From Burkholderia cepacia (lineage in GTDB: Bacteria; Pseudomonadota; Gammaproteobacteria; Burkholderiales; Burkholderiaceae): a stretch of DNA of 64,000 nt. The translations under genes were made by a program, and so were the position numbers. Position 1 is the first letter of the stretch. Each line of letters opens with the position of its first letter. The notes under the pieces were generated by a model. The model was given only the letters and a program-made list of their open reading frames with translations. It searched no databases and was not told the origin of the DNA. This document shows, one piece after another, positions 1-64,000 of this stretch. The DNA lies in assembly GCF_029962485.1 (NCBI RefSeq), contig NZ_CP073637.1, positions 3,348,001-3,412,000 on the forward strand, read 5' to 3'.

Positions 1-1
1 C

Positions 2-1615
2 ATCGCGCACACGCGCTGGGCCACGCACGGCGCGCCCGTCACGCACAACGCGCACCCGATCTTCTCGTCGAACGCGCTTGCGCTCGTCCATAACGGCATC
101 ATCGAGAACTTCGAGACGCTGCGCGAAGCGCTGCGCGCGAAGGGCTACGAATTCGTGTCGCAGACCGACACCGAGGTGATTGCCCACCTCGTGCACAGCC
201 TGTATCGCGGCAACCTGTTCGACGCCGTGCGCGAAGCCGTGCAGCAGTTGCATGGCGCGTATGCGATCGCCGTGATCCACAAGGACCAGCCGCATACCGT
301 CGTCGGCGCGCGCCAGGGTTCGCCGCTCGTCGTCGGCCATGGCGACGGCGAGAACTTCCTCGCGTCCGATGCGCTCGCGCTCGCGGGCAGCACCGACCAT
401 TTCACGTTCCTCGAGGAAGGCGACATGTGCGAGCTGTCGCTCGACGGTGTGAAGATCGTCGATCGACATGGCGCCACCGTGCAGCGCGAGATCCGCGTGG
501 TCAGCGCATACGGCGGCGCGGTCGAGCTCGGCCCGTATCGCCACTTCATGCAGAAGGAAATCTTCGAACAGCCGCGCGCGATCAGCGATACCGTGCCGCA
601 GACGGAAGCCTTCGACGCGACGCTGTTCGGCGACGCCGCGCCCGCCGCGTTCGCGGAGATCGACAGCCTGCTGATCCTCGCGTGCGGCACGAGCTACTAC
701 TCGGGGCTCACCGCGAAGTACTGGCTCGAATCGATCGCGAAGATCCCGACCCAGGTCGAGATCGCGAGCGAGTACCGCTACCGCGAATCGGTGCCGAACC
801 CGCGCCAGCTCGTGCTCGTGATCTCGCAGTCGGGCGAGACGGCCGATACGCTCGCGGCGCTCAAGCATGCGCAGTCGCTCGGCCACGCGCATACGCTCGC
901 GGTCTGCAACGTCGCGACGAGCGCGATGGTGCGCCTGACCGAAATGCAGTTCCTGACGCATGCGGGCACCGAGATCGGCGTCGCGTCGACGAAGGCGTTC
1001 ACGACCCAGCTCGTCGCGCTGTTCGTGCTGGCCGCGACGCTCGGCAAGCTGCGCGGGCACGTCGACGCCGTGCAGGAAGCCGAATTCCTGAAGCAGCTGC
1101 GCCACCTGCCGGCCGCGTTGAACAGCGTGCTTGCGCTCGAGCCGCAGATCATCGCGTGGTCGGAAGAATTCGCGCGCAAGGAAAACGCGCTGTTCCTCGG
1201 CCGCGGGCTGCACTACCCGATCGCGCTGGAAGGCGCGCTGAAGCTGAAGGAAATCTCGTACATCCACGCCGAGGCCTATCCGGCCGGCGAACTGAAGCAT
1301 GGGCCGCTCGCGCTCGTCACGGAAGCGATGCCGGTCGTCACGGTCGCGCCGAACGACACGCTGCTCGAGAAGCTGAAGTCGAACATGCAGGAAGTGCGTG
1401 CGCGCGGCGGCGAGCTGTATGTGTTCGCCGATGCCGATACGCAGATCGTCAACGACGACGGCCTCCACGTGATCCGGATGCCGGAGCACTACGGTCAACT
1501 GTCGCCGATCCTCCACGTCGTACCGCTGCAGCTGCTCGCGTATCACACCGCATGCGCGCGCGGCACCGACGTCGACAAGCCGCGGAACCTCGCGAAATCG
1601 GTGACGGTGGAATAA
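2..1615 (+). CDS. glmS: Glucosamine-fructose-6-phosphate aminotransferase (isomerizing), 5' truncated
   Basis: GlmS makes glucosamine-6-phosphate from fructose-6-phosphate and glutamine, the first committed step towards UDP-GlcNAc for peptidoglycan and LPS. The reading frame is already open at base 2 and encodes the conserved glutaminase segment [18 protein letters not shown]. The start codon and the N-terminal catalytic Cys therefore lie upstream of the window. The rest of the class-II glutaminase domain follows, then two SIS sugar-isomerase domains (CGTSYYSG and SQSGETADT in the first, [19 protein letters not shown] in the second). The protein ends with the typical [13 protein letters not shown] tail. 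Identification is secure; only the 5' end is missing. Confidence 0.97.
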
Positions 1616-1687
1616 GGCTGGCCGCCGATCGGCGCGGCCGGCCAGGCGCGGCCGGCCAGGCGCGCCGCTGAGACAGACGGAGAGACA

Positions 1688-2170
1688 ATGGTAAGACTGA
1701 TTGGATGCGGTTTGCTGGCGCTGACGTTCGCGTCGACGGGCTGGGCCGCCGAGCATTACGTCGAGGTCTGGAACCCGCCCGAGGCGCGACATCCGGCGGC
1801 ACGTACGCCGGATGCCCGTATGCCGGATGCCCGTGCACCGGCCGCGCGCACGGGCGCCGATGCGCGCACCGGCAAGAGCGCGGAGAAGCACGCGAGCGTC
1901 ACGCCGAAAACCGCCGCGAAGCCGCACAAGCGCCGTGTCGCGCAAGCCGTGAAAGCCGGTTCGCATCACCCGGCCGCAACCGCGACTGAAACGCCAGCCG
2001 CACCGCGCCCCGTCGCGCAGCCTGCGCCGGGCCGCCTCACGGTGATGCACCCTGCCGGCGCCGACGAGACGCACGCGCTAAACTTCTCCAACATCCCGCG
2101 TCAATACACGCCGGACGGCAACGTGCTGCAGGTCGGCACGCACGGCCGCTCCGCGGAGGTGACTCGATAA
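1688..2170 (+). CDS. Hypothetical secreted, Ala/Pro/Arg-rich low-complexity protein
   Basis: This 160-aa protein has a clear signal peptide (MVRLIGCGLLALTFASTGWA, cleavage near residue 21-22). A disordered middle follows, rich in Ala, Pro, Arg and Lys, with a repeated PDAR motif encoded by a 15-bp tandem duplication at 1805-1834. The C-terminus (about residues 125-160) is more ordered. It starts 72 bp after glmS with a good Shine-Dalgarno (GGAGAGACA) and its stop overlaps the next ATG by one base, so the two small genes are probably translated together. No family was recognised. An envelope or periplasmic location is inferred from the signal peptide only. Confidence 0.7.
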   Translation: MVRLIGCGLLALTFASTGWAAEHYVEVWNPPEARHPAARTPDARMPDARAPAARTGADARTGKSAEKHASVTPKTAAKPHKRRVAQAVKAGSHHPAATATETPAAPRPVAQPAPGRLTVMHPAGADETHALNFSNIPRQYTPDGNVLQVGTHGRSAEVTR

Positions 2171-2388
2171 TGGAAGCGCAGACCTACCACGGCTACCAGA
2201 TCTGGGGCCATGCGATCCTGCAGCAGGACGAGATCATGCAGCCCGATCGCTTCGCGGCGAGCGGCACGATCACGCAGAACAACCGGCTCGTCGAAGCGTC
2301 CGGTGTGCTCGGCGTGTTCGATACCGAAGACGACGCGCGCAATGCGGGGCTCGAATGGGCGCGCGCCTGGATCGATAACCACCGCTGA
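2170..2388 (+). CDS. Small hypothetical cytoplasmic protein (72 aa)
   Basis: This 72-aa protein has no signal peptide and no membrane segment. It begins MEAQTYHGYQIWGHAI and ends with an acidic/aromatic helix (DDARNAGLEWARAWIDNH), resembling small beta-alpha domains of unknown function common in Burkholderiales. It overlaps the stop of the preceding secreted-protein gene by one nucleotide (TAATG), which implies translational coupling. A strong bidirectional terminator follows 43 bp downstream. The function is unknown; coding status is supported by codon use and the coupled arrangement. Confidence 0.7.
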   Translation: MEAQTYHGYQIWGHAILQQDEIMQPDRFAASGTITQNNRLVEASGVLGVFDTEDDARNAGLEWARAWIDNHR

Positions 2389-2430
2389 TCCGGCCGCGCC
2401 AGCGCGCACATACCGATCGCGAATCGCACA

Positions 2431-2465
2431 TGCAAGAAGGGGCGTCATCGACGCCCCTTCTTGCA
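2431..2465. terminator. Perfect 16-bp stem terminator between convergent genes
   Basis: Bases 2431-2446 and 2450-2465 are exact reverse complements (TGCAAGAAGGGGCGTC) around a 3-nt loop. The A/T-rich outer ends can act as U-tracts in either direction. It sits between the small plus-strand gene ending at 2388 and the minus-strand iron permease ending at 2481, so it most likely terminates both. Confidence 0.85.
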
Positions 2466-2480
2466 TTCGAACCCGGATAT

Positions 2481-3317
2481 TCAGGCGGTGGCCCGTGGCG
2501 GCCTCACCGTCTCCTGCGGCCGGCCGACGAGCCGCGTCAGCCCGACGATCGCCACCAGCGTCCCGACATACGCGGCGATCTGGATGCCCGCCGGACGCGC
2601 GGTATAGCCGATCAGCGTATGCAGTGCCTTGCCGACGATGCTCGATTCCTTGAGCAGCCACGACGTGTCCCAGATCGCATCGCCCCACGACGGCACGAGC
2701 CCCGCGGCCAGCAGGAAGCCGACGCACTGGCTCGCCATGCCTGCCGCGAGCAGCACGATCAGCGCGTTGGTGACGGAGAACAGGCGCTTCAACGGAATCT
2801 GCAGCAGGCCCGCATACATCGCGTAGCCGAGCCCGGCGCCGCCGAGCACGCCGAGCAGCCCGCCGGCGATCATCTGCGGCGTCTGTCCCGGATCGCCGGC
2901 CGCGATCCCGTAGAGGAACAGCACGGCCTCGGAACCTTCGCGCAGCACCGCGACACCGACCACGATGGCGAGGCCCGTCAGCGGCCGGCTGCCGGCCGCG
3001 ACGGCCCGGCCGACTTCGCCCATGTGCAGCGCCATCTCGCGGCCGTGCCGGCTCATCCAGATGCAGTGCCACGCGAGCATCAGCGTCGCGACGAACATCA
3101 CGCCCGCGTTGAAGACTTCCTGCCCCATGCCGGACGCCCACTGCGAGATCACGTCGGCGAACGCCGCGATCAGGCCGGCGCCGATCACGCCGCCGGCCAG
3201 CCCGCCGCTCACCCACCAGCCGCGTCGCGGCACGCCCTTCGTGGCGGCCATCACGATCGAGACCACCAGCGCGGCCTCGAGCACTTCACGAAAAACGATC
3301 AGGGCAGTCGACAGCAT
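2481..3317 (-). CDS. FTR1-family iron permease (FtrC/EfeU-like)
   Basis: This 278-aa polytopic inner-membrane protein has about seven hydrophobic segments. It carries the two REXXE iron-binding motifs that define FTR1 permeases: REVLE near residue 10 and REGSE near residue 126. The family imports iron (Fe3+ after oxidation at the membrane) and works with a periplasmic cupredoxin. Here that partner is encoded 12 bp upstream. In characterised FtrABCD systems a P19-like FtrA and a ferredoxin-like FtrD complete the complex. Neither is adjacent here: the gene is followed directly by a terminator and convergent genes. Family assignment is secure; FtrC versus EfeU naming is left open. Confidence 0.9.
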   Translation of the reverse strand: MLSTALIVFREVLEAALVVSIVMAATKGVPRRGWWVSGGLAGGVIGAGLIAAFADVISQWASGMGQEVFNAGVMFVATLMLAWHCIWMSRHGREMALHMGEVGRAVAAGSRPLTGLAIVVGVAVLREGSEAVLFLYGIAAGDPGQTPQMIAGGLLGVLGGAGLGYAMYAGLLQIPLKRLFSVTNALIVLLAAGMASQCVGFLLAAGLVPSWGDAIWDTSWLLKESSIVGKALHTLIGYTARPAGIQIAAYVGTLVAIVGLTRLVGRPQETVRPPRATA

Positions 3318-3329
3318 GTCGGTATCCGC

Positions 3330-3662
3330 TTACTTGACGGTCAGGTGCGTCTTCGACTGCGCTTCGTGATACTCGTCGTGGAACTCGTAGGTCCCGGCCT
3401 TCAGCGGCCCGATCAGGATCTCGACCGACTTGCCGGCGGGAATGACCTTCTCCGCTTTGAAGTCGTCGCTCTCGAATTCCGCGGGCGTCGCGTCGAGGTT
3501 CTTCACGACGAATTTCACCTTCTTGCCGGCGGGAATCGTCACGCCATCGGGCGAAAACTTGTGGTCCTTCAGGGTCAGGTTGACGACGTCGTCGGCAGCG
3601 AATGCGGACGTTGCCGATGCGCCCAGCAGGGCCAGCGCGAAGCCGAAAGCAAAACGATTCAT
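3330..3662 (-). CDS. Periplasmic cupredoxin-domain protein, partner of FTR1 permease
   Basis: This 110-aa precursor has a signal peptide (MNRFAFGFALALLGASATSA, cleavage after AFA near residue 22) followed by a single cupredoxin-like beta domain of about 88 residues (KFSPDGVTIPAGKKVKFVVKN ... GTYEFHDEYH). The mature part contains no Cys and no Met, so a classical type-1 copper site is absent. Possible metal ligands are the His and acidic residues in FHDEYHE and the terminal KTH. It lies 12 bp upstream of the FTR1 permease, like FtrB in FtrABCD loci, and probably handles iron or copper for the permease. Longer upstream in-frame extension was rejected because the signal peptide starts at this ATG. 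Confidence 0.85.
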   Translation of the reverse strand: MNRFAFGFALALLGASATSAFAADDVVNLTLKDHKFSPDGVTIPAGKKVKFVVKNLDATPAEFESDDFKAEKVIPAGKSVEILIGPLKAGTYEFHDEYHEAQSKTHLTVK

Positions 3663-3924
3663 GGTCGGAAACGGAGAACGGATCTTGAGGGGAATCGATA
3701 GTAAGATCGATTCGCATTTCCACATCGAATGCCCGTGTTGCCACCATGGAAATAGTGCTTCACATCGTTTCGCAGCACGTTGTCCCGAAAGGCTTTTCCC
3801 GATGCGCGACGCCGCACGGCAACGGTCAATCGGGCCAAACACCGACCGCCTGCGCGGCGGTGCACCGATTCGTCCGACCACGGCCTGACGCGTCATCGGC
3901 CGCACGGTATCCTGCACACAACGC

Positions 3925-3955
3925 TTGACCTTCCCACCATGGCAAACTTCATGCT
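3925..3955 (+). promoter_or_regulatory. MerR/CueR-type promoter with 19-bp spacer upstream of copper chaperone
   Basis: TTGACC (3925-3930) is separated by 19 bp (3931-3949) from CATGCT (3950-3955). The overlong spacer begins TTCCC, exactly as in the E. coli copA promoter controlled by CueR. The elongated spacer is the hallmark of MerR-family promoters, which the regulator untwists on metal binding. It lies 37 bp upstream of the HMA copper-chaperone ATG at 3992. The dyad is imperfect, so CueR binding is inferred. The rest of the 329-bp gap (3663-3991) shows no gene. Confidence 0.55.
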
Positions 3956-3991
3956 GACGGTGTTCGTCAATCGTCAACTCAGGAGAACACG

Positions 3992-4192
3992 ATGGAATTC
4001 GAAGTCCAGGACATGACCTGCGGCGGCTGCGCCAATGCAATCACGCGCGCGGTGACGGCTGCCGATCCCGCCGCGAAGCTCGACATCGACGTCGCGGCGA
4101 AGATCGTCAAGGTCGAATCGGCGCAAGGCGCCGAACGCGTGCAGTCGATCATCGAAGCCGCCGGCTTCCACCCCGCGCTGCGCACCGCCTGA
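3992..4192 (+). CDS. Heavy-metal-associated (HMA) domain copper chaperone, CopZ-like
   Basis: This 66-aa protein consists of one ferredoxin-like HMA domain. The metal-binding motif MTCGGCA (CxxC) is at residues 8-14, followed by the beta-alpha-beta pattern of CopZ/Atx1 proteins. Such chaperones carry Cu(I) to P-type ATPases or to CueR. A good ribosome-binding site (CAGGAGAAC) precedes the ATG and a CueR-like promoter lies just upstream. No copper ATPase gene is adjacent, so its client is encoded elsewhere. Confidence 0.9.
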   Translation: MEFEVQDMTCGGCANAITRAVTAADPAAKLDIDVAAKIVKVESAQGAERVQSIIEAAGFHPALRTA

Positions 4193-4208
4193 CGCGCGCC
4201 CGGGATGG

Positions 4209-4238
4209 CGGGCGCACCGCCGAACGGCGATGCGCCCG
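4209..4238. terminator. Hairpin between convergent copper chaperone and puuC
   Basis: CGGGCGCA (4209-4216) pairs with TGCGCCCG (4231-4238), and an inner CGCCG/CGGCG stem continues the helix. The hairpin lies between the chaperone stop (4192) and the end of the minus-strand aldehyde dehydrogenase (4253). No clear U-tract follows, so termination strength is uncertain. Confidence 0.5.
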
Positions 4239-4252
4239 TGCATGGCCGCGCG

Positions 4253-5743
4253 TCAGCGCAGCCGGATCAGCGTCGACTTCAGCTCGGTGTATTTCTCGAG
4301 CGCATGCAGCGACTTGTCGCGGCCGTTGCCCGACTGCTTGTAGCCGCCGAACGGGAAGTTCATGTCGCCCCCCTCGTCGTAGCAGTTCACCCACACCGTC
4401 CCCGCACGCAACCGGCGCGACACGTCGTGCGCGGTCGTCAGGTTCGACGTCCACACGGCCGCAGCCAGCCCGTATTCGGTGTCGTTCGCGATCCGCACCG
4501 CTTCGTCGACATCGTCGAACACAATCACCGACAGCACGGGCCCGAAGATTTCCTCGCGTGCGATCTTCGCATCGGGTTTCACCTCGAACACTGTTGGCTC
4601 GACGTAGAAGCCGCCCGTCTCCTCCTTCACGCGCGCACCGCCCGTGACGAGCCTGCCTTCGCCGCGCCCCGCCTCGATATAACCGAGCACGCGCTCGAGC
4701 TGGACGCCGTCGACAATCGCGCCCATCGACACCGACGGATCGAGCGGATTGCCCGGCACGTACGCACGCGCGGCCGCCACGAGCTTCTCGATGAATGCGT
4801 CCTTGATGTCGCGATGCACGAGCAGCCGCGAACCGGCCGTGCACATCTCGCCCATGTTGTAGAAGATCGCGCCGGCCGCCGTTTGCGCGGCACGGTCGAG
4901 ATCGGGGCAATCGGGCAGCACGATGTTCGGCGACTTGCCGCCGAGTTCGAGCCATGCGCGCTTCAGGTTCGACTGCGCCGCGTACTGCATGATCAGCTTG
5001 CCGACGGCCGTCGAGCCCGTGAACGCGATGCAGTCCACGTCGCGATGCAGCGCGAGCAGCTTGCCCGGTTCGCCCGCGCCCGGCACGACGTTGAACACGC
5101 CGGCCGGGATGCCGGCTTCGAACGCGAGCTGCGCGACGCGGATCGCGGTCAGTGGCGATTTCTCCGACGGCTTCAGCACGACGCTGTTGCCGGCCGCGAG
5201 CGCGGGGCCGAATTTCCACGCGGCCATCAGGATCGGGAAGTTCCAAGGCACGACGGCCGCGACCACGCCGACCGGCTCGCGCGTGACGAGCCCGACCAGA
5301 TGATGATCGGCCGGCGCGACCTCGCCGCCGACCTTGTCAATCGCTTCCGCGAACCATTCGACGCAGTACGCGGCGCCCGGTACGTCGACCGTCGTCGTGT
5401 CGCCGATCGGCTTGCCCGCATCGAGCGTCTCGAGCAACGACAGTTCGTCGAGATGCTCGCGCATCAGCGCGGCCCAGCGCAGCAGCACGGCCTTGCGCGC
5501 GCGCGGGTTCAGGCCGGCCCATACGCCCGCATCGAACGCGCGGCGTGCAGCCGCGACGGCTGCGTTCACGTCGGCTTCGCCGCACTCGGCGACCTTCGCC
5601 AGTACGCGGCCGTCGATCGGGCTCACGCAGTCGAACGTCTTGCCGCCATGCGCATCGCGCGACGCGCCGTCGATGAATGCGCGCCCATCGATCTTGAGCG
5701 ACGCCGCCTTGTCCTGCCAGTCAGCCAAAGTCAACTTGTTCAT
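4253..5743 (-). CDS. puuC: Aldehyde dehydrogenase, PuuC/KauB-like (gamma-glutamyl-gamma-aminobutyraldehyde dehydrogenase)
   Basis: This 496-aa NAD(P)-dependent aldehyde dehydrogenase has all catalytic residues: Asn168 in PWNFP, Lys191 in LKPSEKSP, Glu266 in LELGGKSP and Cys301 in GEMCTAGS. PuuC-type enzymes oxidise gamma-glutamyl-gamma-aminobutyraldehyde to gamma-glutamyl-GABA in the Puu putrescine pathway. The broad KauB/AldH group also accepts other omega-amino aldehydes. It follows puuR on the same strand (88-bp gap) and faces the divergent puuD-puuA-spuC operon, which supports the polyamine role. Precise substrate range is inferred from family and context. Confidence 0.88.
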   Translation of the reverse strand: MNKLTLADWQDKAASLKIDGRAFIDGASRDAHGGKTFDCVSPIDGRVLAKVAECGEADVNAAVAAARRAFDAGVWAGLNPRARKAVLLRWAALMREHLDELSLLETLDAGKPIGDTTTVDVPGAAYCVEWFAEAIDKVGGEVAPADHHLVGLVTREPVGVVAAVVPWNFPILMAAWKFGPALAAGNSVVLKPSEKSPLTAIRVAQLAFEAGIPAGVFNVVPGAGEPGKLLALHRDVDCIAFTGSTAVGKLIMQYAAQSNLKRAWLELGGKSPNIVLPDCPDLDRAAQTAAGAIFYNMGEMCTAGSRLLVHRDIKDAFIEKLVAAARAYVPGNPLDPSVSMGAIVDGVQLERVLGYIEAGRGEGRLVTGGARVKEETGGFYVEPTVFEVKPDAKIAREEIFGPVLSVIVFDDVDEAVRIANDTEYGLAAAVWTSNLTTAHDVSRRLRAGTVWVNCYDEGGDMNFPFGGYKQSGNGRDKSLHALEKYTELKSTLIRLR

Positions 5744-5831
5744 CAGGATGCCTCAATGTTGTGACATTCGCGATGCGGCACGCCGCGTGCCTGGCGCGCG
5801 GCCGGCCGTCAGCGAATGGGGTGACGCGCGG

Positions 5832-6401
5832 TCAGAAGGTCGCCGGCGAATTGGCCGAGACGACCTCGCAGATCAGTTCCGCGCTGGGATTGCGAAAACG
5901 GTGCGGCAAACGGCTTTCGAAGTAGTAGCCGTCTCCGGGGTCGAGCAGCCACGTCGCGCCGTCGACGGTCAGCTCGAGCCGGCCCGACACGACGACACCG
6001 CCCTCGTGCCCCGCGTGCACGAGCATCTCGGGCCCCGTGTCGGCGTGCGGCTGATAGACCTCGCGCAGGATGCACATGTTGCGGTCCTTCACGCTCGCGC
6101 CCACCAGATGAAACGCGAGCGTGTCGTTGCCGAGGTTCGGCATCTCGTCACGACGCGAGACGACCGAGCGCGACTCGACGAGCTCGAACGTGAAGAACTC
6201 CGCAAGACTCATCGGTATGCATTCGAGCAGCTTCTTCAGCGAGCCGACCGACGGGCTCACGCGACCCTGCTCGATCAGCGAGATCGTGCCGTTGGTCACG
6301 CCGGCCCGCTTCGCGAGTTCGCGCTGCGACAGGCCATGCTTGTTGCGCACGAAGCGCAGGCGCTCGGCGACTTCGGTGGACATCGATTCGGTTTCGGACA
6401 C
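5832..6401 (-). CDS. puuR: XRE/cupin transcriptional regulator, PuuR-like
   Basis: This 189-aa protein has an N-terminal helix-turn-helix (about residues 10-65, LRFVRNKHGLSQRELAKRAGVTN) and a C-terminal cupin_2 domain (about 105-180). This is the architecture of PuuR, the putrescine-responsive repressor of the puu genes. It is divergent from puuD and cotranscribed with puuC. A PuuR-like sequence lies about 100 bp upstream at 6498-6514. It likely represses both directions until putrescine is present. Orthology is inferred from architecture and position. Confidence 0.88.
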   Translation of the reverse strand: MSETESMSTEVAERLRFVRNKHGLSQRELAKRAGVTNGTISLIEQGRVSPSVGSLKKLLECIPMSLAEFFTFELVESRSVVSRRDEMPNLGNDTLAFHLVGASVKDRNMCILREVYQPHADTGPEMLVHAGHEGGVVVSGRLELTVDGATWLLDPGDGYYFESRLPHRFRNPSAELICEVVSANSPATF

Positions 6402-6497
6402 GATAAGTGCGGTGACAAAGTGAAACGACGCAGTGGACAGCCGTTGAATATTCTAATCACTTTATGCCGCAGATCAGCGGGGAAAACCCTGAAAGGC

Positions 6498-6514
6498 GTT
6501 CGAAATAATGAACA
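6498..6514. promoter_or_regulatory. Putative PuuR operator
   Basis: The stretch ends in TAATGAACA, identical to the 3' nine bases of the reported E. coli PuuR recognition sequence (15 bp, ending TATAATGAACA). It lies in a GTTC-8 bp-GAAC dyad (6498-6513). The location between puuR and puuD fits a shared operator. This rests on sequence resemblance only. Confidence 0.4.
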
Positions 6515-6592
6515 CCTCGCCGACTATTCCGTTTGCGAATCTTTTGTTCGCACTGCTCGGGAAACCCCTGATGCAGGACCGTTAAAAAACAT

Positions 6593-6620
6593 TTGACGCC
6601 GTTTTTGGCTCGTATATGCT
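6593..6620 (+). promoter_or_regulatory. Sigma-70-like promoter towards puuD
   Basis: TTGACG (6593-6598) and TATGCT (6615-6620) are separated by 16 bp within an A/T-rich stretch. They are the best promoter-like pair in the puuR-puuD gap and lie about 90 bp beyond the PuuR-like site. If used, the transcript would have a leader of roughly 680 nt before puuD. Confidence 0.45.
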
Positions 6621-7304
6621 GGCTCTCAGGTCAGCGTCATTTAGTTTTCACAGGCAGCAAAAAGCGTTATTGCAACGCAAAAATTGATGCCCATCAATGT
6701 AAATGACGCATAACCGGCGCCTTGATTATTTTAAACGCCCAGCGCGTCGAGAAGATCGGGTGTTCAATACTTTCAACAACCCAGTCGAGTGTAATCGTGA
6801 GAGTCCGTGGCCCTCTGGTGAGGTGGGATCGAAGCGTGGCGCGAAGTTCGCGCAGCGCGGCATCCCCTTCCGATGGCAGTTGCGGCTGGCATAGTCCTCG
6901 CCTGCAGCATCTGTCGATCTACACCATCCTGTCCCGTCGTTCCGTTCGGCGCCACAACGCCGTATCCGCACGCGCATTCGTCGCCGTCGATACCGACGAA
7001 GTGGCGTCGCTGCTGCCATAGCGCCTCTCCTTTCTTAACGTCGTTCGTTTCGTCTGCCGATTCGCCAACCGCATGGTCCGTGCGGTGACGGAACGCGTTC
7101 GCGCATTCGTTGCCGCGTCGCGTGTCGCAATGAAACGAACGACGGCCTGATCGTCGCGCGCAGCGCGGATCGCCACGCCATCCCGTTGCGCCCATTCACC
7201 AGCGGCCTTGCGCTTTGCGCCAGGCTGCGGGGCTGTTGCACGTCTGCGTTTCGCGCCGTCCGGCGAGATGCACGCAACAACCCTCCGGATAACTGATTGA
7301 CGTC

Positions 7305-8090
7305 ATGGAAAGGAAACCCCTCGTCGGCCTCACCGCCGACCTCACGCAAATCGGCGCACACGCGTCGCACACGATCGGCGACAAATACGTCGCCGCGATC
7401 GTCGACGGCGCGCACGCGTTCGCGATGGTGCTGCCCGCGCTCGGCGAGCGCCAGTCGGTCGACGACGTGCTCGCCACGGTCGACGGGCTGCTGTTTACCG
7501 GCAGCTACTCGAACGTCGAGCCGCACCTGTATGGCGGCGAACCGAGCGCGCCCGGCACGAAGCACGACCCGGCACGCGATGCGACGACGTTGCCGCTGCT
7601 GCGCGCCGCGATCGCCGCGGGCGTGCCCGTGCTGGCCGTCTGCCGCGGCTTCCAGGAGCTGAACGTCGTCTGCGGCGGCACGCTGCACCAGCGCGTGCAT
7701 GAAGTGCCGGGCCTCGCCGATCACCGCGAGGACGACGATGCGCCGATGGACACGCAATACGGCCCCGCGCACGTCGTGCGCCTGACGCCCGGCGGCAAGC
7801 TGCACGCACTCGCCGGCGGCCGCGACGAAGTGCTCGTGAACTCGCTGCACAAACAGGGCATCGCGCAGCTCGGCTCCGGCCTCGCCGTCGAAGCCGTCGC
7901 ACCGGACGGCCTGATCGAGGCCGTGAGTGTCGTCGACGCACCGGCTTTCGCACTCGCCGTGCAGTGGCACCCCGAATGGCGCCATGCGCAGGACCCGCTG
8001 TCGAGCGCGATCTTCCGCGCCTTCGGCGAAGCCTGCCGCGCCCGCCGCACTGCCCGCACGCGCGCCATGGCCGCCGCCGCGCTCGCCTGA
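7305..8090 (+). CDS. puuD: Gamma-glutamyl-gamma-aminobutyrate hydrolase (peptidase C26)
   Basis: This 261-aa class-I glutamine-amidotransferase-like hydrolase releases GABA and glutamate from gamma-glutamyl-GABA, the last hydrolytic step of the Puu pathway. The catalytic Cys113 lies in AVCRGFQELNV, and His222/Glu224 lie in QWHPEW. Length and order match PuuD. It is the first gene of a plus-strand polyamine operon, followed 30 bp later by the glutamine-synthetase-like puuA, with puuR and puuC divergent upstream. The start is the ATG preceded by a weak purine-rich site. Confidence 0.92.
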   Translation: MERKPLVGLTADLTQIGAHASHTIGDKYVAAIVDGAHAFAMVLPALGERQSVDDVLATVDGLLFTGSYSNVEPHLYGGEPSAPGTKHDPARDATTLPLLRAAIAAGVPVLAVCRGFQELNVVCGGTLHQRVHEVPGLADHREDDDAPMDTQYGPAHVVRLTPGGKLHALAGGRDEVLVNSLHKQGIAQLGSGLAVEAVAPDGLIEAVSVVDAPAFALAVQWHPEWRHAQDPLSSAIFRAFGEACRARRTARTRAMAAAALA

Positions 8091-8120
8091 GCGCGCCGAC
8101 CCAAACCAACGAGAACAGAC

Positions 8121-9458
8121 ATGCAAGACATCGAAAGCTTTCTGAAGCAACACCGGATCACCGAAGTCGAGGCGATCATTCCCGACATGGCCGGCATCGC
8201 GCGCGGCAAGATCACGCCGCGCAACAAATTCACCTCCGGCGAATCGATGCGCCTGCCGCAAGCCGTGATGGTGCAGACCGTCACCGGCGAATATCCGGAA
8301 GACGGCTCGCTCACCGGCGTGACCGACCCCGACATGGTGTGCGTGCCCGACGAATCGACGATCCGCCTGATCCCGTGGGCCATCGACCCGACCGCCCAGG
8401 TGATCCACGACTGCGTGCACTTCGACGGCTCGCCGGTCGAGATTTCGCCGCGCTACGTGCTGCGCCGCGTGCTCGACCTGTACAAGGCGAAGGGCTGGAA
8501 GCCGGTCGTCGCACCGGAACTCGAGTTCTACCTCGTCGACATGAACAAGGACCCGGACCTGCCGCTGCGTCCGCCGGTCGGCCGCACGGGCCGCCCCGAA
8601 ACGGGCCGCCAGTCGTATTCGATCGAGGCCGTCAACGAGTTCGACCCGCTGTTCGAGGACATCTACGAGTACTGCGAGGCACAGAACCTCGACATCGACA
8701 CGCTGATCCACGAAGTCGGCGCCGCGCAGATGGAGATCAACTTCATGCACGGCGACGCGCTGTCGCTGGCCGACCAGGTGTTCCTGTTCAAGCGCACGGT
8801 GCGCGAGGCCGCGCTGCGTCACAACATGTACGCGACGTTCATGGCCAAGCCGATGGAAGACGAACCGGGTTCGGCGATGCACGTGCACCAGAGCATCGTC
8901 GACGAGGAGACGGGCCAGAACCTGTTCACGTCGCAGGAAACCGGCGGCGCAACGTCGATGTTCTACAACTACCTCGCGGGGCTGCAGAAGTACACGCCGG
9001 CGCTGATGCCGATCTTCGCGCCGTACATCAACTCGTACCGCCGGCTGTCGCGCTTCATGGCCGCGCCGATCAACGTGCAGTGGGGCTACGACAACCGCAC
9101 GGTCGGCTTCCGCATCCCGCACTCGGGCCCGTCGGCACGCCGCATCGAGAACCGCATCCCGGGCGTCGACTGCAACCCGTACCTCGCGCTTGCCGCGACG
9201 CTCGCGGCCGGCTACCTCGGCATGACGCAGCGCCTGGAGCCGACCGAGCCGCTCGTCAGCGACGGCTACGACCTGCCGTACCAGTTGCCGCGCAACCTCG
9301 AGGAAGGGCTGACGCTGATGGCCGCGTGCGAACCGCTCGGCGAGATCCTCGGCCACAAGTTCCTGAAGGCGTATTTCGCGCTGAAGGAAACCGAATACGA
9401 AGCGTTCTTCCGCGTGATCAGCTCGTGGGAACGCCGCCATCTGCTGCTGCACGTTTAA
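8121..9458 (+). CDS. puuA: Glutamine synthetase family protein, gamma-glutamylputrescine synthetase (PuuA-like)
   Basis: This 445-aa protein has the glutamine synthetase beta-grasp and catalytic domains. Visible motifs include the active-site ELEFYLVD, GAAQMEINF, the ATP/ammonia-region HVHQSI and the downstream NRTVGFRIP and RIENRIPG segments. PuuA enzymes use ATP to couple glutamate to the amino group of putrescine. Context (puuD upstream, putrescine aminotransferase and polyamine transporter downstream, PuuB-type oxidases further on) makes gamma-glutamylation of putrescine or a related diamine far likelier than ammonia assimilation. Burkholderia carry several GlnA-like paralogues, so exact substrate is inferred. 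Confidence 0.9.
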   Translation: MQDIESFLKQHRITEVEAIIPDMAGIARGKITPRNKFTSGESMRLPQAVMVQTVTGEYPEDGSLTGVTDPDMVCVPDESTIRLIPWAIDPTAQVIHDCVHFDGSPVEISPRYVLRRVLDLYKAKGWKPVVAPELEFYLVDMNKDPDLPLRPPVGRTGRPETGRQSYSIEAVNEFDPLFEDIYEYCEAQNLDIDTLIHEVGAAQMEINFMHGDALSLADQVFLFKRTVREAALRHNMYATFMAKPMEDEPGSAMHVHQSIVDEETGQNLFTSQETGGATSMFYNYLAGLQKYTPALMPIFAPYINSYRRLSRFMAAPINVQWGYDNRTVGFRIPHSGPSARRIENRIPGVDCNPYLALAATLAAGYLGMTQRLEPTEPLVSDGYDLPYQLPRNLEEGLTLMAACEPLGEILGHKFLKAYFALKETEYEAFFRVISSWERRHLLLHV

Positions 9459-9495
9459 ACGCGCGCACAACCGAATACGGAATCACGGAGGAAAC

Positions 9496-10929
9496 ATGAC
9501 TTACCGCAACGAATCTGCCTGGATCCAGCCGGCCGCGCCGGCCGCCGCGCCGCGCGCAGCACAGGCACGCACGACCGCCGAATACCGCGCGCTCGACGCC
9601 GCGCACCACATCCACCCGTTCTCGGACATGGGCGCGCTGAACCGCGCCGGCAGCCGCGTGATCGTGAAGGCCGACGGCGTCTACCTGTGGGATTCGGAAG
9701 GCAACAAGGTGATCGACGGGATGGCCGGCCTGTGGTGCGTGAACGTCGGCTACGGCCGCAAGGAACTCGCCGACGCCGCGTATCGCCAGCTGCAGGAACT
9801 GCCGTTCTACAACACGTTCTTCAAGACCACGCACCCGCCGGTGATCGAACTCTCCGCGATGCTCGCGGAAGTCACGCCGGCCGGCTTCAACCACTTCTTC
9901 TATTGCAACAGCGGCTCGGAAGGCAACGACACCGTGCTGCGCCTCGTGCACCAGTACTGGCGCGTGCAGGGCAAGCCGCAGAAGAAATACGTGATCTCGC
10001 GCAAGAACGGCTACCACGGCTCGACGATCGCAGGCGGCACGCTCGGCGGGATGGGCTACATGCACGAGCAGATGCCGTCGAAGGTCGAGCACATCGTGCA
10101 CATCGACCAGCCGTATTTCTTCGGCGAAGCGCAGCCGGGCGAAACGCCGGAAGCGTTCGGCCTCGCCCGCGCGCAGCAGCTCGAAGCGAAGATTCTCGAA
10201 CTCGGCGCGGAGAACGTCGCCGCGTTCATCGGCGAGCCGTTCCAGGGCGCGGGCGGCGTGATCTTCCCGCCGTCGACGTACTGGCCGGAAATCCAGCGGA
10301 TCTGCCGCAAGTACGACATCCTGCTCGTGGCCGACGAGGTGATCGGCGGCTTCGGCCGGACCGGCGAATGGTTCGCGCACCAGCACTTCGGCTTCGAGCC
10401 GGATCTGATCACGATGGCCAAGGGCCTCACGTCGGGCTACGTGCCGATGGGCGCGGTCGGCATTCACGAGCGTGTGGCGCGGCCGATCATCGACAACGGC
10501 GAATTCAATCACGGGCTCACGTACTCAGGCCACCCGGTGGCGGCGGCCGTCGCGGTCGCGAACCTGAAGCTGCTGCGCGACGAAGGGATCGTCGAGCGCG
10601 TGAAGAACGACACCGGCCCGTACTTCCAGGCGCTGATGCGCGAGACCTTCGCGCGTCACCCCATCGTCGGCGAGGTGCACGGTCACGGCCTCGTCGCGAG
10701 CCTGCAGCTCGCCGAATCGCCGGCCGATCGCCGTCGCTTCGCGAACGGCGGCGACGTCGGCACGATCTGCCGCGACTTCTGCTTCAACGGCAACCTGATC
10801 ATGCGTGCGACCGGCGACCGGATGCTGCTGTCGCCGCCGCTCGTGATCACGCGCCAGGAAATCGATGAACTCGTGTCGAAGGCAAAGAAGGCCGTCGATG
10901 CAACCGCCCAGCAACTGGGTATTTCGTAA
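9496..10929 (+). CDS. spuC: Class III aminotransferase, SpuC-like putrescine-pyruvate aminotransferase
   Basis: This 477-aa PLP-dependent class III (omega) aminotransferase has the PLP lysine Lys309 in ITMAKGLTSGYVPMGA, Asp280 in LLVADEVIGGFGRTG, and the cofactor-phosphate motif NSGSEGND near residue 138. The sequence resembles SpuC, which transfers the putrescine amino group to pyruvate. It offers a transaminase route parallel to gamma-glutamylation. It lies 37 bp after puuA and is followed by the periplasmic polyamine-binding protein gene. A GABA aminotransferase role (PuuE-like) is a possible alternative. Confidence 0.88.
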   Translation: MTYRNESAWIQPAAPAAAPRAAQARTTAEYRALDAAHHIHPFSDMGALNRAGSRVIVKADGVYLWDSEGNKVIDGMAGLWCVNVGYGRKELADAAYRQLQELPFYNTFFKTTHPPVIELSAMLAEVTPAGFNHFFYCNSGSEGNDTVLRLVHQYWRVQGKPQKKYVISRKNGYHGSTIAGGTLGGMGYMHEQMPSKVEHIVHIDQPYFFGEAQPGETPEAFGLARAQQLEAKILELGAENVAAFIGEPFQGAGGVIFPPSTYWPEIQRICRKYDILLVADEVIGGFGRTGEWFAHQHFGFEPDLITMAKGLTSGYVPMGAVGIHERVARPIIDNGEFNHGLTYSGHPVAAAVAVANLKLLRDEGIVERVKNDTGPYFQALMRETFARHPIVGEVHGHGLVASLQLAESPADRRRFANGGDVGTICRDFCFNGNLIMRATGDRMLLSPPLVITRQEIDELVSKAKKAVDATAQQLGIS

Positions 10930-10989
10930 CGGCTTTGCCTACAGGCGTGCGGCGGGCGCCGCACGCCCCATAACCAGGGGAATTCCACC

Positions 10990-12105
10990 ATGCGTGCCTG
11001 CTTTCTTCGCCAAGCCTGTTCTGTTGCCGCCCTCGCCGCCGCGGCAGCGTTCACGTCAGTCGCCAGTCCGTCGGCGCATGCCGAGGACCTGAACGTCTAC
11101 AACTGGTCCGACTACATCGCACCGGACACGATCCCGAACTTCCAGAAGCAGACGGGCATCCACGTCAAGTACGACAACTACGACAGCGACGACACGCTTC
11201 AGGCGAAGCTGCTTGCCGGCAGTTCGGGCTACGACATCGTCGTGCCGACGTCGAACTACATGGCCAAGCAGATCCAGGCCGGCGTGTACCAGAAGCTCGA
11301 CAAGTCGAAGCTGCCGAACCTCGCGAACCTCGATCCGCTGCTGATGAAGATGATCTCCGACGCCGATCCGGGCAACCAGTACGGCGTGCCCTGGGCCTAC
11401 GGCACGGACGGCATCGGCTACAACGCGCAGGCGGTGAAGAAGGCACTCGGCGACAAGGCGCCGGTCGACAGCTGGGCACTGGTGTTCGACCCGGCCAACA
11501 TGGAAAAGCTGAAGGGCTGCGGCGTGTCGTTCCTCGACCAGGCCGTCGACGTGTTCGCCGCCACGCTGCAGTACATGGGCAAGGATCCGAACAGCAAGAA
11601 CCCCGGCGATTACCAGGCAGCCTTCGAAGTCCTGAAGAAAGTCCGCCCGTACATCACCCAGTTCAACTCGTCCGGCTACATCAACGACCTCGCGAACAAC
11701 GACGTGTGCGTCGCGCTCGGCTGGTCGGGCGACGTCGGCATCGCGCATCGCCGCTCGGCCGAAGCGAAGCGTTCGTACGACATCAAGTTCTCGAACCCGA
11801 AGGAAGGCGGCCTGCTGTGGTTTGACGTGATGGTGATCCCGAAGGATGCACCGCACCCCGAGGCCGCACTGAAGTGGATCAACTACGTGTCCGATCCGAA
11901 GGTCAACGCGGCGATCACCAACACGGTGTTCTATCCGACCGCGAACAAGGCCGCGCACCAGTTCGTCACGCCGGGCGTCGCGCAGGATCCGACCGTCTAC
12001 CCGCCGGAAGACGTGCTGAAGAAAATGGTGCTGATGAAGCCGATGCCGGCCGACATCCTGCGCCTCCAGAACCGCCTGTGGGCCCAATTGAAGACCGGCC
12101 ACTGA
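10990..12105 (+). CDS. potF: Polyamine ABC transporter periplasmic substrate-binding protein (PotF/SpuD-like)
   Basis: This 371-aa protein has a signal peptide cleaved after AHA near residue 31. The mature N-terminus EDLNVYNWSDYIAPDTI is characteristic of PotF/PotD/SpuD/SpuE putrescine- or spermidine-binding proteins. The two-lobed binding fold continues through the conserved GTDGIGYN segment. It delivers polyamine to the membrane complex encoded next (potG, potH, potI). The ribosome-binding site AGGGG precedes the ATG. Binding specificity (putrescine versus spermidine) cannot be decided from sequence alone. Confidence 0.93.
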   Translation: MRACFLRQACSVAALAAAAAFTSVASPSAHAEDLNVYNWSDYIAPDTIPNFQKQTGIHVKYDNYDSDDTLQAKLLAGSSGYDIVVPTSNYMAKQIQAGVYQKLDKSKLPNLANLDPLLMKMISDADPGNQYGVPWAYGTDGIGYNAQAVKKALGDKAPVDSWALVFDPANMEKLKGCGVSFLDQAVDVFAATLQYMGKDPNSKNPGDYQAAFEVLKKVRPYITQFNSSGYINDLANNDVCVALGWSGDVGIAHRRSAEAKRSYDIKFSNPKEGGLLWFDVMVIPKDAPHPEAALKWINYVSDPKVNAAITNTVFYPTANKAAHQFVTPGVAQDPTVYPPEDVLKKMVLMKPMPADILRLQNRLWAQLKTGH

Positions 12106-12281
12106 TCGCCAAGCATTCCGGCGGCGCAGGCATCGCTTCACGCCTGCCCGCCTGAGATCCGCGGACCTCCGTCCGCCCGCGCGCGCCGCGCGCACTGTTC
12201 CATCCGGCACGAGCCGTCGTCCGCGAGTCGCATTGTGCGCCTCGTGCGGGGACGCTCACGCCTGCAATCCGTGAAGAACGA

Positions 12282-13448
12282 ATGGTGACTCCCATGCAAT
12301 CGATACCCTCTTCCGCTGCTGCAAGACAGACCCAACCGGCCGCCGCGGCCCGCCCGCAAAACGACGCATTTGTGCGCATCGAAAACGTCGTGAAGAAATT
12401 CGGCGACAGCACGGCCGTCGACAACGTGAACCTGACGATCGCGAAAAACGAGCTGTTCGCGCTGCTCGGCAGCTCGGGCTGCGGCAAGTCCACGCTGCTG
12501 CGCATGCTCGCCGGGCTGGAAACGGCGACCTCCGGCAAGATCTTCGTCGACGGCGAGGACCTCGCGTCGCTGCCGCCGTACCGCCGCCCGGTGAACATGA
12601 TGTTCCAGTCGTACGCGCTGTTCCCGCACATGACGGTCGAATCGAACGTCGCATTCGGCCTGAAGCAGGAAGGCACGCCGAAGAACGAGATCAAGGAGCG
12701 CGTGGCCGATGCGCTCGCGCTCGTGCAGATGAGCAAGTACGCGCAGCGCAAGCCGCATCAGCTCTCCGGTGGCCAGCAGCAGCGCGTCGCGCTGGCCCGC
12801 TCGCTGGTCAAGCGCCCGAAGCTCCTGCTGCTCGACGAGCCGATGTCGGCGCTCGACAAGAAGATCCGCCAGAAGACCCAGCTCGAACTCGTGAACATCA
12901 TCGAGAAGGTCGACGTGACCTGCGTGATGGTCACGCACGACCAGGAAGAGGCGATGACGATGGCCAGCCGCCTCGCGGTGATGAGCGAAGGCAAGATCGT
13001 GCAGATCGGCGCGCCGGGTGAAGTCTACGAATTCCCGAACAGCCGCTTCTCGGCCGAATTCATCGGCTCGACCAACCTGTTCGAAGGCCGCGTCGTCGAG
13101 GACGAACCCGATCACATCTTTGTCGAGAGCGACGACCTCGAAGCGCGCATGTACGTGAGCCACGGCATCACCGGGCCGCTCGGGATGCCGGTCGGCATCT
13201 CGGTGCGCCCGGAGCGCATCCACGTGTCGCGCGAGAAACCGGGTTCGAAACACAACTGGGCGCGCGGCGTCGTGACCGACATCGCGTACATGGGCAGCTA
13301 CTCGCTGTACCACGTGCGCCTGCCGAGCGGCAAGACGGTGGTGTCGAACCTGTCGAGCTCGCACCTGATGAGCGACAACGCGCCGGCCTGGAACGACGAC
13401 GTGTTCGTGTCGTGGTCGCCGGCCAGCGGCGTCGTGCTGACGCAATGA
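12282..13448 (+). CDS. potG: Polyamine ABC transporter ATP-binding protein (PotG-like)
   Basis: This 388-aa ABC ATPase has Walker A GSSGCGKST (about residues 63-71), the signature LSGGQQQRVALARS, Walker B LLLLDEPMSALD and switch-His VTHD. A C-terminal TOBE domain (about 300-385) is typical of the PotA/PotG branch. It energises import with PotH and PotI. The gene starts 176 bp after potF. A second in-frame ATG five codons later could be the true start. It ends 10 bp before potH. Confidence 0.94.
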   Translation: MVTPMQSIPSSAAARQTQPAAAARPQNDAFVRIENVVKKFGDSTAVDNVNLTIAKNELFALLGSSGCGKSTLLRMLAGLETATSGKIFVDGEDLASLPPYRRPVNMMFQSYALFPHMTVESNVAFGLKQEGTPKNEIKERVADALALVQMSKYAQRKPHQLSGGQQQRVALARSLVKRPKLLLLDEPMSALDKKIRQKTQLELVNIIEKVDVTCVMVTHDQEEAMTMASRLAVMSEGKIVQIGAPGEVYEFPNSRFSAEFIGSTNLFEGRVVEDEPDHIFVESDDLEARMYVSHGITGPLGMPVGISVRPERIHVSREKPGSKHNWARGVVTDIAYMGSYSLYHVRLPSGKTVVSNLSSSHLMSDNAPAWNDDVFVSWSPASGVVLTQ

Positions 13449-13458
13449 GGACGACGCG

Positions 13459-14445
13459 ATGAGAACCTCTGCTTCCACGCCTTCCACGCCGGTGTCTGCC
13501 GGCGCCGCGAGCACCGGCGCCGGCCGGTCGCGCCCGGGCCGCTTCGCCGCGCTGTCGCGCTTCCTGCCGTCGGGCCGAAGCGTCGCGATCGGCGTGCCGT
13601 TCCTGTGGCTCGCGGTGTTCTTCGCGCTGCCGTTCGTGCTGGTGCTGAAGATCAGCTTCGCCGACCAGGTGATGGGCATCCCGCCGTACACGTCGCTCGT
13701 CGAGTTCAAGGACGGCGTCGTGCACTTCGCGCTGCAGCTGTCGCACTACGCGTTCCTGCTGCAGGACGACCTGTACATCGCGACCTACCTCAGCTCGCTG
13801 AAGATGGCCGCCGTGTCGACCGTACTGTGCCTGCTGATCGGCTATCCGATGGCGTACTACATCGCGCGCTCGGAGCCGAACCGCCGCAACGTGCTGATGA
13901 TGGCCGTGATGCTGCCGTTCTGGACCTCGTTCCTGATCCGCGTCTATGCATGGATCGGCATCCTGAAGGACGACGGCCTGCTGAACCACACGCTGATCGC
14001 GCTGGGCATCATCCACACGCCGCTGCGTCTCTACCACAGCGATGCGGGCGTCTACATCGGGATGGTCTATTCGTACCTGCCGTTCATGGTGATGCCGCTG
14101 TACGCGCACCTCGTGAAGATGGACCTGACGCTGCTCGAAGCCGCGTACGACCTGGGCGCGAAGCCGTGGGTCGCGTTCACGCGCATCACGCTGCCGCTGT
14201 CGAAGAACGGGATCATCGCCGGCAGCCTGCTGGTGTTCATCCCGGCAGTCGGCGAGTACGTGATTCCGGAGCTGCTGGGCGGCGCCGACACGCTGATGAT
14301 CGGCCGCGTGATGTGGGATGAATTCTTCAACAACATGGACTGGCCGATGGCGTCCGCGGTGACGGTCGCAATGGTGCTGCTGTTGCTGGTGCCGATGGCG
14401 CTGTTCCAGTACTACCAGGTCAAGGAACTGGAGGAAGCGAAATGA
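13459..14445 (+). CDS. potH: Polyamine ABC transporter permease (PotH-like)
   Basis: This 328-aa inner-membrane permease has six main hydrophobic segments and a conserved EAA loop (LLEAAYDLGAKPWVAFTRITLP near residues 230-250) that contacts the ATPase. The first 45 residues are a Pro/Ser-rich cytoplasmic extension. Its stop overlaps the potI start by four bases (ATGA), showing tight translational coupling. It pairs with PotI to form the polyamine channel. Confidence 0.93.
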   Translation: MRTSASTPSTPVSAGAASTGAGRSRPGRFAALSRFLPSGRSVAIGVPFLWLAVFFALPFVLVLKISFADQVMGIPPYTSLVEFKDGVVHFALQLSHYAFLLQDDLYIATYLSSLKMAAVSTVLCLLIGYPMAYYIARSEPNRRNVLMMAVMLPFWTSFLIRVYAWIGILKDDGLLNHTLIALGIIHTPLRLYHSDAGVYIGMVYSYLPFMVMPLYAHLVKMDLTLLEAAYDLGAKPWVAFTRITLPLSKNGIIAGSLLVFIPAVGEYVIPELLGGADTLMIGRVMWDEFFNNMDWPMASAVTVAMVLLLLVPMALFQYYQVKELEEAK

Positions 14446-15281
14446 TCAAGCCGAGCAAACCGCTGTCGACGGGCGTCCTCGCCTTCGGCTTCCTGTTCCT
14501 GTACATCCCGATCATCAGCCTGATCGTGTACTCGTTCAACGAGTCGAAGCTGGTGACGGTGTGGTCGGGCTTCTCGCTGAAGTGGTACGCGGCGCTGCTG
14601 GAGGACGACGAGCTGCTGACGGCCGCGTGGCTGTCGCTGAAGATCGGCCTGCTGACGGCGACCGCGTCGGTCGTGATCGGCACGTGGGCAGGCTTCGTGC
14701 TCGCGCGCTTCGGCCGCTTCAAGGGCTTCACGCTGTACACGGGGATGATCAACGCGCCGCTGGTGATTCCGGAAGTGATCCAGGGCATCTCGCTCTTGCT
14801 GCTGTTCGTGGCGCTGGAGCAGATGTTCGGCTGGCCGAAGGGTCGCGGGATGGTGACGATCTGGATCGGTCACGTGATGTTGTGCGTGTCGTACGTGGCG
14901 ATCATCGTGCAGTCGCGTGTGAAGGAGATGAACAAGTCGCTGGAGGAGGCGGCGCTGGATCTGGGCGCGACGCCGCTGAAGGTGTTCTTCGTGGTGACGC
15001 TGCCGTTGATCTCGCAGGCGCTGCTGTCGGGGTGGCTGCTGTCGTTCACGCTGTCGATCGACGACCTGGTGCTGTCGGCGTTCCTGTCGGGGCCGGGGTC
15101 GACGACGCTGCCGCTGGTGGTGTTCTCGCGCGTGCGGCTGGGGCTGAACCCTGAGATGAACGCCCTGGCGACGCTGTTCATCACGGCCGTGACGATCGGC
15201 GTGATCGTCGTGAACCGGATGATGATCGCGCGCGAGCGGCGCCGGATGGCCGACCTGAAGGCGGCGTTTGCGGCAGCCTGA
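14442..15281 (+). CDS. potI: Polyamine ABC transporter permease (PotI-like)
   Basis: This 279-aa permease begins MIKPSKPLSTGVLAFGFLFLYIP. It has six transmembrane segments and an EAA loop (LEEAALDLGATPLKVFFVVTLP). It is the second membrane subunit of the PotFGHI-type importer. It overlaps potH by four bases. It is followed after 115 bp by an outer-membrane porin-like gene, suggesting a dedicated uptake route across both membranes. Confidence 0.93.
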   Translation: MIKPSKPLSTGVLAFGFLFLYIPIISLIVYSFNESKLVTVWSGFSLKWYAALLEDDELLTAAWLSLKIGLLTATASVVIGTWAGFVLARFGRFKGFTLYTGMINAPLVIPEVIQGISLLLLFVALEQMFGWPKGRGMVTIWIGHVMLCVSYVAIIVQSRVKEMNKSLEEAALDLGATPLKVFFVVTLPLISQALLSGWLLSFTLSIDDLVLSAFLSGPGSTTLPLVVFSRVRLGLNPEMNALATLFITAVTIGVIVVNRMMIARERRRMADLKAAFAAA

Positions 15282-15396
15282 CGACGCACCTCCCGCTTCA
15301 AGGATAACAAGCACTGCAGACAAACAAGACGCGCTGCCCCAGGGGGGCGCGCGATTCGATCCCGATTTGACAGGCGCACGACAAGGAGAATCCGCA

Positions 15397-16969
15397 ATGA
15401 AGAAGAAACTGATCTGCCTGCTGGTGGCCGGCGCGTTGCCGGGCATCGCGCTGGCCGACTCGACATCCGCCGAGATCAAGGCGCTGCAGGCGCAGGTCGC
15501 GGCACTGCAGAAACAGATGAAGTCGATGCAGGCGCTGCTCTCGGCGAAGGGCGGTGCCGCGACCGCGCAGGCCGGCGCGAAGGCCGGAGCAGCGCCGGTC
15601 GCAGTGGCCGTCGACCCGGGGCTCGCCGGACTATGGCAAGGCGCAGGCCACGCTGACCAACGACGAAGTCGGCGAAATGAAGCAGCAGATCGCCAACCAG
15701 CAGCTGAAGGTCGATTCGCTGACCGACGCGGCCAACACGGGCCCGCTCGCCGGCCTGTCGGTCACGGGCTACATCGACCCGACCTACATCTACAACCGCG
15801 CGGCCGGCACGTCGTCGTTCCTGTTTGCGAACCACGAGAACGCGTACAACTACTTCAACAGCACGTTCGGCGATCTCTACCTCGACATCAAGAAGACGTT
15901 CGGCGTCGGCCCGATGGCGCCGTCGGCCGAGATCACGTTGATGCCGAACCGCGGCAACGGCATCACGCTGCTGCAGAACTCGCGCGGCTCGATCACCGAC
16001 AACCTGCTGAACACGGCCGTCATCAACGTGCCGATCACCGCCGAGACGACGCTGGTCGCCGGCTTGATCCCGAGCTTCGGCGGCTACGAGGTGCAGCAGT
16101 CGAACCAGATGCTCACGCTCACGCACAACCTGCTGTACGATTTCTCGGATCCGGGCAGCTACGTCGGCGTCGGCGCGAACTACACGAAGGGCAACTGGGC
16201 GTGGAAGTTCTTCCTCGGCAACGAGCAGTACCGCACGTACGGTTCGGTCACGCAGACGGGCGTGAATGCGCTCGGCGACCCGATCACCACCAGCAACAGG
16301 GTGCCGACATTCACCGCGCGCGCGGACTACACGTGGTCGAGCGCGCTTGACCTCGGCGGTTCGTTCAACATCGGCCGCCAGACGCTGTCCAGCGCGATCG
16401 ATTCGAACGGCGTCGTGCACTACGGGTCGGGCGCCAACGCGCCGAGCGCCTACGGTTCGTTCTTCTTCGGCGAACTCGACGCGACCTACACGCTCGCCGA
16501 TATTCAGTACAACGCGGAAGTCGACTACGGCCGGCAGCAGCATGCCGCGTTCAACGGCGGGCTCGCGCAGTGGTACGGCCTGTCGCTGCTCGCGCACCGC
16601 AAGTTCAACGCGCCGGTGGTCGGCCGCATGGGCGTGACGCTGCGCTACGACCTGCTCGCCAACTCGAAGAACGGCGGCGGCGGTGGCGGCATCGCGCTGA
16701 ACGGCAACGGGATGGATCCGAGCAACGGCTTCGGCGTCGACGCGGACTGCCTCGCGCAGTCGAAGGCCGGCGGCGGCCTGGGCTTCGAGTGCAAGGGGGC
16801 GGTACGCCAGGACGTCGCGCTCGACCTGCTGTTCTATCCGACCCAGCAGATCACCGTGAAGGTCGAATACCGGCACGACTGGGCGAACAACAAGGTGTTC
16901 CTGCGCAACGACGGTTCGTACGGCAAGTCCAACGACCTGCTCGCCACGCAGTTCATCTATTCGTTCTGA
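15397..16969 (+). pseudogene. DUF3138-type outer-membrane porin-like protein, split by a one-base frameshift
   Basis: A signal peptide (MKKKLICLLVAGALPGIALA) and a coiled-coil stretch (EIKALQAQVAALQKQMKSMQ) open in one frame from the ATG at 15397, with ribosome-binding site AAGGAG. The frame changes at a run of four G (15618-15621). Reading three G instead gives VAVDPGSPDYGKAQATL and continues without interruption to the stop at 16969. The long second part has porin features: many alternating beta strands, GYIDPTYIYN, and a C-terminal aromatic Phe (ATQFIYSF). The intact product would be about 523 aa. It follows potI, so a role in polyamine entry through the outer membrane is plausible. The shift may be a genuine mutation, phase variation or a sequencing error. 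Confidence 0.85.
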
Positions 16970-16980
16970 CGCAGCACACG

Positions 16981-17011
16981 CGGGACGCCGTGCCGCGCGC
17001 ACGGCGTCCCG
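16981..17011 (+). terminator. Strong hairpin after the porin-like gene
   Basis: CGGGACGCCGTG (16981-16992) pairs perfectly with CACGGCGTCCCG (17000-17011) around a 7-nt loop. GCCGTTTT follows as a short U-tract. It lies 11 bp after the porin-like stop and ends the puuD-potI-porin transcription unit, leaving the two FAD oxidases downstream. Confidence 0.8.
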
Positions 17012-17068
17012 CGCCGTTTTCAGGGGTGGCTGCGAGCAGGTTGCAGCCTTTTCGAGGGAGCCGGTTTC

Positions 17069-18373
17069 ATGACGCAGTCTTTCACCCGCCGCGCCGATGC
17101 GCTCGCGCGCGACTCGTACTACGAGGCAACGGTCACACGGCCCGTGGTTGACGACCCTGAGCTCGAGGCGGCGATCGACGTCGACGTCTGCGTGATCGGC
17201 GCCGGCTTCGCGGGCCTGTCGACGGCGCTCGACTGTCGCGCGCGCGGGCTGTCCGTCGCCCTGATCGATGCGCACCGGCCGGGCTGGGGCGCGTCGGGCC
17301 GCAACGGCGGCCAGGCCATCACCGGCTTCGCGAAGGACGAGGTGATCGAGCAGCAGCTCGGCGCCGACGGCGCACGTGCCGCGTGGTCGCTGTCGCTCGA
17401 CGGCGTCGCGCTGATCGCCGAACGCATCGCGCGCTACGGGATCGACTGCGACTTTACGCGCGGCTACCTGACGGTCGCGACGAAGCCGCGCCGCATCGAC
17501 GACCTGCGCGCATGGATGGAGGCCGCGACGTCGCGCTGGGGCCATCCGTCGCTCGCGTGGCTCGACACCGGCGAGATCCAAGCACGCGTTGCATCGACGC
17601 GCTATCTGGCCGGCGTGCACGATCCGCTGTCGGGCCACCTGCATCCGCTCAAGTACTGCCTCGGCCTCGCCGACGCCGCGCGCCGCGAAGGTGTCGCGCT
17701 GTATGCGCACACGCCGGCGCTCGACGTCGTGCGCGGCGCGCGGCCCGTCGTGCGCACGCCGTCGGGCGAGGTACGCTGCCGCTACGTCGTGTCGTGCTGC
17801 AACGCGGGGCCCGGCGGCATCCTGCCCGCCGCGACCGCCGCCCGCATCGCACCGATCGCGTCGTACATCATCGCAACCGAGCCGCTCGGCCAGGCGCGCG
17901 CCGACGCACTGATCGCCCGGCGCGAAGCCGTGTGCGACAACAATTTCTTCCTCGACTATTTCCGGCTGTCGGCCGACCACCGGATGCTGTTCGGCGGTCG
18001 CGCGAACTCGGCCGGCGCGTCGCCCGCCACGCTTGCCGAAACGATCCGGCAGCGCATGGTCGGCGTGTTCCCGCAGCTCGGTGACGTGCGCGTCGACCAC
18101 GCGTGGGGCGGCTTCGTCGACGTCACGCGCAACCGCGCGCCGGATTTCGGCGCACTCGATCCGAACTTCTTCTACGTCCAGGGCTTCAGCGGGCACGGCG
18201 TCGCGCTCACCGGCATTGCCGGACGCGCGATCGCCGGTGCGATCGCGGGCGATACGCGCGCGTTCGACCTGTTTGCACGCGTGCGTCACCGGCGCTTTCC
18301 CGGCGGCGACGCATGGCGGCAACCCGCGCTCGAGCTCGGGATGCTGTACCACCGCGTGCGTGAACTGTTCTAA
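17069..18373 (+). CDS. puuB: FAD-dependent oxidoreductase, PuuB-like (gamma-glutamylputrescine oxidase family), copy 1
   Basis: This 434-aa D-amino-acid-oxidase-fold flavoprotein has the FAD Rossmann motif CVIGAGFAGLST near residue 40, followed by the family signature GWGASGRNGGQ and a C-terminal VQGFSGHGVALTGIAG flavin-contact motif. PuuB oxidises gamma-glutamylputrescine to gamma-glutamyl-gamma-aminobutyraldehyde and H2O2, the step between PuuA and PuuC. A good ribosome-binding site (GAGGGAG) precedes the ATG. A close paralogue starts 26 bp downstream. Which copy is the true PuuB is unclear, so the symbol is provisional. Confidence 0.88.
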   Translation: MTQSFTRRADALARDSYYEATVTRPVVDDPELEAAIDVDVCVIGAGFAGLSTALDCRARGLSVALIDAHRPGWGASGRNGGQAITGFAKDEVIEQQLGADGARAAWSLSLDGVALIAERIARYGIDCDFTRGYLTVATKPRRIDDLRAWMEAATSRWGHPSLAWLDTGEIQARVASTRYLAGVHDPLSGHLHPLKYCLGLADAARREGVALYAHTPALDVVRGARPVVRTPSGEVRCRYVVSCCNAGPGGILPAATAARIAPIASYIIATEPLGQARADALIARREAVCDNNFFLDYFRLSADHRMLFGGRANSAGASPATLAETIRQRMVGVFPQLGDVRVDHAWGGFVDVTRNRAPDFGALDPNFFYVQGFSGHGVALTGIAGRAIAGAIAGDTRAFDLFARVRHRRFPGGDAWRQPALELGMLYHRVRELF

Positions 18374-18399
18374 GCCCCCCTTTCTCCGTTCTCCTGACC

Positions 18400-19701
18400 A
18401 TGCAGACATTCGCCAACCAGCCGCACGTCGCGTCCTACTACGCGGCGACCGCCAACGATACGACCCGCCACGCGCCGCTTGCCGGCACGATCGACGCCGA
18501 TGTGTGCGTGATCGGCGCGGGCCTCACGGGCCTGTCCGCCGCGCTCAACCTCGCCGAGCGCGGCCATTCGGTGACCGTGCTCGAAGCATCGCGGGTCGGA
18601 TGGGCGGCGAGCGGCCGCAACGGCGGCCAGCTGATCGGCGGCTTTGCGTGCGACATCGACACGTTCGGGCAGTTCATGCCGGAAGGCGACGTGAAGCGCA
18701 TGTGGGACATGGGGCTCGAAACGCTATCGCTCGTGAAGTCGCGCATCGCACAGCACGACATCGACTGCGCGCTGGTGCCCGGCTACCTGACCGCGGCGAA
18801 CACCGAGCGCGACGCCGATTCGCTGAAGCGCTGGCGCGACGAAGCCGCGAAACGCTTCGGCTACGACCGTTTTCACTTCGTCGAAGCCGAGGAGCTCGGC
18901 GACTACGTGCAGTCGGCCCGCTATTGCGGCGGGCTGTACGACCCCGACAGCGGCCACCTGCATCCGCTCAACTACACGCTCGGCCTCGCGCGTGCGGCGA
19001 CCGACGCGGGCGTGCGCATCCACGAGGGCAGCTGCGTGACACGCGTGCGCGACGTGTCGGGCGGCCACGTCGTCGAGACGGGCGGCGGCAACGTGCGCGC
19101 GCGCTTCGTCGTGCTCGCGTGCAACACCTACATCGGCACGCTCGCGCCCGCGCTGTCGAAGAAGATCATGCCGGTCGGCACCTACGTGATCGCGACGGAG
19201 CCGCTCGGCGAAGCGCGCGCCGCCGCGCTGATGCCCGCACGCGCGGCGATCTGCGACAGCCGCTTCGTGCTCGACTATTTCCGGCCGGCGCCCGACACCC
19301 GGCTCGTGTGGGGCGGCAAGGTGAGCTATTCGACGCGGGAGCCGCGCGACCTCGCCGCGGCGATGCGTGCGGACATGCTGAAGACGTTCCCGCAACTCGC
19401 GGACGTGAAGGTCGACTATGCATGGGGCGGCTTCGTCGACATCACGATGAACCGCGCGCCGCACTTCGGCCGTATCGCGCCGACGATGTACTTCGCGCAG
19501 GGGTTCTCGGGGCACGGCGTGAACACGACCGCGCTCGCGGGCAAGCTGATCGCCGAAGCGATCAATGGACAGGCGAGCCGCTTCGACCTGTTCGACAAGA
19601 TCCGGCATCGCGACTTCCCCGGCGGCGAGGCGCTGCGTACGCCGGCACTGGTGCTCGCGATGAGCTGGTACCGGATGCTCGACGCGTTCGGCGTGCATTG
19701 A
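18400..19701 (+). CDS. puuB: FAD-dependent oxidoreductase, PuuB-like, copy 2
   Basis: This 433-aa flavoprotein has the same layout as the gene before it: CVIGAGLTGLSA near residue 45, GWAASGRNGGQ, and C-terminal AQGFSGHGVNTTALAG. The two proteins align end to end with many shared blocks (DSGHLHPL, IATEPLG, YAWGGFVDIT), so they arose by tandem duplication and then diverged. It likely oxidises a gamma-glutamylated amine. The pair may split substrates such as putrescine and cadaverine or ethanolamine derivatives. A terminator-like hairpin follows at 19729-19752. Confidence 0.88.
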   Translation: MQTFANQPHVASYYAATANDTTRHAPLAGTIDADVCVIGAGLTGLSAALNLAERGHSVTVLEASRVGWAASGRNGGQLIGGFACDIDTFGQFMPEGDVKRMWDMGLETLSLVKSRIAQHDIDCALVPGYLTAANTERDADSLKRWRDEAAKRFGYDRFHFVEAEELGDYVQSARYCGGLYDPDSGHLHPLNYTLGLARAATDAGVRIHEGSCVTRVRDVSGGHVVETGGGNVRARFVVLACNTYIGTLAPALSKKIMPVGTYVIATEPLGEARAAALMPARAAICDSRFVLDYFRPAPDTRLVWGGKVSYSTREPRDLAAAMRADMLKTFPQLADVKVDYAWGGFVDITMNRAPHFGRIAPTMYFAQGFSGHGVNTTALAGKLIAEAINGQASRFDLFDKIRHRDFPGGEALRTPALVLAMSWYRMLDAFGVH

Positions 19702-19728
19702 GCGGCCTGCACGCCGCGCCAATGCGAA

Positions 19729-19752
19729 ACGGCCGCGCGGATGCGCGGCCGT
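19729..19752. terminator. Hairpin between convergent puuB copy and lipoprotein operon
   Basis: ACGGCCGCGC (19729-19738) pairs with GCGCGGCCGT (19743-19752) around a GGAT loop. It lies between two convergent genes ending at 19701 and 19789. U-tracts are weak on either side. Confidence 0.6.
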
Positions 19753-19788
19753 ACTGTTGCGTCACGGTGATGCGGCAACGCGCATCGC

Positions 19789-20454
19789 TCAGTCCGTGCC
19801 GTACTTCGGCGAATGCGGGCCGTACAGCAAGCCGGCCGGCGGGCCGGCCGACAGCAGGCGCCCGCTCGTGAACGCGGCGACGTCGTGACTCTGATCCATC
19901 AACGTATTCGCGATCTGCTTGACCGCGGCCACCACGAGCATGCCGATCAGGCCGCCGCCACCGTTGTTGCCGCCCTCGTCGCTGCTCGCACTCGCCTGCC
20001 CCTGCCACAGCACATCCCCGGTGCGCAGATCGACGAGCTTCGCCGACGCCGACACGACCGTCGCGCTCGCGAGAATCCGGTAGACGGTGCCGTACTGCGA
20101 CACCTTCGAATACAGCGCGGCATCCGCGCCGAAGATCTCGCGCAGTTTCGCAGGCGGCGTCTCCTGGATCTCGGCCGCATTGGTCAGGCCGTTCTGCTTG
20201 AAGGTCTCGTCCATCACGGCAACCGGCACGACGTAATAGCCGGACTCGGCGAGCGGTAGCGTCATCTGCGACAGCACCCCGTAGGTCGCGCCGACGTCGG
20301 AGGTTTCGTTGACGGGCGGCAGCACGAGAATCGAGCGCGGCTGGCTCTTCTTGAACGCCGTGTAGTCGGGCCGTTTAACCGGCTGCGCGCATGCGCTCAG
20401 CAGCGCAACGATCGACAGCACGAACGTCAGCTTGAATGAGAGTGTCTTGATCAT
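19789..20454 (-). CDS. GNA1162-family (DUF799) lipoprotein
   Basis: This 221-aa protein has a lipoprotein signal (LLSACAQPVKRPDYTAFK, lipobox LSAC near residue 23) followed by the conserved PRSILVLPPVNETSDVGATYGVLSQM segment of the GNA1162/DUF799 family. The Neisseria member has a TolB-like alpha/beta fold and is thought to act in outer-membrane trafficking or secretion. It is the last gene of a three-gene lipoprotein operon with a DUF4810 protein and a CsgG-like protein, a trio that recurs in many proteobacteria. The longer open frame upstream overlaps the DUF4810 gene and is not used. Confidence 0.88.
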   Translation of the reverse strand: MIKTLSFKLTFVLSIVALLSACAQPVKRPDYTAFKKSQPRSILVLPPVNETSDVGATYGVLSQMTLPLAESGYYVVPVAVMDETFKQNGLTNAAEIQETPPAKLREIFGADAALYSKVSQYGTVYRILASATVVSASAKLVDLRTGDVLWQGQASASSDEGGNNGGGGLIGMLVVAAVKQIANTLMDQSHDVAAFTSGRLLSAGPPAGLLYGPHSPKYGTD

Positions 20455-20468
20455 GGCTGGCGCGTCGC

Positions 20469-20912
20469 TCACTGTTTGGCGGTGGTCGGGTCGGCGTTTT
20501 TCTGACCGGCGACCGTCTGGTCGACGGTCTTCTGGCCAGCCGCCTTCGGGTCGGCGGCCTTCGGCGCGCCGCCTTTCTTTTTCAGCAGGAAGTCCATGTA
20601 GGTCGCGGACTCCGGAAACAGCTGCTTCTCGGCCTGCAGCTCCTGTTCCGCCTGCTGCTCGCTGCCGATGCTCGCGTACAGCATGCCGAGGTGCGCATGG
20701 AAGCCCGGCGGCGGCGTATGCCCCTTGCCGCGAATGTCCTGCAGTGCTTTCTCGAGCGCGTCGATCTGCTCCTGCGGCGATTTCTGCCCCTTGAAGTATT
20801 CGTACACCTGCGGCTGATAGCCGGTCCACTGATAAAGCGGCGGCGTGGAGCTCGCGCAGCCGGCGAGCAGCAAGGCGGCGGCCGTCGCCGGCAGCCAGTT
20901 ACCCCGTTTCAT
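20469..20912 (-). CDS. DUF4810 lipoprotein
   Basis: This 147-aa protein has the lipobox LLAGCASS (Cys near residue 19). It continues with the DUF4810 pattern PPLYQWTGYQPQVYEYFK and helix-rich TPR-like repeats (QEQIDALEKALQ, GFHAHLGMLYASIG). The last 35 residues are a low-complexity tail of repeated AAD/AGQK units that looks disordered. It sits between the CsgG-like and GNA1162-like genes (14 bp to the next). The trio is probably assembled at the outer membrane, but the pathway is unknown. Confidence 0.87.
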   Translation of the reverse strand: MKRGNWLPATAAALLLAGCASSTPPLYQWTGYQPQVYEYFKGQKSPQEQIDALEKALQDIRGKGHTPPPGFHAHLGMLYASIGSEQQAEQELQAEKQLFPESATYMDFLLKKKGGAPKAADPKAAGQKTVDQTVAGQKNADPTTAKQ

Positions 20913-20995
20913 GGTCTTTTCTCTTGTAATGTCGTGGTGAATCGGTCCAGCGGCGCACCGGCTCCGGCGCCCCGCTGCGGCAAGTCGCGCGACGG

Positions 20996-21673
20996 TTACT
21001 GCGCGGCCTTCAGCGCCCCGGCGTCGACCTGGTCGACGAGATGATTCACGGCCTCCTGGATCGCGAGGTCCAGCACCTTGCCGTTGAGCGTCGAGTCGTA
21101 GCCGGCCGTGCCGCCGAAGCCGATCACCTCCCGGTTCGACAGGCTGAATTCGCCCGCACCCTGGCTCGATGCGACGACTTCCGACGTCGTCGTATCAACG
21201 ATGTTCAGGTTGACCTTCGCGTAGGCGACCTGCGTCTTGCCGCGGCCGAGGATGCCGAATAGCTGGTGATCGCCGACGTCCTTGCGGCCGAACTCGGTCA
21301 CGTCGCCCGTCACCACGTAGTTCGCGCCCTTCACGGCCTGCGCCTTCTTCATGAAACCGGCTTCCTGCTTGATCTCGTCGAGGTTCTCGCGATCGAGCAC
21401 GTTGAAGCGCCGGCTTTGCTGCAGGCGCGTGACGAGGATCGTCTTCGCCTGCCCGCCGAGGCGGTCGATGCCGTCGGAGAAGATGCCGCGCATGTAGCTC
21501 GATCGGTTGTCGAACTTGCCGATCGCGATCGCGACGGGTTTGCCCGCATACGGCTTCTGCGCGCTACTGACGGCCGGCACGTCGAGCGTACGCGACGATT
21601 CGGTCGCGCAGCCGGACAGCGCTGCGACGACCGCGGCCGCCACGAGGACGGTGCGTCGTGTCTGAATGTTCAC
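20996..21673 (-). CDS. CsgG/HfaB-family outer-membrane lipoprotein
   Basis: This 225-aa protein starts at a GTG with a well-placed AGGAGA eight bases upstream. The signal ends at lipobox LSGCATES (Cys near residue 22). The body has the CsgG-family features KPVAIAIGKFDNRSSYMRG, FNVLDRENLDEIKQE, YVVTGDVTEFG and VNLNIVDTTTSEVV. CsgG forms the curli secretion pore, but this shorter type, always with DUF4810 and DUF799 partners, is not linked to curli genes here. It is the promoter-proximal gene of the trio. An upstream longer frame lacks a ribosome-binding site. Confidence 0.87.
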   Translation of the reverse strand: MNIQTRRTVLVAAAVVAALSGCATESSRTLDVPAVSSAQKPYAGKPVAIAIGKFDNRSSYMRGIFSDGIDRLGGQAKTILVTRLQQSRRFNVLDRENLDEIKQEAGFMKKAQAVKGANYVVTGDVTEFGRKDVGDHQLFGILGRGKTQVAYAKVNLNIVDTTTSEVVASSQGAGEFSLSNREVIGFGGTAGYDSTLNGKVLDLAIQEAVNHLVDQVDAGALKAAQ

Positions 21674-22297
21674 TGCTGGTCTCCTTGCATGGAAAGTTGG
21701 CCCTGGGCGGGCGCGCCGGCTCGCGGACGATCCGGCGGTCGAAACAGCTACGGCGCGAACGGATACGCACGCATCGGCGCGATGCGTGCGTGCGGATTCA
21801 TCGCCGGGCAGGCGATGGCGACATATGGCGGACGGGGGCGCGCAACGAACGTGTTGCGGCAAAGGAAGGAGGCGCGACGCAATGCGCGACTGGTTCGCGC
21901 GCGCCGATTATCGCTTTATTGTGATTGCTGCGTAGCGGATTACGCATGGCCGACCCCGTATATGATTTTTTTCGATCATATCAAGGCCGCTTATTGAGAC
22001 GGGGGTTCTTGATAATAGTTGACGATTTTCGTACTTATCTGAAAATCACGATTACTCGTGAAAATCCTTGTCGCAAAATACCTGGCTGACACGCGGACAA
22101 AATACCCCGTTTTTTTGTTATCGGAGCGGCACGCCGTTCGCCCGGCCGATCACGATTCGCCCAGGCAACATTAGCGACACCTCAAAAACAATCGCCGCGA
22201 TCGCTCGATCGTCGATGCGTCGTTAATCGGCTCGCCGGCCAATGCGCAATCCGGCAATCCAGTCGCGCGCGTGCCGACATGCGCGCGACTGCGCCCG
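21674..22297. other. Intergenic region upstream of lipoprotein operon
   Basis: These 624 bp contain no credible gene. The central part (about 21900-22140) is notably A/T-rich and carries a promoter-like pair on the minus strand (21957-21984) overlapping a short inverted repeat. The part next to glutathione reductase shows nothing recognised. Confidence 0.6.
21957..21984 (-). promoter_or_regulatory. Possible promoter and inverted repeat for the CsgG-like operon
   Basis: On the minus strand TTGATA (21979-21984) and TATACG (21957-21962) are spaced by 16 bp. An inverted repeat ATATGAT/ATCATAT (21960-21966 and 21975-21981) overlaps both boxes. The distance to the GTG start is about 280 bp. This rests on pattern only. 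Confidence 0.35.
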
Positions 22298-23653
22298 CTA
22301 ATCAGCCAGCTTCTGCCGCATCGTCACGAATTCCTCCGCCGCGGTCGGATGAATACCGATCGTGTCGTCGAACTGCGCCTTCGTCGCGCCCGCGCGAATG
22401 GCGATCGCGATGCCCTGGATGATTTCGCCCGCGTCGCGGCCGACCATGTGCGCGCCGACCACGCGCTGGCTGTCGCGCGCGACGACGAGCTTCATCATCG
22501 TGCGCTCGTCGCGGCCCGACAGCGTATGGCGCAGTGCCTTGAACGACGTACGGTAGATGTCGACCTCGCCATGCGCGTGACGCGCGTCGGCCTCGGTCTG
22601 GCCGACCGTCGCGACCTCGGGCTGGCTGAACACGGCCGACGGCACGTAGCCATGATCGGCCGCGACACGCGCCCCGCCGAACAGCGTGCGCGCGAGCAGC
22701 GCGCCGTCGCGCGTCGCGACCGGCGTGAGCTGCGGCCGCGACGTCACGTCGCCGATCGCGTGGATCGACGGCACCGACGTCGCCGAATACGCATCGACGG
22801 CAATTGCGCCGCGCGCGTCGAGCAACACGCCCGCCTGTTCGAGCCCGAGCCCGTCGACGTTCGGCACGCGGCCGGTCGCATAGAGCACCTGATCGTACGG
22901 CCCGAACCGCGCATCGCCGACGCGCACGCTCAGCGTGCCGTCGTCCGCGCGTTCGATCGACTCGACCACCGCACGCGCGTGGATCGCGACGCCCTGCTTC
23001 GTCATCTCGTCGGTCAGGAACTGGCGCACGTCGTCGTCGAAGCCGCGCAGGATCTTCTCGCCGCGATAGAACAGGTCGACGTGACTGCCGAAACCATTGA
23101 AGATGCCCGCGAACTCGACCGCGATATAGCCGCCACCGACCACCGCGATGCGCTTGGGGCACGTCGCGAGCGACAGCGCCTCGCGCGACGTGATCGTGTG
23201 CTCGATGCCGGGCCGCGCCGGCGACGACGGGCGCGAGCCGGTCGCGATCGCGATATGCCGCGCGCGGATGCTGCGTTCGCCGATTGCGACGGTGTGCGCA
23301 TCGACGAGCGTCGCGCGGCCCGCGTGCATGTCGACGCCCGATTGCCGCAGCAGGTTGATGTAGATGTCGCTGAGCCGGTTGATCTCGCGATCCTTCGCGG
23401 CGATCAGCGCGGACCAGTCGAGCGTGCCGGCGCCGAAGGTCCAGCCGAAGCCCTTCGCGTCCTCGACTTCATGCGGATAGTGCGATGCGTAGACGAGCAG
23501 CTTCTTCGGGATGCAGCCGCGCAGCACGCAGGTGCCGCCGATCTGCTCTTCTTCCGCTATGCCGACGCGTGCGCCATATGACGCGGACATCCGCGCGAGC
23601 CTCACGCCGCCGGAGCCGGCGCCGATGACGAACAGGTCGTAGTCGAAATCCAT
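22298..23653 (-). CDS. gor: Glutathione-disulfide reductase
   Basis: This 451-aa class-I pyridine nucleotide-disulfide oxidoreductase reduces GSSG with NADPH in the cytoplasm. The FAD motif VIGAGSGGVRLARM is at residues 10-22, and the redox-active pair Cys42/Cys47 lies in GGTCVLRGCIPKK. A second dinucleotide motif VVGGGYIAVEFAG lies near residue 172, and the dimer-interface His-Pro in IGIHPTAAEEFVTMR is at the C-terminus. Length and motifs match Gor. The gene stands alone between an empty intergenic region and a small unknown gene. Confidence 0.94.
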   Translation of the reverse strand: MDFDYDLFVIGAGSGGVRLARMSASYGARVGIAEEEQIGGTCVLRGCIPKKLLVYASHYPHEVEDAKGFGWTFGAGTLDWSALIAAKDREINRLSDIYINLLRQSGVDMHAGRATLVDAHTVAIGERSIRARHIAIATGSRPSSPARPGIEHTITSREALSLATCPKRIAVVGGGYIAVEFAGIFNGFGSHVDLFYRGEKILRGFDDDVRQFLTDEMTKQGVAIHARAVVESIERADDGTLSVRVGDARFGPYDQVLYATGRVPNVDGLGLEQAGVLLDARGAIAVDAYSATSVPSIHAIGDVTSRPQLTPVATRDGALLARTLFGGARVAADHGYVPSAVFSQPEVATVGQTEADARHAHGEVDIYRTSFKALRHTLSGRDERTMMKLVVARDSQRVVGAHMVGRDAGEIIQGIAIAIRAGATKAQFDDTIGIHPTAAEEFVTMRQKLAD

Positions 23654-23748
23654 CGCATTCCCTCATCGCAGTTCGGATGAAGGCACGATAGCAAGATTCG
23701 GGGATTCGTGCGGAGCACGGCGCGACCAGGCGCGCGCCCAATAAAAAA

Positions 23749-23773
23749 CGGCGAGAGACGTGGCCTCTCGCCG
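23749..23773 (-). terminator. Intrinsic terminator of the small minus-strand gene
   Basis: CGGCGAGAG (23749-23757) pairs with CTCTCGCCG (23765-23773). On the minus strand a run of six U follows, from the A-run at 23743-23748. It lies downstream of the 76-aa gene ending at 23898. Confidence 0.85.
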
Positions 23774-23897
23774 GTCAAACCAGCTGCCGGGTGTGTCATG
23801 CGTCACCGATCGACCGCATGCCCGACCTGCCGGCTGCGCGGCACCGGTCCGCCCGGGCGCGCGAAGGGCGCGCCCGCGGCCGGACCAGCCGCCATGC

Positions 23898-24128
23898 TCA
23901 TGCCTGCGACGTGTCGCTGCCGTCCGTCGCCTGCGTGTCGTCTGCCTGCTGCTGGGGCTGCTCTTCCTTCTTCTTCTCGAGCAGACCTTCGACTGCCTCG
24001 GCGCCCTTGAAACCGGCGACGGCCGCAGCCGCCTTGGTCAGCAGGCCCGCATCCGGATCCAGCTTTTCCGCGCCTTCGACGGCTGCGACTGCGCCAGCGA
24101 TTTCACCCACGGTGTCCAGGATACCCAT
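23898..24128 (-). CDS. Small hypothetical protein with acidic Gln-rich tail (76 aa)
   Basis: This 76-aa protein begins MGILDTVGEIAGAVAAVEGAEK. It has a Gly/Ala-rich helical first half with glycine-zipper spacing and a charged linker (LLEKKKEE). The tail is acidic and Gln/Thr/Ser-rich and probably disordered. No signal peptide was seen. The ATG at 24128 is preferred over the one two codons upstream because AAGGGG lies six bases before it. A strong intrinsic terminator follows, so it is a monocistronic, probably well-expressed gene. The family is unknown. Confidence 0.72.
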   Translation of the reverse strand: MGILDTVGEIAGAVAAVEGAEKLDPDAGLLTKAAAAVAGFKGAEAVEGLLEKKKEEQPQQQADDTQATDGSDTSQA

Positions 24129-24503
24129 CGTCATCCCCTTTCAAGAAAATCGTGAGCGCATCGTCCCACGAAAAAAACCGGCAGACCGCGATTGTCATCA
24201 CCGGATACACAAGTTACGCACCTGGCCGGCCGCGCTCTTCGAGCGCCACCGGAACGACGCACGCGCGAGCCTGACGGCACGCAGCGGGCGATGCACGCAG
24301 CGTAGCGGAAAGCCTTCGCGCGTACTGTAAAAGTATGTTCTGGAATGCCGACGGAACGCTTACGGCGCGGGACTTCCGCAATGGAGCGATTGCCGAATAG
24401 TCGTGCGCGCGTATGAAGGTCGCGTGACGAAAAAAAAAAGGCTCCGTGCGGAGCCTCTTCGATGCGCGCCGGGCCAATGCCGGCGCATGCGTTCCGACGT
24501 TCG
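24129..24503. other. Intergenic region between small gene and porin
   Basis: These 375 bp contain only the porin terminator (24430-24456) and presumably the promoter of the 76-aa gene. No other gene or repeat was recognised. Confidence 0.55.
24430..24456 (-). terminator. Intrinsic terminator of the porin gene
   Basis: AGGCTCCG (24439-24446) pairs with CGGAGCCT (24449-24456). On the minus strand it is followed by a run of about ten U (A-run 24430-24439). It lies 48 bp past the porin stop. Confidence 0.9.
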
Positions 24504-25625
24504 TCAGAAGATATTGCGCAAGCCGATCGCGATGCCGGTCTGGTTGCTGCGACCCGGCAGCTCGACGTTCGCCGCGCCGTTCGTCTTGTTGAAGTCGACG
24601 GTGCCGTAGACTTCGGTGCGCTTGCTCAGTGCGTACTCGGCGATGCCGACGATCGCATAGCGGTTGCCGCTCGCGAGCGTGCCGTTGGTGGTCATCGCAT
24701 TGCGCATGTGGTCGTAGTAGAACGCACCCGTCAGCGTCAGCGGCGCACTGACCTGCCAGCTCACGCCCGCGAACGGACCGTCGTCGATCCGGCCCGTGCC
24801 CTTCGCGACCGGAATCGACTGCTGCGCGAGCAGGCTGTCGACGAAGCCGGTGTCGTCCTTCGAGCGCAGGTAGCCCGCGTAGATCTTCGCCTTGCTGAAC
24901 GCGTACACGACGTTCGCGTGGTAGATCGTCTGCTTGCGTGCCGAGTTGTCGCTGTTCTGCTGCGCGCCGGCCGCGATGCTGAGCGGACCCATCACGTACG
25001 ACAGCGACACGCCCCACGCATTGCCCTTGCCGAGCGAGCCCGGGATCTGGCCCGAGAAGCCGCCGGCGCCGGTCGATTCATAGTTGGTGCCGGTCGAGTA
25101 CATCGCCTTCGCGGTCAGGCCTTCGAACTTGCCCGTGTACTTGATCTGGTTGTCCGCATACAGGCCGCCGCCGAGTGCGACCGGCAGCCACGCGTTTTCG
25201 AGGTAGTTGCCGACCGTCAGCGGATCGTAGGTATCCGACAGCAGGTCGAACAGCGGCGTCTTCTGGCGGCCGAGGGTCACCGTGCCGTACGGGCTCTGCA
25301 GGCCGACGTACGCTGCGCGGTTGAACAGGCGGCCGCTGTCGGCGAATGCGCCGTTCTGCAGGTTCACGCCGCTTTCGAGGTTGAACACGGCCTTCAGGCC
25401 GCCGCCGAGGTCTTCCGTGCCGTAGATGCCGAAGCGGCTGTTGGTGATCGCGCCGTTGGTCATCGACAGCAGGCCGTCGTTCTTGGCATTGGCGTTGGTC
25501 AGGTAACGGATGCTGGCGTCGGCGACGCCCCAGAGCGTGACCGAGCTTTGTGCGGCCGCGTACTGGCTGGCAAATGCGAGCGCGGCGCCCCCTGCGATGG
25601 CTGCGAGTCGGGTGGTCTGCTTCAT
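24504..25625 (-). CDS. General outer-membrane porin (Gram-negative porin, OmpC-like family)
   Basis: This 373-aa trimeric beta-barrel porin has a signal peptide MKQTTRLAAIAGGAALAFAS (cleavage after AAA near residue 25). The mature start QSSVTLWGVADASIRYLTN is typical of Burkholderia porins. Alternating beta strands, a constriction-loop region and the final aromatic residue (GIAIGLRNIF) needed for BAM insertion are present. The start at 25625 has AGGAAAG upstream. It is monocistronic with a strong terminator. Its transport specificity is unknown. Confidence 0.93.
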   Translation of the reverse strand: MKQTTRLAAIAGGAALAFASQYAAAQSSVTLWGVADASIRYLTNANAKNDGLLSMTNGAITNSRFGIYGTEDLGGGLKAVFNLESGVNLQNGAFADSGRLFNRAAYVGLQSPYGTVTLGRQKTPLFDLLSDTYDPLTVGNYLENAWLPVALGGGLYADNQIKYTGKFEGLTAKAMYSTGTNYESTGAGGFSGQIPGSLGKGNAWGVSLSYVMGPLSIAAGAQQNSDNSARKQTIYHANVVYAFSKAKIYAGYLRSKDDTGFVDSLLAQQSIPVAKGTGRIDDGPFAGVSWQVSAPLTLTGAFYYDHMRNAMTTNGTLASGNRYAIVGIAEYALSKRTEVYGTVDFNKTNGAANVELPGRSNQTGIAIGLRNIF

Positions 25626-25941
25626 GAGCTTTCCTTTTTGTAGGTGTCTCCGTTCATGGCCGGCCGCGTGCGCAGCCGGGTGGCGATCGCGCACGTTCTT
25701 GGCGCGCGCGATGTGGGCTGAATCATATGACGAGTGCGATCGCTGAAAGAAATTGAAATGCGCGGTAATGGCGGAACTGTCGCCCGCGCACAACGTTACG
25801 CGTGTGACGCTTGTCCGGCGGGCGGCAGGCGCTGCGCGGCAGCAACCGGCCGCGCGGCTTACGGTGCGTCGGGTCTGTAAGGATCGCGCGGCCGGCGCCG
25901 CGGAACGGACGGGCGCACGGGGGCACCCGTGGGGTGCGCGG
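25626..25941. other. Intergenic region upstream of porin
   Basis: These 316 bp separate the porin start from the end of the YoaK-like gene. They should hold the porin promoter, but no clear -35/-10 pair was recognised. No gene or repeat was seen. Confidence 0.5.
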
Positions 25942-26640
25942 TCACGCCGCCGCCGGCCCGCCGTCGGCCGTGTGCCGGCGCCACGCGCGCCGCACGATTT
26001 CCGCGAATGCGCCGACGAGCAGCAGCACGGCGCCCCACAGCGCGACGTCCGGCACGAGCCGCGTCACGAGGCCGCCGGCCACCGCGCCGGCCAGGAAGCA
26101 GAAGCTGATCGTCGCGAGCAGCGCCGAGTCGTGCAGCGCGCCCGCGTCATAACGAGGGATCAGCCCGACGAACAGCTTCTGCGCGGCGCGCCGCAGGTTG
26201 CCGGTCGTCATCACCGACGTGTACGACAGTTCCTCGAGATGGGTGAAGGACAGCGTCTGCAGCGTCGCGACGAACGAGATGCCCGGGATCAGCCACGCGC
26301 TCGACGCGCCGACGAGGCCGCTCGCGGCGACGCCGAGAAACGCGATCTCGACGATCAGGCTCGCGAACGCCGTGTGCCGCATCCAGCCGCGCTGCGCGGC
26401 GAGGCCGAGCAGGTGCGCGACGAACACCGCGATCACGAAGCCGACGAGCGGCGGCACGTGATGCAGCGCGGCGGCCCATTCGCCGGCCGACAGGTTGATG
26501 CCGAGCAGCGCGACGTTGCCGGTCATCGTGTTCGCGAACACGTGGCCGTGGCCGACGTACGTGTACGCGTCGAGGTAGCCGCCGGACAGCGTGAGCAACG
26601 CGGCGACGGTGAGATTGCGGCTGGCGCCGTCGAGATCCAT
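25942..26640 (-). CDS. YoaK/DUF1275-family inner-membrane protein
   Basis: This 232-aa protein has six hydrophobic segments and the DUF1275 signature GGYLDAYTYVGHGHVFANTMTGN near residues 20-42, plus the second conserved SYTSVMTTGNLRRA segment. The family is widespread and its transport substrate is unknown. The start at 26640 is chosen because GGGAGGA stands just before it; an upstream in-frame TTG is not needed. It lies 57 bp downstream of the chromate transporter pair on the same strand. Confidence 0.88.
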   Translation of the reverse strand: MDLDGASRNLTVAALLTLSGGYLDAYTYVGHGHVFANTMTGNVALLGINLSAGEWAAALHHVPPLVGFVIAVFVAHLLGLAAQRGWMRHTAFASLIVEIAFLGVAASGLVGASSAWLIPGISFVATLQTLSFTHLEELSYTSVMTTGNLRRAAQKLFVGLIPRYDAGALHDSALLATISFCFLAGAVAGGLVTRLVPDVALWGAVLLLVGAFAEIVRRAWRRHTADGGPAAA

Positions 26641-26697
26641 CGATCCTCCCGTCAAGATTCGCGCCAGTATGGCGCACGGGAAGCTACCGTGCGCCGC

Positions 26698-27225
26698 TCA
26701 TTGCCCGATGCCCGTGAGCCCGATCAGCGCGCCGCCGGCGAGCAGCCAAAGCGGATGGATACGCGTGCGCCACGCGAGCACCGCGCACGCGGCCGTGATG
26801 CCCCACTGAATGGCCGTACGGTTCGAGGCCTCGGAGATCAGCACCGCGCTTGCCGCGACGAGCCCGGCCGTGACGGGCATCATCCCCTGCTGCACGTAGC
26901 GGCGCCACGGCCGGTCGCGAAAGCGCTCCCACGCATGCAGCGCGAGCACGGTGACGATCGACGACGGCCCGAACTTCGCGAGCGACGCGACCAGCAGCCC
27001 GGCCCAGCCGGCCACGTGCCAGCCGACCAGCGACACGATCATCATGTTCGGCCCGGGCGCCGCCTGGGCCAGCGCGAACAGTGCGGTGAACTCGTGCGCG
27101 CTCATCCAGTGATGCACGTCGACGACCTGCCGCTGCATCTCCGGCAGGATCGTGTTGCCGCCGCCGAAGGCGAGCAGCGACAGCTGGCTGAAGATCGTCG
27201 CGATGGCGATCAGCGTGTCGGTCAC
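26698..27225 (-). CDS. chrA: Chromate transporter, short-chain ChrA second subunit
   Basis: This 175-aa membrane protein starts at a GTG that overlaps the stop of the preceding gene (GTGA). It contains the chromate-transporter motifs LLAFGGGNTILPEM and AQAAPGPNMMIVSLVGW. Short-chain ChrA proteins occur as gene pairs encoding homologous halves with opposite membrane topology, which together export chromate (or act on sulfate). This is the second half. Whether it confers chromate resistance here is not shown by sequence. Confidence 0.9.
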   Translation of the reverse strand: MTDTLIAIATIFSQLSLLAFGGGNTILPEMQRQVVDVHHWMSAHEFTALFALAQAAPGPNMMIVSLVGWHVAGWAGLLVASLAKFGPSSIVTVLALHAWERFRDRPWRRYVQQGMMPVTAGLVAASAVLISEASNRTAIQWGITAACAVLAWRTRIHPLWLLAGGALIGLTGIGQ

Positions 27226-27860
27226 GGGCGGTCTCCCGGCCGGGTGCCGCGCGCGGCGGCCTGCGCCGACTGCGGCGTGCCCGCGTCGCGGCGGCGCGAC
27301 GCGAGCCACACGCTGACAGGCGTCAGCACGAGCATCGTGGTCAGCAGCGGAATGCGCAGCACCGCGATCGCGACGAACGCGAGCGCCGCGATGCCGGCCG
27401 CCGCCGGTGCGTGCCGCAGCGGCTTCGCGACCTTCACGGCCATCGCGACGAGCAGCCCGGCGGCCGCGGCCGCGAGCCCCGCGAACAGGTGCTGCACGTG
27501 CGGATCGTTCTGCGTCTTCGCGTACAGCACGCCGAGCGCGACGACGACGAGCGTCGGGCCCGCGATCAGCCCGAGAATGCCGGCGAACGCGCCGGCAACG
27601 CCGCGAAAACGCATGCCGACGGCGACCGACAGGTTGATCACGTTGCCGCCCGGCAGGAACTGGCACAGGCCGAGCAGATCGGTGAATTCATCGGCGGAGA
27701 GCCACTTGCGCTCGTCGACGATCGTGCGTCGCGCGAACGGCAACGCGCCGCCGAACGACATCAGGCCGAGCGACAGGAAGCCGGTGAACAGCTCGGCGAG
27801 GCCGACGCTGCGGGGCGCCGCGGCAGACGGCGGGGCGGCAGGTGGAACAGCGGATTGCAT
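27222..27860 (-). CDS. chrA: Chromate transporter, short-chain ChrA first subunit
   Basis: This 212-aa membrane protein has the ChrA-family motifs LGLMSFGGALPFARR and LCQFLPGGNVINLSVAVG. It is the first half of a split chromate transporter and shares four bases with the second half. AGGAG precedes the ATG by a few bases. A LysR-family regulator is transcribed divergently 96 bp away, with a near-perfect palindrome in the gap, so the regulator may control this pair. Confidence 0.9.
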   Translation of the reverse strand: MQSAVPPAAPPSAAAPRSVGLAELFTGFLSLGLMSFGGALPFARRTIVDERKWLSADEFTDLLGLCQFLPGGNVINLSVAVGMRFRGVAGAFAGILGLIAGPTLVVVALGVLYAKTQNDPHVQHLFAGLAAAAAGLLVAMAVKVAKPLRHAPAAAGIAALAFVAIAVLRIPLLTTMLVLTPVSVWLASRRRDAGTPQSAQAAARGTRPGDRP

Positions 27861-27934
27861 GGTGCTCCTCACTAAACGGTGAACCGAGGTTACCGCCGTT
27901 CCGGATCGTGGCAAAACGATTTTATCGGCGCACC

Positions 27935-27955
27935 CTTGTGATCTAGAATCACAAG
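27935..27955. promoter_or_regulatory. Inverted repeat, probable LysR-regulator operator
   Basis: CTTGTGAT (27935-27942) and ATCACAAG (27948-27955) are exact reverse complements around a 5-bp spacer. The palindrome ends one base before the LysR-gene ATG (27957) and so covers its ribosome-binding region. Its size fits LysR boxes and suggests autoregulation and control of the divergent chromate genes. Confidence 0.6.
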
Positions 27956-27956
27956 G

Positions 27957-28841
27957 ATGGCACGCGATCTCCCGCCCTTTTCCGCGCTTCGGGCCTTTGA
28001 AGCCGCGGCACGACATGAAAGCTTCAGCGCCGCCGGCGACGAGCTGCATGTGACTCATGGTGCCATCAGCAGGCAAATTGCCGGGTTCGAGGCGTGGCTC
28101 GGCAAGCCGGTGTTCCACCGCTACGGCAAGCGCGTGAAGCTCACCGACGAAGGCCGGCGCTACCTGGACACCGTGCGCGCGGCGTTCGACAGCATCGCGC
28201 ACGCGACCGAGCAGCTGCGCAACACTGGCGCGGCTCGCGTGCTGCGCATCAACGCGTTGCCGACCTTCGCAATGAAATGGCTGCTGCCGCGCCTGTCGCG
28301 GTTCCAGCGCGACGTGCCGAACGTCGAGCTGAAGCTGTCGACGTCGAACGCGCCGCTCGACACGCTGAACGGCTTCGACGTCGCGATCCGCCGTGGCCCC
28401 GGCCACTGGCCGAACTGCACGAGCGGGCACTTCCTCGACGAAAGCGTGATCCCGGTCTGCAGCCCGGCGCTGCTCAAGCGCGCGCCGATCGCGCGCGCGG
28501 ACGATCTCGCACGGCACGTGCTGCTGCATTCGGATACGCGGCCGGAAGGCTGGCGCGACTGGTTCGCGGCGGCCGGCGTGGCGATGAAGGGGCGCAAGCG
28601 GCAGTCATTCGACCACTTCTACCTGGCGCTGCAGGCAGCGGTCGACGGGTTGGGCGTCGCGCTCGGCCCGTTGCCGCTGATCGACGACGAGCTCGCGAGC
28701 GGCCGGCTCGTGATGCCGCTGCCCGGGCCGCGGATCGCGACGCGCAGCTACTGGTGGATCGCGCCGCGCGCACCGATCGACGATCCGCTCGTCGCGCAGT
28801 TCTGCGCGTGGCTGCAGGCGCAGTCGAATACCGGCGCGTGA
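27957..28841 (+). CDS. LysR-family transcriptional regulator (GcvA-like)
   Basis: This 294-aa protein has an N-terminal winged helix-turn-helix (residues 5-65, SALRAFEAAARHESFSAAGDE ... THGAISRQI) and a C-terminal periplasmic-binding-like effector domain (about 92-290). The sequence resembles the GcvA subgroup. It is divergent from the split chromate transporter, with a palindrome abutting its start codon. The effector and targets are unknown; regulation of the adjacent transporter is inferred from position. Confidence 0.9.
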   Translation: MARDLPPFSALRAFEAAARHESFSAAGDELHVTHGAISRQIAGFEAWLGKPVFHRYGKRVKLTDEGRRYLDTVRAAFDSIAHATEQLRNTGAARVLRINALPTFAMKWLLPRLSRFQRDVPNVELKLSTSNAPLDTLNGFDVAIRRGPGHWPNCTSGHFLDESVIPVCSPALLKRAPIARADDLARHVLLHSDTRPEGWRDWFAAAGVAMKGRKRQSFDHFYLALQAAVDGLGVALGPLPLIDDELASGRLVMPLPGPRIATRSYWWIAPRAPIDDPLVAQFCAWLQAQSNTGA

Positions 28842-28851
28842 GGGTGCACCG

Positions 28852-28874
28852 GCGGGCGGCATGGCGCCGCCCGC
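28852..28874. terminator. Hairpin between convergent LysR and NCS2 permease genes
   Basis: GCGGGCGGC (28852-28860) pairs with GCCGCCCGC (28866-28874) around ATGGC. It occupies the 39-bp gap between the two convergent stops. There is no long U-tract, so strength is uncertain. Confidence 0.5.
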
Positions 28875-28880
28875 TTGCGC

Positions 28881-30188
28881 TCAGACCACCGGGCCCGGTT
28901 CCTTTTCCTTGCGCAGGATCGCGTACAGGATGATCGCGCCGAACGTCGCGGTGCCGATTCCGCCGAGCCCGAAGCCGCCGATCTTCAGCGAAAAGTCGCC
29001 GGCGCCGAGCACGAGCGTGACGGCCGCGACGATCAGGTTGCGGTTGTCGGAGAAGTCGACCTTGTTGACGACCCAGATCCGCGCGCCCGTCACCGCGATC
29101 AGCCCGAACACGACGATCGACACGCCGCCGAGCACGGGGCCCGGGATCGTCTGGATCACCGCGCCGAATTTCGGCGAGAAGCCGAGCACGATCGCGATCA
29201 CCGCGGCGACCGCGAACACCAGCGTCGAGTAGATCCGCGTGACGGCCATCACGCCGATGTTCTCCGCGTAGGTCGTCACGCCGGTGCCGCCGACGCTGCC
29301 CGACACGATCGTCGCGAGCCCGTCGCCGATGAACGCGCGGCCCACGTAGCGATCGAGGCTCGTGCCCGTCATCGCGCTGACGGCCTTGATGTGGCCGAGG
29401 TTCTCGGCGACCAGGATCACCGCGATCGGCGCCAGCATCAGCATCGCGTGCGGATCGAACACCGGTGCGCGGAAGCTCGGCACCCCGAACCAGGCCGCCT
29501 GCCCGACGATCGAGAAATCGATCGGCTTGCCGAGCCCCATCCCGTTGGTCGCGACCGCATAGATCGCATAGGCGATCACGAGCCCGACGAGGATCAGCAA
29601 GCGCTGCACCATGCCGCGCGAGAACACCGCGACGCCGCCGACGCACAGCACCGTGACGAGCGCCATCACCGAGTCGAAGGTCGACGCCGAGACGCCCTTC
29701 ACCGCGATCGGCGCGAGGTTCAGCCCGATCACCGCGACGACCGCGCCGGTCACGACCGGCGGCATCAGCGTCTCGATCCAGTTCGTGCCGATCGCCTGCA
29801 CCAGCGCGCCGATCGCGACGTACACCACACCGCACGCAATGATCCCGCCGAGCGCGACCGGAATGTTCGGGTTCGGGCCGCTGCCGCCATAGCCCGTCAC
29901 CGCGATCACGAGGCCGATGAACGCGAAGCTCGAGCCGAGGTAGCTCGGCACGCGGCCGCCGACCAGCACGAAGAACAGCAGCGTGCCGATGCCCGACATG
30001 AAGATGCACAGGTTCGGGTCGAAGCCCATCAGTAGCGGCGCGAGTACGGTCGAACCGAACATCGCGACGACGTGCTGCACGCCCATCGCGACCATCTGCG
30101 GCCACGCGAGGCGCTCGTCGGGGCCGACCACGCGCGATGCCGCGCCGGTCGACTGGACCCGCCAGCGCGGGAAATAGGAATCGGACAT
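28881..30188 (-). CDS. NCS2-family uracil-xanthine permease (UraA/RutG-like)
   Basis: This 435-aa inner-membrane permease has about 12-14 hydrophobic segments. It begins MSDSYFPRW and has the family features GVQHVVAMFGSTVLAPLLMGFDPN, LVAENLGHIKAVSAMTG (with the substrate-contact Glu) and GSVGGTGVTTYAENIGVM. It imports a nucleobase, most likely uracil, by proton symport. The start at 30188 is preceded by AGGAG. A longer in-frame extension to 30407 is low-complexity and was rejected. No pyrimidine genes are adjacent. Confidence 0.92.
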   Translation of the reverse strand: MSDSYFPRWRVQSTGAASRVVGPDERLAWPQMVAMGVQHVVAMFGSTVLAPLLMGFDPNLCIFMSGIGTLLFFVLVGGRVPSYLGSSFAFIGLVIAVTGYGGSGPNPNIPVALGGIIACGVVYVAIGALVQAIGTNWIETLMPPVVTGAVVAVIGLNLAPIAVKGVSASTFDSVMALVTVLCVGGVAVFSRGMVQRLLILVGLVIAYAIYAVATNGMGLGKPIDFSIVGQAAWFGVPSFRAPVFDPHAMLMLAPIAVILVAENLGHIKAVSAMTGTSLDRYVGRAFIGDGLATIVSGSVGGTGVTTYAENIGVMAVTRIYSTLVFAVAAVIAIVLGFSPKFGAVIQTIPGPVLGGVSIVVFGLIAVTGARIWVVNKVDFSDNRNLIVAAVTLVLGAGDFSLKIGGFGLGGIGTATFGAIILYAILRKEKEPGPVV

Positions 30189-30358
30189 GGGGAAAGGGCT
30201 CCTGTCGGTCGCCGGCTGCCAAGGGTGCGCCGGTCTGGAATCTGGCGCGAGTTTACGGAGCGGAAATGGGGCTGGCAAGCGGGCTGACGCGCGGGGCTCG
30301 CAGGCGGGGCTGACATGTGCGAAACAAGCGCGAAGCGCCGCTTGCCGTATGCGTGAAA

Positions 30359-30380
30359 CGGGGCGCGATCGCACGCCCCG
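30359..30380 (-). terminator. Possible hairpin after flgL
   Basis: CGGGGCG (30359-30365) pairs with CGCCCCG (30374-30380). It lies about 100 bp beyond the flgL stop. No U-tract was seen, so this is weak. Confidence 0.3.
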
Positions 30381-30476
30381 GTAAAGCGCCTGTCCGCCCG
30401 TGGACATGCGCGGGCGGCGGGTCGACGCCGGCCGCGACGCAAGCGTGCGCTCACATCGCGGGCGGCGCGTCGTGCA

Positions 30477-31712
30477 TCAGGGATTGATGTACTGGAACAG
30501 CGACAGGTTCTGCAACTGCGCGTATGCCTTCTGCGAGCCCGTCAGCGCGTTCTGCATCTGCAGAAACTGACTGATCGTCGACACCATGTTGGTGCTCGTC
30601 AGGTCGGACAGGTTACTGGTGACCTGCAGCGTGTTGGTCTGGTTCACGGTCTGCATCGCCTTCACTTGCTGCACGCGGCCGCCGACCGACGCCTGCACGG
30701 TGAGGACGTTCGTCATCATATTGTTCAGCTTCGTCGTGCCGGTGGTCATCGCGTTCGCGAGCGCAGTCGCGGCAGCGGTGTTGCTGCTGACCGGCACCTT
30801 CAGCGCGGCGATCATCGAGTCGAGCGCCGCGAACACGTCGGTGCCGGCCTTCGGCGCCGGCGTGACCGTGAACGTGTCGCCGGCGGCCGGATTGCCCGAC
30901 ACGGGCACCGACAGGCCGTTGCCGAGCGCGATCGCGGCGTCGGCCGAATACGGCTGCGCGGCGGTCGTGGTAGGCGGCGCGACGGTATTGTCGGTGACCG
31001 TATAGGTCGGCGCGGCGGCCGTGCCGCCGAACGCGATCGTGAACTGGTGCGTATTGGTCGCGGCCGACGGGCTGGTGATCGACACCGCGCCGATCGTGCC
31101 CGTCCCCGTGTTGCCGGCACCGGCGACCGGCACCGGCTGGCTGCCGAGCATCGGCACCGACAGGAACACGCTCTCGCCCGAGTCGCCCTGTGCGACCGTG
31201 GTCGAGTCGGTGATCTGCACCTGGCGCGCGCCCCCGTCACCGCTGTACGTCACGCCGCCGCCCGGCGCATTCGCGAACGGCGCGGTGGTCGACTGGAAGC
31301 CCGCGAACAGGTAGTTGCCCGCGCCGTCCGTCGAGTTCGCGAGCGTCAGCAACTGGTTGCGATAGCCTTGCAGCTGCGTCGACAATGCCGAGCGATCGCT
31401 GTCGGACAGCGAGCCGTCACCGGCCTGGATCACGACCGTATGAATGCTGCTCAGCAGATTGTTGACGCTGTTGAGCGTCTGGTCCTCCGCCTGCAGCGAC
31501 GACAGTGCGGTGTTCTGGTTCGACGAATACTGCGACAGCGTCGCCGACGTCATCGACAGCTGCACCGCCTGCGCGGCGCCGAGCGGGTTGTCGGCAGGTG
31601 TCGAGAGGCTCACGCCGCTCGAGATCTGCTGGTACAGCTGCGAGAGCTGCGCCTGCTGATCGTTCATCTGCGCGACGTTCATCTGGTAGAACTGCGTGGT
31701 GGAAATCCGCAT
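30477..31712 (-). CDS. flgL: Flagellar hook-associated protein 3 (hook-filament junction)
   Basis: This 411-aa protein forms the junction between hook and filament with FlgK. The N-terminus MRISTTQFYQMNVAQMNDQQ and the C-terminal coiled coil (LTSTNMVSTISQFLQMQNAL) are flagellin-like. The central part (roughly 195-290) contains a Thr/Gly-rich module that closely resembles one in FlgK, including TYTVTDNTV and PPTTTAAQP. FlgL elsewhere is typically about 300-420 aa, so this is at the long end. It follows flgK by 17 bp and is likely read from the sigma-28 promoter upstream of flgK. Confidence 0.95.
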   Translation of the reverse strand: MRISTTQFYQMNVAQMNDQQAQLSQLYQQISSGVSLSTPADNPLGAAQAVQLSMTSATLSQYSSNQNTALSSLQAEDQTLNSVNNLLSSIHTVVIQAGDGSLSDSDRSALSTQLQGYRNQLLTLANSTDGAGNYLFAGFQSTTAPFANAPGGGVTYSGDGGARQVQITDSTTVAQGDSGESVFLSVPMLGSQPVPVAGAGNTGTGTIGAVSITSPSAATNTHQFTIAFGGTAAAPTYTVTDNTVAPPTTTAAQPYSADAAIALGNGLSVPVSGNPAAGDTFTVTPAPKAGTDVFAALDSMIAALKVPVSSNTAAATALANAMTTGTTKLNNMMTNVLTVQASVGGRVQQVKAMQTVNQTNTLQVTSNLSDLTSTNMVSTISQFLQMQNALTGSQKAYAQLQNLSLFQYINP

Positions 31713-31729
31713 CGCTTTGATCCCCGAAA

Positions 31730-33661
31730 TCAGTTGAACAGGCCGAGCACGGTCTGGAACAGCGTCGCCGCGGTCTGGATCACCTTCGCGTTCGCCTGGT
31801 AGAGCTGCTGGTACTGCATCAGGTTGGCCGCCTCTTCGTTCTGGTTCACGCCCGACACCGACTGCTGCGCTTCCGTGATCTGGCCGATCAACGAAGTCTG
31901 CGCGGCGCTCGACGACTTCAGCTGGCTCGTCGTGTTGCCGATGTTGTTCACGTAGTTCGCGTAAGCGCCCGTCAGCGTGGTCGAGCCGTTGCCGAACGAT
32001 TTCGCGTTGACGAGCTTCGACAGTGCGAGCGCGTTGCTGCCGTCGTTCGTGCCACCCGTGTTCGGCGCGACCTTGAACGTGTCGCCGGCCGTGGGCGTGC
32101 CCGACACCGTGACCGTGACACCGGCCGTCAGCGTGATCGGCGAGCCGGACTGGAACGGCTGCGCGGCCGTGGTAGTCGGCGGTACGACCGTGTTGTCGGT
32201 GACCGTATAGGTCGGGCTGGCGGTCGTGCCGCCCATCGTGATCGTGTAGTTGTGCGGGTTGGCCGCGGCTGTCGCGCTGGTGACCGACAGCCCACCGATC
32301 GTCCCGGTACCCGTGTTCGTCGTGGTGGCCGACGGCACGAACGGCGCCGCCGCCGCAATCGCCGAGCCGTTCGACGTCGCGAGGCCGAAGCCGTTCAGCG
32401 CGCCGCGCGTCGGCAGCACGGTGAACTTGTCGCCGGCGCTCATCGAGCCGGACGAGAACGAGAAGTTCAGCCCGCCGATCGACGCCGGCATGCTGGTCGA
32501 CTGGCCGACCACCGCGCCGCTCGCGCGATCGGTCAGCGTGTAGTTCGTGCCGTCGTACGACAGCGTGTAGTCGCTCGTGCTCGGCTGCGACGCGTTCGCG
32601 AACGACACGGACAGCGATGCGTTGCCGGTATTGCCCTGGTTCGCATACGTGACCGGCGTGCCGGTCGTGAACAGGTTGCCGCCTACGTTGCCCGACTGGT
32701 CGACGCCCAGCGCGTTCTGCGCGTTGACTTGCGCGGCGAAGCTGGCCGCGATCGCGCCGAGCTGCGCTTCGGCCGGGTCGAGCGTCTGGCTGCGGAACGC
32801 GAGCAGGCCGCCGAGCGTACCACCCGACAGCGACGAGTCGGACAGGGACTGGTTCGGCCCTTGCGGGTTCGCGCCGGCGATGCCCTGCGACACGACGGTC
32901 AGTTCGCTCGGATCGGACGGCGACGTGACGGCCGCGAGCTGGTAGCTCGTGTTCGAGACGACGAGCGGCGTACCGCCCGCGAGAAACACGCTGTAGCCGT
33001 CGCTGTTGCGCACGACCTGCACGCCCGCGAGGCCCGACAGGTTCGACACCGCGAGGTCGCGCTGGTCCATCAGCTGATTCGGCGGCTGGCCCTGGCTGCT
33101 CGCCGACGCGATCTGCTGGTTCAGCTGGGCGATCTGCGCGGTGTACGCGTTGATCTGCGTCACGGTGCTCGAGATCTGCGTGTTCACGCTCTGGCGCAGT
33201 GCGTCGTACTGCTGGCCGGCCGCCGTGATCTGGTTCGCGAGCGTCTGCGCATTGCTCATCGCAGTCTGCCGCACGGACGAGTCGGATGCGCTGTTCGCGA
33301 CGTTCTGCAGCCCGGTGAAGTAGCTCGTGATCGCGGACGAGATGCCGGACGTCGGGCTGCCGACGTAATTGTTCAGCTGCGTGACGAGCGAATACCACGT
33401 CGACAGTGCGCCACTCTGCGTCTGCGCGCCGCTCAGCTGGTCACTCAGGTATTGGCTGTACTGCCGCTGCACGGTGACGGTGTTCACGCCCTGCGGCATG
33501 TAGCCGCTGCTCGTGTACTGGCCGCTTGCCTCGGCATAGACGGGGCGTTCGACCGAATAGCCGGGCGTCGCCGCGTTGCTGATGTTCTGGCCGGTCGTCG
33601 TGAGGCCCCAGAGCGCGGCATTCAGGCCGCTGACGCCGAGGTTCATGAGTGTGTTGGACAT
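31730..33661 (-). CDS. flgK: Flagellar hook-associated protein 1
   Basis: This 643-aa FlgK has the conserved start MSNTLMNLGVSGLNAALWGL and the rod/hook signature TTGQNISNAATPGYSVERP near residue 25. The C-terminal DNLNQEEAANLMQYQQLYQANAKVIQTA-type helix (here SGVNQNEEAANLMQYQQ) closes the coiled coil. About residues 447-540 duplicate the module found in FlgL. It caps the hook before filament growth. A sigma-28 promoter lies about 55-80 bp upstream, as expected for a late flagellar gene. Confidence 0.96.
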   Translation of the reverse strand: MSNTLMNLGVSGLNAALWGLTTTGQNISNAATPGYSVERPVYAEASGQYTSSGYMPQGVNTVTVQRQYSQYLSDQLSGAQTQSGALSTWYSLVTQLNNYVGSPTSGISSAITSYFTGLQNVANSASDSSVRQTAMSNAQTLANQITAAGQQYDALRQSVNTQISSTVTQINAYTAQIAQLNQQIASASSQGQPPNQLMDQRDLAVSNLSGLAGVQVVRNSDGYSVFLAGGTPLVVSNTSYQLAAVTSPSDPSELTVVSQGIAGANPQGPNQSLSDSSLSGGTLGGLLAFRSQTLDPAEAQLGAIAASFAAQVNAQNALGVDQSGNVGGNLFTTGTPVTYANQGNTGNASLSVSFANASQPSTSDYTLSYDGTNYTLTDRASGAVVGQSTSMPASIGGLNFSFSSGSMSAGDKFTVLPTRGALNGFGLATSNGSAIAAAAPFVPSATTTNTGTGTIGGLSVTSATAAANPHNYTITMGGTTASPTYTVTDNTVVPPTTTAAQPFQSGSPITLTAGVTVTVSGTPTAGDTFKVAPNTGGTNDGSNALALSKLVNAKSFGNGSTTLTGAYANYVNNIGNTTSQLKSSSAAQTSLIGQITEAQQSVSGVNQNEEAANLMQYQQLYQANAKVIQTAATLFQTVLGLFN

Positions 33662-33716
33662 GCGCGATCCTGATGAGCCGGCCGCGCTGCGGCCGCCGGG
33701 TTGCGTGACTCCCGGT

Positions 33717-33743
33717 ATAACGGCCGCTGATCGGAAAAATTGA
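33717..33743 (-). promoter_or_regulatory. Sigma-28 (FliA) promoter for flgKL
   Basis: On the minus strand TCAA (33740-33743) and GCCGTTAT (33717-33724) are separated by exactly 15 bp, the FliA spacing (consensus TAAA-N15-GCCGATAA). The -10 octamer is identical to that of flgM. The -35 differs at one base. It lies about 55 bp before the flgK ATG. Confidence 0.7.
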
Positions 33744-33856
33744 GGAAAAAATGCACGCGCGACGCGCAAGCGCGCGTCGCCGGTCGAAGCGTCCGGCAGG
33801 TGGGGCCGGCGGAGGGTCGCGGCGCGCGCCGGGCAACGCCGGCGGCCGCGGGCGCG

Positions 33857-34612
33857 TCAGGCCCGCGCGAGCGAGCGGCGCTTCATTTCGAGCTGCGTGA
33901 TGAGCCGCTGCAGCGTGTTTTCCGCACTGCCCGGCAGCGACATGTAGCGGAAGCCGAGCTGGTAGCGCCGCGACCCGTTCGGCATCTGCGTCGAGCGCTG
34001 CGACACGAGCTGCAGGTCGAGCGACAGCTTGCCGTGGCCGGTCAGCTCGAGTTCGACGTCCGGCAGCAGCGTGCCGACCTCGAGCGCCTCGACGCGTTCG
34101 TCGGCCGTGCGCAGCCCCACGCCGCCGAGCGACAGGTTATGCACCTCGAACAGGAAGCGCTCGCCGTCCGGCAGCGTGCCGCGGCACAGGAACGGATCGA
34201 CGATCGGCGCGTCGACGCGGAAATATTCGCGGCGCTGGATGCAGACCAGCACATCGGGGAAATCGGCGACGAACGCGGGCAGCCCCTCGTAGCGCGTCTC
34301 GCGCGGCGTGCCCGTGGTGAATTCGACGCGTACGCCCTCCGGCGAGGCCGCGAACGTGCAATGCGACGCGCCGAGGATGCCGGCGTTCTGCTCGGACAGC
34401 GCACCCCAGTCGAACGTGAACGTCCGCGCACCGACATCGACCTCGAGCAGGCGCGTGACGAGCTGGCCGCCCGGGTACTGGACGGTCAGGAAATCGCCGC
34501 GATTCACGAGGTTGCGCAACTGCACGCCGATTTCCAGGGGATTGCGGCGGGCATAGTCGGGCCCGGAGTGGCCTGCATCCAGGCTGGGGTCCGTCGACGT
34601 TTCGATATTCAT
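33857..34612 (-). CDS. ycgR: Flagellar brake protein, c-di-GMP-binding PilZ domain
   Basis: This 251-aa protein has an N-terminal YcgR domain (about 20-120, RNPLEIGVQLRNLVNRGDFLTVQYPGGQ) and a C-terminal PilZ domain (about 125-240). It contains the c-di-GMP motif RREYFRVDAP (RxxxR) and the downstream NLSLGGVGLR (DxSxxG-like, with Asn in first position). On binding c-di-GMP, YcgR contacts the flagellar motor and slows or biases rotation. It lies between flgJ and flgK with its own sigma-28 promoter, so it is made with late flagellar genes. Confidence 0.93.
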   Translation of the reverse strand: MNIETSTDPSLDAGHSGPDYARRNPLEIGVQLRNLVNRGDFLTVQYPGGQLVTRLLEVDVGARTFTFDWGALSEQNAGILGASHCTFAASPEGVRVEFTTGTPRETRYEGLPAFVADFPDVLVCIQRREYFRVDAPIVDPFLCRGTLPDGERFLFEVHNLSLGGVGLRTADERVEALEVGTLLPDVELELTGHGKLSLDLQLVSQRSTQMPNGSRRYQLGFRYMSLPGSAENTLQRLITQLEMKRRSLARA

Positions 34613-34704
34613 GGCTAGCCGGTCTTTCTTGTCATGAGCGCCCGGACAACCGGTGCGCAGTAAAACCGGGCCAGATCACAGGCCCGGTCACAGGTCTCTC
34701 ACAC

Positions 34705-34731
34705 TTAGCGGCAGTGCTGACCGAAAGTTTA
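34705..34731 (-). promoter_or_regulatory. Sigma-28 (FliA) promoter for ycgR
   Basis: On the minus strand TAAA (34728-34731) and GCCGCTAA (34705-34712) are separated by exactly 15 bp, matching the FliA consensus in 11 of 12 positions. The ycgR ATG is about 93 bp downstream. Confidence 0.8.
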
Positions 34732-34855
34732 GATCGAATTGGTGAATTTTTTCGCGCAAACGTTGAAACCGCGCGCGGCGGGCTGCCGGGCGCGGTCCGA
34801 AGGGGGAACCGGATGGCTGCGGGCGCCCGTTTTCAGCGAAAGCGGGCGCCGGCCG

Positions 34856-35836
34856 TCAGCCGATCTGCTGCATGATCGAGATCAGCTTTTTCGCGTAGTT
34901 CGGGTCGGTCGCGTAGCCGGCCTTCTGCATCCCGTGCGCGAAGCCTTCGACGCTGCGGCTCGCGCTGAGCACGCCCGAGTAGCGCGGGTTGTTCTTCAGC
35001 AGGTTCGCGTAGTCGGTCATCGCGTGCTCGTACGAGTCGTACGCGCGGAATTTCGCGACCACGCGGCGCGGCGTGCCGTTCACGTATTCGGTCGTCAGCG
35101 CCGACACCGTGCGACCCGTCCAGCCCTTGTTCGCCTTGATGCCGAACACGTTGTAGCTGGTCGACCCGTCGGAGGCGCGGATCTCGCGCTTGCCCCAGCC
35201 CGATTCGAGCGCGGCCTGGCCGACGATGAAGCGCGCCGGGATGCCGGTTGTCGCGCTGGCCGCCTGCGCGGGGCCCGCGAGCCGGTCGACGAACGCGTCG
35301 GCATCCTGCACGCCGCTCGCGCCCTTCAGCGGCGGCGTCAGCGCGCTGCCGGCCGAGTAACCGCGCGCGCCGGCGAGACCGCCATTGTTCGCCGCGTTCG
35401 CATAGGCCTTCGCCATCGCGTTCATCGCGGCGAGGCTGCCTTCGTTGCCGGCCGTGCCGAGGCCACCGGTGCCCATGCCGCCCGCGCCGATGTCGGCCGC
35501 CGTGTCGCTACCCGCGCCCGCGCCGGCGTTGCGCAGCAGCTGTTTCATCAGCGCGTCGGCGACACCCATCCCGCGTGTCGACATTTGCTGCGCAAGCTGC
35601 TGGTCGAGCATCGACGTGTACATCTTCGACGTATGCGAATCGAACAGCCCGCCGTCGGGCGATGCGTCGCGCATGCTCTTGAGCATCATCTGCGTGAACA
35701 TCGCGTCGAACTGGCCGGCGACCGCCTTCGCGCCGGCCTGCGGCGACTGCTTCGCCTGCGCGCGCAGTGCATCGAAACCCTGCACGTCGAGCGCGAAGCG
35801 CTGCGTGAGGTCGTTCGCGTTCGGAAGGTTCGCCAT
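34856..35836 (-). CDS. flgJ: Flagellar rod-assembly protein / peptidoglycan hydrolase
   Basis: This 326-aa two-domain FlgJ has an N-terminal rod-capping domain (residues 1-110, with KSMRDASPDGGLFDSHTSKMYTSMLDQQLAQ). A Gly/Ala-rich linker (about 118-165) leads to the C-terminal glucosaminidase-type domain (about 170-320, FIVGQAALESGWGKREI with the likely catalytic Glu). It caps the growing rod and cuts peptidoglycan. The start is MANLPNAND at 35836. A 287-bp palindromic element fills the gap to flgI and ends immediately at this ATG. There is no ordinary Shine-Dalgarno before the start. Confidence 0.95.
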   Translation of the reverse strand: MANLPNANDLTQRFALDVQGFDALRAQAKQSPQAGAKAVAGQFDAMFTQMMLKSMRDASPDGGLFDSHTSKMYTSMLDQQLAQQMSTRGMGVADALMKQLLRNAGAGAGSDTAADIGAGGMGTGGLGTAGNEGSLAAMNAMAKAYANAANNGGLAGARGYSAGSALTPPLKGASGVQDADAFVDRLAGPAQAASATTGIPARFIVGQAALESGWGKREIRASDGSTSYNVFGIKANKGWTGRTVSALTTEYVNGTPRRVVAKFRAYDSYEHAMTDYANLLKNNPRYSGVLSASRSVEGFAHGMQKAGYATDPNYAKKLISIMQQIG

Positions 35837-36123
35837 AAGGGTCTGCCTACTCATGAAACGTACATGCGTTGCCCCGAGACGGGCCGCTCGCAAGGACTGT
35901 GACGCCGCGAATACTGGACGTATTCGCAAGGAGCGTGACGCAGCGAGCGGCCCGTCTCGGGGCAACCCCAAATTTAAATTGCATTCCACGGGAATGCCCG
36001 AAATCGGCCGCATGGCGGCGTCCTTCGTCTCTTGTTTGGCACGGCCAAACGGCGCCCCTCACTCCTTGCCCTGCGCCCGATTTCGGGCATTCGCATGCAC
36101 GTTTCATGAGTAGGCAGACCCTT
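35837..36123. repeat. Palindromic intergenic element, copy 1 (flgI-flgJ gap)
   Basis: This 287-bp element has a perfect 25-bp terminal inverted repeat (35837-35861 with 36099-36123), extended by CATGCG/CGCATG. Inside are two further stem domains: a perfect 24-bp stem 35868-35891/35943-35966 and a perfect 16-bp stem 35992-36007/36077-36092. Each encloses a small hairpin (GCGAATAC/GTATTCGC at 35907-35927; GTTTGGC/GCCAAAC at 36034-36050). Two 22-bp direct repeats beginning CGCAAGGA (35889-35910 and 35925-35946) overlap the first domain. The right end overlaps the flgI stop codon and the left end abuts the flgJ start. A second copy lies between flgM and flgN. It contains no ORF of its own. Confidence 0.9.
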
Positions 36124-37312
36124 AGATCACCTCCAGGTCGGCGCGCAACGCGCCGGCCGCCTTCATCGCCTGCAGGATCGACATCAGGTCCGCGGGCGTC
36201 GCGCCGAGCGTGTTCAGCGCCTTCACGACGTCGGCGAGGTTCGCGCCGGCCGTCACCATCTTCAGCGCGCCGTTGTCCTGCTTCAGCTGGATCTGCGACT
36301 GCTGCGCCACTACCGTCTGCCCGTTCGAGAACGGCCCCGGCTGCGACACCACCGGCTGCGTATTGACGACGACCGACAGGTTGCCGTGCGCGACCGCGCA
36401 GCTCTGCAGCGTGACCATCTGGTTCATCACGATCGAGCCCGTGCGCGCGTTCAGGATCACCTTCGCCGCGGCCTTGTCCGGGCTCACGTCGAGGTTCTGC
36501 AGCCGCGCCATGAAGGCGACCTGCTGCGCCGAATCGGCCGGCGCCGCGAGCTGGATCGTGCGGCCGTCGAGCGCCGTCGCGGTGCCCGGGCCGAAGCTCG
36601 AGTTGACCGCGGACACGATCCGCTGCGCGGTGCCGTAATCCATGTCGTTCAGCTGCAGCTGCAGCACGCCGTTCATCTGCGCGATCGCGTTCGGCACCGC
36701 GCGCTCGACGATCGCGCCGCCGACGATCCGGCCGGCCGCGAGCTGGTTCACCTGCACGCGGCTGCCGTTCGCGCTGGCGCCCGCGCCGCCGACCGCCATG
36801 TTGCCCTGCGAGAGCGCGTACACCTGCCCGTCCGCGCCCTTCAGCGGCGTGAGCAGCAGCGTGCCGCCGCGCAGGCTCTTCGCGTTGCCGAGCGACGATA
36901 CCGTCACGTCGAGCGCCTCGCCCGGCCGCGCGAACGGCGGCAGCGTGGCCGTCACCATCACGGCCGCGACGTTCTTCAGCTGCATGTTGCTCAGCGACGA
37001 CGGGCCGCCGTTCGCCGAACCGTTGTTGATCGAGATGCCGAGGTTCGCGAGCATGTTCGCGAGCGTCTGCGTCGTGAACGGCGTCTGCATCGTCTGGTCG
37101 CCCGTGCCGTCGAGACCGACGACGAGGCCATAGCCGATCAGCGGGTTGTCGCGCACGCCCTGGATCTGCGCGAGGTCCTTCAGGCGCTCCGCTTGCGCGG
37201 GCGCAGCGCCGAGCGCGCACGCCGCAGCCACGGCCGCGAACGCCACGGCGAGCCGCGCGGCGGCATGCGCACGGGCCGACAGGCGGTGGATCAGGGTCGT
37301 CTGCATCGTCAT
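36122..37312 (-). CDS. flgI: Flagellar P-ring protein
   Basis: This 396-aa periplasmic protein forms the P ring in the peptidoglycan layer around the rod. A long signal peptide ends at AAPAQA near residue 41, then mature [26 protein letters not shown], a FlgI hallmark, followed by GTGDQT and [12 protein letters not shown]. The start ATG overlaps the flgH stop by one base (TGATG). A second in-frame ATG two codons later is also possible. The stop codon lies within the end of the palindromic element. Confidence 0.96.
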
Positions 37313-38001
37313 CACCACGGCGCGATGTTGAGGAAGAAGCGCTGCAGCCAGCCCATCGTCTCGGCTTCGTTGATGTAGCCCTTCGACGAGTATTCGATCT
37401 TCGCGTCGGCGACCTGCGTCGAGTAGACGGAGTTCGCACCCGAGATCGTGTTCGGGTTGACGACCCCCGAGAAGCGCACGAATTCGTTGCCCTGGTTGAT
37501 CAGCATCTGCTTCTCGCCGCTGACCACGAGGTTGCCGTTCGGCAGCACGCCGGTGACCGTCACCGTGATCGTGCCGTTGAACGTATTCGCCGCGCTCGCA
37601 CCGCCGGTCGCCGCGAACTTGTTGTTGCCGCTGGCCGACAGGTTCGCCTTCGCGAACAGCCCGCCGAGGAAGCCGGCCGTCGGCACGTTGAAGTCGGTGT
37701 TGCCCTGCCGGTTGGTGTTGGCGCCCGACGACTTGGTCGCGTTGATGTTCTCCGCGATCATGATCGTCAGGATGTCGCCGATGTTGCGCGGCCGTTGATC
37801 CTCGAAGAGCGGCCGCCCCGCGTAGCCGGGGTTGTAGATCGAGCCGGGCGCCTGCATCGACATCGGCATCGGCGGCTGCGCCGTCATCGGCTGCTGGATG
37901 ATCGGGTCGCGCGGAATCTGCGCGCAACCGGCGAGCGCCGCCACCGCGACCGCGCATGCGGCGCGGACGGGGGCTGACGGGAGGAGGCGAACCTGCTTCA
38001 T
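37312..38001 (-). CDS. flgH: Flagellar L-ring lipoprotein
   Basis: This 229-aa lipoprotein has lipobox LAGCAQIP (Cys near residue 26). Family motifs are [28 protein letters not shown] and [24 protein letters not shown], and it ends [11 protein letters not shown]. It forms the L ring in the outer membrane, on top of FlgI. It lies 21 bp after flgG and overlaps flgI by one base, consistent with L/P-ring co-production. Confidence 0.96.
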
Positions 38002-38022
38002 GGCGACGACGGGACTTTCCGG

Positions 38023-38811
38023 TTAGCTCTTCATCTGCGTGACGGTCTGCAGCATCTGGTCGGACGTCGTCACGGCCTTGCTGTTGATCTCGTAGGCACG
38101 CTGCGTCTGGATCATGTTGACCAGTTCCTGCACGACGTTCACGTTCGACGCTTCGACGTAGTTCTGGTTGAGCACGCCCGCGCCGTTCAGGCCCGGCTGC
38201 GACACGTTCGGCGCGCCCGACGACGTCGTCTCGGAGAACAGGTTCTCGCCGCGCGCCTCGAGGCCGGCCGGGTTGATGAAGGTCGCGATCTGCAGCGCGC
38301 CGATCTGCACCGAATTGGTCGACCCCGCCTGCGTGACCGTCACCACGCCATCCTTGCCGATCGTCAGCGACGTCGCGTTCTGCGGGATCGTGATCGCCGG
38401 CAGGATCTGGTAGCCGCTCGACGTGACGAGCTGGCCCTGCGCGTTGGTCTGGAACGAGCCGTCGCGCGTGTACGCGTTCGTGCCGTCCGGCATCACCACC
38501 TGGAAGAAGCCCGCGCCGTTGATCGCGACGTCCTTCGAGTTGCCGGTCTGCGTGAGGCCGCCCTGCGTGTACAGGCGCTCGGTCGCAACCTGCTGCACGC
38601 CGGTGCCGAGCTGCAGGCCCGACGGCAGCTCGGTCTGCTGCGTCGAGTTCGCGCCGGGCTGGCGAATGGTCTGGTACAGCAGATCCTCGAACACCGCGCG
38701 CGACGCCTTGAAGCCGTTCGTGCTGGTGTTCGCGAGGTTGTTCGAAATCACGTCCATCTGCGCCTGCTGCGCATTCATGCCGGTGGCGGCGATGTAGAGC
38801 GAACGGTTCAC
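38023..38811 (-). CDS. flgG: Flagellar distal rod protein
   Basis: This 262-aa axial protein begins [20 protein letters not shown] and has the rod signature [16 protein letters not shown] near residue 25. Its C-terminal flagellar basal-body domain is [22 protein letters not shown] with the terminal coiled coil. Length equals typical FlgG (about 260). It forms the distal rod joined to the hook. It is in the flgBCDEFGHIJ operon between flgF and flgH. Confidence 0.97.
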
Positions 38812-38845
38812 TTGTCGATTCTCCTGCGTAAGCTGGCGTGGGCGC

Positions 38846-39604
38846 TCAGCTGAAGTTGAGCAGCTGGTTCGCCGACTGCTCGTTCTGGTCGGCCGTCTGG
38901 ATCAGCTTCGACTGAAGCTGGAACGCGCGCGCGTTGTCGATCATCGCGACCATCGCGGTCACCGGGTTGACGTTGCTGCCTTCGAGCGAATTCGGCGTGA
39001 CGACCACGTTCGGGTCGGCGTCGGCCGGATTGCCGTCGGCGGTGCGGAACAGCCCGTCGTTGCCGCGCGCGAGCGTGGCCGGATCGGGATTGACGAGCTT
39101 CATCTGGTCGACGATCGCAACGGCCGTCGGCGGGTCGCCCGGCATCAGCGCGGAAACGGTGCCGTCCTTGCCGATCGTCACTTCCGCGTTCGGCGGCACC
39201 GAGATCGGGCCGCCGTTGCCGATCACCGGCAGGTTGCTCGCGTTGACGAGCTGGCCGTTCTCGTCGACGTGCAGGTTGCCGGCGCGCGTGTACGCCTCGC
39301 TGCCGTCGGCCGCCTGCACCGACAGCCAGCCCGCACCCTGCACGGCAACGTCGAGCGGGTTGCCGGTGCGCGTGATCGGACCCGGTGCGTAATCCGCGCC
39401 GGGCGTCGACGCGAGCACGTAGGTACGCGTCGTCGTCGGGTCGATCGCGCTGCCGTCGCCGAAATTCATCGGCACCGCGCGATACGTCGCGAGCTGCGCG
39501 CGAAAGCCCGTCGTCGACGTGTTCGCGAGGTTGTTCGCGACGATCGCCTGCTGGTCGAGCGACTGCGACGCGCCCGTCATCGCCGTGTAGATCAGTCGGT
39601 CCAT
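38846..39604 (-). CDS. flgF: Flagellar proximal rod protein
   Basis: This 252-aa axial rod protein begins [20 protein letters not shown]. It has the signature [17 protein letters not shown] and the C-terminal [25 protein letters not shown] helix. Its size matches FlgF (about 250). It is 34 bp upstream of flgG and is exported by the flagellar type III system. Confidence 0.96.
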
Positions 39605-39623
39605 GGCTGCCGGTTATCCGCGC

Positions 39624-40868
39624 TTACAGGTTGATGAGCGTCTGGTCGACGGTCTGCTGCGTCTTGATCGTCTGCGCGTTCGCCTGGTAGTTGCGCTGCG
39701 CGGTGATCAGGTTGACGAGCTGCGACGTGAGGTCGACGTTCGAGTTTTCGAGCGCGCTGCCCTGCAGCGTGCCGTGGTTCGTGCTGCCCGGCGCGGAGAC
39801 CTGCGGCACGCCCGATGCGGCGGTTTCCGCATACTGGTTGCCGCCGAGGTTCACCAGCCCGTTCGGGTTGTTGAAGTTCGCCAGCGCGATCTCGCCGAGC
39901 ACGGCGGTCTGGCCGTTCGAGTAGTTGCCGGTCAGCTTGCCGTCGGCGCCGATCGAATAGGTCGTCAGCGTGCCGCTCGCGAAACCGTTCTGCGCGAGGT
40001 TGTTCACGCCGTCCTTGCCGCCGTACTGCGTGGTGCCGGTCAGGTCGAGCACGAGGTCCTGCGGCGTCGCCGAGCCGTCGGTGTTCGGCACGGTGAACTG
40101 GAACTGGCCGAGCGACGCGGTCGGCGCCGGCGGCGTGCCCGTCGTCGTGCTCTTGATCGCGCCCGACGTATCGAACGTGACCGTGCCGAGATCGGTCGCC
40201 TTGGCCGCGCCCTGCACGCCCGCGTACGCTTCCCACGTGCCGGATGCCGACTTCACGAAATACATGTTGACCGCCTGCGAACCGCCCAGCGAGTCGTACA
40301 CCTGGATCGACGTCGAGTAGTTGTACGTCGTGTTGTCGTTCGGGTCGAACGGCGTCTTGGTCGGCACCGTGTCCTGCGAGTTCAGGTTGAACTGGCCGGT
40401 GATCTTGGTCGTCGCGGTCGGCGCGATGTTGGTCGTCGGCGCCTGCAGCGGCACGGTCTGCGCGGTGTTGATCACGCCGCCCGCGTTGGCTGCATAGCCC
40501 ATCAGGTTGCGGCCTTGCGAGTCGACGATGTAGCCGTTCTTGTCGCGCTGGAACGTGCCGTCGCGCGAGTACGTCGTCACGCCGTTGTTCGACATCTGGA
40601 AGAAGCCGTTGCCGTTGATCGCGACGTCGAGCGACGAGTTCGTCGTATTGATCGTGCCCTGACCGAACTGCTGCTGCACCGACCCGAGCGACGTGCCGAT
40701 GCCGATCTGCGTGTTGACCGAGGTCGCGACCGAGTTCGCGTACATGTCGGAGAACTGCGCGGTGCTCGACTTGAAGCCGACCGTGTTCGCGTTCGCAATG
40801 TTGTTGCCGATCACGTCGAGTGCGTTCGAGGCACCGGCGAGGCCGCTCAGACCCTGTTGATAACCCAT
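39624..40868 (-). CDS. flgE: Flagellar hook protein
   Basis: This 414-aa FlgE begins MGYQQGLSGLAGASNALDVIG and has the signature NNIANANTVGFKSS. Variable D1/D2 domains rich in Thr and Gly follow, and the C-terminal NVDLTSQLVNLITAQRNYQANA coiled coil closes the chain. It polymerises into the hook on the scaffold protein FlgD, encoded directly upstream (27 bp). Confidence 0.97.
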   Translation of the reverse strand: MGYQQGLSGLAGASNALDVIGNNIANANTVGFKSSTAQFSDMYANSVATSVNTQIGIGTSLGSVQQQFGQGTINTTNSSLDVAINGNGFFQMSNNGVTTYSRDGTFQRDKNGYIVDSQGRNLMGYAANAGGVINTAQTVPLQAPTTNIAPTATTKITGQFNLNSQDTVPTKTPFDPNDNTTYNYSTSIQVYDSLGGSQAVNMYFVKSASGTWEAYAGVQGAAKATDLGTVTFDTSGAIKSTTTGTPPAPTASLGQFQFTVPNTDGSATPQDLVLDLTGTTQYGGKDGVNNLAQNGFASGTLTTYSIGADGKLTGNYSNGQTAVLGEIALANFNNPNGLVNLGGNQYAETAASGVPQVSAPGSTNHGTLQGSALENSNVDLTSQLVNLITAQRNYQANAQTIKTQQTVDQTLINL

Positions 40869-40895
40869 TTCGGTCTCCGTTTCGAGAAAGCTCGA

Positions 40896-41645
40896 TCAGT
40901 TGGTGGTGGTGTCGCCGGTCGTGGACGACGTCTTGACGTTCGGGAAGATCGACGCGACCTGGGTGAGCCCCACCGTCGTACCGTTCGACAGCACCAGGCC
41001 CGCCGTGCCGTCCGCCTGCTTGATCACGCTCTGCACCGTTGCGGCCGCCAGCACGGTCGGCGCGTATGCCTTGCCGTCGGTGCCCGTGTACTGCGCGCTG
41101 ACCGTGTACGCGCCGTCCGGCAGCGCGTTGCCGGCCGCGTCGGTCGGCGTCCAGTTGAACGGGACGGTGCCGGCCGACTGCTTGCCCGCGTTGATCGTGT
41201 TGACGACGACGCCCGAGCTGTTCTTCACGGTGATCGTCAGGTTCGACACGTCGCTCGTGAGCGACACGCCGAACGGCGACGCCGCGCCGCTCTTCACCGC
41301 GACCGAGTTGCCCGGCGCGAGCACGTTCGTGCCGATCAGCAGCGCGGCCTGCGTCTGCTGGCCGGCCGTGAGCTGCGTCGACAGCGACGTCAGCGACGTG
41401 TTCAGCTGCGCGATGCCGCTCACCGTGTTGATCTGCGCGAGCTGCGACGTCATCTGCGAGCTGTCGACCGGGCTCGTCGGATCCTGGTTCTGCAGCTGCG
41501 TGACGAGCAGCTTCAGGAACGTCGCCTGCAGGTCGCTCGCCGACGTGCCGTTGGTCGACGACACGTTGTTGGTGTTCATCGTGTCGGTCGGCAGGGTCGA
41601 CACGTTCGTGCCGTTGCTGCCGATCGTCGTGCTGGAGGAAGTCAT
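40896..41645 (-). CDS. flgD: Flagellar hook-capping scaffold protein
   Basis: This 249-aa FlgD has the N-terminal motif FLKLLVTQLQNQDPTSPVDSSQMTSQLAQI at about residues 45-75. FlgD FlgD-Ig/Tudor-like domains follow (VSLTSDVSNLTITVKNSSG, VPFNWTPTDAAGNALPDGAYTVSA). It caps the growing hook and is discarded when FlgK joins. It lies between flgC (43 bp) and flgE. Confidence 0.95.
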   Translation of the reverse strand: MTSSSTTIGSNGTNVSTLPTDTMNTNNVSSTNGTSASDLQATFLKLLVTQLQNQDPTSPVDSSQMTSQLAQINTVSGIAQLNTSLTSLSTQLTAGQQTQAALLIGTNVLAPGNSVAVKSGAASPFGVSLTSDVSNLTITVKNSSGVVVNTINAGKQSAGTVPFNWTPTDAAGNALPDGAYTVSAQYTGTDGKAYAPTVLAAATVQSVIKQADGTAGLVLSNGTTVGLTQVASIFPNVKTSSTTGDTTTN

Positions 41646-41688
41646 CCTGGGTGGCCTTCTGTCGTGGTCTGTGAGGTCGGCGCGCGGC

Positions 41689-42114
41689 TTACGAGCCGAT
41701 CGTCAACGTCTTGAGCATCAGCGTCTTCGCGGTGTTCAGCGTTTCGACGTTGGCCTGGTACGAGCGCGACGCCGAGATCATGTTCACCATCTCCTGCACC
41801 GGATCGACGTTCGGCATCTGCACGTAGCCGTTCGCGTCGGCCGACGGGTTCGCAGGGTCGTAGGTCGACTTCATCGGCGACGGGTCGTCCATCACCTTCG
41901 TCACGCGCACGCCGCCCACGCCCTGGCCGGACGCGGTGCGCGCGCCGCCGATCGGGTCGGTCGCGAACACGACCTGCTTGGCCTTGTACGGCTTGCCGTC
42001 GGGGCCGGTGGCGCTGTCGGCGTTCGCGAGGTTCGACGCGGTGACGTTCAGGCGCTGCGATTGCGCGGACAGCGCCGAACCGGCGACGCCGAAGATGTTC
42101 ATCAACGAAGGCAT
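41689..42114 (-). CDS. flgC: Flagellar proximal rod protein
   Basis: This 141-aa protein begins [20 protein letters not shown]. It has the rod signature [18 protein letters not shown] and C-terminal [23 protein letters not shown]. Length matches FlgC (about 135-140). It is the second gene of the flgB operon, 37 bp after flgB. Confidence 0.96.
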
Positions 42115-42151
42115 GGTGGCTCCTGGTGCTTGTGCTCGGGTTCGGTTGCGC

Positions 42152-42640
42152 TTACGAGTTCGTCGAGATCGCGGCGATCATCGCCTTGATCTGCTGGGTC
42201 ATCACGGTCATCCCGGATTCGTAGTGCAGCGCGTTGTTCGCGAACTGCACGCGCTCGACGTCGAGATCGACCGTGTTGCCGTCGAGCGACGGTTGCAGCG
42301 GCATCCGGTACTGCGCACGGCCGTAGTCGTCCGACGGGCCGCCGGTCGGGATCAGCTTCGCGGTGCCGGCCATGTGACCGGCCGCCGTCGACACCATCGA
42401 CATGCCGCTCGTCACGCCGGCCGGCTGCGCCATCGGCAGCTGCGCGGCGTTGCTCGGCGCCAGGCCGCCGCCCGTCTGCTTCAGCGAGCGCGCGAGCGTC
42501 GACGCGAAATCGACGTCACGGGCCTGGTAGCCGGGCGTGTCGGCGTTCGCGATGTTCGACGACAGCAGTTCCTGCCGGTAGGCGCGCACGTCGAGCGCCT
42601 GTCGGCCGAACGCGAATTCCGCATCGAGTTTGTCCAGCAT
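42152..42640 (-). CDS. flgB: Flagellar proximal rod protein, first gene of the basal-body operon
   Basis: This 162-aa protein begins [23 protein letters not shown] and carries the signature [22 protein letters not shown], ending with an axial helix. FlgB is one of the first rod subunits built on the MS ring and FliE. The start at 42640 matches family length. A longer frame upstream into the promoter region was rejected. It is divergent from flgA across a 204-bp regulatory gap. Confidence 0.96.
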
Positions 42641-42748
42641 GTGTGCGTCTCTCCGTATGAAGCGCTGCACGCCCCTCGCGCCGGATGGCGACCCGAGAGG
42701 CTTTTTTCCATGACAGCGATGGTAGGCGTCGGACGCAACCGGCAATCG

Positions 42749-42784
42749 GGCGAATAACGCGGCAAAGGCCCCCTCTATTCATCG
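42749..42784. promoter_or_regulatory. Possible FlhDC box in the flgB-flgA divergent region
   Basis: GAATA (42752-42756) and TATTC (42776-42780) form a spaced inverted repeat within GCGAATAACG and CTATTCATCG. These resemble the AATA-core half-sites of FlhD4C2 boxes. The position, between the divergent class-2 genes flgB and flgA, is where FlhDC acts in related bacteria. Half-site match is partial. Confidence 0.35.
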
Positions 42785-42844
42785 TTTGCGCGGCGGCCCG
42801 GCTCCCTAGAATGCGAATCGGATCAACGGATCGAGGACACGGCG

Positions 42845-44107
42845 ATGACTGGCAGCGCACTTCGCGGAAGGAACGGGCGGCTCACGCACGTCCGGCGTGC
42901 GTTTGCGCCTGCAGTTGCACTCGCTGCGGCGCTGTGGATCGCCGCACCGGCCGCACACGCGGAAGACGGGATGATCGTGATTCCCGGACGCGGCGAGACG
43001 GCCGAAACCGCGCTCGCGCACGCCAATGCGGCGAACGGCGGGCAGTTCGGCGGGCAGTTCGGCGGGCAGTTCGGCGGGAATGCGGGGATCGCTTCGGGTG
43101 CGGGCATCGCGCCGGAGGCGGGCCGTGCTGCTTCGGCGGCAGGGGCCGCGACCGGCTACGCAGCGCAACCGGCCGGCGCGATGGTCGTGACGACCGTGCC
43201 GCCCCCGGCGCCCGCGCCGTCGCCCGTTCGTGCAGCCGCTCGCGTGAACGCCGGCTACGTCGCGCAGCCGCGCGCTGCCGACCCGAGCGCCATCGCGACG
43301 GTCGTCGCCGGCACGGCCGAGCCTGCATCGAATTCCGTTCGGCCGGCGCAACCGTCGGCCGCCGCCGCGCGCCTTGCTGCGGCCCGCGCCGCGTCGGCCG
43401 CACCGGCGCCGCGCGCAGCGGCAGTTTCCGCGAATCCGGCCGCGTCCCCGGCTGCCGTCGCGGCCCAGCCCGCGACGCCGCCCGGCCAGCAGGATCCCGA
43501 GACGATCCGCCGCGCAGCCCTCGCGTTCCTGCAGCAGCAGATCGCCGGCCTGCCCGGCAAGACCACCGCGACGGTCACGACCGCGTTTCCCCGCGGGCTC
43601 GCCGCGTGCACGACGCTCGAGCCGTTCCTGCCGACCGGCGCGCGCCTGTGGGGCCGCACGACGGTCGGCGTGCGCTGCGCGGGCGAGCGGCCGTGGACCG
43701 TCTACCTGCAGGCGAAGGTCGCCGTGCAGGCCACCTATTACGTCGCCGCGCGCCAGATCGCGCCCGGCGAGCCGCTCTCCGCGGCCGACCTGGTCGCCCG
43801 CGACGGCGACCTGACGGTCATGCCGCTGGCGGTGATCACCGATCCGGCGCAGGCGATCGGCTCGACCGCGCTCGCGCGCATCTCGGCCGGCCTGCCGCTG
43901 CGGCAGGACCTGCTGAAAAGCGCGGCGTCGGTGTCGGCCGGTCAGACGGTGCGGGTCGTCGCGGCCGGGCCCGGCTTCACGATTTCGGCCGAGGGCAGCG
44001 TGCTCGCGAATGCGGCACCGGGCCAGTCGGTGCGGGTGCGGATGGCGGCGGGCCAGATCGTCACGGCGATCGTCAAGGACGCCGGCACCGTGGAAATTCC
44101 GCTATAG
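42845..44107 (+). CDS. flgA: Flagellar P-ring assembly chaperone FlgA with long N-terminal extension
   Basis: This 420-aa periplasmic chaperone helps FlgI form the P ring. Its signal peptide ends at AAHA near residue 39. About 150 residues of Ala/Pro/Gly-rich sequence follow, including three tandem GGQF units coded by 12-bp repeats (43037-43072). The conserved FlgA/SAF region is C-terminal: LPGKTTATVTTAFPRGLAACT, then VAARQIAPGEPLSAADLVARDGDL, then GLPLRQDLLKSAASVSAGQTV and the final AGQIVTAIVKDAGTVEIPL. E. coli FlgA is about 220 aa, so this arm roughly doubles the length; a similar arm is common in Burkholderia. It is transcribed divergently from flgB. Confidence 0.94.
   Translation: MTGSALRGRNGRLTHVRRAFAPAVALAAALWIAAPAAHAEDGMIVIPGRGETAETALAHANAANGGQFGGQFGGQFGGNAGIASGAGIAPEAGRAASAAGAATGYAAQPAGAMVVTTVPPPAPAPSPVRAAARVNAGYVAQPRAADPSAIATVVAGTAEPASNSVRPAQPSAAAARLAAARAASAAPAPRAAAVSANPAASPAAVAAQPATPPGQQDPETIRRAALAFLQQQIAGLPGKTTATVTTAFPRGLAACTTLEPFLPTGARLWGRTTVGVRCAGERPWTVYLQAKVAVQATYYVAARQIAPGEPLSAADLVARDGDLTVMPLAVITDPAQAIGSTALARISAGLPLRQDLLKSAASVSAGQTVRVVAAGPGFTISAEGSVLANAAPGQSVRVRMAAGQIVTAIVKDAGTVEIPL
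43037..43078 (+). repeat. 12-bp tandem repeat within flgA
   Basis: Three full copies of GGCGGGCAGTTC (43037-43072) plus half a copy encode (GGQF)3GG in the disordered arm of FlgA. Copy number is likely variable between strains because the unit is in frame. Confidence 0.85.
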
Positions 44108-44170
44108 GGACGGATTCAGCAGCAAGAGTGTAAAGAATTGTTTATTCGGAGCATTTCGGGTTCGCGGTGC

Positions 44171-44197
44171 TAAAGTTCGGGCCGACCCGGCCGTTAT
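44171..44197 (+). promoter_or_regulatory. Sigma-28 (FliA) promoter for flgM
   Basis: TAAA (44171-44174) and GCCGTTAT (44190-44197) are separated by exactly 15 bp, as in the FliA consensus TAAA-N15-GCCGATAA. The flgM GTG start is 28 bp downstream. FliA-driven flgM gives the usual negative feedback loop on FliA. Confidence 0.85.
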
Positions 44198-44225
44198 CTG
44201 GGTCAAACCGTACAGGAAACCCATC

Positions 44226-44555
44226 GTGAAAATCGATTCCACTCCGAACCCGAGCCCCTTGGCGCCGACCGGCAACGGCGCGTCCCGTGCGCAATCCGGC
44301 ACGGCCCAATCGTCCGCGCAGGCGGCCGACGCCGGATCGACCGGCGGCGACACGACCGTGAACCTGTCGGGTCTGTCCGGCCAGCTGCGTTCGGTATCCG
44401 CGTCGGGCGACGCCGATATCGACACCGGCCTTGTCCAGTCGATCAAGGACGCGCTGAACAACGGCACGTTGACGATCGACGCGAACAAGATTGCCGACGG
44501 CGTATTGAATACCGCCCGCGAGCTGCTGCAACAGCAGCGCCCGCAGGGTAACTAA
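44226..44555 (+). CDS. flgM: Anti-sigma-28 factor
   Basis: This 109-aa protein begins at a GTG (VKIDSTPNPSPLAPTGN, read as Met). The disordered N-terminal half (about residues 1-45) is Ser/Ala/Thr-rich and precedes the FliA-binding helices DIDTGLVQSIKDALNNGTLTI and ANKIADGVLNTARELLQQ. FlgM holds FliA inactive until the hook is finished, then is exported through the flagellum. A FliA promoter lies just upstream. The second palindromic element follows, separating it from flgN. Confidence 0.95.
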   Translation: MKIDSTPNPSPLAPTGNGASRAQSGTAQSSAQAADAGSTGGDTTVNLSGLSGQLRSVSASGDADIDTGLVQSIKDALNNGTLTIDANKIADGVLNTARELLQQQRPQGN

Positions 44556-44563
44556 GCCGGCCC

Positions 44564-44852
44564 AGGGCCTGCTTACGCTAATAACGGGCTTGCGCTGGCC
44601 ACCAGAAGGGCCGAGCGCAAGGATTGCGACGAAGCGAATACTCGACGTATTCGCAAGGAGTATGACGCAGCGATCGGCCCTTCTGGTGGCCAGCCCCACA
44701 AAGGATTTTTTCCAATCAGGGGAACGAGCCTTGCCGGCCGCATTGCGGCGTCGCGCGTCGCTTGTTTGGCTCGGCCAAACGGCGCTCCTTGCTTCTTGCA
44801 CTGCGGCCGGCAAGGCTCGTTCGCAAGCCCGTTATTAGCGTAAGCAGGCCCT
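44564..44852. repeat. Palindromic intergenic element, copy 2 (flgM-flgN gap)
   Basis: This 289-bp element has a perfect 31-bp terminal inverted repeat (44564-44594 with 44822-44852). Its architecture is the same as copy 1. The first domain stem is 44595-44614/44674-44693 (20 bp perfect, then one mismatch and 3 bp), and the second is 44722-44742/44802-44822 (21 bp perfect). The two inner hairpins GCGAATAC/GTATTCGC (44634-44654) and GTTTGGC/GCCAAAC (44764-44780) are identical in their stems to copy 1. Direct repeats beginning CGCAAGGA are at 44616-44637 and 44652-44673. Stem sequences differ from copy 1 but stay complementary. It starts 8 bp after the flgM stop and ends 61 bp before flgN. Confidence 0.9.
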
Positions 44853-44913
44853 AGCCGGCTCCACCGGTTTGCCGGCGCGCGCCACCGCGTACCGGCGCGA
44901 CGAGCATGACGCG

Positions 44914-45354
44914 ATGAGAGAAGAGCTGCTGGCCACGGTCAACGACGAACACGCGACGGTCGAGGCGTTCGCGTCCCTGCTCGTCTACGAGGAAAAGGCG
45001 CTGACGACGGCCGAGCCGCTCGAGATGCTGCCTGGCATCGTCGAAAAGAAAACCGCGCTGATCGACCGGCTCGCGCAGCTCGAACGCACGCGCGACACGC
45101 AGCTTTCCGCGCTCGGCTTTCCGGCCGGCAAGAAGGGCATGGACCAGGCCGCCGAGCGCGATGCACGCCTCGCCGGCCGCTGGCAGTTGCTGCAGCAGGC
45201 CGCCGAACGCGCGCGCCAGGCCAATGCGAACAACGGGATGCTGATCCGCATCCGGATGGACTACAACGAGCGCGCGCTCGCCGTGCTGCGCTCGGCTCCC
45301 GCGCCGACCGGCGTGTACGGCCCGGACGGGCGCGTCTCGGCGCTGACGCGCTGA
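44914..45354 (+). CDS. flgN: Flagellar export chaperone for FlgK and FlgL
   Basis: This 146-aa, largely helical protein has FlgN features: MREELLATVNDEHATVEAFASLLVYEEKAL with the amphipathic helix, then LPGIVEKKTALIDRLAQLERTRD, and a Lys/Arg/Gln-rich C-terminal helix. It keeps the hook-junction proteins FlgK and FlgL soluble until export. The ATG at 44914 gives the family length; only a weak ribosome-binding site precedes it. Adjacent to flgM as in many proteobacteria, it is probably cotranscribed with it through the palindromic element. Confidence 0.92.
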   Translation: MREELLATVNDEHATVEAFASLLVYEEKALTTAEPLEMLPGIVEKKTALIDRLAQLERTRDTQLSALGFPAGKKGMDQAAERDARLAGRWQLLQQAAERARQANANNGMLIRIRMDYNERALAVLRSAPAPTGVYGPDGRVSALTR

Positions 45355-45517
45355 CCGGCCGGCAGTACCGCCGATACCGTATCAACCGCCTCTCGCCGCC
45401 ATTCGCGGCACTTCACGTTTCGACAGACCGGGCCCGAGCCCGGCGCCCACGGTCCCTTCCGATACACGGCCGCGCAACCGCGCCGCCGTCTCGTCACAAC
45501 AATCAGAAGAGGGCCGC

Positions 45518-46873
45518 ATGTCTTGTTTCCGCATTCCGATGTCGAGCCGCATCGTCGCCGCTTCCGCTGTCGCGGCGCTGGCCGCCACGCTGACGCTCCC
45601 CGCCGCACACGCCGCCGGCCCCGCGCCGCTGCCCACGCCGACGGGCGACATGTCGCTGTCGCCGGCCGGCCCCGACGTCGCGCCGCCGGCCGCATCGAGC
45701 GCGCCTGGCGCGACGTCGCGCGCAGCGCGCCGCGGGTCCGATACCTACACGTACCTGCGTTGCTGGTACCGGATCGACGCGGATCCGCTGAAGCCGGCCG
45801 CGACCTACGAATGGGCGCGCGACCCCGCCGGTGGCGACTGGTATCGCGTGTCAGGCTACTGGTGGGCCGACGGCATCACGCAGTGGAAGAACATGTTCTA
45901 CAGCACGACGACGCAGGACACCCTTGCCGACGTGTGCCGCAAGACGCTGGCGGCGAAAGGCATCCGGTCCGACCTCACGCAGGCGGTCGCGGCCAACAAC
46001 GCGCTGTCGTTCAACTACACGGTGTGGACCATCGACGCCGCGCAACAGGACGCGCGCGTCAACAAGCTGATCGTGTTCGGCGACAGCCTGTCCGACACCC
46101 AGAACATGTTCAACGCGAGCCAGTGGAAGCTGCCTAACGGCACGAGCTGGCATGCGGGGCGCTTCAGCAACGGCCCGGTGTGGGCCGAATATCTCGCGAA
46201 CGCGCTGCGGCTGCCGTTCTACAACTGGGCGATCGGCGGTGCGGCGACCGACCAGCACCTCGTCGTGCCGGGCCTCGTGCAGCAGATCGACTCGTGGCGC
46301 GAATACATGGAGCGCGCCCCGGACTACCGGCCTGCCAACACGCTGTTCGCGGTGTTCGCGGGCGGCAACGATCTCGTGAACTACGGGCGCTCGCCCGAGC
46401 AGGCGGCGAATGCGGTGCGCGACAGCCTCGAGCGGCTCGCCGCGGCCGGCGCGACGCGGATCATGCTCGTCACGCTGCCGGACGTGTCACGCGCGCCGGT
46501 GTTCGCGACCCGCACCGACACGGCGAGCGTCGCCGCGCAGGTCAAGGACTACAACCGGCGCCTCGTCGACGCGGCCGCCGCGCTGCGCGATCGCTACGGC
46601 GCGACGCTGCGGCTCGAGGTGTTCGACGCCTACGCGCCGTTCGACGACCTGCTGAGCCACCCGGCCCGGTACGGCTTCGACGACGCGACGCGCGCCTGCC
46701 TCGACATCCCGAAGCCGTCGTCGCTCACCTACCTGAGCGCGCAGACGCCGCGGGCCGACTGCCGCGATCCGGCGCGCTTCGTGTTCTGGGACACGCTGCA
46801 CCCGACGACGCGCACGCACGCGTGGCTCGCCGAGCGGATCGCACCGTTCGTGCGCGCGCGCCTGCTGAACTGA
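45518..46873 (+). CDS. Secreted SGNH/GDSL lipase, thermolabile-hemolysin/lecithinase-like
   Basis: This 451-aa exported hydrolase has a signal peptide (MSSRIVAASAVAALAATLTLPAAHA core, cleaved near residue 32) and a Pro-rich linker. An extra N-terminal domain (about 75-155, YTYLRCWYRID ... WKNMFYSTTTQDTL) is like that of Vibrio thermolabile hemolysin. The GDSL catalytic domain has block I FGDSLSDTQN (nucleophile Ser), the Gly in block II, block III AGGND and block V DTLHPT (Asp/His). Such enzymes act as phospholipase A or acyltransferase. It sits just after flgN; no functional tie to flagella is visible beyond position. Confidence 0.88.
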   Translation: MSCFRIPMSSRIVAASAVAALAATLTLPAAHAAGPAPLPTPTGDMSLSPAGPDVAPPAASSAPGATSRAARRGSDTYTYLRCWYRIDADPLKPAATYEWARDPAGGDWYRVSGYWWADGITQWKNMFYSTTTQDTLADVCRKTLAAKGIRSDLTQAVAANNALSFNYTVWTIDAAQQDARVNKLIVFGDSLSDTQNMFNASQWKLPNGTSWHAGRFSNGPVWAEYLANALRLPFYNWAIGGAATDQHLVVPGLVQQIDSWREYMERAPDYRPANTLFAVFAGGNDLVNYGRSPEQAANAVRDSLERLAAAGATRIMLVTLPDVSRAPVFATRTDTASVAAQVKDYNRRLVDAAAALRDRYGATLRLEVFDAYAPFDDLLSHPARYGFDDATRACLDIPKPSSLTYLSAQTPRADCRDPARFVFWDTLHPTTRTHAWLAERIAPFVRARLLN

Positions 46874-46892
46874 TCGCTGCGGGCGGCGGCGC

Positions 46893-48743
46893 TTACAGCA
46901 GCGGACACGCAGTAACCTGCGTGCCGCGTTCCACGCACAGCCGCTCGTAGTCGCGCAGGTATGCACGCTCGTCGTCGTCGAGCAGGTCGAGATCGATCAG
47001 GTCCCAGTCGTAGCCAACCGCCACGATGTTCTCGAACCTCACCGTGTCCGGCTGCGTTTCGTCGGTCCGGATGATCACGATGTTCTCGATCCGCACGCCG
47101 CCCTTGCCCGCCAGATAGATGCCCGGCTCGACCGAAATCACCGCATTCGGCACCAGCCCGTATTTCGCGCCCGGCGCGAACCGCACGCCACCCTCGTGCA
47201 CGTGAATCCCGACGCCGTGCCCGGTGCCGTGGCCGAAATCGTGGCCGTGGTCGCGGCACACCTGCCGCACGAGCGCGTCGACGTCGGCGCCTGTCGCCGT
47301 GCTCGGGAAGCGCGTGACGAGCCCCTTGATGCAGGCCTTCAGCGCGACCGTGTAGATCTCGCGCTGCCAGGGTTGCGCAACCGTGTCCGGATGCGTGCGG
47401 CGCAGCACGACGCGCGTGCAGTCCGTCGCGAAGCCGGCTTCGTAATAAGCGCCGCTGTCGAGCAGCACGAGCTCGCCTTCCGTCAGCTCGACGCCGGCGC
47501 TTGCCGCCGTGTAATGCGCGAACGCGCTGTTCGCGCCATTCGCCGCGATCGACGGAAACGTCAGCGCGACGGCCGAACGCGCGCCGTACGCGTCGTTGAT
47601 CGTGCGTGCGAGGTCGTATTCGGTGTGGCGGGCGCCCGGCTCGCCGGTCTTCGCCCAGCGCATCGTCTCGGCGATCGCCGCCGAGCTGCGCGCGAACGCG
47701 TCGCGGAACCGGTCGAGCACCGCCGGCGTCTTGCTCGCCCGCATCGCCTCGACCGGGTTGAAATCGGCATGCCGCGCGTGCGGCCACACGCGGCTCACCG
47801 CATCGACGAGCGCGCAGTTCACCGATTCGAAGCCGTAGCACACGTGCTCGACCGCGAACTGCGCGAGAAAACGCTCGAGCGCCGCCACATCGCGGCGGAT
47901 CACGTTCAGCGCCGGATACGAATCGAGCGCGACCTCGCAGCCGTCGCAGCCTTCCGGCAGGAACAGCGCGACCTGACCGCCGACCGCGAACAGGAAGCCG
48001 AGGTGCGACGACGCATTCGGGATGTGATAACCGCGGCTGTTCAGCAGATACGCGAGATCGTCCGACGCGCACGAGAAGAACGCGGTCTTGCCGTCGGCCG
48101 CGCCAGTGTGCGCGGCGAGCTGGCGATTCAGCGTGTCGAGGTTCTGCGCGACGCTCAGGCCGGTCATCGCTTCCGGCACCTCGAAGATCGGCCGCTCGAC
48201 GTTCCAGCCCGGCAGCGCGATCGCACGGTCGATCTCGCGATCGGCGAGGCTCGTCCAGTCGAGCGACGCGGCCTGCGTCTGCGCGAGCAGCCGGTCGCGC
48301 TGCGCGACGCTGATCCGCAGCGCGTCGTAGCCGACCCGTGCGAGCCGGCTCGCATGCGCAACCAGCCAGTCGGCCATCGCCTGCCAGATCGTCACGTTCA
48401 TCCCGAGCTTCTCGATATGCACGCGCGCCGGATCGCACTGCTGCTCGGCCTGCAGATGATAACGGCCATCGACGAACAGCACGAACGGCGGCACGCCGAG
48501 CGCCTGCGCGGTCGCCGCGCTCAGGAAGATCCCGCAGCCGGCCGACCCGTCGAAACCCGACAGCGCGTAGCGCGGGTTGTTGCTGCGCGGCAGGTACTCG
48601 GTCACGTATTCGTCCTGCGACGTGACGATCACCGCGTCGAGGCGTGCCGCGTCGAGCAGGCGCGACAGGCCGGCCTGCGTGTCGGCGACGGACGCGTCGT
48701 ACTGGGGAAGGCCGGAGAAGCTGTATTTCAGTCGATCGATCAT
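46893..48743 (-). CDS. M24-family Xaa-Pro aminopeptidase (AMPP-like)
   Basis: This 616-aa cytosolic metallopeptidase has two creatinase-type N-terminal domains (from about residues 8 and 165) and a C-terminal pita-bread catalytic domain (about 310-540). Metal ligands are visible in LLDSGAYYEAGFATDCTR (the two Asp), HGTGHGVG (His) and SVEPGIY and RIENIV (Glu). It removes an N-terminal residue preceding proline. The ATG at 48743 is chosen by family N-terminus (MIDRLKYSFSGLPQYD); another ATG lies six codons upstream. A promoter (48929-48957) and a palindrome lie upstream, shared with a divergent XRE regulator. Confidence 0.9.
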   Translation of the reverse strand: MIDRLKYSFSGLPQYDASVADTQAGLSRLLDAARLDAVIVTSQDEYVTEYLPRSNNPRYALSGFDGSAGCGIFLSAATAQALGVPPFVLFVDGRYHLQAEQQCDPARVHIEKLGMNVTIWQAMADWLVAHASRLARVGYDALRISVAQRDRLLAQTQAASLDWTSLADREIDRAIALPGWNVERPIFEVPEAMTGLSVAQNLDTLNRQLAAHTGAADGKTAFFSCASDDLAYLLNSRGYHIPNASSHLGFLFAVGGQVALFLPEGCDGCEVALDSYPALNVIRRDVAALERFLAQFAVEHVCYGFESVNCALVDAVSRVWPHARHADFNPVEAMRASKTPAVLDRFRDAFARSSAAIAETMRWAKTGEPGARHTEYDLARTINDAYGARSAVALTFPSIAANGANSAFAHYTAASAGVELTEGELVLLDSGAYYEAGFATDCTRVVLRRTHPDTVAQPWQREIYTVALKACIKGLVTRFPSTATGADVDALVRQVCRDHGHDFGHGTGHGVGIHVHEGGVRFAPGAKYGLVPNAVISVEPGIYLAGKGGVRIENIVIIRTDETQPDTVRFENIVAVGYDWDLIDLDLLDDDERAYLRDYERLCVERGTQVTACPLL

Positions 48744-48928
48744 CGTGTGCCCGTTATTCATTGTTGTCGGCGGCCGGCGGCGTGACGCGGCATGGCGCAT
48801 GCCGCAAACGACACGCCGCCGTGGCGCGGATCACGCACGGCCCGGCGCGCAGCCGGCCCGCGGTGCCGTTCCGGCGGCAGGTCTTCGGGGAATTTTTGTC
48901 TCACTTAACTTTGTTTGATGCGCGACAG

Positions 48929-48957
48929 AATCTAGAGCACGCCGAAATTGAGGTCAA
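48929..48957 (-). promoter_or_regulatory. Sigma-70 promoter for the M24 peptidase
   Basis: On the minus strand TTGACC (48952-48957) and TAGATT (48929-48934) are separated by the ideal 17 bp. It lies in a locally A/T-rich stretch about 190 bp upstream of the peptidase start. Confidence 0.6.
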
Positions 48958-48963
48958 GCTAAA

Positions 48964-48982
48964 ATTTTCGTAGGACTAAAAT
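48964..48982. promoter_or_regulatory. 19-bp palindrome, probable operator of the XRE/cupin regulator
   Basis: The site follows the symmetric pattern ATTTTNGTNNNACNAAAAT with every fixed base matching. It ends six bases from the -35 box of the minus-strand promoter. Its position between the divergent regulator and peptidase genes suggests it is the regulator binding site. Confidence 0.55.
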
Positions 48983-49158
48983 CGGCGTGACGGCCGCGGA
49001 TCCCGGCACAACGCGAATTCGCCCGGCTGCACTGCGCGGTACAATGCGCCGGCATCGCCGTCCCGACGGCCGTGCTTCGTGCGATGCGCGGAAAGCAAGT
49101 CCCGGCGACTGCACCGCCTCTCCGCTCGCCTCCCGACTCGTTGCCACGAAAGAGATTC

Positions 49159-49941
49159 ATGGATTCAGACATCATGCGTATCGGCCTGCGCATTCGCCGC
49201 CTGCGCCGGGAAGCGAAGAAGACGCTGCTGGAAGTCGCGACCGAAGCGAAGTTGTCGGTCGGGTTCCTGTCGCAGGTCGAGCGGCATCTCACCGGCATCT
49301 CGCTGTCTTCGCTCGTCAACGTCGCCAAGGCGCTCGACGTCCCGCTCGGCGCGCTGATCGACCAGCCGCGCCAGGCGCAGCCCGATTCGCACGAAGGCAG
49401 CCGCAAGCCGTACGCGCTCGACGCCACGTCGCAGTGGTACGAGCGGCTCTCCACCACCTTCGACGGCAGCCAGGTCAACGCGCTCAAGGTGCGGATGATG
49501 GAAGGCTACCGTTCGGAATGGGTGTCACATGGCGGCGACGAGTTCGTGTATGTGCTGGCCGGCCGCATCTGCTACACGGTCGGCAAGAAGGTCTATCCGC
49601 TGGCGCCCGGTGATTCGCTGCACTTCGACGCACGCAAGCGGCATCGCGTCGCGAACGTCGGCGACGGGCCGGCCGAGCTGATCGCGGTCGGCACGCTGCC
49701 GCTGTTCGACGACAGATGCGCCGAACTGGTGTCGGCGACGATGGAAATCAGACCACCGACGCCCGGCGAGCCGCGCGTGAGCCGCCGCGCCGCGCCGGCC
49801 TCCAAACGCAGCGACCGCGACGCCGAGGCAGCCCGGCCGGCCAAGGCCGGCGCCGCGGAAAAGAAGGCGTCGGCGAAACCGCGCGCGTCCACCGGCAAAC
49901 GCCCGGCGGCCGCCACCCCGGCGCGCAAGAAGAAGTCGTAA
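49159..49941 (+). CDS. XRE/cupin transcriptional regulator with Lys/Ala-rich C-terminal tail
   Basis: This 260-aa protein has an N-terminal HTH (about residues 8-62, LRIRRLRREAKKTLLEVATEAKL) and a cupin_2 domain (about 105-185, HGGDEFVYVLAGRICYTVG ... GDSLHFDARKRHRV). A final tail of about 55 residues is rich in Lys, Ala, Pro and Arg (AEKKASAKPRAS, ATPARKKKS) and resembles histone H1-like bacterial proteins. Typical XRE-cupin regulators (PuuR, SutR) end near residue 190-200, so the tail is extra. It is divergent from the M24 aminopeptidase and probably regulates it and itself. The ligand is unknown. Confidence 0.88.
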   Translation: MDSDIMRIGLRIRRLRREAKKTLLEVATEAKLSVGFLSQVERHLTGISLSSLVNVAKALDVPLGALIDQPRQAQPDSHEGSRKPYALDATSQWYERLSTTFDGSQVNALKVRMMEGYRSEWVSHGGDEFVYVLAGRICYTVGKKVYPLAPGDSLHFDARKRHRVANVGDGPAELIAVGTLPLFDDRCAELVSATMEIRPPTPGEPRVSRRAAPASKRSDRDAEAARPAKAGAAEKKASAKPRASTGKRPAAATPARKKKS

Positions 49942-49975
49942 CGGCCGCGAACGCGCGCCGCCCTGTTCTTCGCCC

Positions 49976-51217
49976 CTACTCGTCGATCTCGAGCGCTTGC
50001 GCGACGGCCCGGATCCGCGCGCGATGCACGGCATCCTTGATCTTCTCCGCGTCGTTGCCGATGCCGCGCGCGATCGCGCCGGCATCGACGCTACGCGCGG
50101 CCGCGAGCGCGACGCGCAGCCGCTCGGCCTGCGGATACGGTTGCGCATCGAGCCCGAGCCGACCGCGCGCATCCGATTCGCACGCCTGCAGCATCTCGGC
50201 GAAACGCGCCGGCTTGCGCAGCGCATCGCTGCGCTCGAACAAGCGCACCAGCGCGGCCGCGCCCATCTCCATCACGCGATGCAGGTTGCCGTGCTCGCGC
50301 GCGACCACGAGCGCAAGATCGCGGCATTCGTTCGGCACACGCAGCCGCTCGCACAACGGCTTGAGCAGGTCGACGCTGCGGCCTTCGTGGCCGACGTGGC
50401 GCGGCAGCACGTCCGCGGGCGTCGTCGCCTTGCCGAGATCGTGCGTGAGCGCCGCGAAGCGCACCGGCAGCGAATAGCGCTGCTTCGCCGCGTAGTCGAC
50501 GACCATCATCACGTGCACGCCGGTATCGACTTCCGGGTGATAGTCGGCGCGCTGCGGCACGCCCCACAGCGCGTCGACCTCGGGCAGGATGCGCGCGAGC
50601 GCGCCGCACTCGCGCAGCACCGCGAACATCCGCGAAGGCTTCGCCTCCATCAGCCCGCGCGCGATTTCCTGCCACACGCGCTCGGGCACCAGCGCGTCCA
50701 CCTCGCCCGCGTCGACCATCCGCCGCATCAGCGCGAGCGTTTCATCCGCCACCGTGAAATCGGCAAACCGCGCGGCGAAGCGCGCAATCCGCAGGATCCG
50801 CACGGGATCCTCGACGAACGCGTCGCTCACGTGCCGGAACACGCGCGCGCGCAGGTCGGCCTGGCCGTCGAACGGATCGATCACGGGCCCGACCAGCGCA
50901 CCCTCCGGGCTCACCTCGCGCGCCATCGCGTTGACCGTCAGGTCGCGCCGCGCGAGATCCTCGTCGAGCGTCACGTCCGGCGCGTAATAGAACTGGAAGC
51001 CGTGATAGCCGGCCGCCGTCTTGCGCTCGGTGCGCGCCAGCGCGTACTCCTCCTGCGTCCGCGGATGCAGGAACACCGGGAAATCCTTGCCGACCGGCCG
51101 GAAGCCCTGCGCGGCCATCTGCTCGGGCGTCGCGCCGACCACCACGTAGTCGCGGTCCTGCACGGGCACGCCGAGCAATTCGTCGCGGATCGCTCCGCCT
51201 ACCGCGTAAATGTTCAT
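49976..51217 (-). CDS. cca: Multifunctional CCA tRNA nucleotidyltransferase / 2'3'-cyclic phosphodiesterase / phosphatase
   Basis: This 413-aa class-II Cca adds or repairs the CCA end of tRNA. The N-terminus MNIYAVGGAIRDELLG holds the nucleotidyltransferase GG motif. RDYVVVG supplies DxD-type metal ligands, and RRDLTVNAMA is the neck motif, followed by EDPVRILRIARFAARF. A C-terminal HD domain (about 225-330, HVMMVVDYAAK and LTHDLGKATTP) gives the phosphodiesterase/phosphatase activity. It overlaps the upstream GST gene by four bases, so the two are cotranscribed. Confidence 0.96.
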   Translation of the reverse strand: MNIYAVGGAIRDELLGVPVQDRDYVVVGATPEQMAAQGFRPVGKDFPVFLHPRTQEEYALARTERKTAAGYHGFQFYYAPDVTLDEDLARRDLTVNAMAREVSPEGALVGPVIDPFDGQADLRARVFRHVSDAFVEDPVRILRIARFAARFADFTVADETLALMRRMVDAGEVDALVPERVWQEIARGLMEAKPSRMFAVLRECGALARILPEVDALWGVPQRADYHPEVDTGVHVMMVVDYAAKQRYSLPVRFAALTHDLGKATTPADVLPRHVGHEGRSVDLLKPLCERLRVPNECRDLALVVAREHGNLHRVMEMGAAALVRLFERSDALRKPARFAEMLQACESDARGRLGLDAQPYPQAERLRVALAAARSVDAGAIARGIGNDAEKIKDAVHRARIRAVAQALEIDE

Positions 51218-51861
51218 GGCGTGGGCTCGTATTCGGCGATCACGTTCGTTTCGCGGCGCGCGGCGTCGATCCAGCGCTGTACGGCCGGCAGCGCCGTCAC
51301 GCGCGCCGCATAGCCGGCCGCGTCCGGCGACAGGCCCGGCTCATACGTGTTGAAGCGCATCACGACGGGCGCGTACATCGCATCGGCAATCCCGAATTCG
51401 CCGAACAGGAACGGCCCGCCCGACGCCTCGAGACATGCGCTCCACAGCGCATCGATGCGTGCGACGTCGGCGAGCGCGTCCGGCGTCGCGCCGCGCCCCG
51501 GCATCGACGCGCGCACGTTCATGCCCATCTGCGTGCGCAGCGCCGCGAAGCCCGAGTGCATCTCGGCCGACACGCAGCGTGCATGCGCCCGCTCCAGCGG
51601 ATCGGCCGGCCACATCGGGAACTGCGGATAGCGCTCGGCGAGCGTCTCGGCGATCGCGAGCGAATCCCAGATCGCGACGCCGTGGTCGTCGATCAGGCAC
51701 GGCACCTTGCCGGTCGGCGAGTATTCGCGGATGCGCGCGGCCGTGTCGTCGCGGCGCAGCTCGACCGCGATCTCGTCGAACGGGATGCCGAAATGCGCGA
51801 GCAGCAACCAGGGCCGCATCGACCACGACGAGTAATTCTTGTCACCAATGACGAGTTTCAT
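51214..51861 (-). CDS. Glutathione S-transferase family protein
   Basis: This 215-aa protein has an N-terminal thioredoxin-like GST domain (MKLVIGDKNYSSWSMRPWLLLAHFGIPF, with the catalytic Ser region near residues 11-14, and TGKVPCLIDD with cis-Pro). The helical C-terminal domain runs from about 90 to 210. It is probably cytosolic and conjugates or reduces electrophiles with glutathione; the substrate is unknown. The start at 51861 fits the family; the upstream frame is not needed. Its stop overlaps cca (ATGA). Confidence 0.9.
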   Translation of the reverse strand: MKLVIGDKNYSSWSMRPWLLLAHFGIPFDEIAVELRRDDTAARIREYSPTGKVPCLIDDHGVAIWDSLAIAETLAERYPQFPMWPADPLERAHARCVSAEMHSGFAALRTQMGMNVRASMPGRGATPDALADVARIDALWSACLEASGGPFLFGEFGIADAMYAPVVMRFNTYEPGLSPDAAGYAARVTALPAVQRWIDAARRETNVIAEYEPTP

Positions 51862-51927
51862 GACGGGGTTCCGGACAACGCGAAAAGGGGAAGGAAAGGG
51901 GCCGGACGACGGCAACCCGCGCGGGCG

Positions 51928-52887
51928 CTAGCGGCGCGAGCGGAACCAGTCGAACCGCGAACGTTTCGTGGCTTCGCCGAGATACGCGGGCGCGATGCTT
52001 TCGAGACTCGCGGGCGAGATCCCGAGTTCCGGCGCGAGCGGCCCCGACAGCACGTTCGGCACCGACATCGTCGCGAGATTGTCGCGCGTAAGCACGGGCT
52101 CGCCGGGCAGGCATTCGAACACGCTCGCCTGCAGCCGCGCGAGCGCGTCGGGCAGCCGCACGATGCGTGCCTGCCGGCCGACCAGCGTGCCGCAATAGCG
52201 CACCAGCTGCTCGAGCGTATAGACGGTCGGGCCGCCGAGTTCGTAGGTCTTGCCGTGCGCAGCCGCGAGATCGAGCGTGTTGACGAACGCGCGTACGACA
52301 TCGCCGACGAACACCGGCTGGAAACGCGCATCGGGCATCGCGAGCGGCAGCACGGGCACCGTGCGCTGCAGGTTCGCGAACGTGTTGAGGAATGCGTCGC
52401 CGGGACCGAACACAACCGACGGACGGAAGATCGTCAGCGCGAGTGAATCGGTCGCCGCGATCGCATGCAGCGCGGCCTCGCCGTCGCCCTTCGAGCGCTG
52501 GTACATGCTTGCGCCGCGCGAATCGGCGCCGAGCGCGCTCATGTGCAACAGGCGCTGCACACCCACCTCGGTGCAGGCGCTCGCGAGCGCGGCCGGCAGC
52601 GCGACGTGCGCGCGCTCGAAGCCGGGCCCGTACGGCGTGCCGCGGCCGCCGTGCAGCACGCCGACCAGGTTGATCGCCGCATGCGCGCCGGCGACGAAGC
52701 GCGCGAGCGTGCGCGTGTCGAGTGCTTCGAGCTCGACGATCTCGACCGGCAGCATCTGCAGGTGGCGCGCGTGGTCGCGCCGGCGCGTGCCGATCCGCAC
52801 CTGCTTGCCGGCGTCGATCAGCGCATTGACGAGCCGGCTGCCGATGAAGCCGGTGCCGCCCAGCAGCGCGACGGTCTGGCGATCCAT
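51928..52887 (-). CDS. NAD(P)-binding SDR protein, complex I NDUFA9-like family
   Basis: This 319-aa atypical short-chain dehydrogenase has an N-terminal Rossmann motif VALLGGTGFIGSRLVNALI (GxxGxxG) and a central NDUFA9-like core with VVFGPGDAFLNTFANL and PVFVGDVVRAFVNTL. The family includes the accessory subunit of respiratory complex I and bacterial proteins of unknown role, possibly in lipid or quinone metabolism. It is the middle gene of a minus-strand cluster (slt upstream, GST downstream). Confidence 0.88.
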   Translation of the reverse strand: MDRQTVALLGGTGFIGSRLVNALIDAGKQVRIGTRRRDHARHLQMLPVEIVELEALDTRTLARFVAGAHAAINLVGVLHGGRGTPYGPGFERAHVALPAALASACTEVGVQRLLHMSALGADSRGASMYQRSKGDGEAALHAIAATDSLALTIFRPSVVFGPGDAFLNTFANLQRTVPVLPLAMPDARFQPVFVGDVVRAFVNTLDLAAAHGKTYELGGPTVYTLEQLVRYCGTLVGRQARIVRLPDALARLQASVFECLPGEPVLTRDNLATMSVPNVLSGPLAPELGISPASLESIAPAYLGEATKRSRFDWFRSRR

Positions 52888-52908
52888 GTCGTGAGAGCCT
52901 CAAAAGAA

Positions 52909-52933
52909 CACTGCCGCGTCTCGCGCGGCAGTG
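52909..52933 (-). terminator. Intrinsic terminator after slt
   Basis: CACTGCCGCG (52909-52918) pairs with CGCGGCAGTG (52924-52933) around a 5-nt loop. On the minus strand GTTCTTTTG follows as a U-rich tract. It lies just past the slt stop and before the NDUFA9-like gene. Confidence 0.75.
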
Positions 52934-52946
52934 TGAAGATTGCGTA

Positions 52947-54899
52947 TCAGGGCGAGATCATGCCTAGACGTTTCTTCAACGACTGCGGTTTGCCCTCGAA
53001 GAGCGCCGCGTAGTAGACGGTGTTCGACAGCACGTTCTTCACGTAGTCGCGCGTCTCGTTGAACGGAATCGTTTCTGCGAAGATCGCGCCTTCGACCGGT
53101 TGCGTCAACACCTGGCGCCACTGGCGCGGCCGGCCCGGGCCCGCGTTGTAGCCGGCGGTGGCGAGCACCGGCGAGCTGTCGAAGTTGTTGTAGATGTCCG
53201 CCAGATACCAGGTGCCGAGCTGGATGTTGGTATCGATGTCGTGCATCTGCGCACGCGTGATCGTGCCCATGCCGAGCTTCTTCGCGACCATCTGGGCGGT
53301 GGCCGGCATCAGCTGCATCAAGCCGCCCGCGCCCACCGACGAACGCGCGCTGATGATGAAGCGCGATTCCTGGCGGATCAGCCCGTACGCCCATTCGACG
53401 TCGAGGCCGGTCGATTGCGCATAGCGTTCGACGATGTTGCGGTACGGCGACGGGTAGCGCAGCGTGAAGTCGTGCTCGGCCTTCGTGCGGTCGGCCGTGT
53501 TGACCGTGCGGTCGAGCAGCTCGACGCGCTTGCCGTATTCGGCGGCCGCGAGCAGCTGGCGATCGGTCATCCCGCGCAGCGGCCAGTTCCATTCGCGGTT
53601 GCCTTCGAGGCGCAGGTTCAGCCCATAGAAGCGCTGCGCGAGCGCGAAGCCCGGAATCTTGCCCATCGCGTCGACCTCGGCGTCGCTCACCTTCGTGCGC
53701 GGCGGAATCGACGTGCGCTGGCCGAGCTCTTCACCGGCGAGCTGCCCGTAGAAGTTGAACTGGCCCGCGACCTGCTCGAATTCCTGGTTCGCCTGCAGCG
53801 TGTCGCCGCTCTGCTTGAGCGCGCGCGCATGCCAGTAGATCCACGCCGGATCGTCGCGCAGCGACGGCGGCATCTGCTCGATCGACCAGCGCACCATCGG
53901 CCAGTTGCCGGCGAGCAGCGCGGCGCGCGTGCGCCATTCGTAGCCCGGGTTCGACAGCGGCGCATTCGTGGATTTCGCGTACCAGACCGACGCGAGCGGC
54001 GAGCGCTTGATCGCGCCCTGGTAGCCGATCGCGCCCCACGCGATCGCCTGTTCCTGCTTGGTCAGCGAAGGCGCGACCGTCGTCAGCATGCCGGCGGCCG
54101 CGTCCGGATCGTTGCGCGCCATGCGGCCGAGCGCGATCAGCGCGAGCTGGTGCGACGTCGCGTCGGCGCCGACGCCGCGCGCGAGGTACAGCGGCGGCGC
54201 GCTCGTCGCCTGGTCGAACCCGACCGGGCGCGGGCCGAGCGCGTCGACGATCTTGCCGCCGAGCGTCGTGTAGTTCTGCTCGTACGCGAGGCGCGCCTGC
54301 TGCCACACGTCGTCGCTCGTGAACTGCTGGTTGACGGTCAACGCGGTGATCAGGTCGACGCATGCGTCGCCGTAGTTCTTCGGCTCGACGAGCAGCGCGC
54401 GCGCCGCATCGGCGACGTTCTCGCCGCGCGCCGCGCGCGATTCGAGCGCATAGCACTTGACCTGCGTGTCGTCGTCGAGCACGAAGCGCTTGTACTGGTC
54501 GTCGAAGTTGCGCCAGTCGTGGCGCGCGCCCAGCACGAGCAGGTAGTCGTTGCGCAGGCGGTCGGCGATCGCCTGGCCGTCGTAGCGCTGCAGGAACGAC
54601 TGCACCGGTGCGTCCGGCGCATCGACGCGCGCACGGCCCGTCGAATCGAACAGCTGCGGCTTGATCTGGAAATACTCGACGTAGGACGGGACCGGATAGT
54701 TCGGGATCATCGACGCGAGCTGCGCGGCTTTCGCGGCGTCGTTGCGGCGTGCGGCTTCACGAAGCTGCACGAAGGTCTGGTCGTCCCCGGAGACCGCATC
54801 GTCGTTCGGTGCGGCGCACGCGGCGGTGCCCGCGACGAGCGCGGTGGCCGAAAGCGTCAGCGCGACCGCGCGATATACTCGGAAAAGGCTGTTCGACAT
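52947..54899 (-). CDS. slt: Soluble lytic murein transglycosylase
   Basis: This 650-aa periplasmic Slt70-like enzyme cleaves the MurNAc-GlcNAc bond of peptidoglycan, forming 1,6-anhydro ends. A signal peptide (LTLSATALVAGTAACA, possible lipobox at ACA near residue 28) precedes a long alpha-helical superhelical U/L domain (about 40-480). The C-terminal catalytic domain (about 490-640) has Glu511 in GLIRQESRF, then GAGGLMQLMPATA and TAGYNAGPG. It lies back to back with the 5-formyl-THF cyclo-ligase gene; the two starts are about 20 bp apart. Confidence 0.94.
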   Translation of the reverse strand: MSNSLFRVYRAVALTLSATALVAGTAACAAPNDDAVSGDDQTFVQLREAARRNDAAKAAQLASMIPNYPVPSYVEYFQIKPQLFDSTGRARVDAPDAPVQSFLQRYDGQAIADRLRNDYLLVLGARHDWRNFDDQYKRFVLDDDTQVKCYALESRAARGENVADAARALLVEPKNYGDACVDLITALTVNQQFTSDDVWQQARLAYEQNYTTLGGKIVDALGPRPVGFDQATSAPPLYLARGVGADATSHQLALIALGRMARNDPDAAAGMLTTVAPSLTKQEQAIAWGAIGYQGAIKRSPLASVWYAKSTNAPLSNPGYEWRTRAALLAGNWPMVRWSIEQMPPSLRDDPAWIYWHARALKQSGDTLQANQEFEQVAGQFNFYGQLAGEELGQRTSIPPRTKVSDAEVDAMGKIPGFALAQRFYGLNLRLEGNREWNWPLRGMTDRQLLAAAEYGKRVELLDRTVNTADRTKAEHDFTLRYPSPYRNIVERYAQSTGLDVEWAYGLIRQESRFIISARSSVGAGGLMQLMPATAQMVAKKLGMGTITRAQMHDIDTNIQLGTWYLADIYNNFDSSPVLATAGYNAGPGRPRQWRQVLTQPVEGAIFAETIPFNETRDYVKNVLSNTVYYAALFEGKPQSLKKRLGMISP

Positions 54900-54919
54900 C
54901 GTTTTGAATGGAGCGCGAA

Positions 54920-55516
54920 GTGAGCGAAAGCATAGCACGCAACCCTGTGCCAAACCCGAAGGTTGCGCTGCGCAAAACGCTGTCCGGTGCGCGTCGCGAC
55001 GCCGCGTCGCAGCCCGCCGCGAACGCCGCGCTCGACGCGCGGCTGCGTACGCTGCTCGACCGTCTGGCGCCGCGCACGGTCGGGTTCTACTGGCCGCTGC
55101 CCGGTGAATTCGATGCGCGCGATGCGGTGCTCGCGTGGTGCGCGGCAGGTGCCGGCCGGCGCGCCGCGCTGCCCGTGATCGGCGAGCGGCACACGCCACT
55201 CGCGTTCCATGCGTGGGATGCGCACACGCCGATGCGCGAAGGTCATCACCGGATTCCGGAACCGGCGTCGGGAATCGTCGTCGTGCCCGACCTGTTGCTG
55301 ATCCCCTGTGTCGGATTCGATCCGCAGCGCTACCGGCTCGGCTACGGTGGCGGCTACTACGACCGCACGCTTGCCGCATGGCCGGGCGACGCCCTGCCCG
55401 TGACGGTCGGCATCGCGTATGAAGCGTGCCGCGTCGATGCGCTGCCGGCCGAAGCGCACGATCTCGCGCTGCGCTGGATCGTGACCGACGGCGCGCTCTA
55501 CCCGGCCGCCGGATGA
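54920..55516 (+). CDS. 5-formyltetrahydrofolate cyclo-ligase
   Basis: This 198-aa enzyme converts 5-formyl-THF to 5,10-methenyl-THF with ATP. Family motifs are VALRKTLSGARRD, VGFYWPLPGEFD and the C-terminal LLIPCVGFDPQRYRLGYGGGYYDRTLA (nucleotide-binding GYGGGYYDR). The GTG at 54920 is preferred because GGAG stands six bases upstream; an in-frame ATG at 54908 has no ribosome-binding site and almost touches the divergent slt start. In E. coli the homologue is ygfA. It is monocistronic here. Confidence 0.9.
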   Translation: MSESIARNPVPNPKVALRKTLSGARRDAASQPAANAALDARLRTLLDRLAPRTVGFYWPLPGEFDARDAVLAWCAAGAGRRAALPVIGERHTPLAFHAWDAHTPMREGHHRIPEPASGIVVVPDLLLIPCVGFDPQRYRLGYGGGYYDRTLAAWPGDALPVTVGIAYEACRVDALPAEAHDLALRWIVTDGALYPAAG

Positions 55517-55587
55517 CGCGGCGCGCGGCGCCGCGGTCGTCTCGCGCCCGTCAGCGCAGGCCCGCGCGCCCCGGTCTCCGCAATCGT

Positions 55588-56100
55588 TTACAGCGACGCC
55601 GCCGCGCGTGCGGCCGTGTCGTAGAGGCCCGATGCGTGGCGCAGCAGCTGCGCCGCGTCGCCGATCTGCTCGTTGGTGAGCCCGCTGTCCTTCAGCGTCT
55701 CGATCAGGCAATGCTCGCGCACCTCGCGATATTTCAGGCACAGCTCGCGGCCGGCGTCGGTCGCGAAGAAGAACGCTTCCTTGCCGTTCTTCTCGCTCTT
55801 CACATAGCCGCGGGCGATCAGTTTTTTCAGCGCATAGGTCGCGACGTGCGTATCCTCGATATTGAGCACGAAGCAGATGTCGGCGAGCTTCTTCTTGCGT
55901 TCGCGATGGCTGACATGATGCAGCAGCGACACCTCGACCGCCGTCATGTCCTTCGCGCCGGCCGCCGACATGCAGCGCACCATCCACCGGTTGAACGCGT
56001 TGCCTGCCATGATGAGCCCGTACTCGAGCTCCGACAGCTCCGCGCTCGAATCGGAAACGAGGTGTTCGGATGACACGATCTTGGTCGCAGGACGCTTCAT
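55588..56100 (-). CDS. MarR-family winged-helix transcriptional regulator
   Basis: This 170-aa protein has a central winged HTH (about 60-135): MTAVEVSLLHHVSHRERKKKLADICFVL, with the wing AFFFATDAGREL further on, flanked by dimerisation helices. It is divergent from pxpBCA, and a 21-bp near-perfect palindrome (56191-56211) lies in the gap, typical of MarR operators. It likely controls itself and the 5-oxoprolinase genes. The start at 56100 (MKRPATKIV) is preferred over the 37-codon upstream extension, which would run into the palindrome. Confidence 0.87.
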   Translation of the reverse strand: MKRPATKIVSSEHLVSDSSAELSELEYGLIMAGNAFNRWMVRCMSAAGAKDMTAVEVSLLHHVSHRERKKKLADICFVLNIEDTHVATYALKKLIARGYVKSEKNGKEAFFFATDAGRELCLKYREVREHCLIETLKDSGLTNEQIGDAAQLLRHASGLYDTAARAAASL

Positions 56101-56190
56101 GGAAAGGCGGAGCAAGCCGGATGACAGGGAGTGCCGAGTGTACGCCAGAAGCCCGGACATACGGGCTAGGCGAAAACGCTTATTGGGAAG

Positions 56191-56211
56191 TTGTCGATAT
56201 TTTATTGACAA
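56191..56211. promoter_or_regulatory. 21-bp palindrome, probable MarR operator
   Basis: Half-sites TTGTCGATA (56191-56199) and TATTGACAA (56203-56211) are reverse complements with one mismatch around TTT. Size and A/T-rich character match MarR operators. It sits between the divergent MarR gene (start 56100) and pxpB (start 56249). Confidence 0.6.
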
Positions 56212-56248
56212 TGTGCGCTAACATTGCCGTCCGAACCGTGCCAGTCCG

Positions 56249-56905
56249 ATGACGCAACCCCGCATTTATCCGCTCGGCGATGCCGCCCTCGTCTGTGAGG
56301 TGCCGCCGCCCGCCACGCTCGACTGCCAGCGCCGCGTCTGGGCCGTTGCCGAGGCCGCGCGCGCGTGGCCCGACGTGATCGACGTCGTGCCGGGCATGAA
56401 CAACCTGACCATCGTGTTCGACGCGCTCGCCGCGACGGCCGAATCGCTCACGCCCGCGCTGCGCGACGCGTGGGAGACGGCCGACGTCGAGCACGCGGAC
56501 GGCCGCGAAGTCGAGATTCCGGTCGAGTACGGCGGTGCCGCCGGCCCCGACCTGGCGGCCGTCGCCGCCCACACGGGCCTGCCGGCCGACGAAGTCGTCG
56601 CCCGCCACGCGGCTGGCGACTATGTCGTGTTCTTCGTCGGCTTCCAGCCGGGCTTCGCGTATCTCGGCGGCCTCGACGCGTCGCTGCACACGCCACGCCG
56701 CGCGGCGCCGCGCCTTGAGGTGCCGGCCGGCTCGGTCGGCATCGGCGGCGCACAGACGGGCATCTACCCGGCCACGTCGCCCGGCGGCTGGCAACTGATC
56801 GGCCGCACGTCGCAGGTGCTGTTCGATCCTGCGCGGCAGCAGCCGACGCTGCTGCTGCCCGGCGATCGCGTGCGCTTCACCATTGCGGGAGTCGACGCGT
56901 CATGA
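56249..56905 (+). CDS. pxpB: 5-oxoprolinase subunit PxpB (KipI-like)
   Basis: This 218-aa protein begins MTQPRIYPLGDAALVCEV. The C-terminal cyclophilin-like domain carries VVFFVGFQPGFAYLGGL and TPRRAAPRLEVPAGSVGIGGAQTGIYP. With PxpC and PxpA it forms the ATP-dependent prokaryotic 5-oxoprolinase that opens pyroglutamate to glutamate. B. subtilis KipI, of the same family, inhibits KinA. Its stop overlaps pxpC by four bases. Confidence 0.94.
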   Translation: MTQPRIYPLGDAALVCEVPPPATLDCQRRVWAVAEAARAWPDVIDVVPGMNNLTIVFDALAATAESLTPALRDAWETADVEHADGREVEIPVEYGGAAGPDLAAVAAHTGLPADEVVARHAAGDYVVFFVGFQPGFAYLGGLDASLHTPRRAAPRLEVPAGSVGIGGAQTGIYPATSPGGWQLIGRTSQVLFDPARQQPTLLLPGDRVRFTIAGVDAS

Positions 56906-57969
56906 CCCAGAGCAACGCACCGGGCACCATCGAGGTGTTGCGCGCCGGCCCGCTGTCGACCGTGCAGGATCTCGGGCGCCGCGGCGCACGCCACCTCGGC
57001 GTCGCGCAGGGCGGCGCGCTCGACGGCCTCGCGCTCGAGGTCGGCAACCGGCTCGTCGGCAACCGCCCCGACGCGGCGGCTGTCGAAGTCACGATCGGCC
57101 CCGCCACGTTCCGCTTCACGCGCGCGACGCGCATCGCGATCACCGGCACCGAGTTCGGCGCGACGCTCGACGGCCAGCGCGTGTATTCGTGGTGGAGCCT
57201 GCCGGTCGAGGCCGGGCAGACGCTCGTGCTGCCGGCCGCGAAACGCGGGATGCGCGGCTATCTGTGCATCGCGGGCGGCATCGACGTGCTGCCGATGCTA
57301 GGCTCGCGCAGTACCGATCTCGCGTCGCGCTTCGGCGGCCTCGGCGGCCGCACGCTGCGCGACGGCGACCGGCTCCCGGTCGGCGTGCCGCCGGCCGGCG
57401 CGGGCTGCCTCGCGGCCGATGCGCCCGAATTCGGCGTGAAGGCGCCCGCGTGGTGCGCGTTCGTTCGCGTCGACGAGCCGCCGCGCCGTCACCGCCCCGC
57501 GCATGCGCCGTGGGCGATGCCCGTGCGCGTGCTGCCGGGCCCCGACTACGCATCGTTCGCGGCCGATTCGCAGCAGGCGTTCTGGGACGAGGAATGGCTC
57601 GTCACCGCGAACAGCAACCGGATGGGCTACCGCCTCGCCGGCGCCGAGCTGGTGCGCGAGCGGCCCGTCGAGCTGCTGTCGCACGCGGTGCTGCCCGGTA
57701 CGATCCAGGTGCCGCCGAACGGCCAGCCGATCGTGCTGATGCACGACGCGCAGACCACCGGCGGCTACCCGAAGATCGGCACGGTGATCCGCGCCGATCT
57801 GTGGAAACTCGCACAGGCGCGGCTCAACCTGCCGATCCGCTTCGTGCGCACGACACCTGACGCCGCGCGCGCCGCCCTCTCCGCAGAACGTGCCTATCTG
57901 CGGCAGATCGACGTTGCGATCGACATGCGAGAAGAAGCGCGCCGCCGCGCCCAATCGCGCGCAGCGTGA
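56902..57969 (+). CDS. pxpC: 5-oxoprolinase subunit PxpC (KipA-like, biotin-dependent carboxyltransferase fold)
   Basis: This 355-aa protein contains the KipA/AHS2 features [23 protein letters not shown] at the N-terminus, then [36 protein letters not shown] and near the C-terminus [16 protein letters not shown]. It partners with PxpB in the 5-oxoprolinase. It overlaps pxpB by four bases (ATGA) and precedes pxpA by 56 bp. Confidence 0.94.
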
Positions 57970-58025
57970 CAATGGCGGAAGCAGTAACGAAAGACGCGCC
58001 ACGCCATCAGTGGACGAGGAACAAC

Positions 58026-58790
58026 ATGGAAATCGATCTGAATGCCGATCTCGGCGAAGGATGCGGATCGGACGAGGCGCTGCTCGACCTCGTCACGTCG
58101 GCGAACATCGCATGCGGCTGGCATGCAGGCGGCGCGAACGCGATGCGCGACTGCGTGCGCTGGGCCGTGCAGAAAGGCGTGTCGATCGGCGCGCACCCGA
58201 GCTTTCACGATCCGGAGAATTTCGGCCGCAAGGAAATGCAGCTGCCGGCCGGCGACATCTACGCGGGCGTGCTCTATCAACTCGGCGCGCTGTCGGCGAT
58301 CGCGCAGGCCGAAGGCGGGCGCATCGCGCACGTGAAGCCGCACGGCGCGCTGTACAACCAGGCCGCGCGCGACCCGATGATCGCCGATGCGGTGGTGTCC
58401 GCCATCCACGACTTCGATCCGTCGCTCGCGGTGTTCGGGCTCGCGAACAGCGTGTTCGTCGCGGCCGCGCGGCATGCGGGGCTCGCCGCCGTGGAAGAAG
58501 TGTTCGCCGATCGCGGCTACCGCGCGGACGGCTCGCTCGTGCCGCGCAGCCAGCCCGGCGCATTGATCGACGATGAAGACGCGGTGCTCGCGCGCACGCT
58601 CGACATGGTGCGCAACCGGCAGGTGCGCGCCCTGAGCGGCGAATGGGTGCCGCTCAACGCGCAGACCGTCTGCCTGCACGGCGACGGGCCGCATGCGCTG
58701 GCGTTCGCGAAGCGGATTCGCGCGGCGCTGGAGGCCGCCGGCGTCGACGTCGTCGCGCCCGGTGCGCTGCAGGCCGACGAGGGCGCGTGA
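58026..58790 (+). CDS. pxpA: 5-oxoprolinase subunit PxpA (LamB/YcsF family)
   Basis: This 254-aa protein starts with the family hallmark [14 protein letters not shown] and continues with [45 protein letters not shown] and [16 protein letters not shown]. It is the third subunit of the pyroglutamate-opening enzyme. The ATG at 58026 is preceded by GAGGA at the right distance; the frame also has an ATG 18 codons upstream, which is not supported by homology. An intrinsic terminator follows. Confidence 0.94.
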
Positions 58791-59357
58791 CGCGCATTTA
58801 TCCCGTGCAACGCACGTTGCGCGTATCGGCCGCACAAAAGAAAAAAGCGCCCTCGTGGCGCTTTTCCGTTGGCGCAATCGCTGCGGCTTCGCCGTCTGTC
58901 GATTCACCCCCCGAAACCGTCTTTCGACGGTGACCGGAAAATTCTTCCGGATTAAAAAACGTCCGCCGCCGCCCGATCACTGCATTCCCCGGTCAGACGA
59001 CGGAGCGTTGCTTATGTGCAAGTCGGCCTGCATGCATTCTTGTTGTCCGACGATGATTGGCCCCGCCGTACATGCAGACACTTTCCGCGGCCGGCACGTA
59101 TGCACCACGTGCCGGCAACGCGCTAACCCCGCGCTTTATTTTCTGCTACCCCGTAGAACTTTTTCTATTCTTTTCATTTTTTCAACTTGTGGATCGAAGA
59201 ATAGATATTGGCAGAACGGGATGTCAATCGTTTGAAACGCTATTTTCCGACGAATCGAGGGTTTTCCTTATCGAATCGCGCGCCCATACAGGCGTTTGAC
59301 GTGCCCGGGCGACGTCAATCAAACAGGGGAGGATCGGTTCGGACGCGACGACGACGC
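58791..59357. other. Intergenic region between pxpA and TraB/GumN gene
   Basis: These 567 bp contain the pxpA terminator (58843-58865) and a generally A/T-richer tail (about 59130-59290). Small hairpins such as CCGGAA/TTCCGG (58934-58950) are present, but no credible gene, repeat or promoter was recognised. Confidence 0.55.
58843..58865 (+). terminator. Intrinsic terminator of pxpBCA
   Basis: AAAAGCGCC (58843-58851) pairs with GGCGCTTTT (58857-58865) around CTCGT. The 3' arm ends in the U-tract for the plus strand and the 5' arm is preceded by an A-run, so it may also work on the minus strand. It lies 52 bp after pxpA. Confidence 0.85.
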
Positions 59358-60495
59358 TCAGTTCGCGTCGACGCTGTAACCTTGTTGACGCAACAATTCG
59401 AGCACGCCGCGCGGGCCGCCCAGATGCAGCGCGCCGATCGCGACGAACAGCGGCCGGTTCGGCGCGGCGATTGCCGTCATTCGTGCAACGAAGCGCCGGT
59501 TGCGCTCGTACACGATCTTGTTGTCGATCGACGCCGACAGCGCCTTCGAACGCGCGAGCCGCTCGCTCTTCGCGACGGCCCACGCGGAAATCGCATCGGC
59601 GTCGCCAATTCGCCACAGCCGGTGCAGCGCCTTGATGTCGTCGGCGTTCTGCGCGGGCGTCTGCACCATGTCCTGCGCGAGCATCTCGCGCTGCTCGGCC
59701 AGCGTCAGCCCGGTGAACGCGCGCATCTGTTCGGCGAGCGTCTCGAGCCCGATCACGCGGCCGCCCTTCTTCTTCAGGAACACGTTCTGCAGCTGTGCCT
59801 CGGTGCCGTATTCGGTCTGCAGGCCGGCCGACAGCGAATCGTAGGTCTCGACGACGAGCGCCGCGAGCCATGGCCGCATCTTGCGGATCTCGGCGAGCGC
59901 GGCCGGATTGCCGCGCAGGCGCGCCGCGAGCCGCTGCCACAGCGGTTCGGGCAGCAGGCGCTGCAGGCACGGGTAGCGGCACACGCCGTACTTCGACACG
60001 TCGTCCTGCGATTCGAGCAGATCGTCGGGCGACAGCTCCAGCGCGAGCGTCGGCGACGCGGCGAGCGCCGCGAGGATGCGCGGCCGGAACGGCTGCGCGC
60101 TCGGGTAATCCGACGGATCGCCCGTATGCAGCGTGCCGAGCACGTAGAGCGTGACGTTGCCTTTGGTCGCGACGTAGAACGGCATGCGCGCGGGCTGCAC
60201 GCGCACGGTGCCGCGCGACACCGTGCCGTCCGATACGGACGGTGCGTGGAAGCCCGGCAGGCTCATGCCGGGCGGCGGAACTTGCGACGGATGGATCGGT
60301 GAAGTGGCCGGCGCGCGCCCTTCGGCGCGCGCGGATTCGACGGGAACCACGAGGCTGGCCGCCACGCACGCGCCGGCCAGCGCCGCGCCCGTGACGGTAC
60401 GCACGCTCCAGCGCCGCGCGTAGCGGTACGCGCGCATCACGCGCGCGCCGCTTGTTCCCGCACGGCGCACGCCGGACACGCGCGCCGCCAACACA

Positions 60496-60503
<8 letters not shown>
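59358..60503 (-). CDS. TraB/GumN-family protein, exported
   Basis: This 381-aa protein has an N-terminal hydrophobic segment (AALAGACVAASLVVPVESARA, cleavage near residue 60 from this start). The TraB/GumN domain has its two family motifs: LGTLHTGDPSDYP near residue 120 and VAIGALHLGGPRGVLELLRQQGYSV near the C-terminus. The family is predicted to be a metal-dependent protease-like fold (Tiki relatives), but its role here is unknown. GGGGAGG stands three bases before the ATG at 60503, which overlaps the dppF stop by eight bases, so translation is probably coupled. An internal ATG at 60437 would give a shorter signal peptide. Confidence 0.85.
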
Positions 60504-61508
<1,005 letters not shown>

Positions 61509-61512
<4 letters not shown>

Positions 61513-62507
61513 CGTGCACCTCCCGTCAGGTCGAGGTTGGAAACGTTAAGCGGCTTGATGCAGCGCGCACGCATCGCATCGTTGCCGGACACCAGCGTGT
61601 CGAGCGCCGGCCGCGCCTTGCGGCAATCGTCGACGACATACTTGCAGCGCGGCGCGAACAGGCACCCGGACGGGCGATCATCGCGGCCGGGCACCATGCC
61701 GGGCAATGCGGCAAGGCGACGCGCACCCTTATTGTGCTCGGGAATCGCCGCGAGCAACGCTTCCGTGTACGGATGATGCGGCGCACGGAAGATGTCGGGC
61801 ACGCTGTTGGTCTCGATGATCTCGCCCGCGTACATCACCGCGACGCGCTGCGCGACCTCCGACACCACGGCCAGGTCGTGCGAGATCAGCACGAGCGCCA
61901 TCCCGCGTTCCTTCTGCAGCTTCACGAGCAGATCCATGATCTGCGCCTGGATCGTCACGTCGAGCGCGGTGGTCGGCTCGTCGGCGATCAGGAGCTTCGG
62001 GTTGCACGCGACGGCCATCGCGATCATCACGCGCTGGTTCATCCCGCCCGACATCTGGTGCGGGAACGACGCGATGCGGTTCTTCGCGTCGGGAATGCCG
62101 ACCTGGTCGAGCAGTTCGAGCGCGCGCCGGTTCAGCGCGTCGCCGCGCAGGCCTTCGTGCAGCTTCAGCACCTCCTTGATCTGGTAGCCGACCGTGTAGC
62201 TCGGGTTCAGGCTCGTCAGCGCGTCCTGGAACACCATCGCGATGTCCTTGCCGACGATCTTGCGGCGCGCCTTCGGCGACGCCTTCAGCAGGTCGACGCC
62301 GTTGAACGTGACCTCGTCGGCCGTCACCTTGCCCGGTGCGTCGATCAGGCCCATCAGCGCCATCATCGTCACGCTCTTGCCCGAGCCCGATTCGCCGACG
62401 ACGCCCACCACCTCGCCCGGCGCGATCGACATGTTGATCCGGTCGACAGCGGGCAGGCCATTGAAGTTCACCGCGAGATTGCGGATGGTCAGAAGATCTT
62501 GGCTCAT
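61509..62507 (-). CDS. dppD: Dipeptide ABC transporter ATP-binding protein DppD
   Basis: This 332-aa ABC ATPase has Walker [10 protein letters not shown] (about residues 37-45), signature [14 protein letters not shown] and Walker [13 protein letters not shown]. The C-terminal oligopeptide domain includes [16 protein letters not shown]. The start MSQDLLTI lies two bases after the dppC stop (TGAACATG). Its stop overlaps the dppF start. It is paired with DppF at the inner membrane. Confidence 0.94.
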
Positions 62508-62509
62508 GT

Positions 62510-63427
62510 TCACGCCATCCGTTTCAGTTTGGGATCGAGCGCGTCGCGCAGCCCGTCGCCGAGCAGGTTGATCGCGAGCACCGAAATCAGGATCGACAGG
62601 CCCGGCATCGTCACGATCCACCACGCGTTGTCGATGTAGTCGCGCGCCGAGGCCAGCATCGCGCCCCACTCGGCGGTCGGCGGTTGCACGCCGAGGCCGA
62701 GGAAGCCGAGCGCGGCCGCGTCGAGGATCGCCGACGAGAAGCCGAGCGTCGCCTGCACGATCAGCGGCGCCGTGCAGTTGGGCAGCACCTGCGAGAACAT
62801 CAGGCGCAGCGTGCCGGCACCGGCCACGCGCGACGCCGTCACGTACTCCTTTTGCAGCTCGCCGAGCGCCGATGCGCGCGTGAGGCGCACATAGGCCGGC
62901 AGCGCGACGATCGCGATCGCGAACATCGTGTTGGTGAGGCCCGGGCCGATGATCGCGACGACCGCGACCGCGAGCAGCAGCGACGGCAGCGCGAGCAGCA
63001 CGTCCATGATGCGCATCACGGGCGTGTCGGCCCATTTCTGGAAGAACGCGGCGACGAGCCCGAGCACGATGCCGGGGATCAGCGCGAGCACGACCGACAC
63101 GAAGCCGATCCAGAACGACATCCGCGCGCCGAACATCAGCCGCGAAAGAATGTCGCGACCCGCTTCGTCGGTGCCGAGGATGAATTTCCAGTTGCCGCCG
63201 TCGAGCCACGCGGGCGGGATCTTCACGTAGTCGCGGTATTGCTCGACCGGGCTGTGCGGCGCGATCAGCGGCGCGAGCAGCGCGACCAGGATCAGCACGA
63301 GCACGACGATGCCGGCGCCGACGGCGCCGCGGTTGCGCGAGAAGTTGGCCCAGAACTCGCGCAGCGCGAGCGCACGGCCGCCGGCCGGCGCGGATTCGGT
63401 CGGCAGGGTGTTTTGCAGATTGCTCAT
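62510..63427 (-). CDS. dppC: Dipeptide ABC transporter permease DppC
   Basis: This 305-aa permease has about six transmembrane helices. The N-terminal oligopeptide permease segment ([26 protein letters not shown]) is followed by [23 protein letters not shown] and the EAA-loop region [24 protein letters not shown]. It forms the channel with DppB, whose gene ends 4 bp upstream. Confidence 0.94.
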
Positions 63428-63431
63428 GGGA

Positions 63432-64000
63432 TTACCTCGTGTGGCGGATGCGCGGATTCAGCACGCCGTACAGCAGGTCGACGACCAGGTTCACGACGAT
63501 CACGAGCGTCGCGATCAACAGGATGCCGCCCTGGACGACCGGATAGTCGCGGCGGCCGATCGCATCGATCAGCCACTTGCCGACACCGGGCCACGAAAAG
63601 AGCGTCTCGGTCAGCACGGCGCCCGCGAGCAGCGTGCCGATCTGCAGGCCGATCACGGTGACGACCGGGATCAGCGCGTTGCGCAGCGCATGCACGACGA
63701 CCACGCGCGCGGGCGACAGCCCCTTCGCGCGGGCGGTGCGGATGTAGTCCTCGCGCAGCACTTCGAGCATCGACGAGCGCGTCATCCGCGCGATCACCGC
63801 GAGCGGGATCGTGCCGAGCACGATCGCGGGCAGGATCAGGTGGCTGACCGCCGACCTGAACGAGCCTTCATCCGGCGCGAGCAGCGCGTCGATCAGCATG
63901 AAGCCCGTCGGGTGCGGGAAGTCGTATTCGACGGCGATGCGCCCCGACACGGGCGTCCAGCCGAGGTATGACGAAAACACCATGATGAGGATCAGCCCCC
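63432..64000 (-). CDS. dppB: Dipeptide ABC transporter permease DppB, 5' truncated by window end
   Basis: The frame is open to base 64000 and encodes the C-terminal 188 or so residues of a DppB/OppB permease. It has the motif RMTRSSMLEVLREDYIRTARAKGLSPARVVVVHALRN (EAA loop), then LLAGAVLTETLFSWPGVGKWLIDAIGRRDYP and the final helix VDLLYGVLNPRIRH. The N-terminus and any substrate-binding protein gene (dppA) lie outside the window. It is the first visible gene of dppB-C-D-F-traB. Confidence 0.93.
   Translation of the reverse strand, partial: GLILIMVFSSYLGWTPVSGRIAVEYDFPHPTGFMLIDALLAPDEGSFRSAVSHLILPAIVLGTIPLAVIARMTRSSMLEVLREDYIRTARAKGLSPARVVVVHALRNALIPVVTVIGLQIGTLLAGAVLTETLFSWPGVGKWLIDAIGRRDYPVVQGGILLIATLVIVVNLVVDLLYGVLNPRIRHTR

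Follow-up and report, generated by a model that had tools for sequence, protein, structure and literature searches.

A two-subfamily palindromic repeat of Burkholderia with covarying stems, probably a non-autonomous mobile DNA element

Short intergenic palindromic repeats without a gene of their own such as ERIC/IRU are known from enterobacteria, and elements of the IS200/IS605 group insert without target duplication. REPINs are described as extragenic and non-autonomous, with arms in inverted order that form one long hairpin, common compensatory arm changes, and excision events seen in population sequencing (PMC3116915). IS200/IS605 elements choose an adjacent tetranucleotide by base pairing and have structured ends, and in TnpAREP systems the selection of a CT cleavage site has been attributed, as a proposal, to an AG within the 5' GTAG tetranucleotide (PMC8266576). 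Template switching is reported to create and repair hairpins (PMC8794818; PMC7202029), and the former explains joint changes of both arms by DNA replication without a wobble step.

The element described here was found in a window of 64,000 nucleotides of Burkholderia cepacia, the whole stretch of DNA analysed. It resembles the REPIN/RAYT system in being extragenic and mobile with inverted arms that form one hairpin, and its ends, NNAG...CTNN, can be set beside the GTAG/CT of TnpAREP (PMC8266576). However, it is approximately 285 nt long with two inner domains, occurs as 0 to 21 exact-core copies per genome (the exact core being present in 42/65 Burkholderia genomes), carries no GTAG or GGAG tag as a rule (left tetramers are mostly CTAG and TTAG, with GTAG and GGAG at 2/141 sites each), and no cognate Y1 (RAYT) gene was found in this genome. 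Non-autonomous derivatives of IS200/IS605 are similar in the secondary structure of their ends and, as far as L318, L320, L321 and L284 go, in an adjoining tetranucleotide without target duplication, but here a single palindrome makes up the entire element, its two end tetramers are able to pair, and its occurrence does not go with that of the Y1 family. The likeness to ERIC/IRU lies in a short intergenic palindromic repeat with no gene inside; size and anatomy (three stems and conserved unpaired cores) set it apart, by description and not by sequence comparison. Joint change of the arms is shared with the template-switch hairpins of PMC8794818, which are RNA genes, whereas for the present mobile DNA repeat the outcome of the wobble test speaks against an RNA. 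No published description of the element was found in a literature search for which subscription papers were mostly out of reach.

The family comprises elements of approximately 285-320 nt, self-complementary over nearly their whole length, in two subfamilies with one window copy each. The features of these copies, all on the plus strand, are as follows.

35838..36122, plus strand: copy D, subfamily I, ends AGGG...CCCT, in the space from the stop of flgI to the start codon of flgJ
35836..35839, plus strand: D end tetramer TAAG, reverse complement of the CTTA at the opposite end
36121..36124, plus strand: D end tetramer CTTA
35838..35868, plus strand: D outer stem, left arm
36092..36122, plus strand: D outer stem, right arm, with one A.C mismatch against the left arm
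35868..35966, plus strand: D domain 1, a 24-bp stem enclosing the GCGAATAC...GTATTCGC hairpin (35907-35927) and two CGCAAGGA repeats
35991..36093, plus strand: D domain 2, a stem enclosing the GTTTGGC...GCCAAAC hairpin (36034-36050)
44564..44852, plus strand: copy E, subfamily II, following a plus-strand gene whose stop codon lies at 44553-44555
44562..44565, plus strand: E end tetramer CCAG
44851..44854, plus strand: E end tetramer CTAG
44564..44594, plus strand: E outer stem, left arm, 31 bp, perfect
44822..44852, plus strand: E outer stem, right arm
44594..44694, plus strand: E domain 1, a stem enclosing GCGAATAC...GTATTCGC (44634-44654)
44722..44822, plus strand: E domain 2, a stem enclosing GTTTGGC...GCCAAAC (44764-44780)

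The genes around copy D, both on the minus strand, are taken to be flgI and flgJ, names given in the first-pass annotation, and the gene preceding copy E is presumably flgM, by its position. Folded as single-stranded DNA, copies D and E reached -115.9 kcal/mol (z -15.6) and -128.4 kcal/mol (z -17.0) respectively, matched in each case by 0/200 shuffles. The first-pass annotation had held that the stems differ between the two copies and still pair, and both the coordinates and the single-stranded folding bear this out. Its description of each outer stem as perfectly complementary is correct for E but not for D, whose A.C mismatch is left unpaired in the fold, and its statement that the outer stems differ completely applies to D against E but not within a subfamily, where arms are similar and covarying; the stems of D and E look unrelated because the copies belong to different subfamilies. 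Both hairpins that it named were located in each copy, as were the direct repeats, two of CGCAAGGA per copy. A derivation of domains 1 and 2 as inverted copies of one unit was rejected, as local alignment scores of 17 and 18 compared with shuffled means of 16.5 and 17.4.

A single scan of the genome collection gave at least 120 core-pattern loci, and relatives of the element occur in Paraburkholderia, Trinickia and Caballeronia; this genome holds about 14 copies, full or partial. The copy sets used below (100-154 copies) were selected by the exact-core pattern and an intact-stem filter. Of 120 core loci, 108 passed the intact outer-stem filter (103 kept, with 5 lacking an anchor dropped) and 12 failed, while in the larger set 3/154 copies were dropped. 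Ten of the 12 failures were inspected: seven were truncated, shortened or diverged, two were cut by the sequence end, and one, from Rhodoferax, had the core without the element. Damaged-arm copies therefore exist, as a minority of the core-selected set.

Stems were approximately 99% Watson-Crick paired while their sequence varied, a level somewhat overstated because of the core-pattern and intact-stem selection, compared with 92% and 91% after shuffling of arms within each subfamily, shuffles that ignore kinship among copies. With one copy per site, 3269/3300 stem cells were Watson-Crick in subfamily I (best of 500 shuffles 93.3%) and 4591/4648 in subfamily II (best of 500 shuffles 91.3%), domain stems being counted over their outer 20 and 15 pairs, which were picked after the inner ends proved unpaired. 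The covariation and conserved core proposed from the two window copies are upheld by pairing beyond the shuffles in both subfamilies and by conserved loops. Further copies with damaged arms, a finding that the first-pass annotation would have counted against its reading, do occur but are a minority of the core-selected set.

The same strong covariation and conserved loops could be produced if the copies were duplicated genes for a structured non-coding RNA, with selection on the RNA fold preserving the stems, and one outer-stem column, outer24, is indeed G-T in 18/123 copies. An RNA made from one strand should favour G-T, so the lack of a general excess counts against this reading: with one copy per site, stem mismatches outside outer24 comprised 30 G-T, 22 A-C and 17 other, with no clear difference between the first two (p 0.33), compared with 48 G-T against 23 A-C when that column was included (p 0.004), and G-T made up only about 0.6% of stem cells (48/7948). 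The wobble signal is limited to this one pair, and wobble-tolerant stems on one strand were not otherwise observed. Six Rfam matches each fell below the gathering score, empty sites are transposon-like, and at two sites the element is turned around between species, all of which make an RNA family improbable.

The element moves, as it occupies sites that are empty in relatives. An empty site was present in at least one relative for copies D, E and seven more own-genome copies, and sites filled in genome G053 were likewise empty in relatives. Genome G057, of the same species, has 11 filled sites that were looked up here: six were empty, three held a remnant and two were not placeable. At the D site, 28/28 aligned element-free relatives read TAA directly followed by ATG on the minus strand. 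Among the nine own copies with an empty relative, only D approaches a clean tetramer insertion, with one codon fewer and one base changed, while A, B, C, E, F, G, H and I showed no clean tetramer insertion, some with several target bases lost or changed. Some 'empty' sites may be later losses, since the sites of L318 and L321 are filled in other species too (L152, L048 and L148).

The best-resolved insertions are at an NNAG/CTNN tetramer, mostly CTAG, which leaves the filled site with mutually complementary tetramers at its two ends; direct target duplication is not the rule. Relatives read CTAG in 8/8 at L321, the apparent earlier state, and in 3/3 at L284, with an empty CTAG also at L330. 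At L318, relatives read CGAG in 7/11 and this genome TGAG, the filled site being TGAG...CTCA; L320 (relatives TCAG in 3/5) and L289 (relative CGAG, 1/1) are both filled as TTAG...CTAA. Insertion beside a tetranucleotide without duplication fits L318, L320, L321 and L284, and D with extra changes, but has no clean fit at A, B, C, E-I or L322, the last with one base fewer at the insertion. Across 141 distinct sites, end tetramers were non-palindromic reverse complements (NNAG...CTNN) at 36, CTAG/CTAG at 32 and neither at 73, with a non-palindromic direct repeat at 0/141. The outer two bases were complementary in 75/151 (shuffle mean 33, maximum of 2000 shuffles 49), and end pairing stopped at position -2 (63/100 paired, 40 expected), falling to 21/100 at -3 (26 expected). 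Direct target duplication of 3-9 bp was rejected by a scan, as was end-tetramer duplication by the 0/141 count. Two small excesses in that scan (7/100 and 5/100) came from windows extending into the element ends.

Elements of the IS5 or IS630 type duplicate a CTAG 4-bp or TA 2-bp target, and a MITE of a DDE transposase with such a short palindromic target would account for the terminal inverted repeats, for the 32/141 sites with CTAG at both ends and for the empty CTAG at L321, L330 and L284; further, element copies in L062, L281 and L304 are abutted by an IS that is bounded by CTAG and has an open frame of 380 aa. However, the 32 CTAG/CTAG sites do not discriminate, the non-palindromic tetramers are inverted (36/141) and never direct, the IS ends (CAGGCTGTTGAAA) are unlike those of the element, and the relatives at L318 and L320, mostly CGAG and TCAG, offer neither TA nor a direct duplication. 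Duplication of TA or CTAG alone was rejected on these last two sites, and a DDE origin appears unlikely.

Complementary end tetramers could also have arisen after insertion through arm-matching template switching, in which case they would be uninformative on the insertion step. This is consistent with the reported ability of template switching to create or repair hairpins (PMC8794818; PMC7202029) and with TTAG...CTAA at L320 and L289 where relatives read otherwise. The sharp end of pairing at the fourth base counts against it, because random extension should fade, and we consider a post-insertion origin possible but doubtful.

Across 17 orthologous groups, from which exact duplicates were removed because some loci were the same DNA twice (genome G057), there were 44 paired double changes (24 transversions) beside 56 single changes, and arms have therefore been rewritten in place. 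Ectopic gene conversion between copies, moving both arms together, could mimic such in-place double changes, and many copies within one genome are 72-90% alike, and orthologous copies sometimes differ in domain content (289 vs 316 nt; 291 vs 196). The group L103/L259/L302, in contrast, can be read as a series in which one arm changed first, leaving a mismatch, and pairing was then regained with new bases, and gene conversion is regarded as a fairly unlikely source of the double changes.

Most likely the element is a mobile DNA palindrome that resembles REPINs and MITEs, is non-autonomous and has its symmetry maintained through self-templated synthesis. That arms stay matched despite drift points to arm-to-arm copying in DNA, not to a working RNA. 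The mobile or replicating form would be folded single-stranded or cruciform DNA, the arms would be matched by template switching with one arm templating the other, and insertion would depend on an enzyme supplied in trans that works on the folded molecule. The preference of the first-pass annotation for a DNA-level element over a strand-specific RNA gains support from the empty sites, from mismatches unskewed outside outer24 and from joint arm changes at fixed sites; its argument from orientation is weak, given that orientation differs from copy to copy and is opposite in different species at two shared sites. One specific route, to which we assign a low probability, is that the folded single strand joins the target and its free 3' end copies the first four target bases, giving an inverted target duplication. 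The same snap-back synthesis would then renew arm from arm and spare the palindrome from decay, and the task would fall to an enzyme outside the Y1 transposases and the known reverse transcriptases.

Two protein families, Y1 transposase and reverse transcriptase, were tried in the search for a mobilising enzyme, and none was found; a correlation with the element, which the first-pass annotation had proposed to look for in a nuclease or transposase family, was seen with neither. The sole IS200-type match in this genome was a borderline Y1_Tnp (22.9 bits, 23.2 with neighbours, cut-off 23), which gave 21.3 bits over the translated protein and whose HUH motif reads QVQ by eye. Judged from its sequence it is a degenerate homologue, and nothing in this genome points to a working Y1 transposase. 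Borderline matches like it are present across nearly the whole set of 65 genomes, core-free ones among them, and G053, with its 21 copies, has nothing stronger. Y1 transposase was rejected as a partner since strong matches are limited to few genomes and show no relation to copy number, and reverse transcriptase was set aside as uninformative, RVT_1 being present in 19/20 hand-picked genomes with or without the element. No second arm pair was found around a gene at 120 loci (up to 8 kb, up to 6 mismatches) that might mark an autonomous parent, and this genome showed short derivatives only.

Strong covariation is usually taken to prove that an RNA is functional. In this mobile DNA repeat it is not accompanied by any general wobble signal, making the element a natural test bed for RNA-structure selection against DNA-level self-templating. 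If insertion itself makes the inverted tetramer, we know of no described match for that chemistry.

Phage origin was rejected, copy E having no match in the phage collection. The best match lay over no annotated gene in 7/7 plasmid or chromid records, for which the gene table is incomplete. Inversion of domain 1 as a common event was also rejected (136 forward, 0 inverted and 18 without the motif among 154 copies); in a single copy outside that set, L060, domain 1 is inverted. A possible resemblance of the subfamily I ends to those of Tn3 was considered and set aside.

The two copies of the element in the window, D and E, share an architecture of a ~31-bp outer stem around two long stem-loops (domains 1 and 2) and a small central hairpin, and their folding energies lie far outside the range of dinucleotide shuffles (z -15.6 for D, -17.0 for E). 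The first-pass annotation called both outer stems perfectly complementary, which holds for E (no mismatches) but not for D (one mismatch).

35838-36122, copy D
44564-44852, copy E
36124-36122, minus strand, stop codon of the gene preceding D
35836-35834, minus strand, ATG of the gene following D

The D site is filled in one relative (G040) and empty in 28 aligned relatives, in all 28 of which TAA is followed by ATG with nothing between. In the window (35834-36124) the upstream stop codon and downstream ATG are both intact despite the insertion, and the downstream gene is now 285 bp of hairpin away from its former upstream sequence. The gene names flgI, flgJ and flgM, from the first-pass annotation or assigned by position, are presumed.

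Full and fragmentary copies together number ~14 in the window's genome, an assembly of 7.70 Mb in three contigs. A scan of public genomes with the exact conserved core returned at least 120 loci; the 120 listed comprise 102 in Burkholderia, 14 in Paraburkholderia, 3 in Trinickia and 1 in Rhodoferax, the last a core match without any element around it. Seven plasmid or chromid records extended the range to Caballeronia and, as a partial match, to Cupriavidus; the phage records searched gave no match. Within the genus, the exact core was present in 42 of 65 genomes, at 0 to 21 copies per genome. The outer arms form two subfamilies, I (AGGGTCTGTTTACATATGGAACGCGCATGCG) and II (AGGGCCTGTTCACGCTAATAACGGGCTTGCG), and the stems of D and E look completely different because D belongs to I and E to II. 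An alignment of 100 full copies showed pairing in 3030/3100 cells of the outer stem, 1988/2000 of the domain-1 stem and 1584/1600 of the domain-2 stem, with many stem columns divided among different Watson-Crick pairs. A stricter count, with subfamilies separate and one copy per orthologous site (I, n=50; II, n=73), gave 3269/3300 and 4591/4648 paired cells. Shuffling arms among copies gave mean pairing of 92.4% (I) and 90.9% (II), at most 93.3% and 91.3%, and paired double changes numbered 139 and 213 versus shuffle maxima of 40 and 36, a comparison that serves as a guide and not a probability, as the shuffles ignore relatedness. Both measures exceed the shuffle maxima in both subfamilies, and the covariation originally claimed is upheld.

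Flank comparison identified 17 groups of orthologous sites, in which 2718 comparisons yielded 44 stem pairs with both partners altered but pairing retained (20 transitions, 24 transversions), 56 one-sided differences (26 G-T, 19 A-C, 11 other) and one otherwise-changed pair; within-group pairs are not independent, one five-member group supplying 23 of the 44 double changes. Pairing is kept through double changes between orthologous copies, and the arms therefore track one another while the insertion site stays the same. A documented route to such joint change of both arms is template switching (PMC8794818), and ectopic gene conversion is a rival that would account for the same pattern. At two sites different species carry the element in opposite orientation (L067/L156, flank identity 97% and 94%; L131/L047, 81% and 87%), as expected if arms were exchanged, or from independent insertions.

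If selection acted on RNA from one strand, G-U pairs (G-T on that strand) should be commoner than A-C. Stem mismatches in 123 copies were 48 G-T, 23 A-C and 17 other (p 0.004), with one outer-stem column holding 18 of the 48; without it the counts were 30, 22 and 17 (p 0.33). All 151 copies gave 59, 32 and 21 over every column, and 35, 31 and 21 without the exceptional one (p 0.71). We read the mismatch counts as lending no support to a strand-specific RNA, that column excepted. The earlier preference for a DNA-level function is favoured by the lack of a clear G-T excess elsewhere, but the excess that includes the column weighs against it.

Each of eight other copies in the window's genome (A, B, C, E, F, G, H, I) has at least one relative with an empty site; several of these sites are diverged, and none of the eight displayed clean insertion at a tetramer. 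The window's genome was also searched for 11 sites that carry the element in G057, a genome of the same species. Six were empty (L318, L320, L321, L322, L323 and L330, the last a 43-nt derivative in G057), three retained a remnant or a shorter version (L316, L325, L326) and two of the 11 found no placement (L314, L319). For four of these sites, further relatives display the state before insertion.

L321: empty relatives CTAG in 8/8 rows, one of which carries additional bases; filled CTAG[...]CTAG
L318: empty CGAG 7/11, CGAA 2, CCAG 1, TGAG in the window's genome; filled TGAG[...]CTCA
L320: empty TCAG 3/5, TCGG 1, CCAG 1; filled TTAG[...]CTAA
L322: empty CTGGGG 8/9; filled TCAG[...]CTGA, one base fewer

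In the 21-copy genome G053, L284 corresponded to CTAG in 3/3 relatives and L289 to CGAG in the sole relative aligned, and L274, L278, L285 and L288 were diverged in relatives. Over 141 distinct sites, 32 end-tetramer pairs were CTAG/CTAG, 36 were other reverse complements (24 of these TTAG/CTAA), 73 were neither, and none was a non-palindromic direct repeat. The left AG was preceded by CT at 54 and TT at 31 of the 141 (background 4% each), and end pairing ceases at the fourth base. The tetramer tally and this pairing limit therefore exclude ordinary direct duplication as the rule.

A protein family correlating with the element had been proposed as a check, and neither candidate tracked it. The IS200-type family (PF01797) matched in 64/65 genomes, mostly through one borderline common gene (in the window's genome 22.9 bits, 23.2 with neighbours and 21.3 over the translated protein; cut-off 23); strong matches, confined to few genomes, did not track the element, and the family was rejected as mobiliser. 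Reverse transcriptase, present in 19/20 selected genomes, did not discriminate.

G000:C1:365263-365976 (L375 2764-3477), Y1/RAYT-like protein of the window's genome with a degenerate HUH motif

Read by eye, the motif of this homologue is QVQ, compared with HVH in a member from another genome that looks active. The protein is seemingly conserved in nearly every genome of the genus, including those without the element, and is perhaps a domesticated, inactive transposase. No element arm pair flanking a gene was seen among the 120 loci listed. Separately, a CTAG-bounded insertion sequence with a 380-aa open frame directly adjoins element copies (L062 at ~440-1802, L281, L304), the adjacent CTAG doubling as the element end.

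The element behaves most like REPINs, being folded, extragenic and non-autonomous; compensatory changes are reported as common in REPINs, and excision events have been seen (PMC3116915). The AG/CT logic proposed for cleavage by TnpAREP (PMC8266576) is paralleled by its NNAG...CTNN ends. It departs from REPINs in two defining respects, having no recognised cognate RAYT and no GTAG tag as a rule, and from DDE MITEs in showing no direct duplication as the rule. It is filed as a variant among non-autonomous palindromic mobile elements, the odds of these readings resting on the resolved insertion sites and the 141-site tally.

Several variant forms were observed. Mini derivatives of 43 nt (left arm plus CCCTNN) occur at G000:C1:3229712, where G057 has a 140-nt form (L326), and at L330; their sequence is consistent with deletion between GGCC repeats. 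Copies of ~196-204 nt (L049, L062, L079, L129 and others) are without domain 1 and retain paired outer arms; L068 has domain 1 at the same site as L079. At L080 the right end passes into the apparent start of a second copy, CCCTAGGG being common to both. An extra GTCCCC..GGGGAC hairpin in domain 2, which may account for the 313-320 lengths of other copies, lies next to the GTTTGGC hairpin in L013 (copy C, ~1699-1726), lies further 3' in L071, L082, L105 and L124, and replaces the GTTTGGC hairpin in L020.
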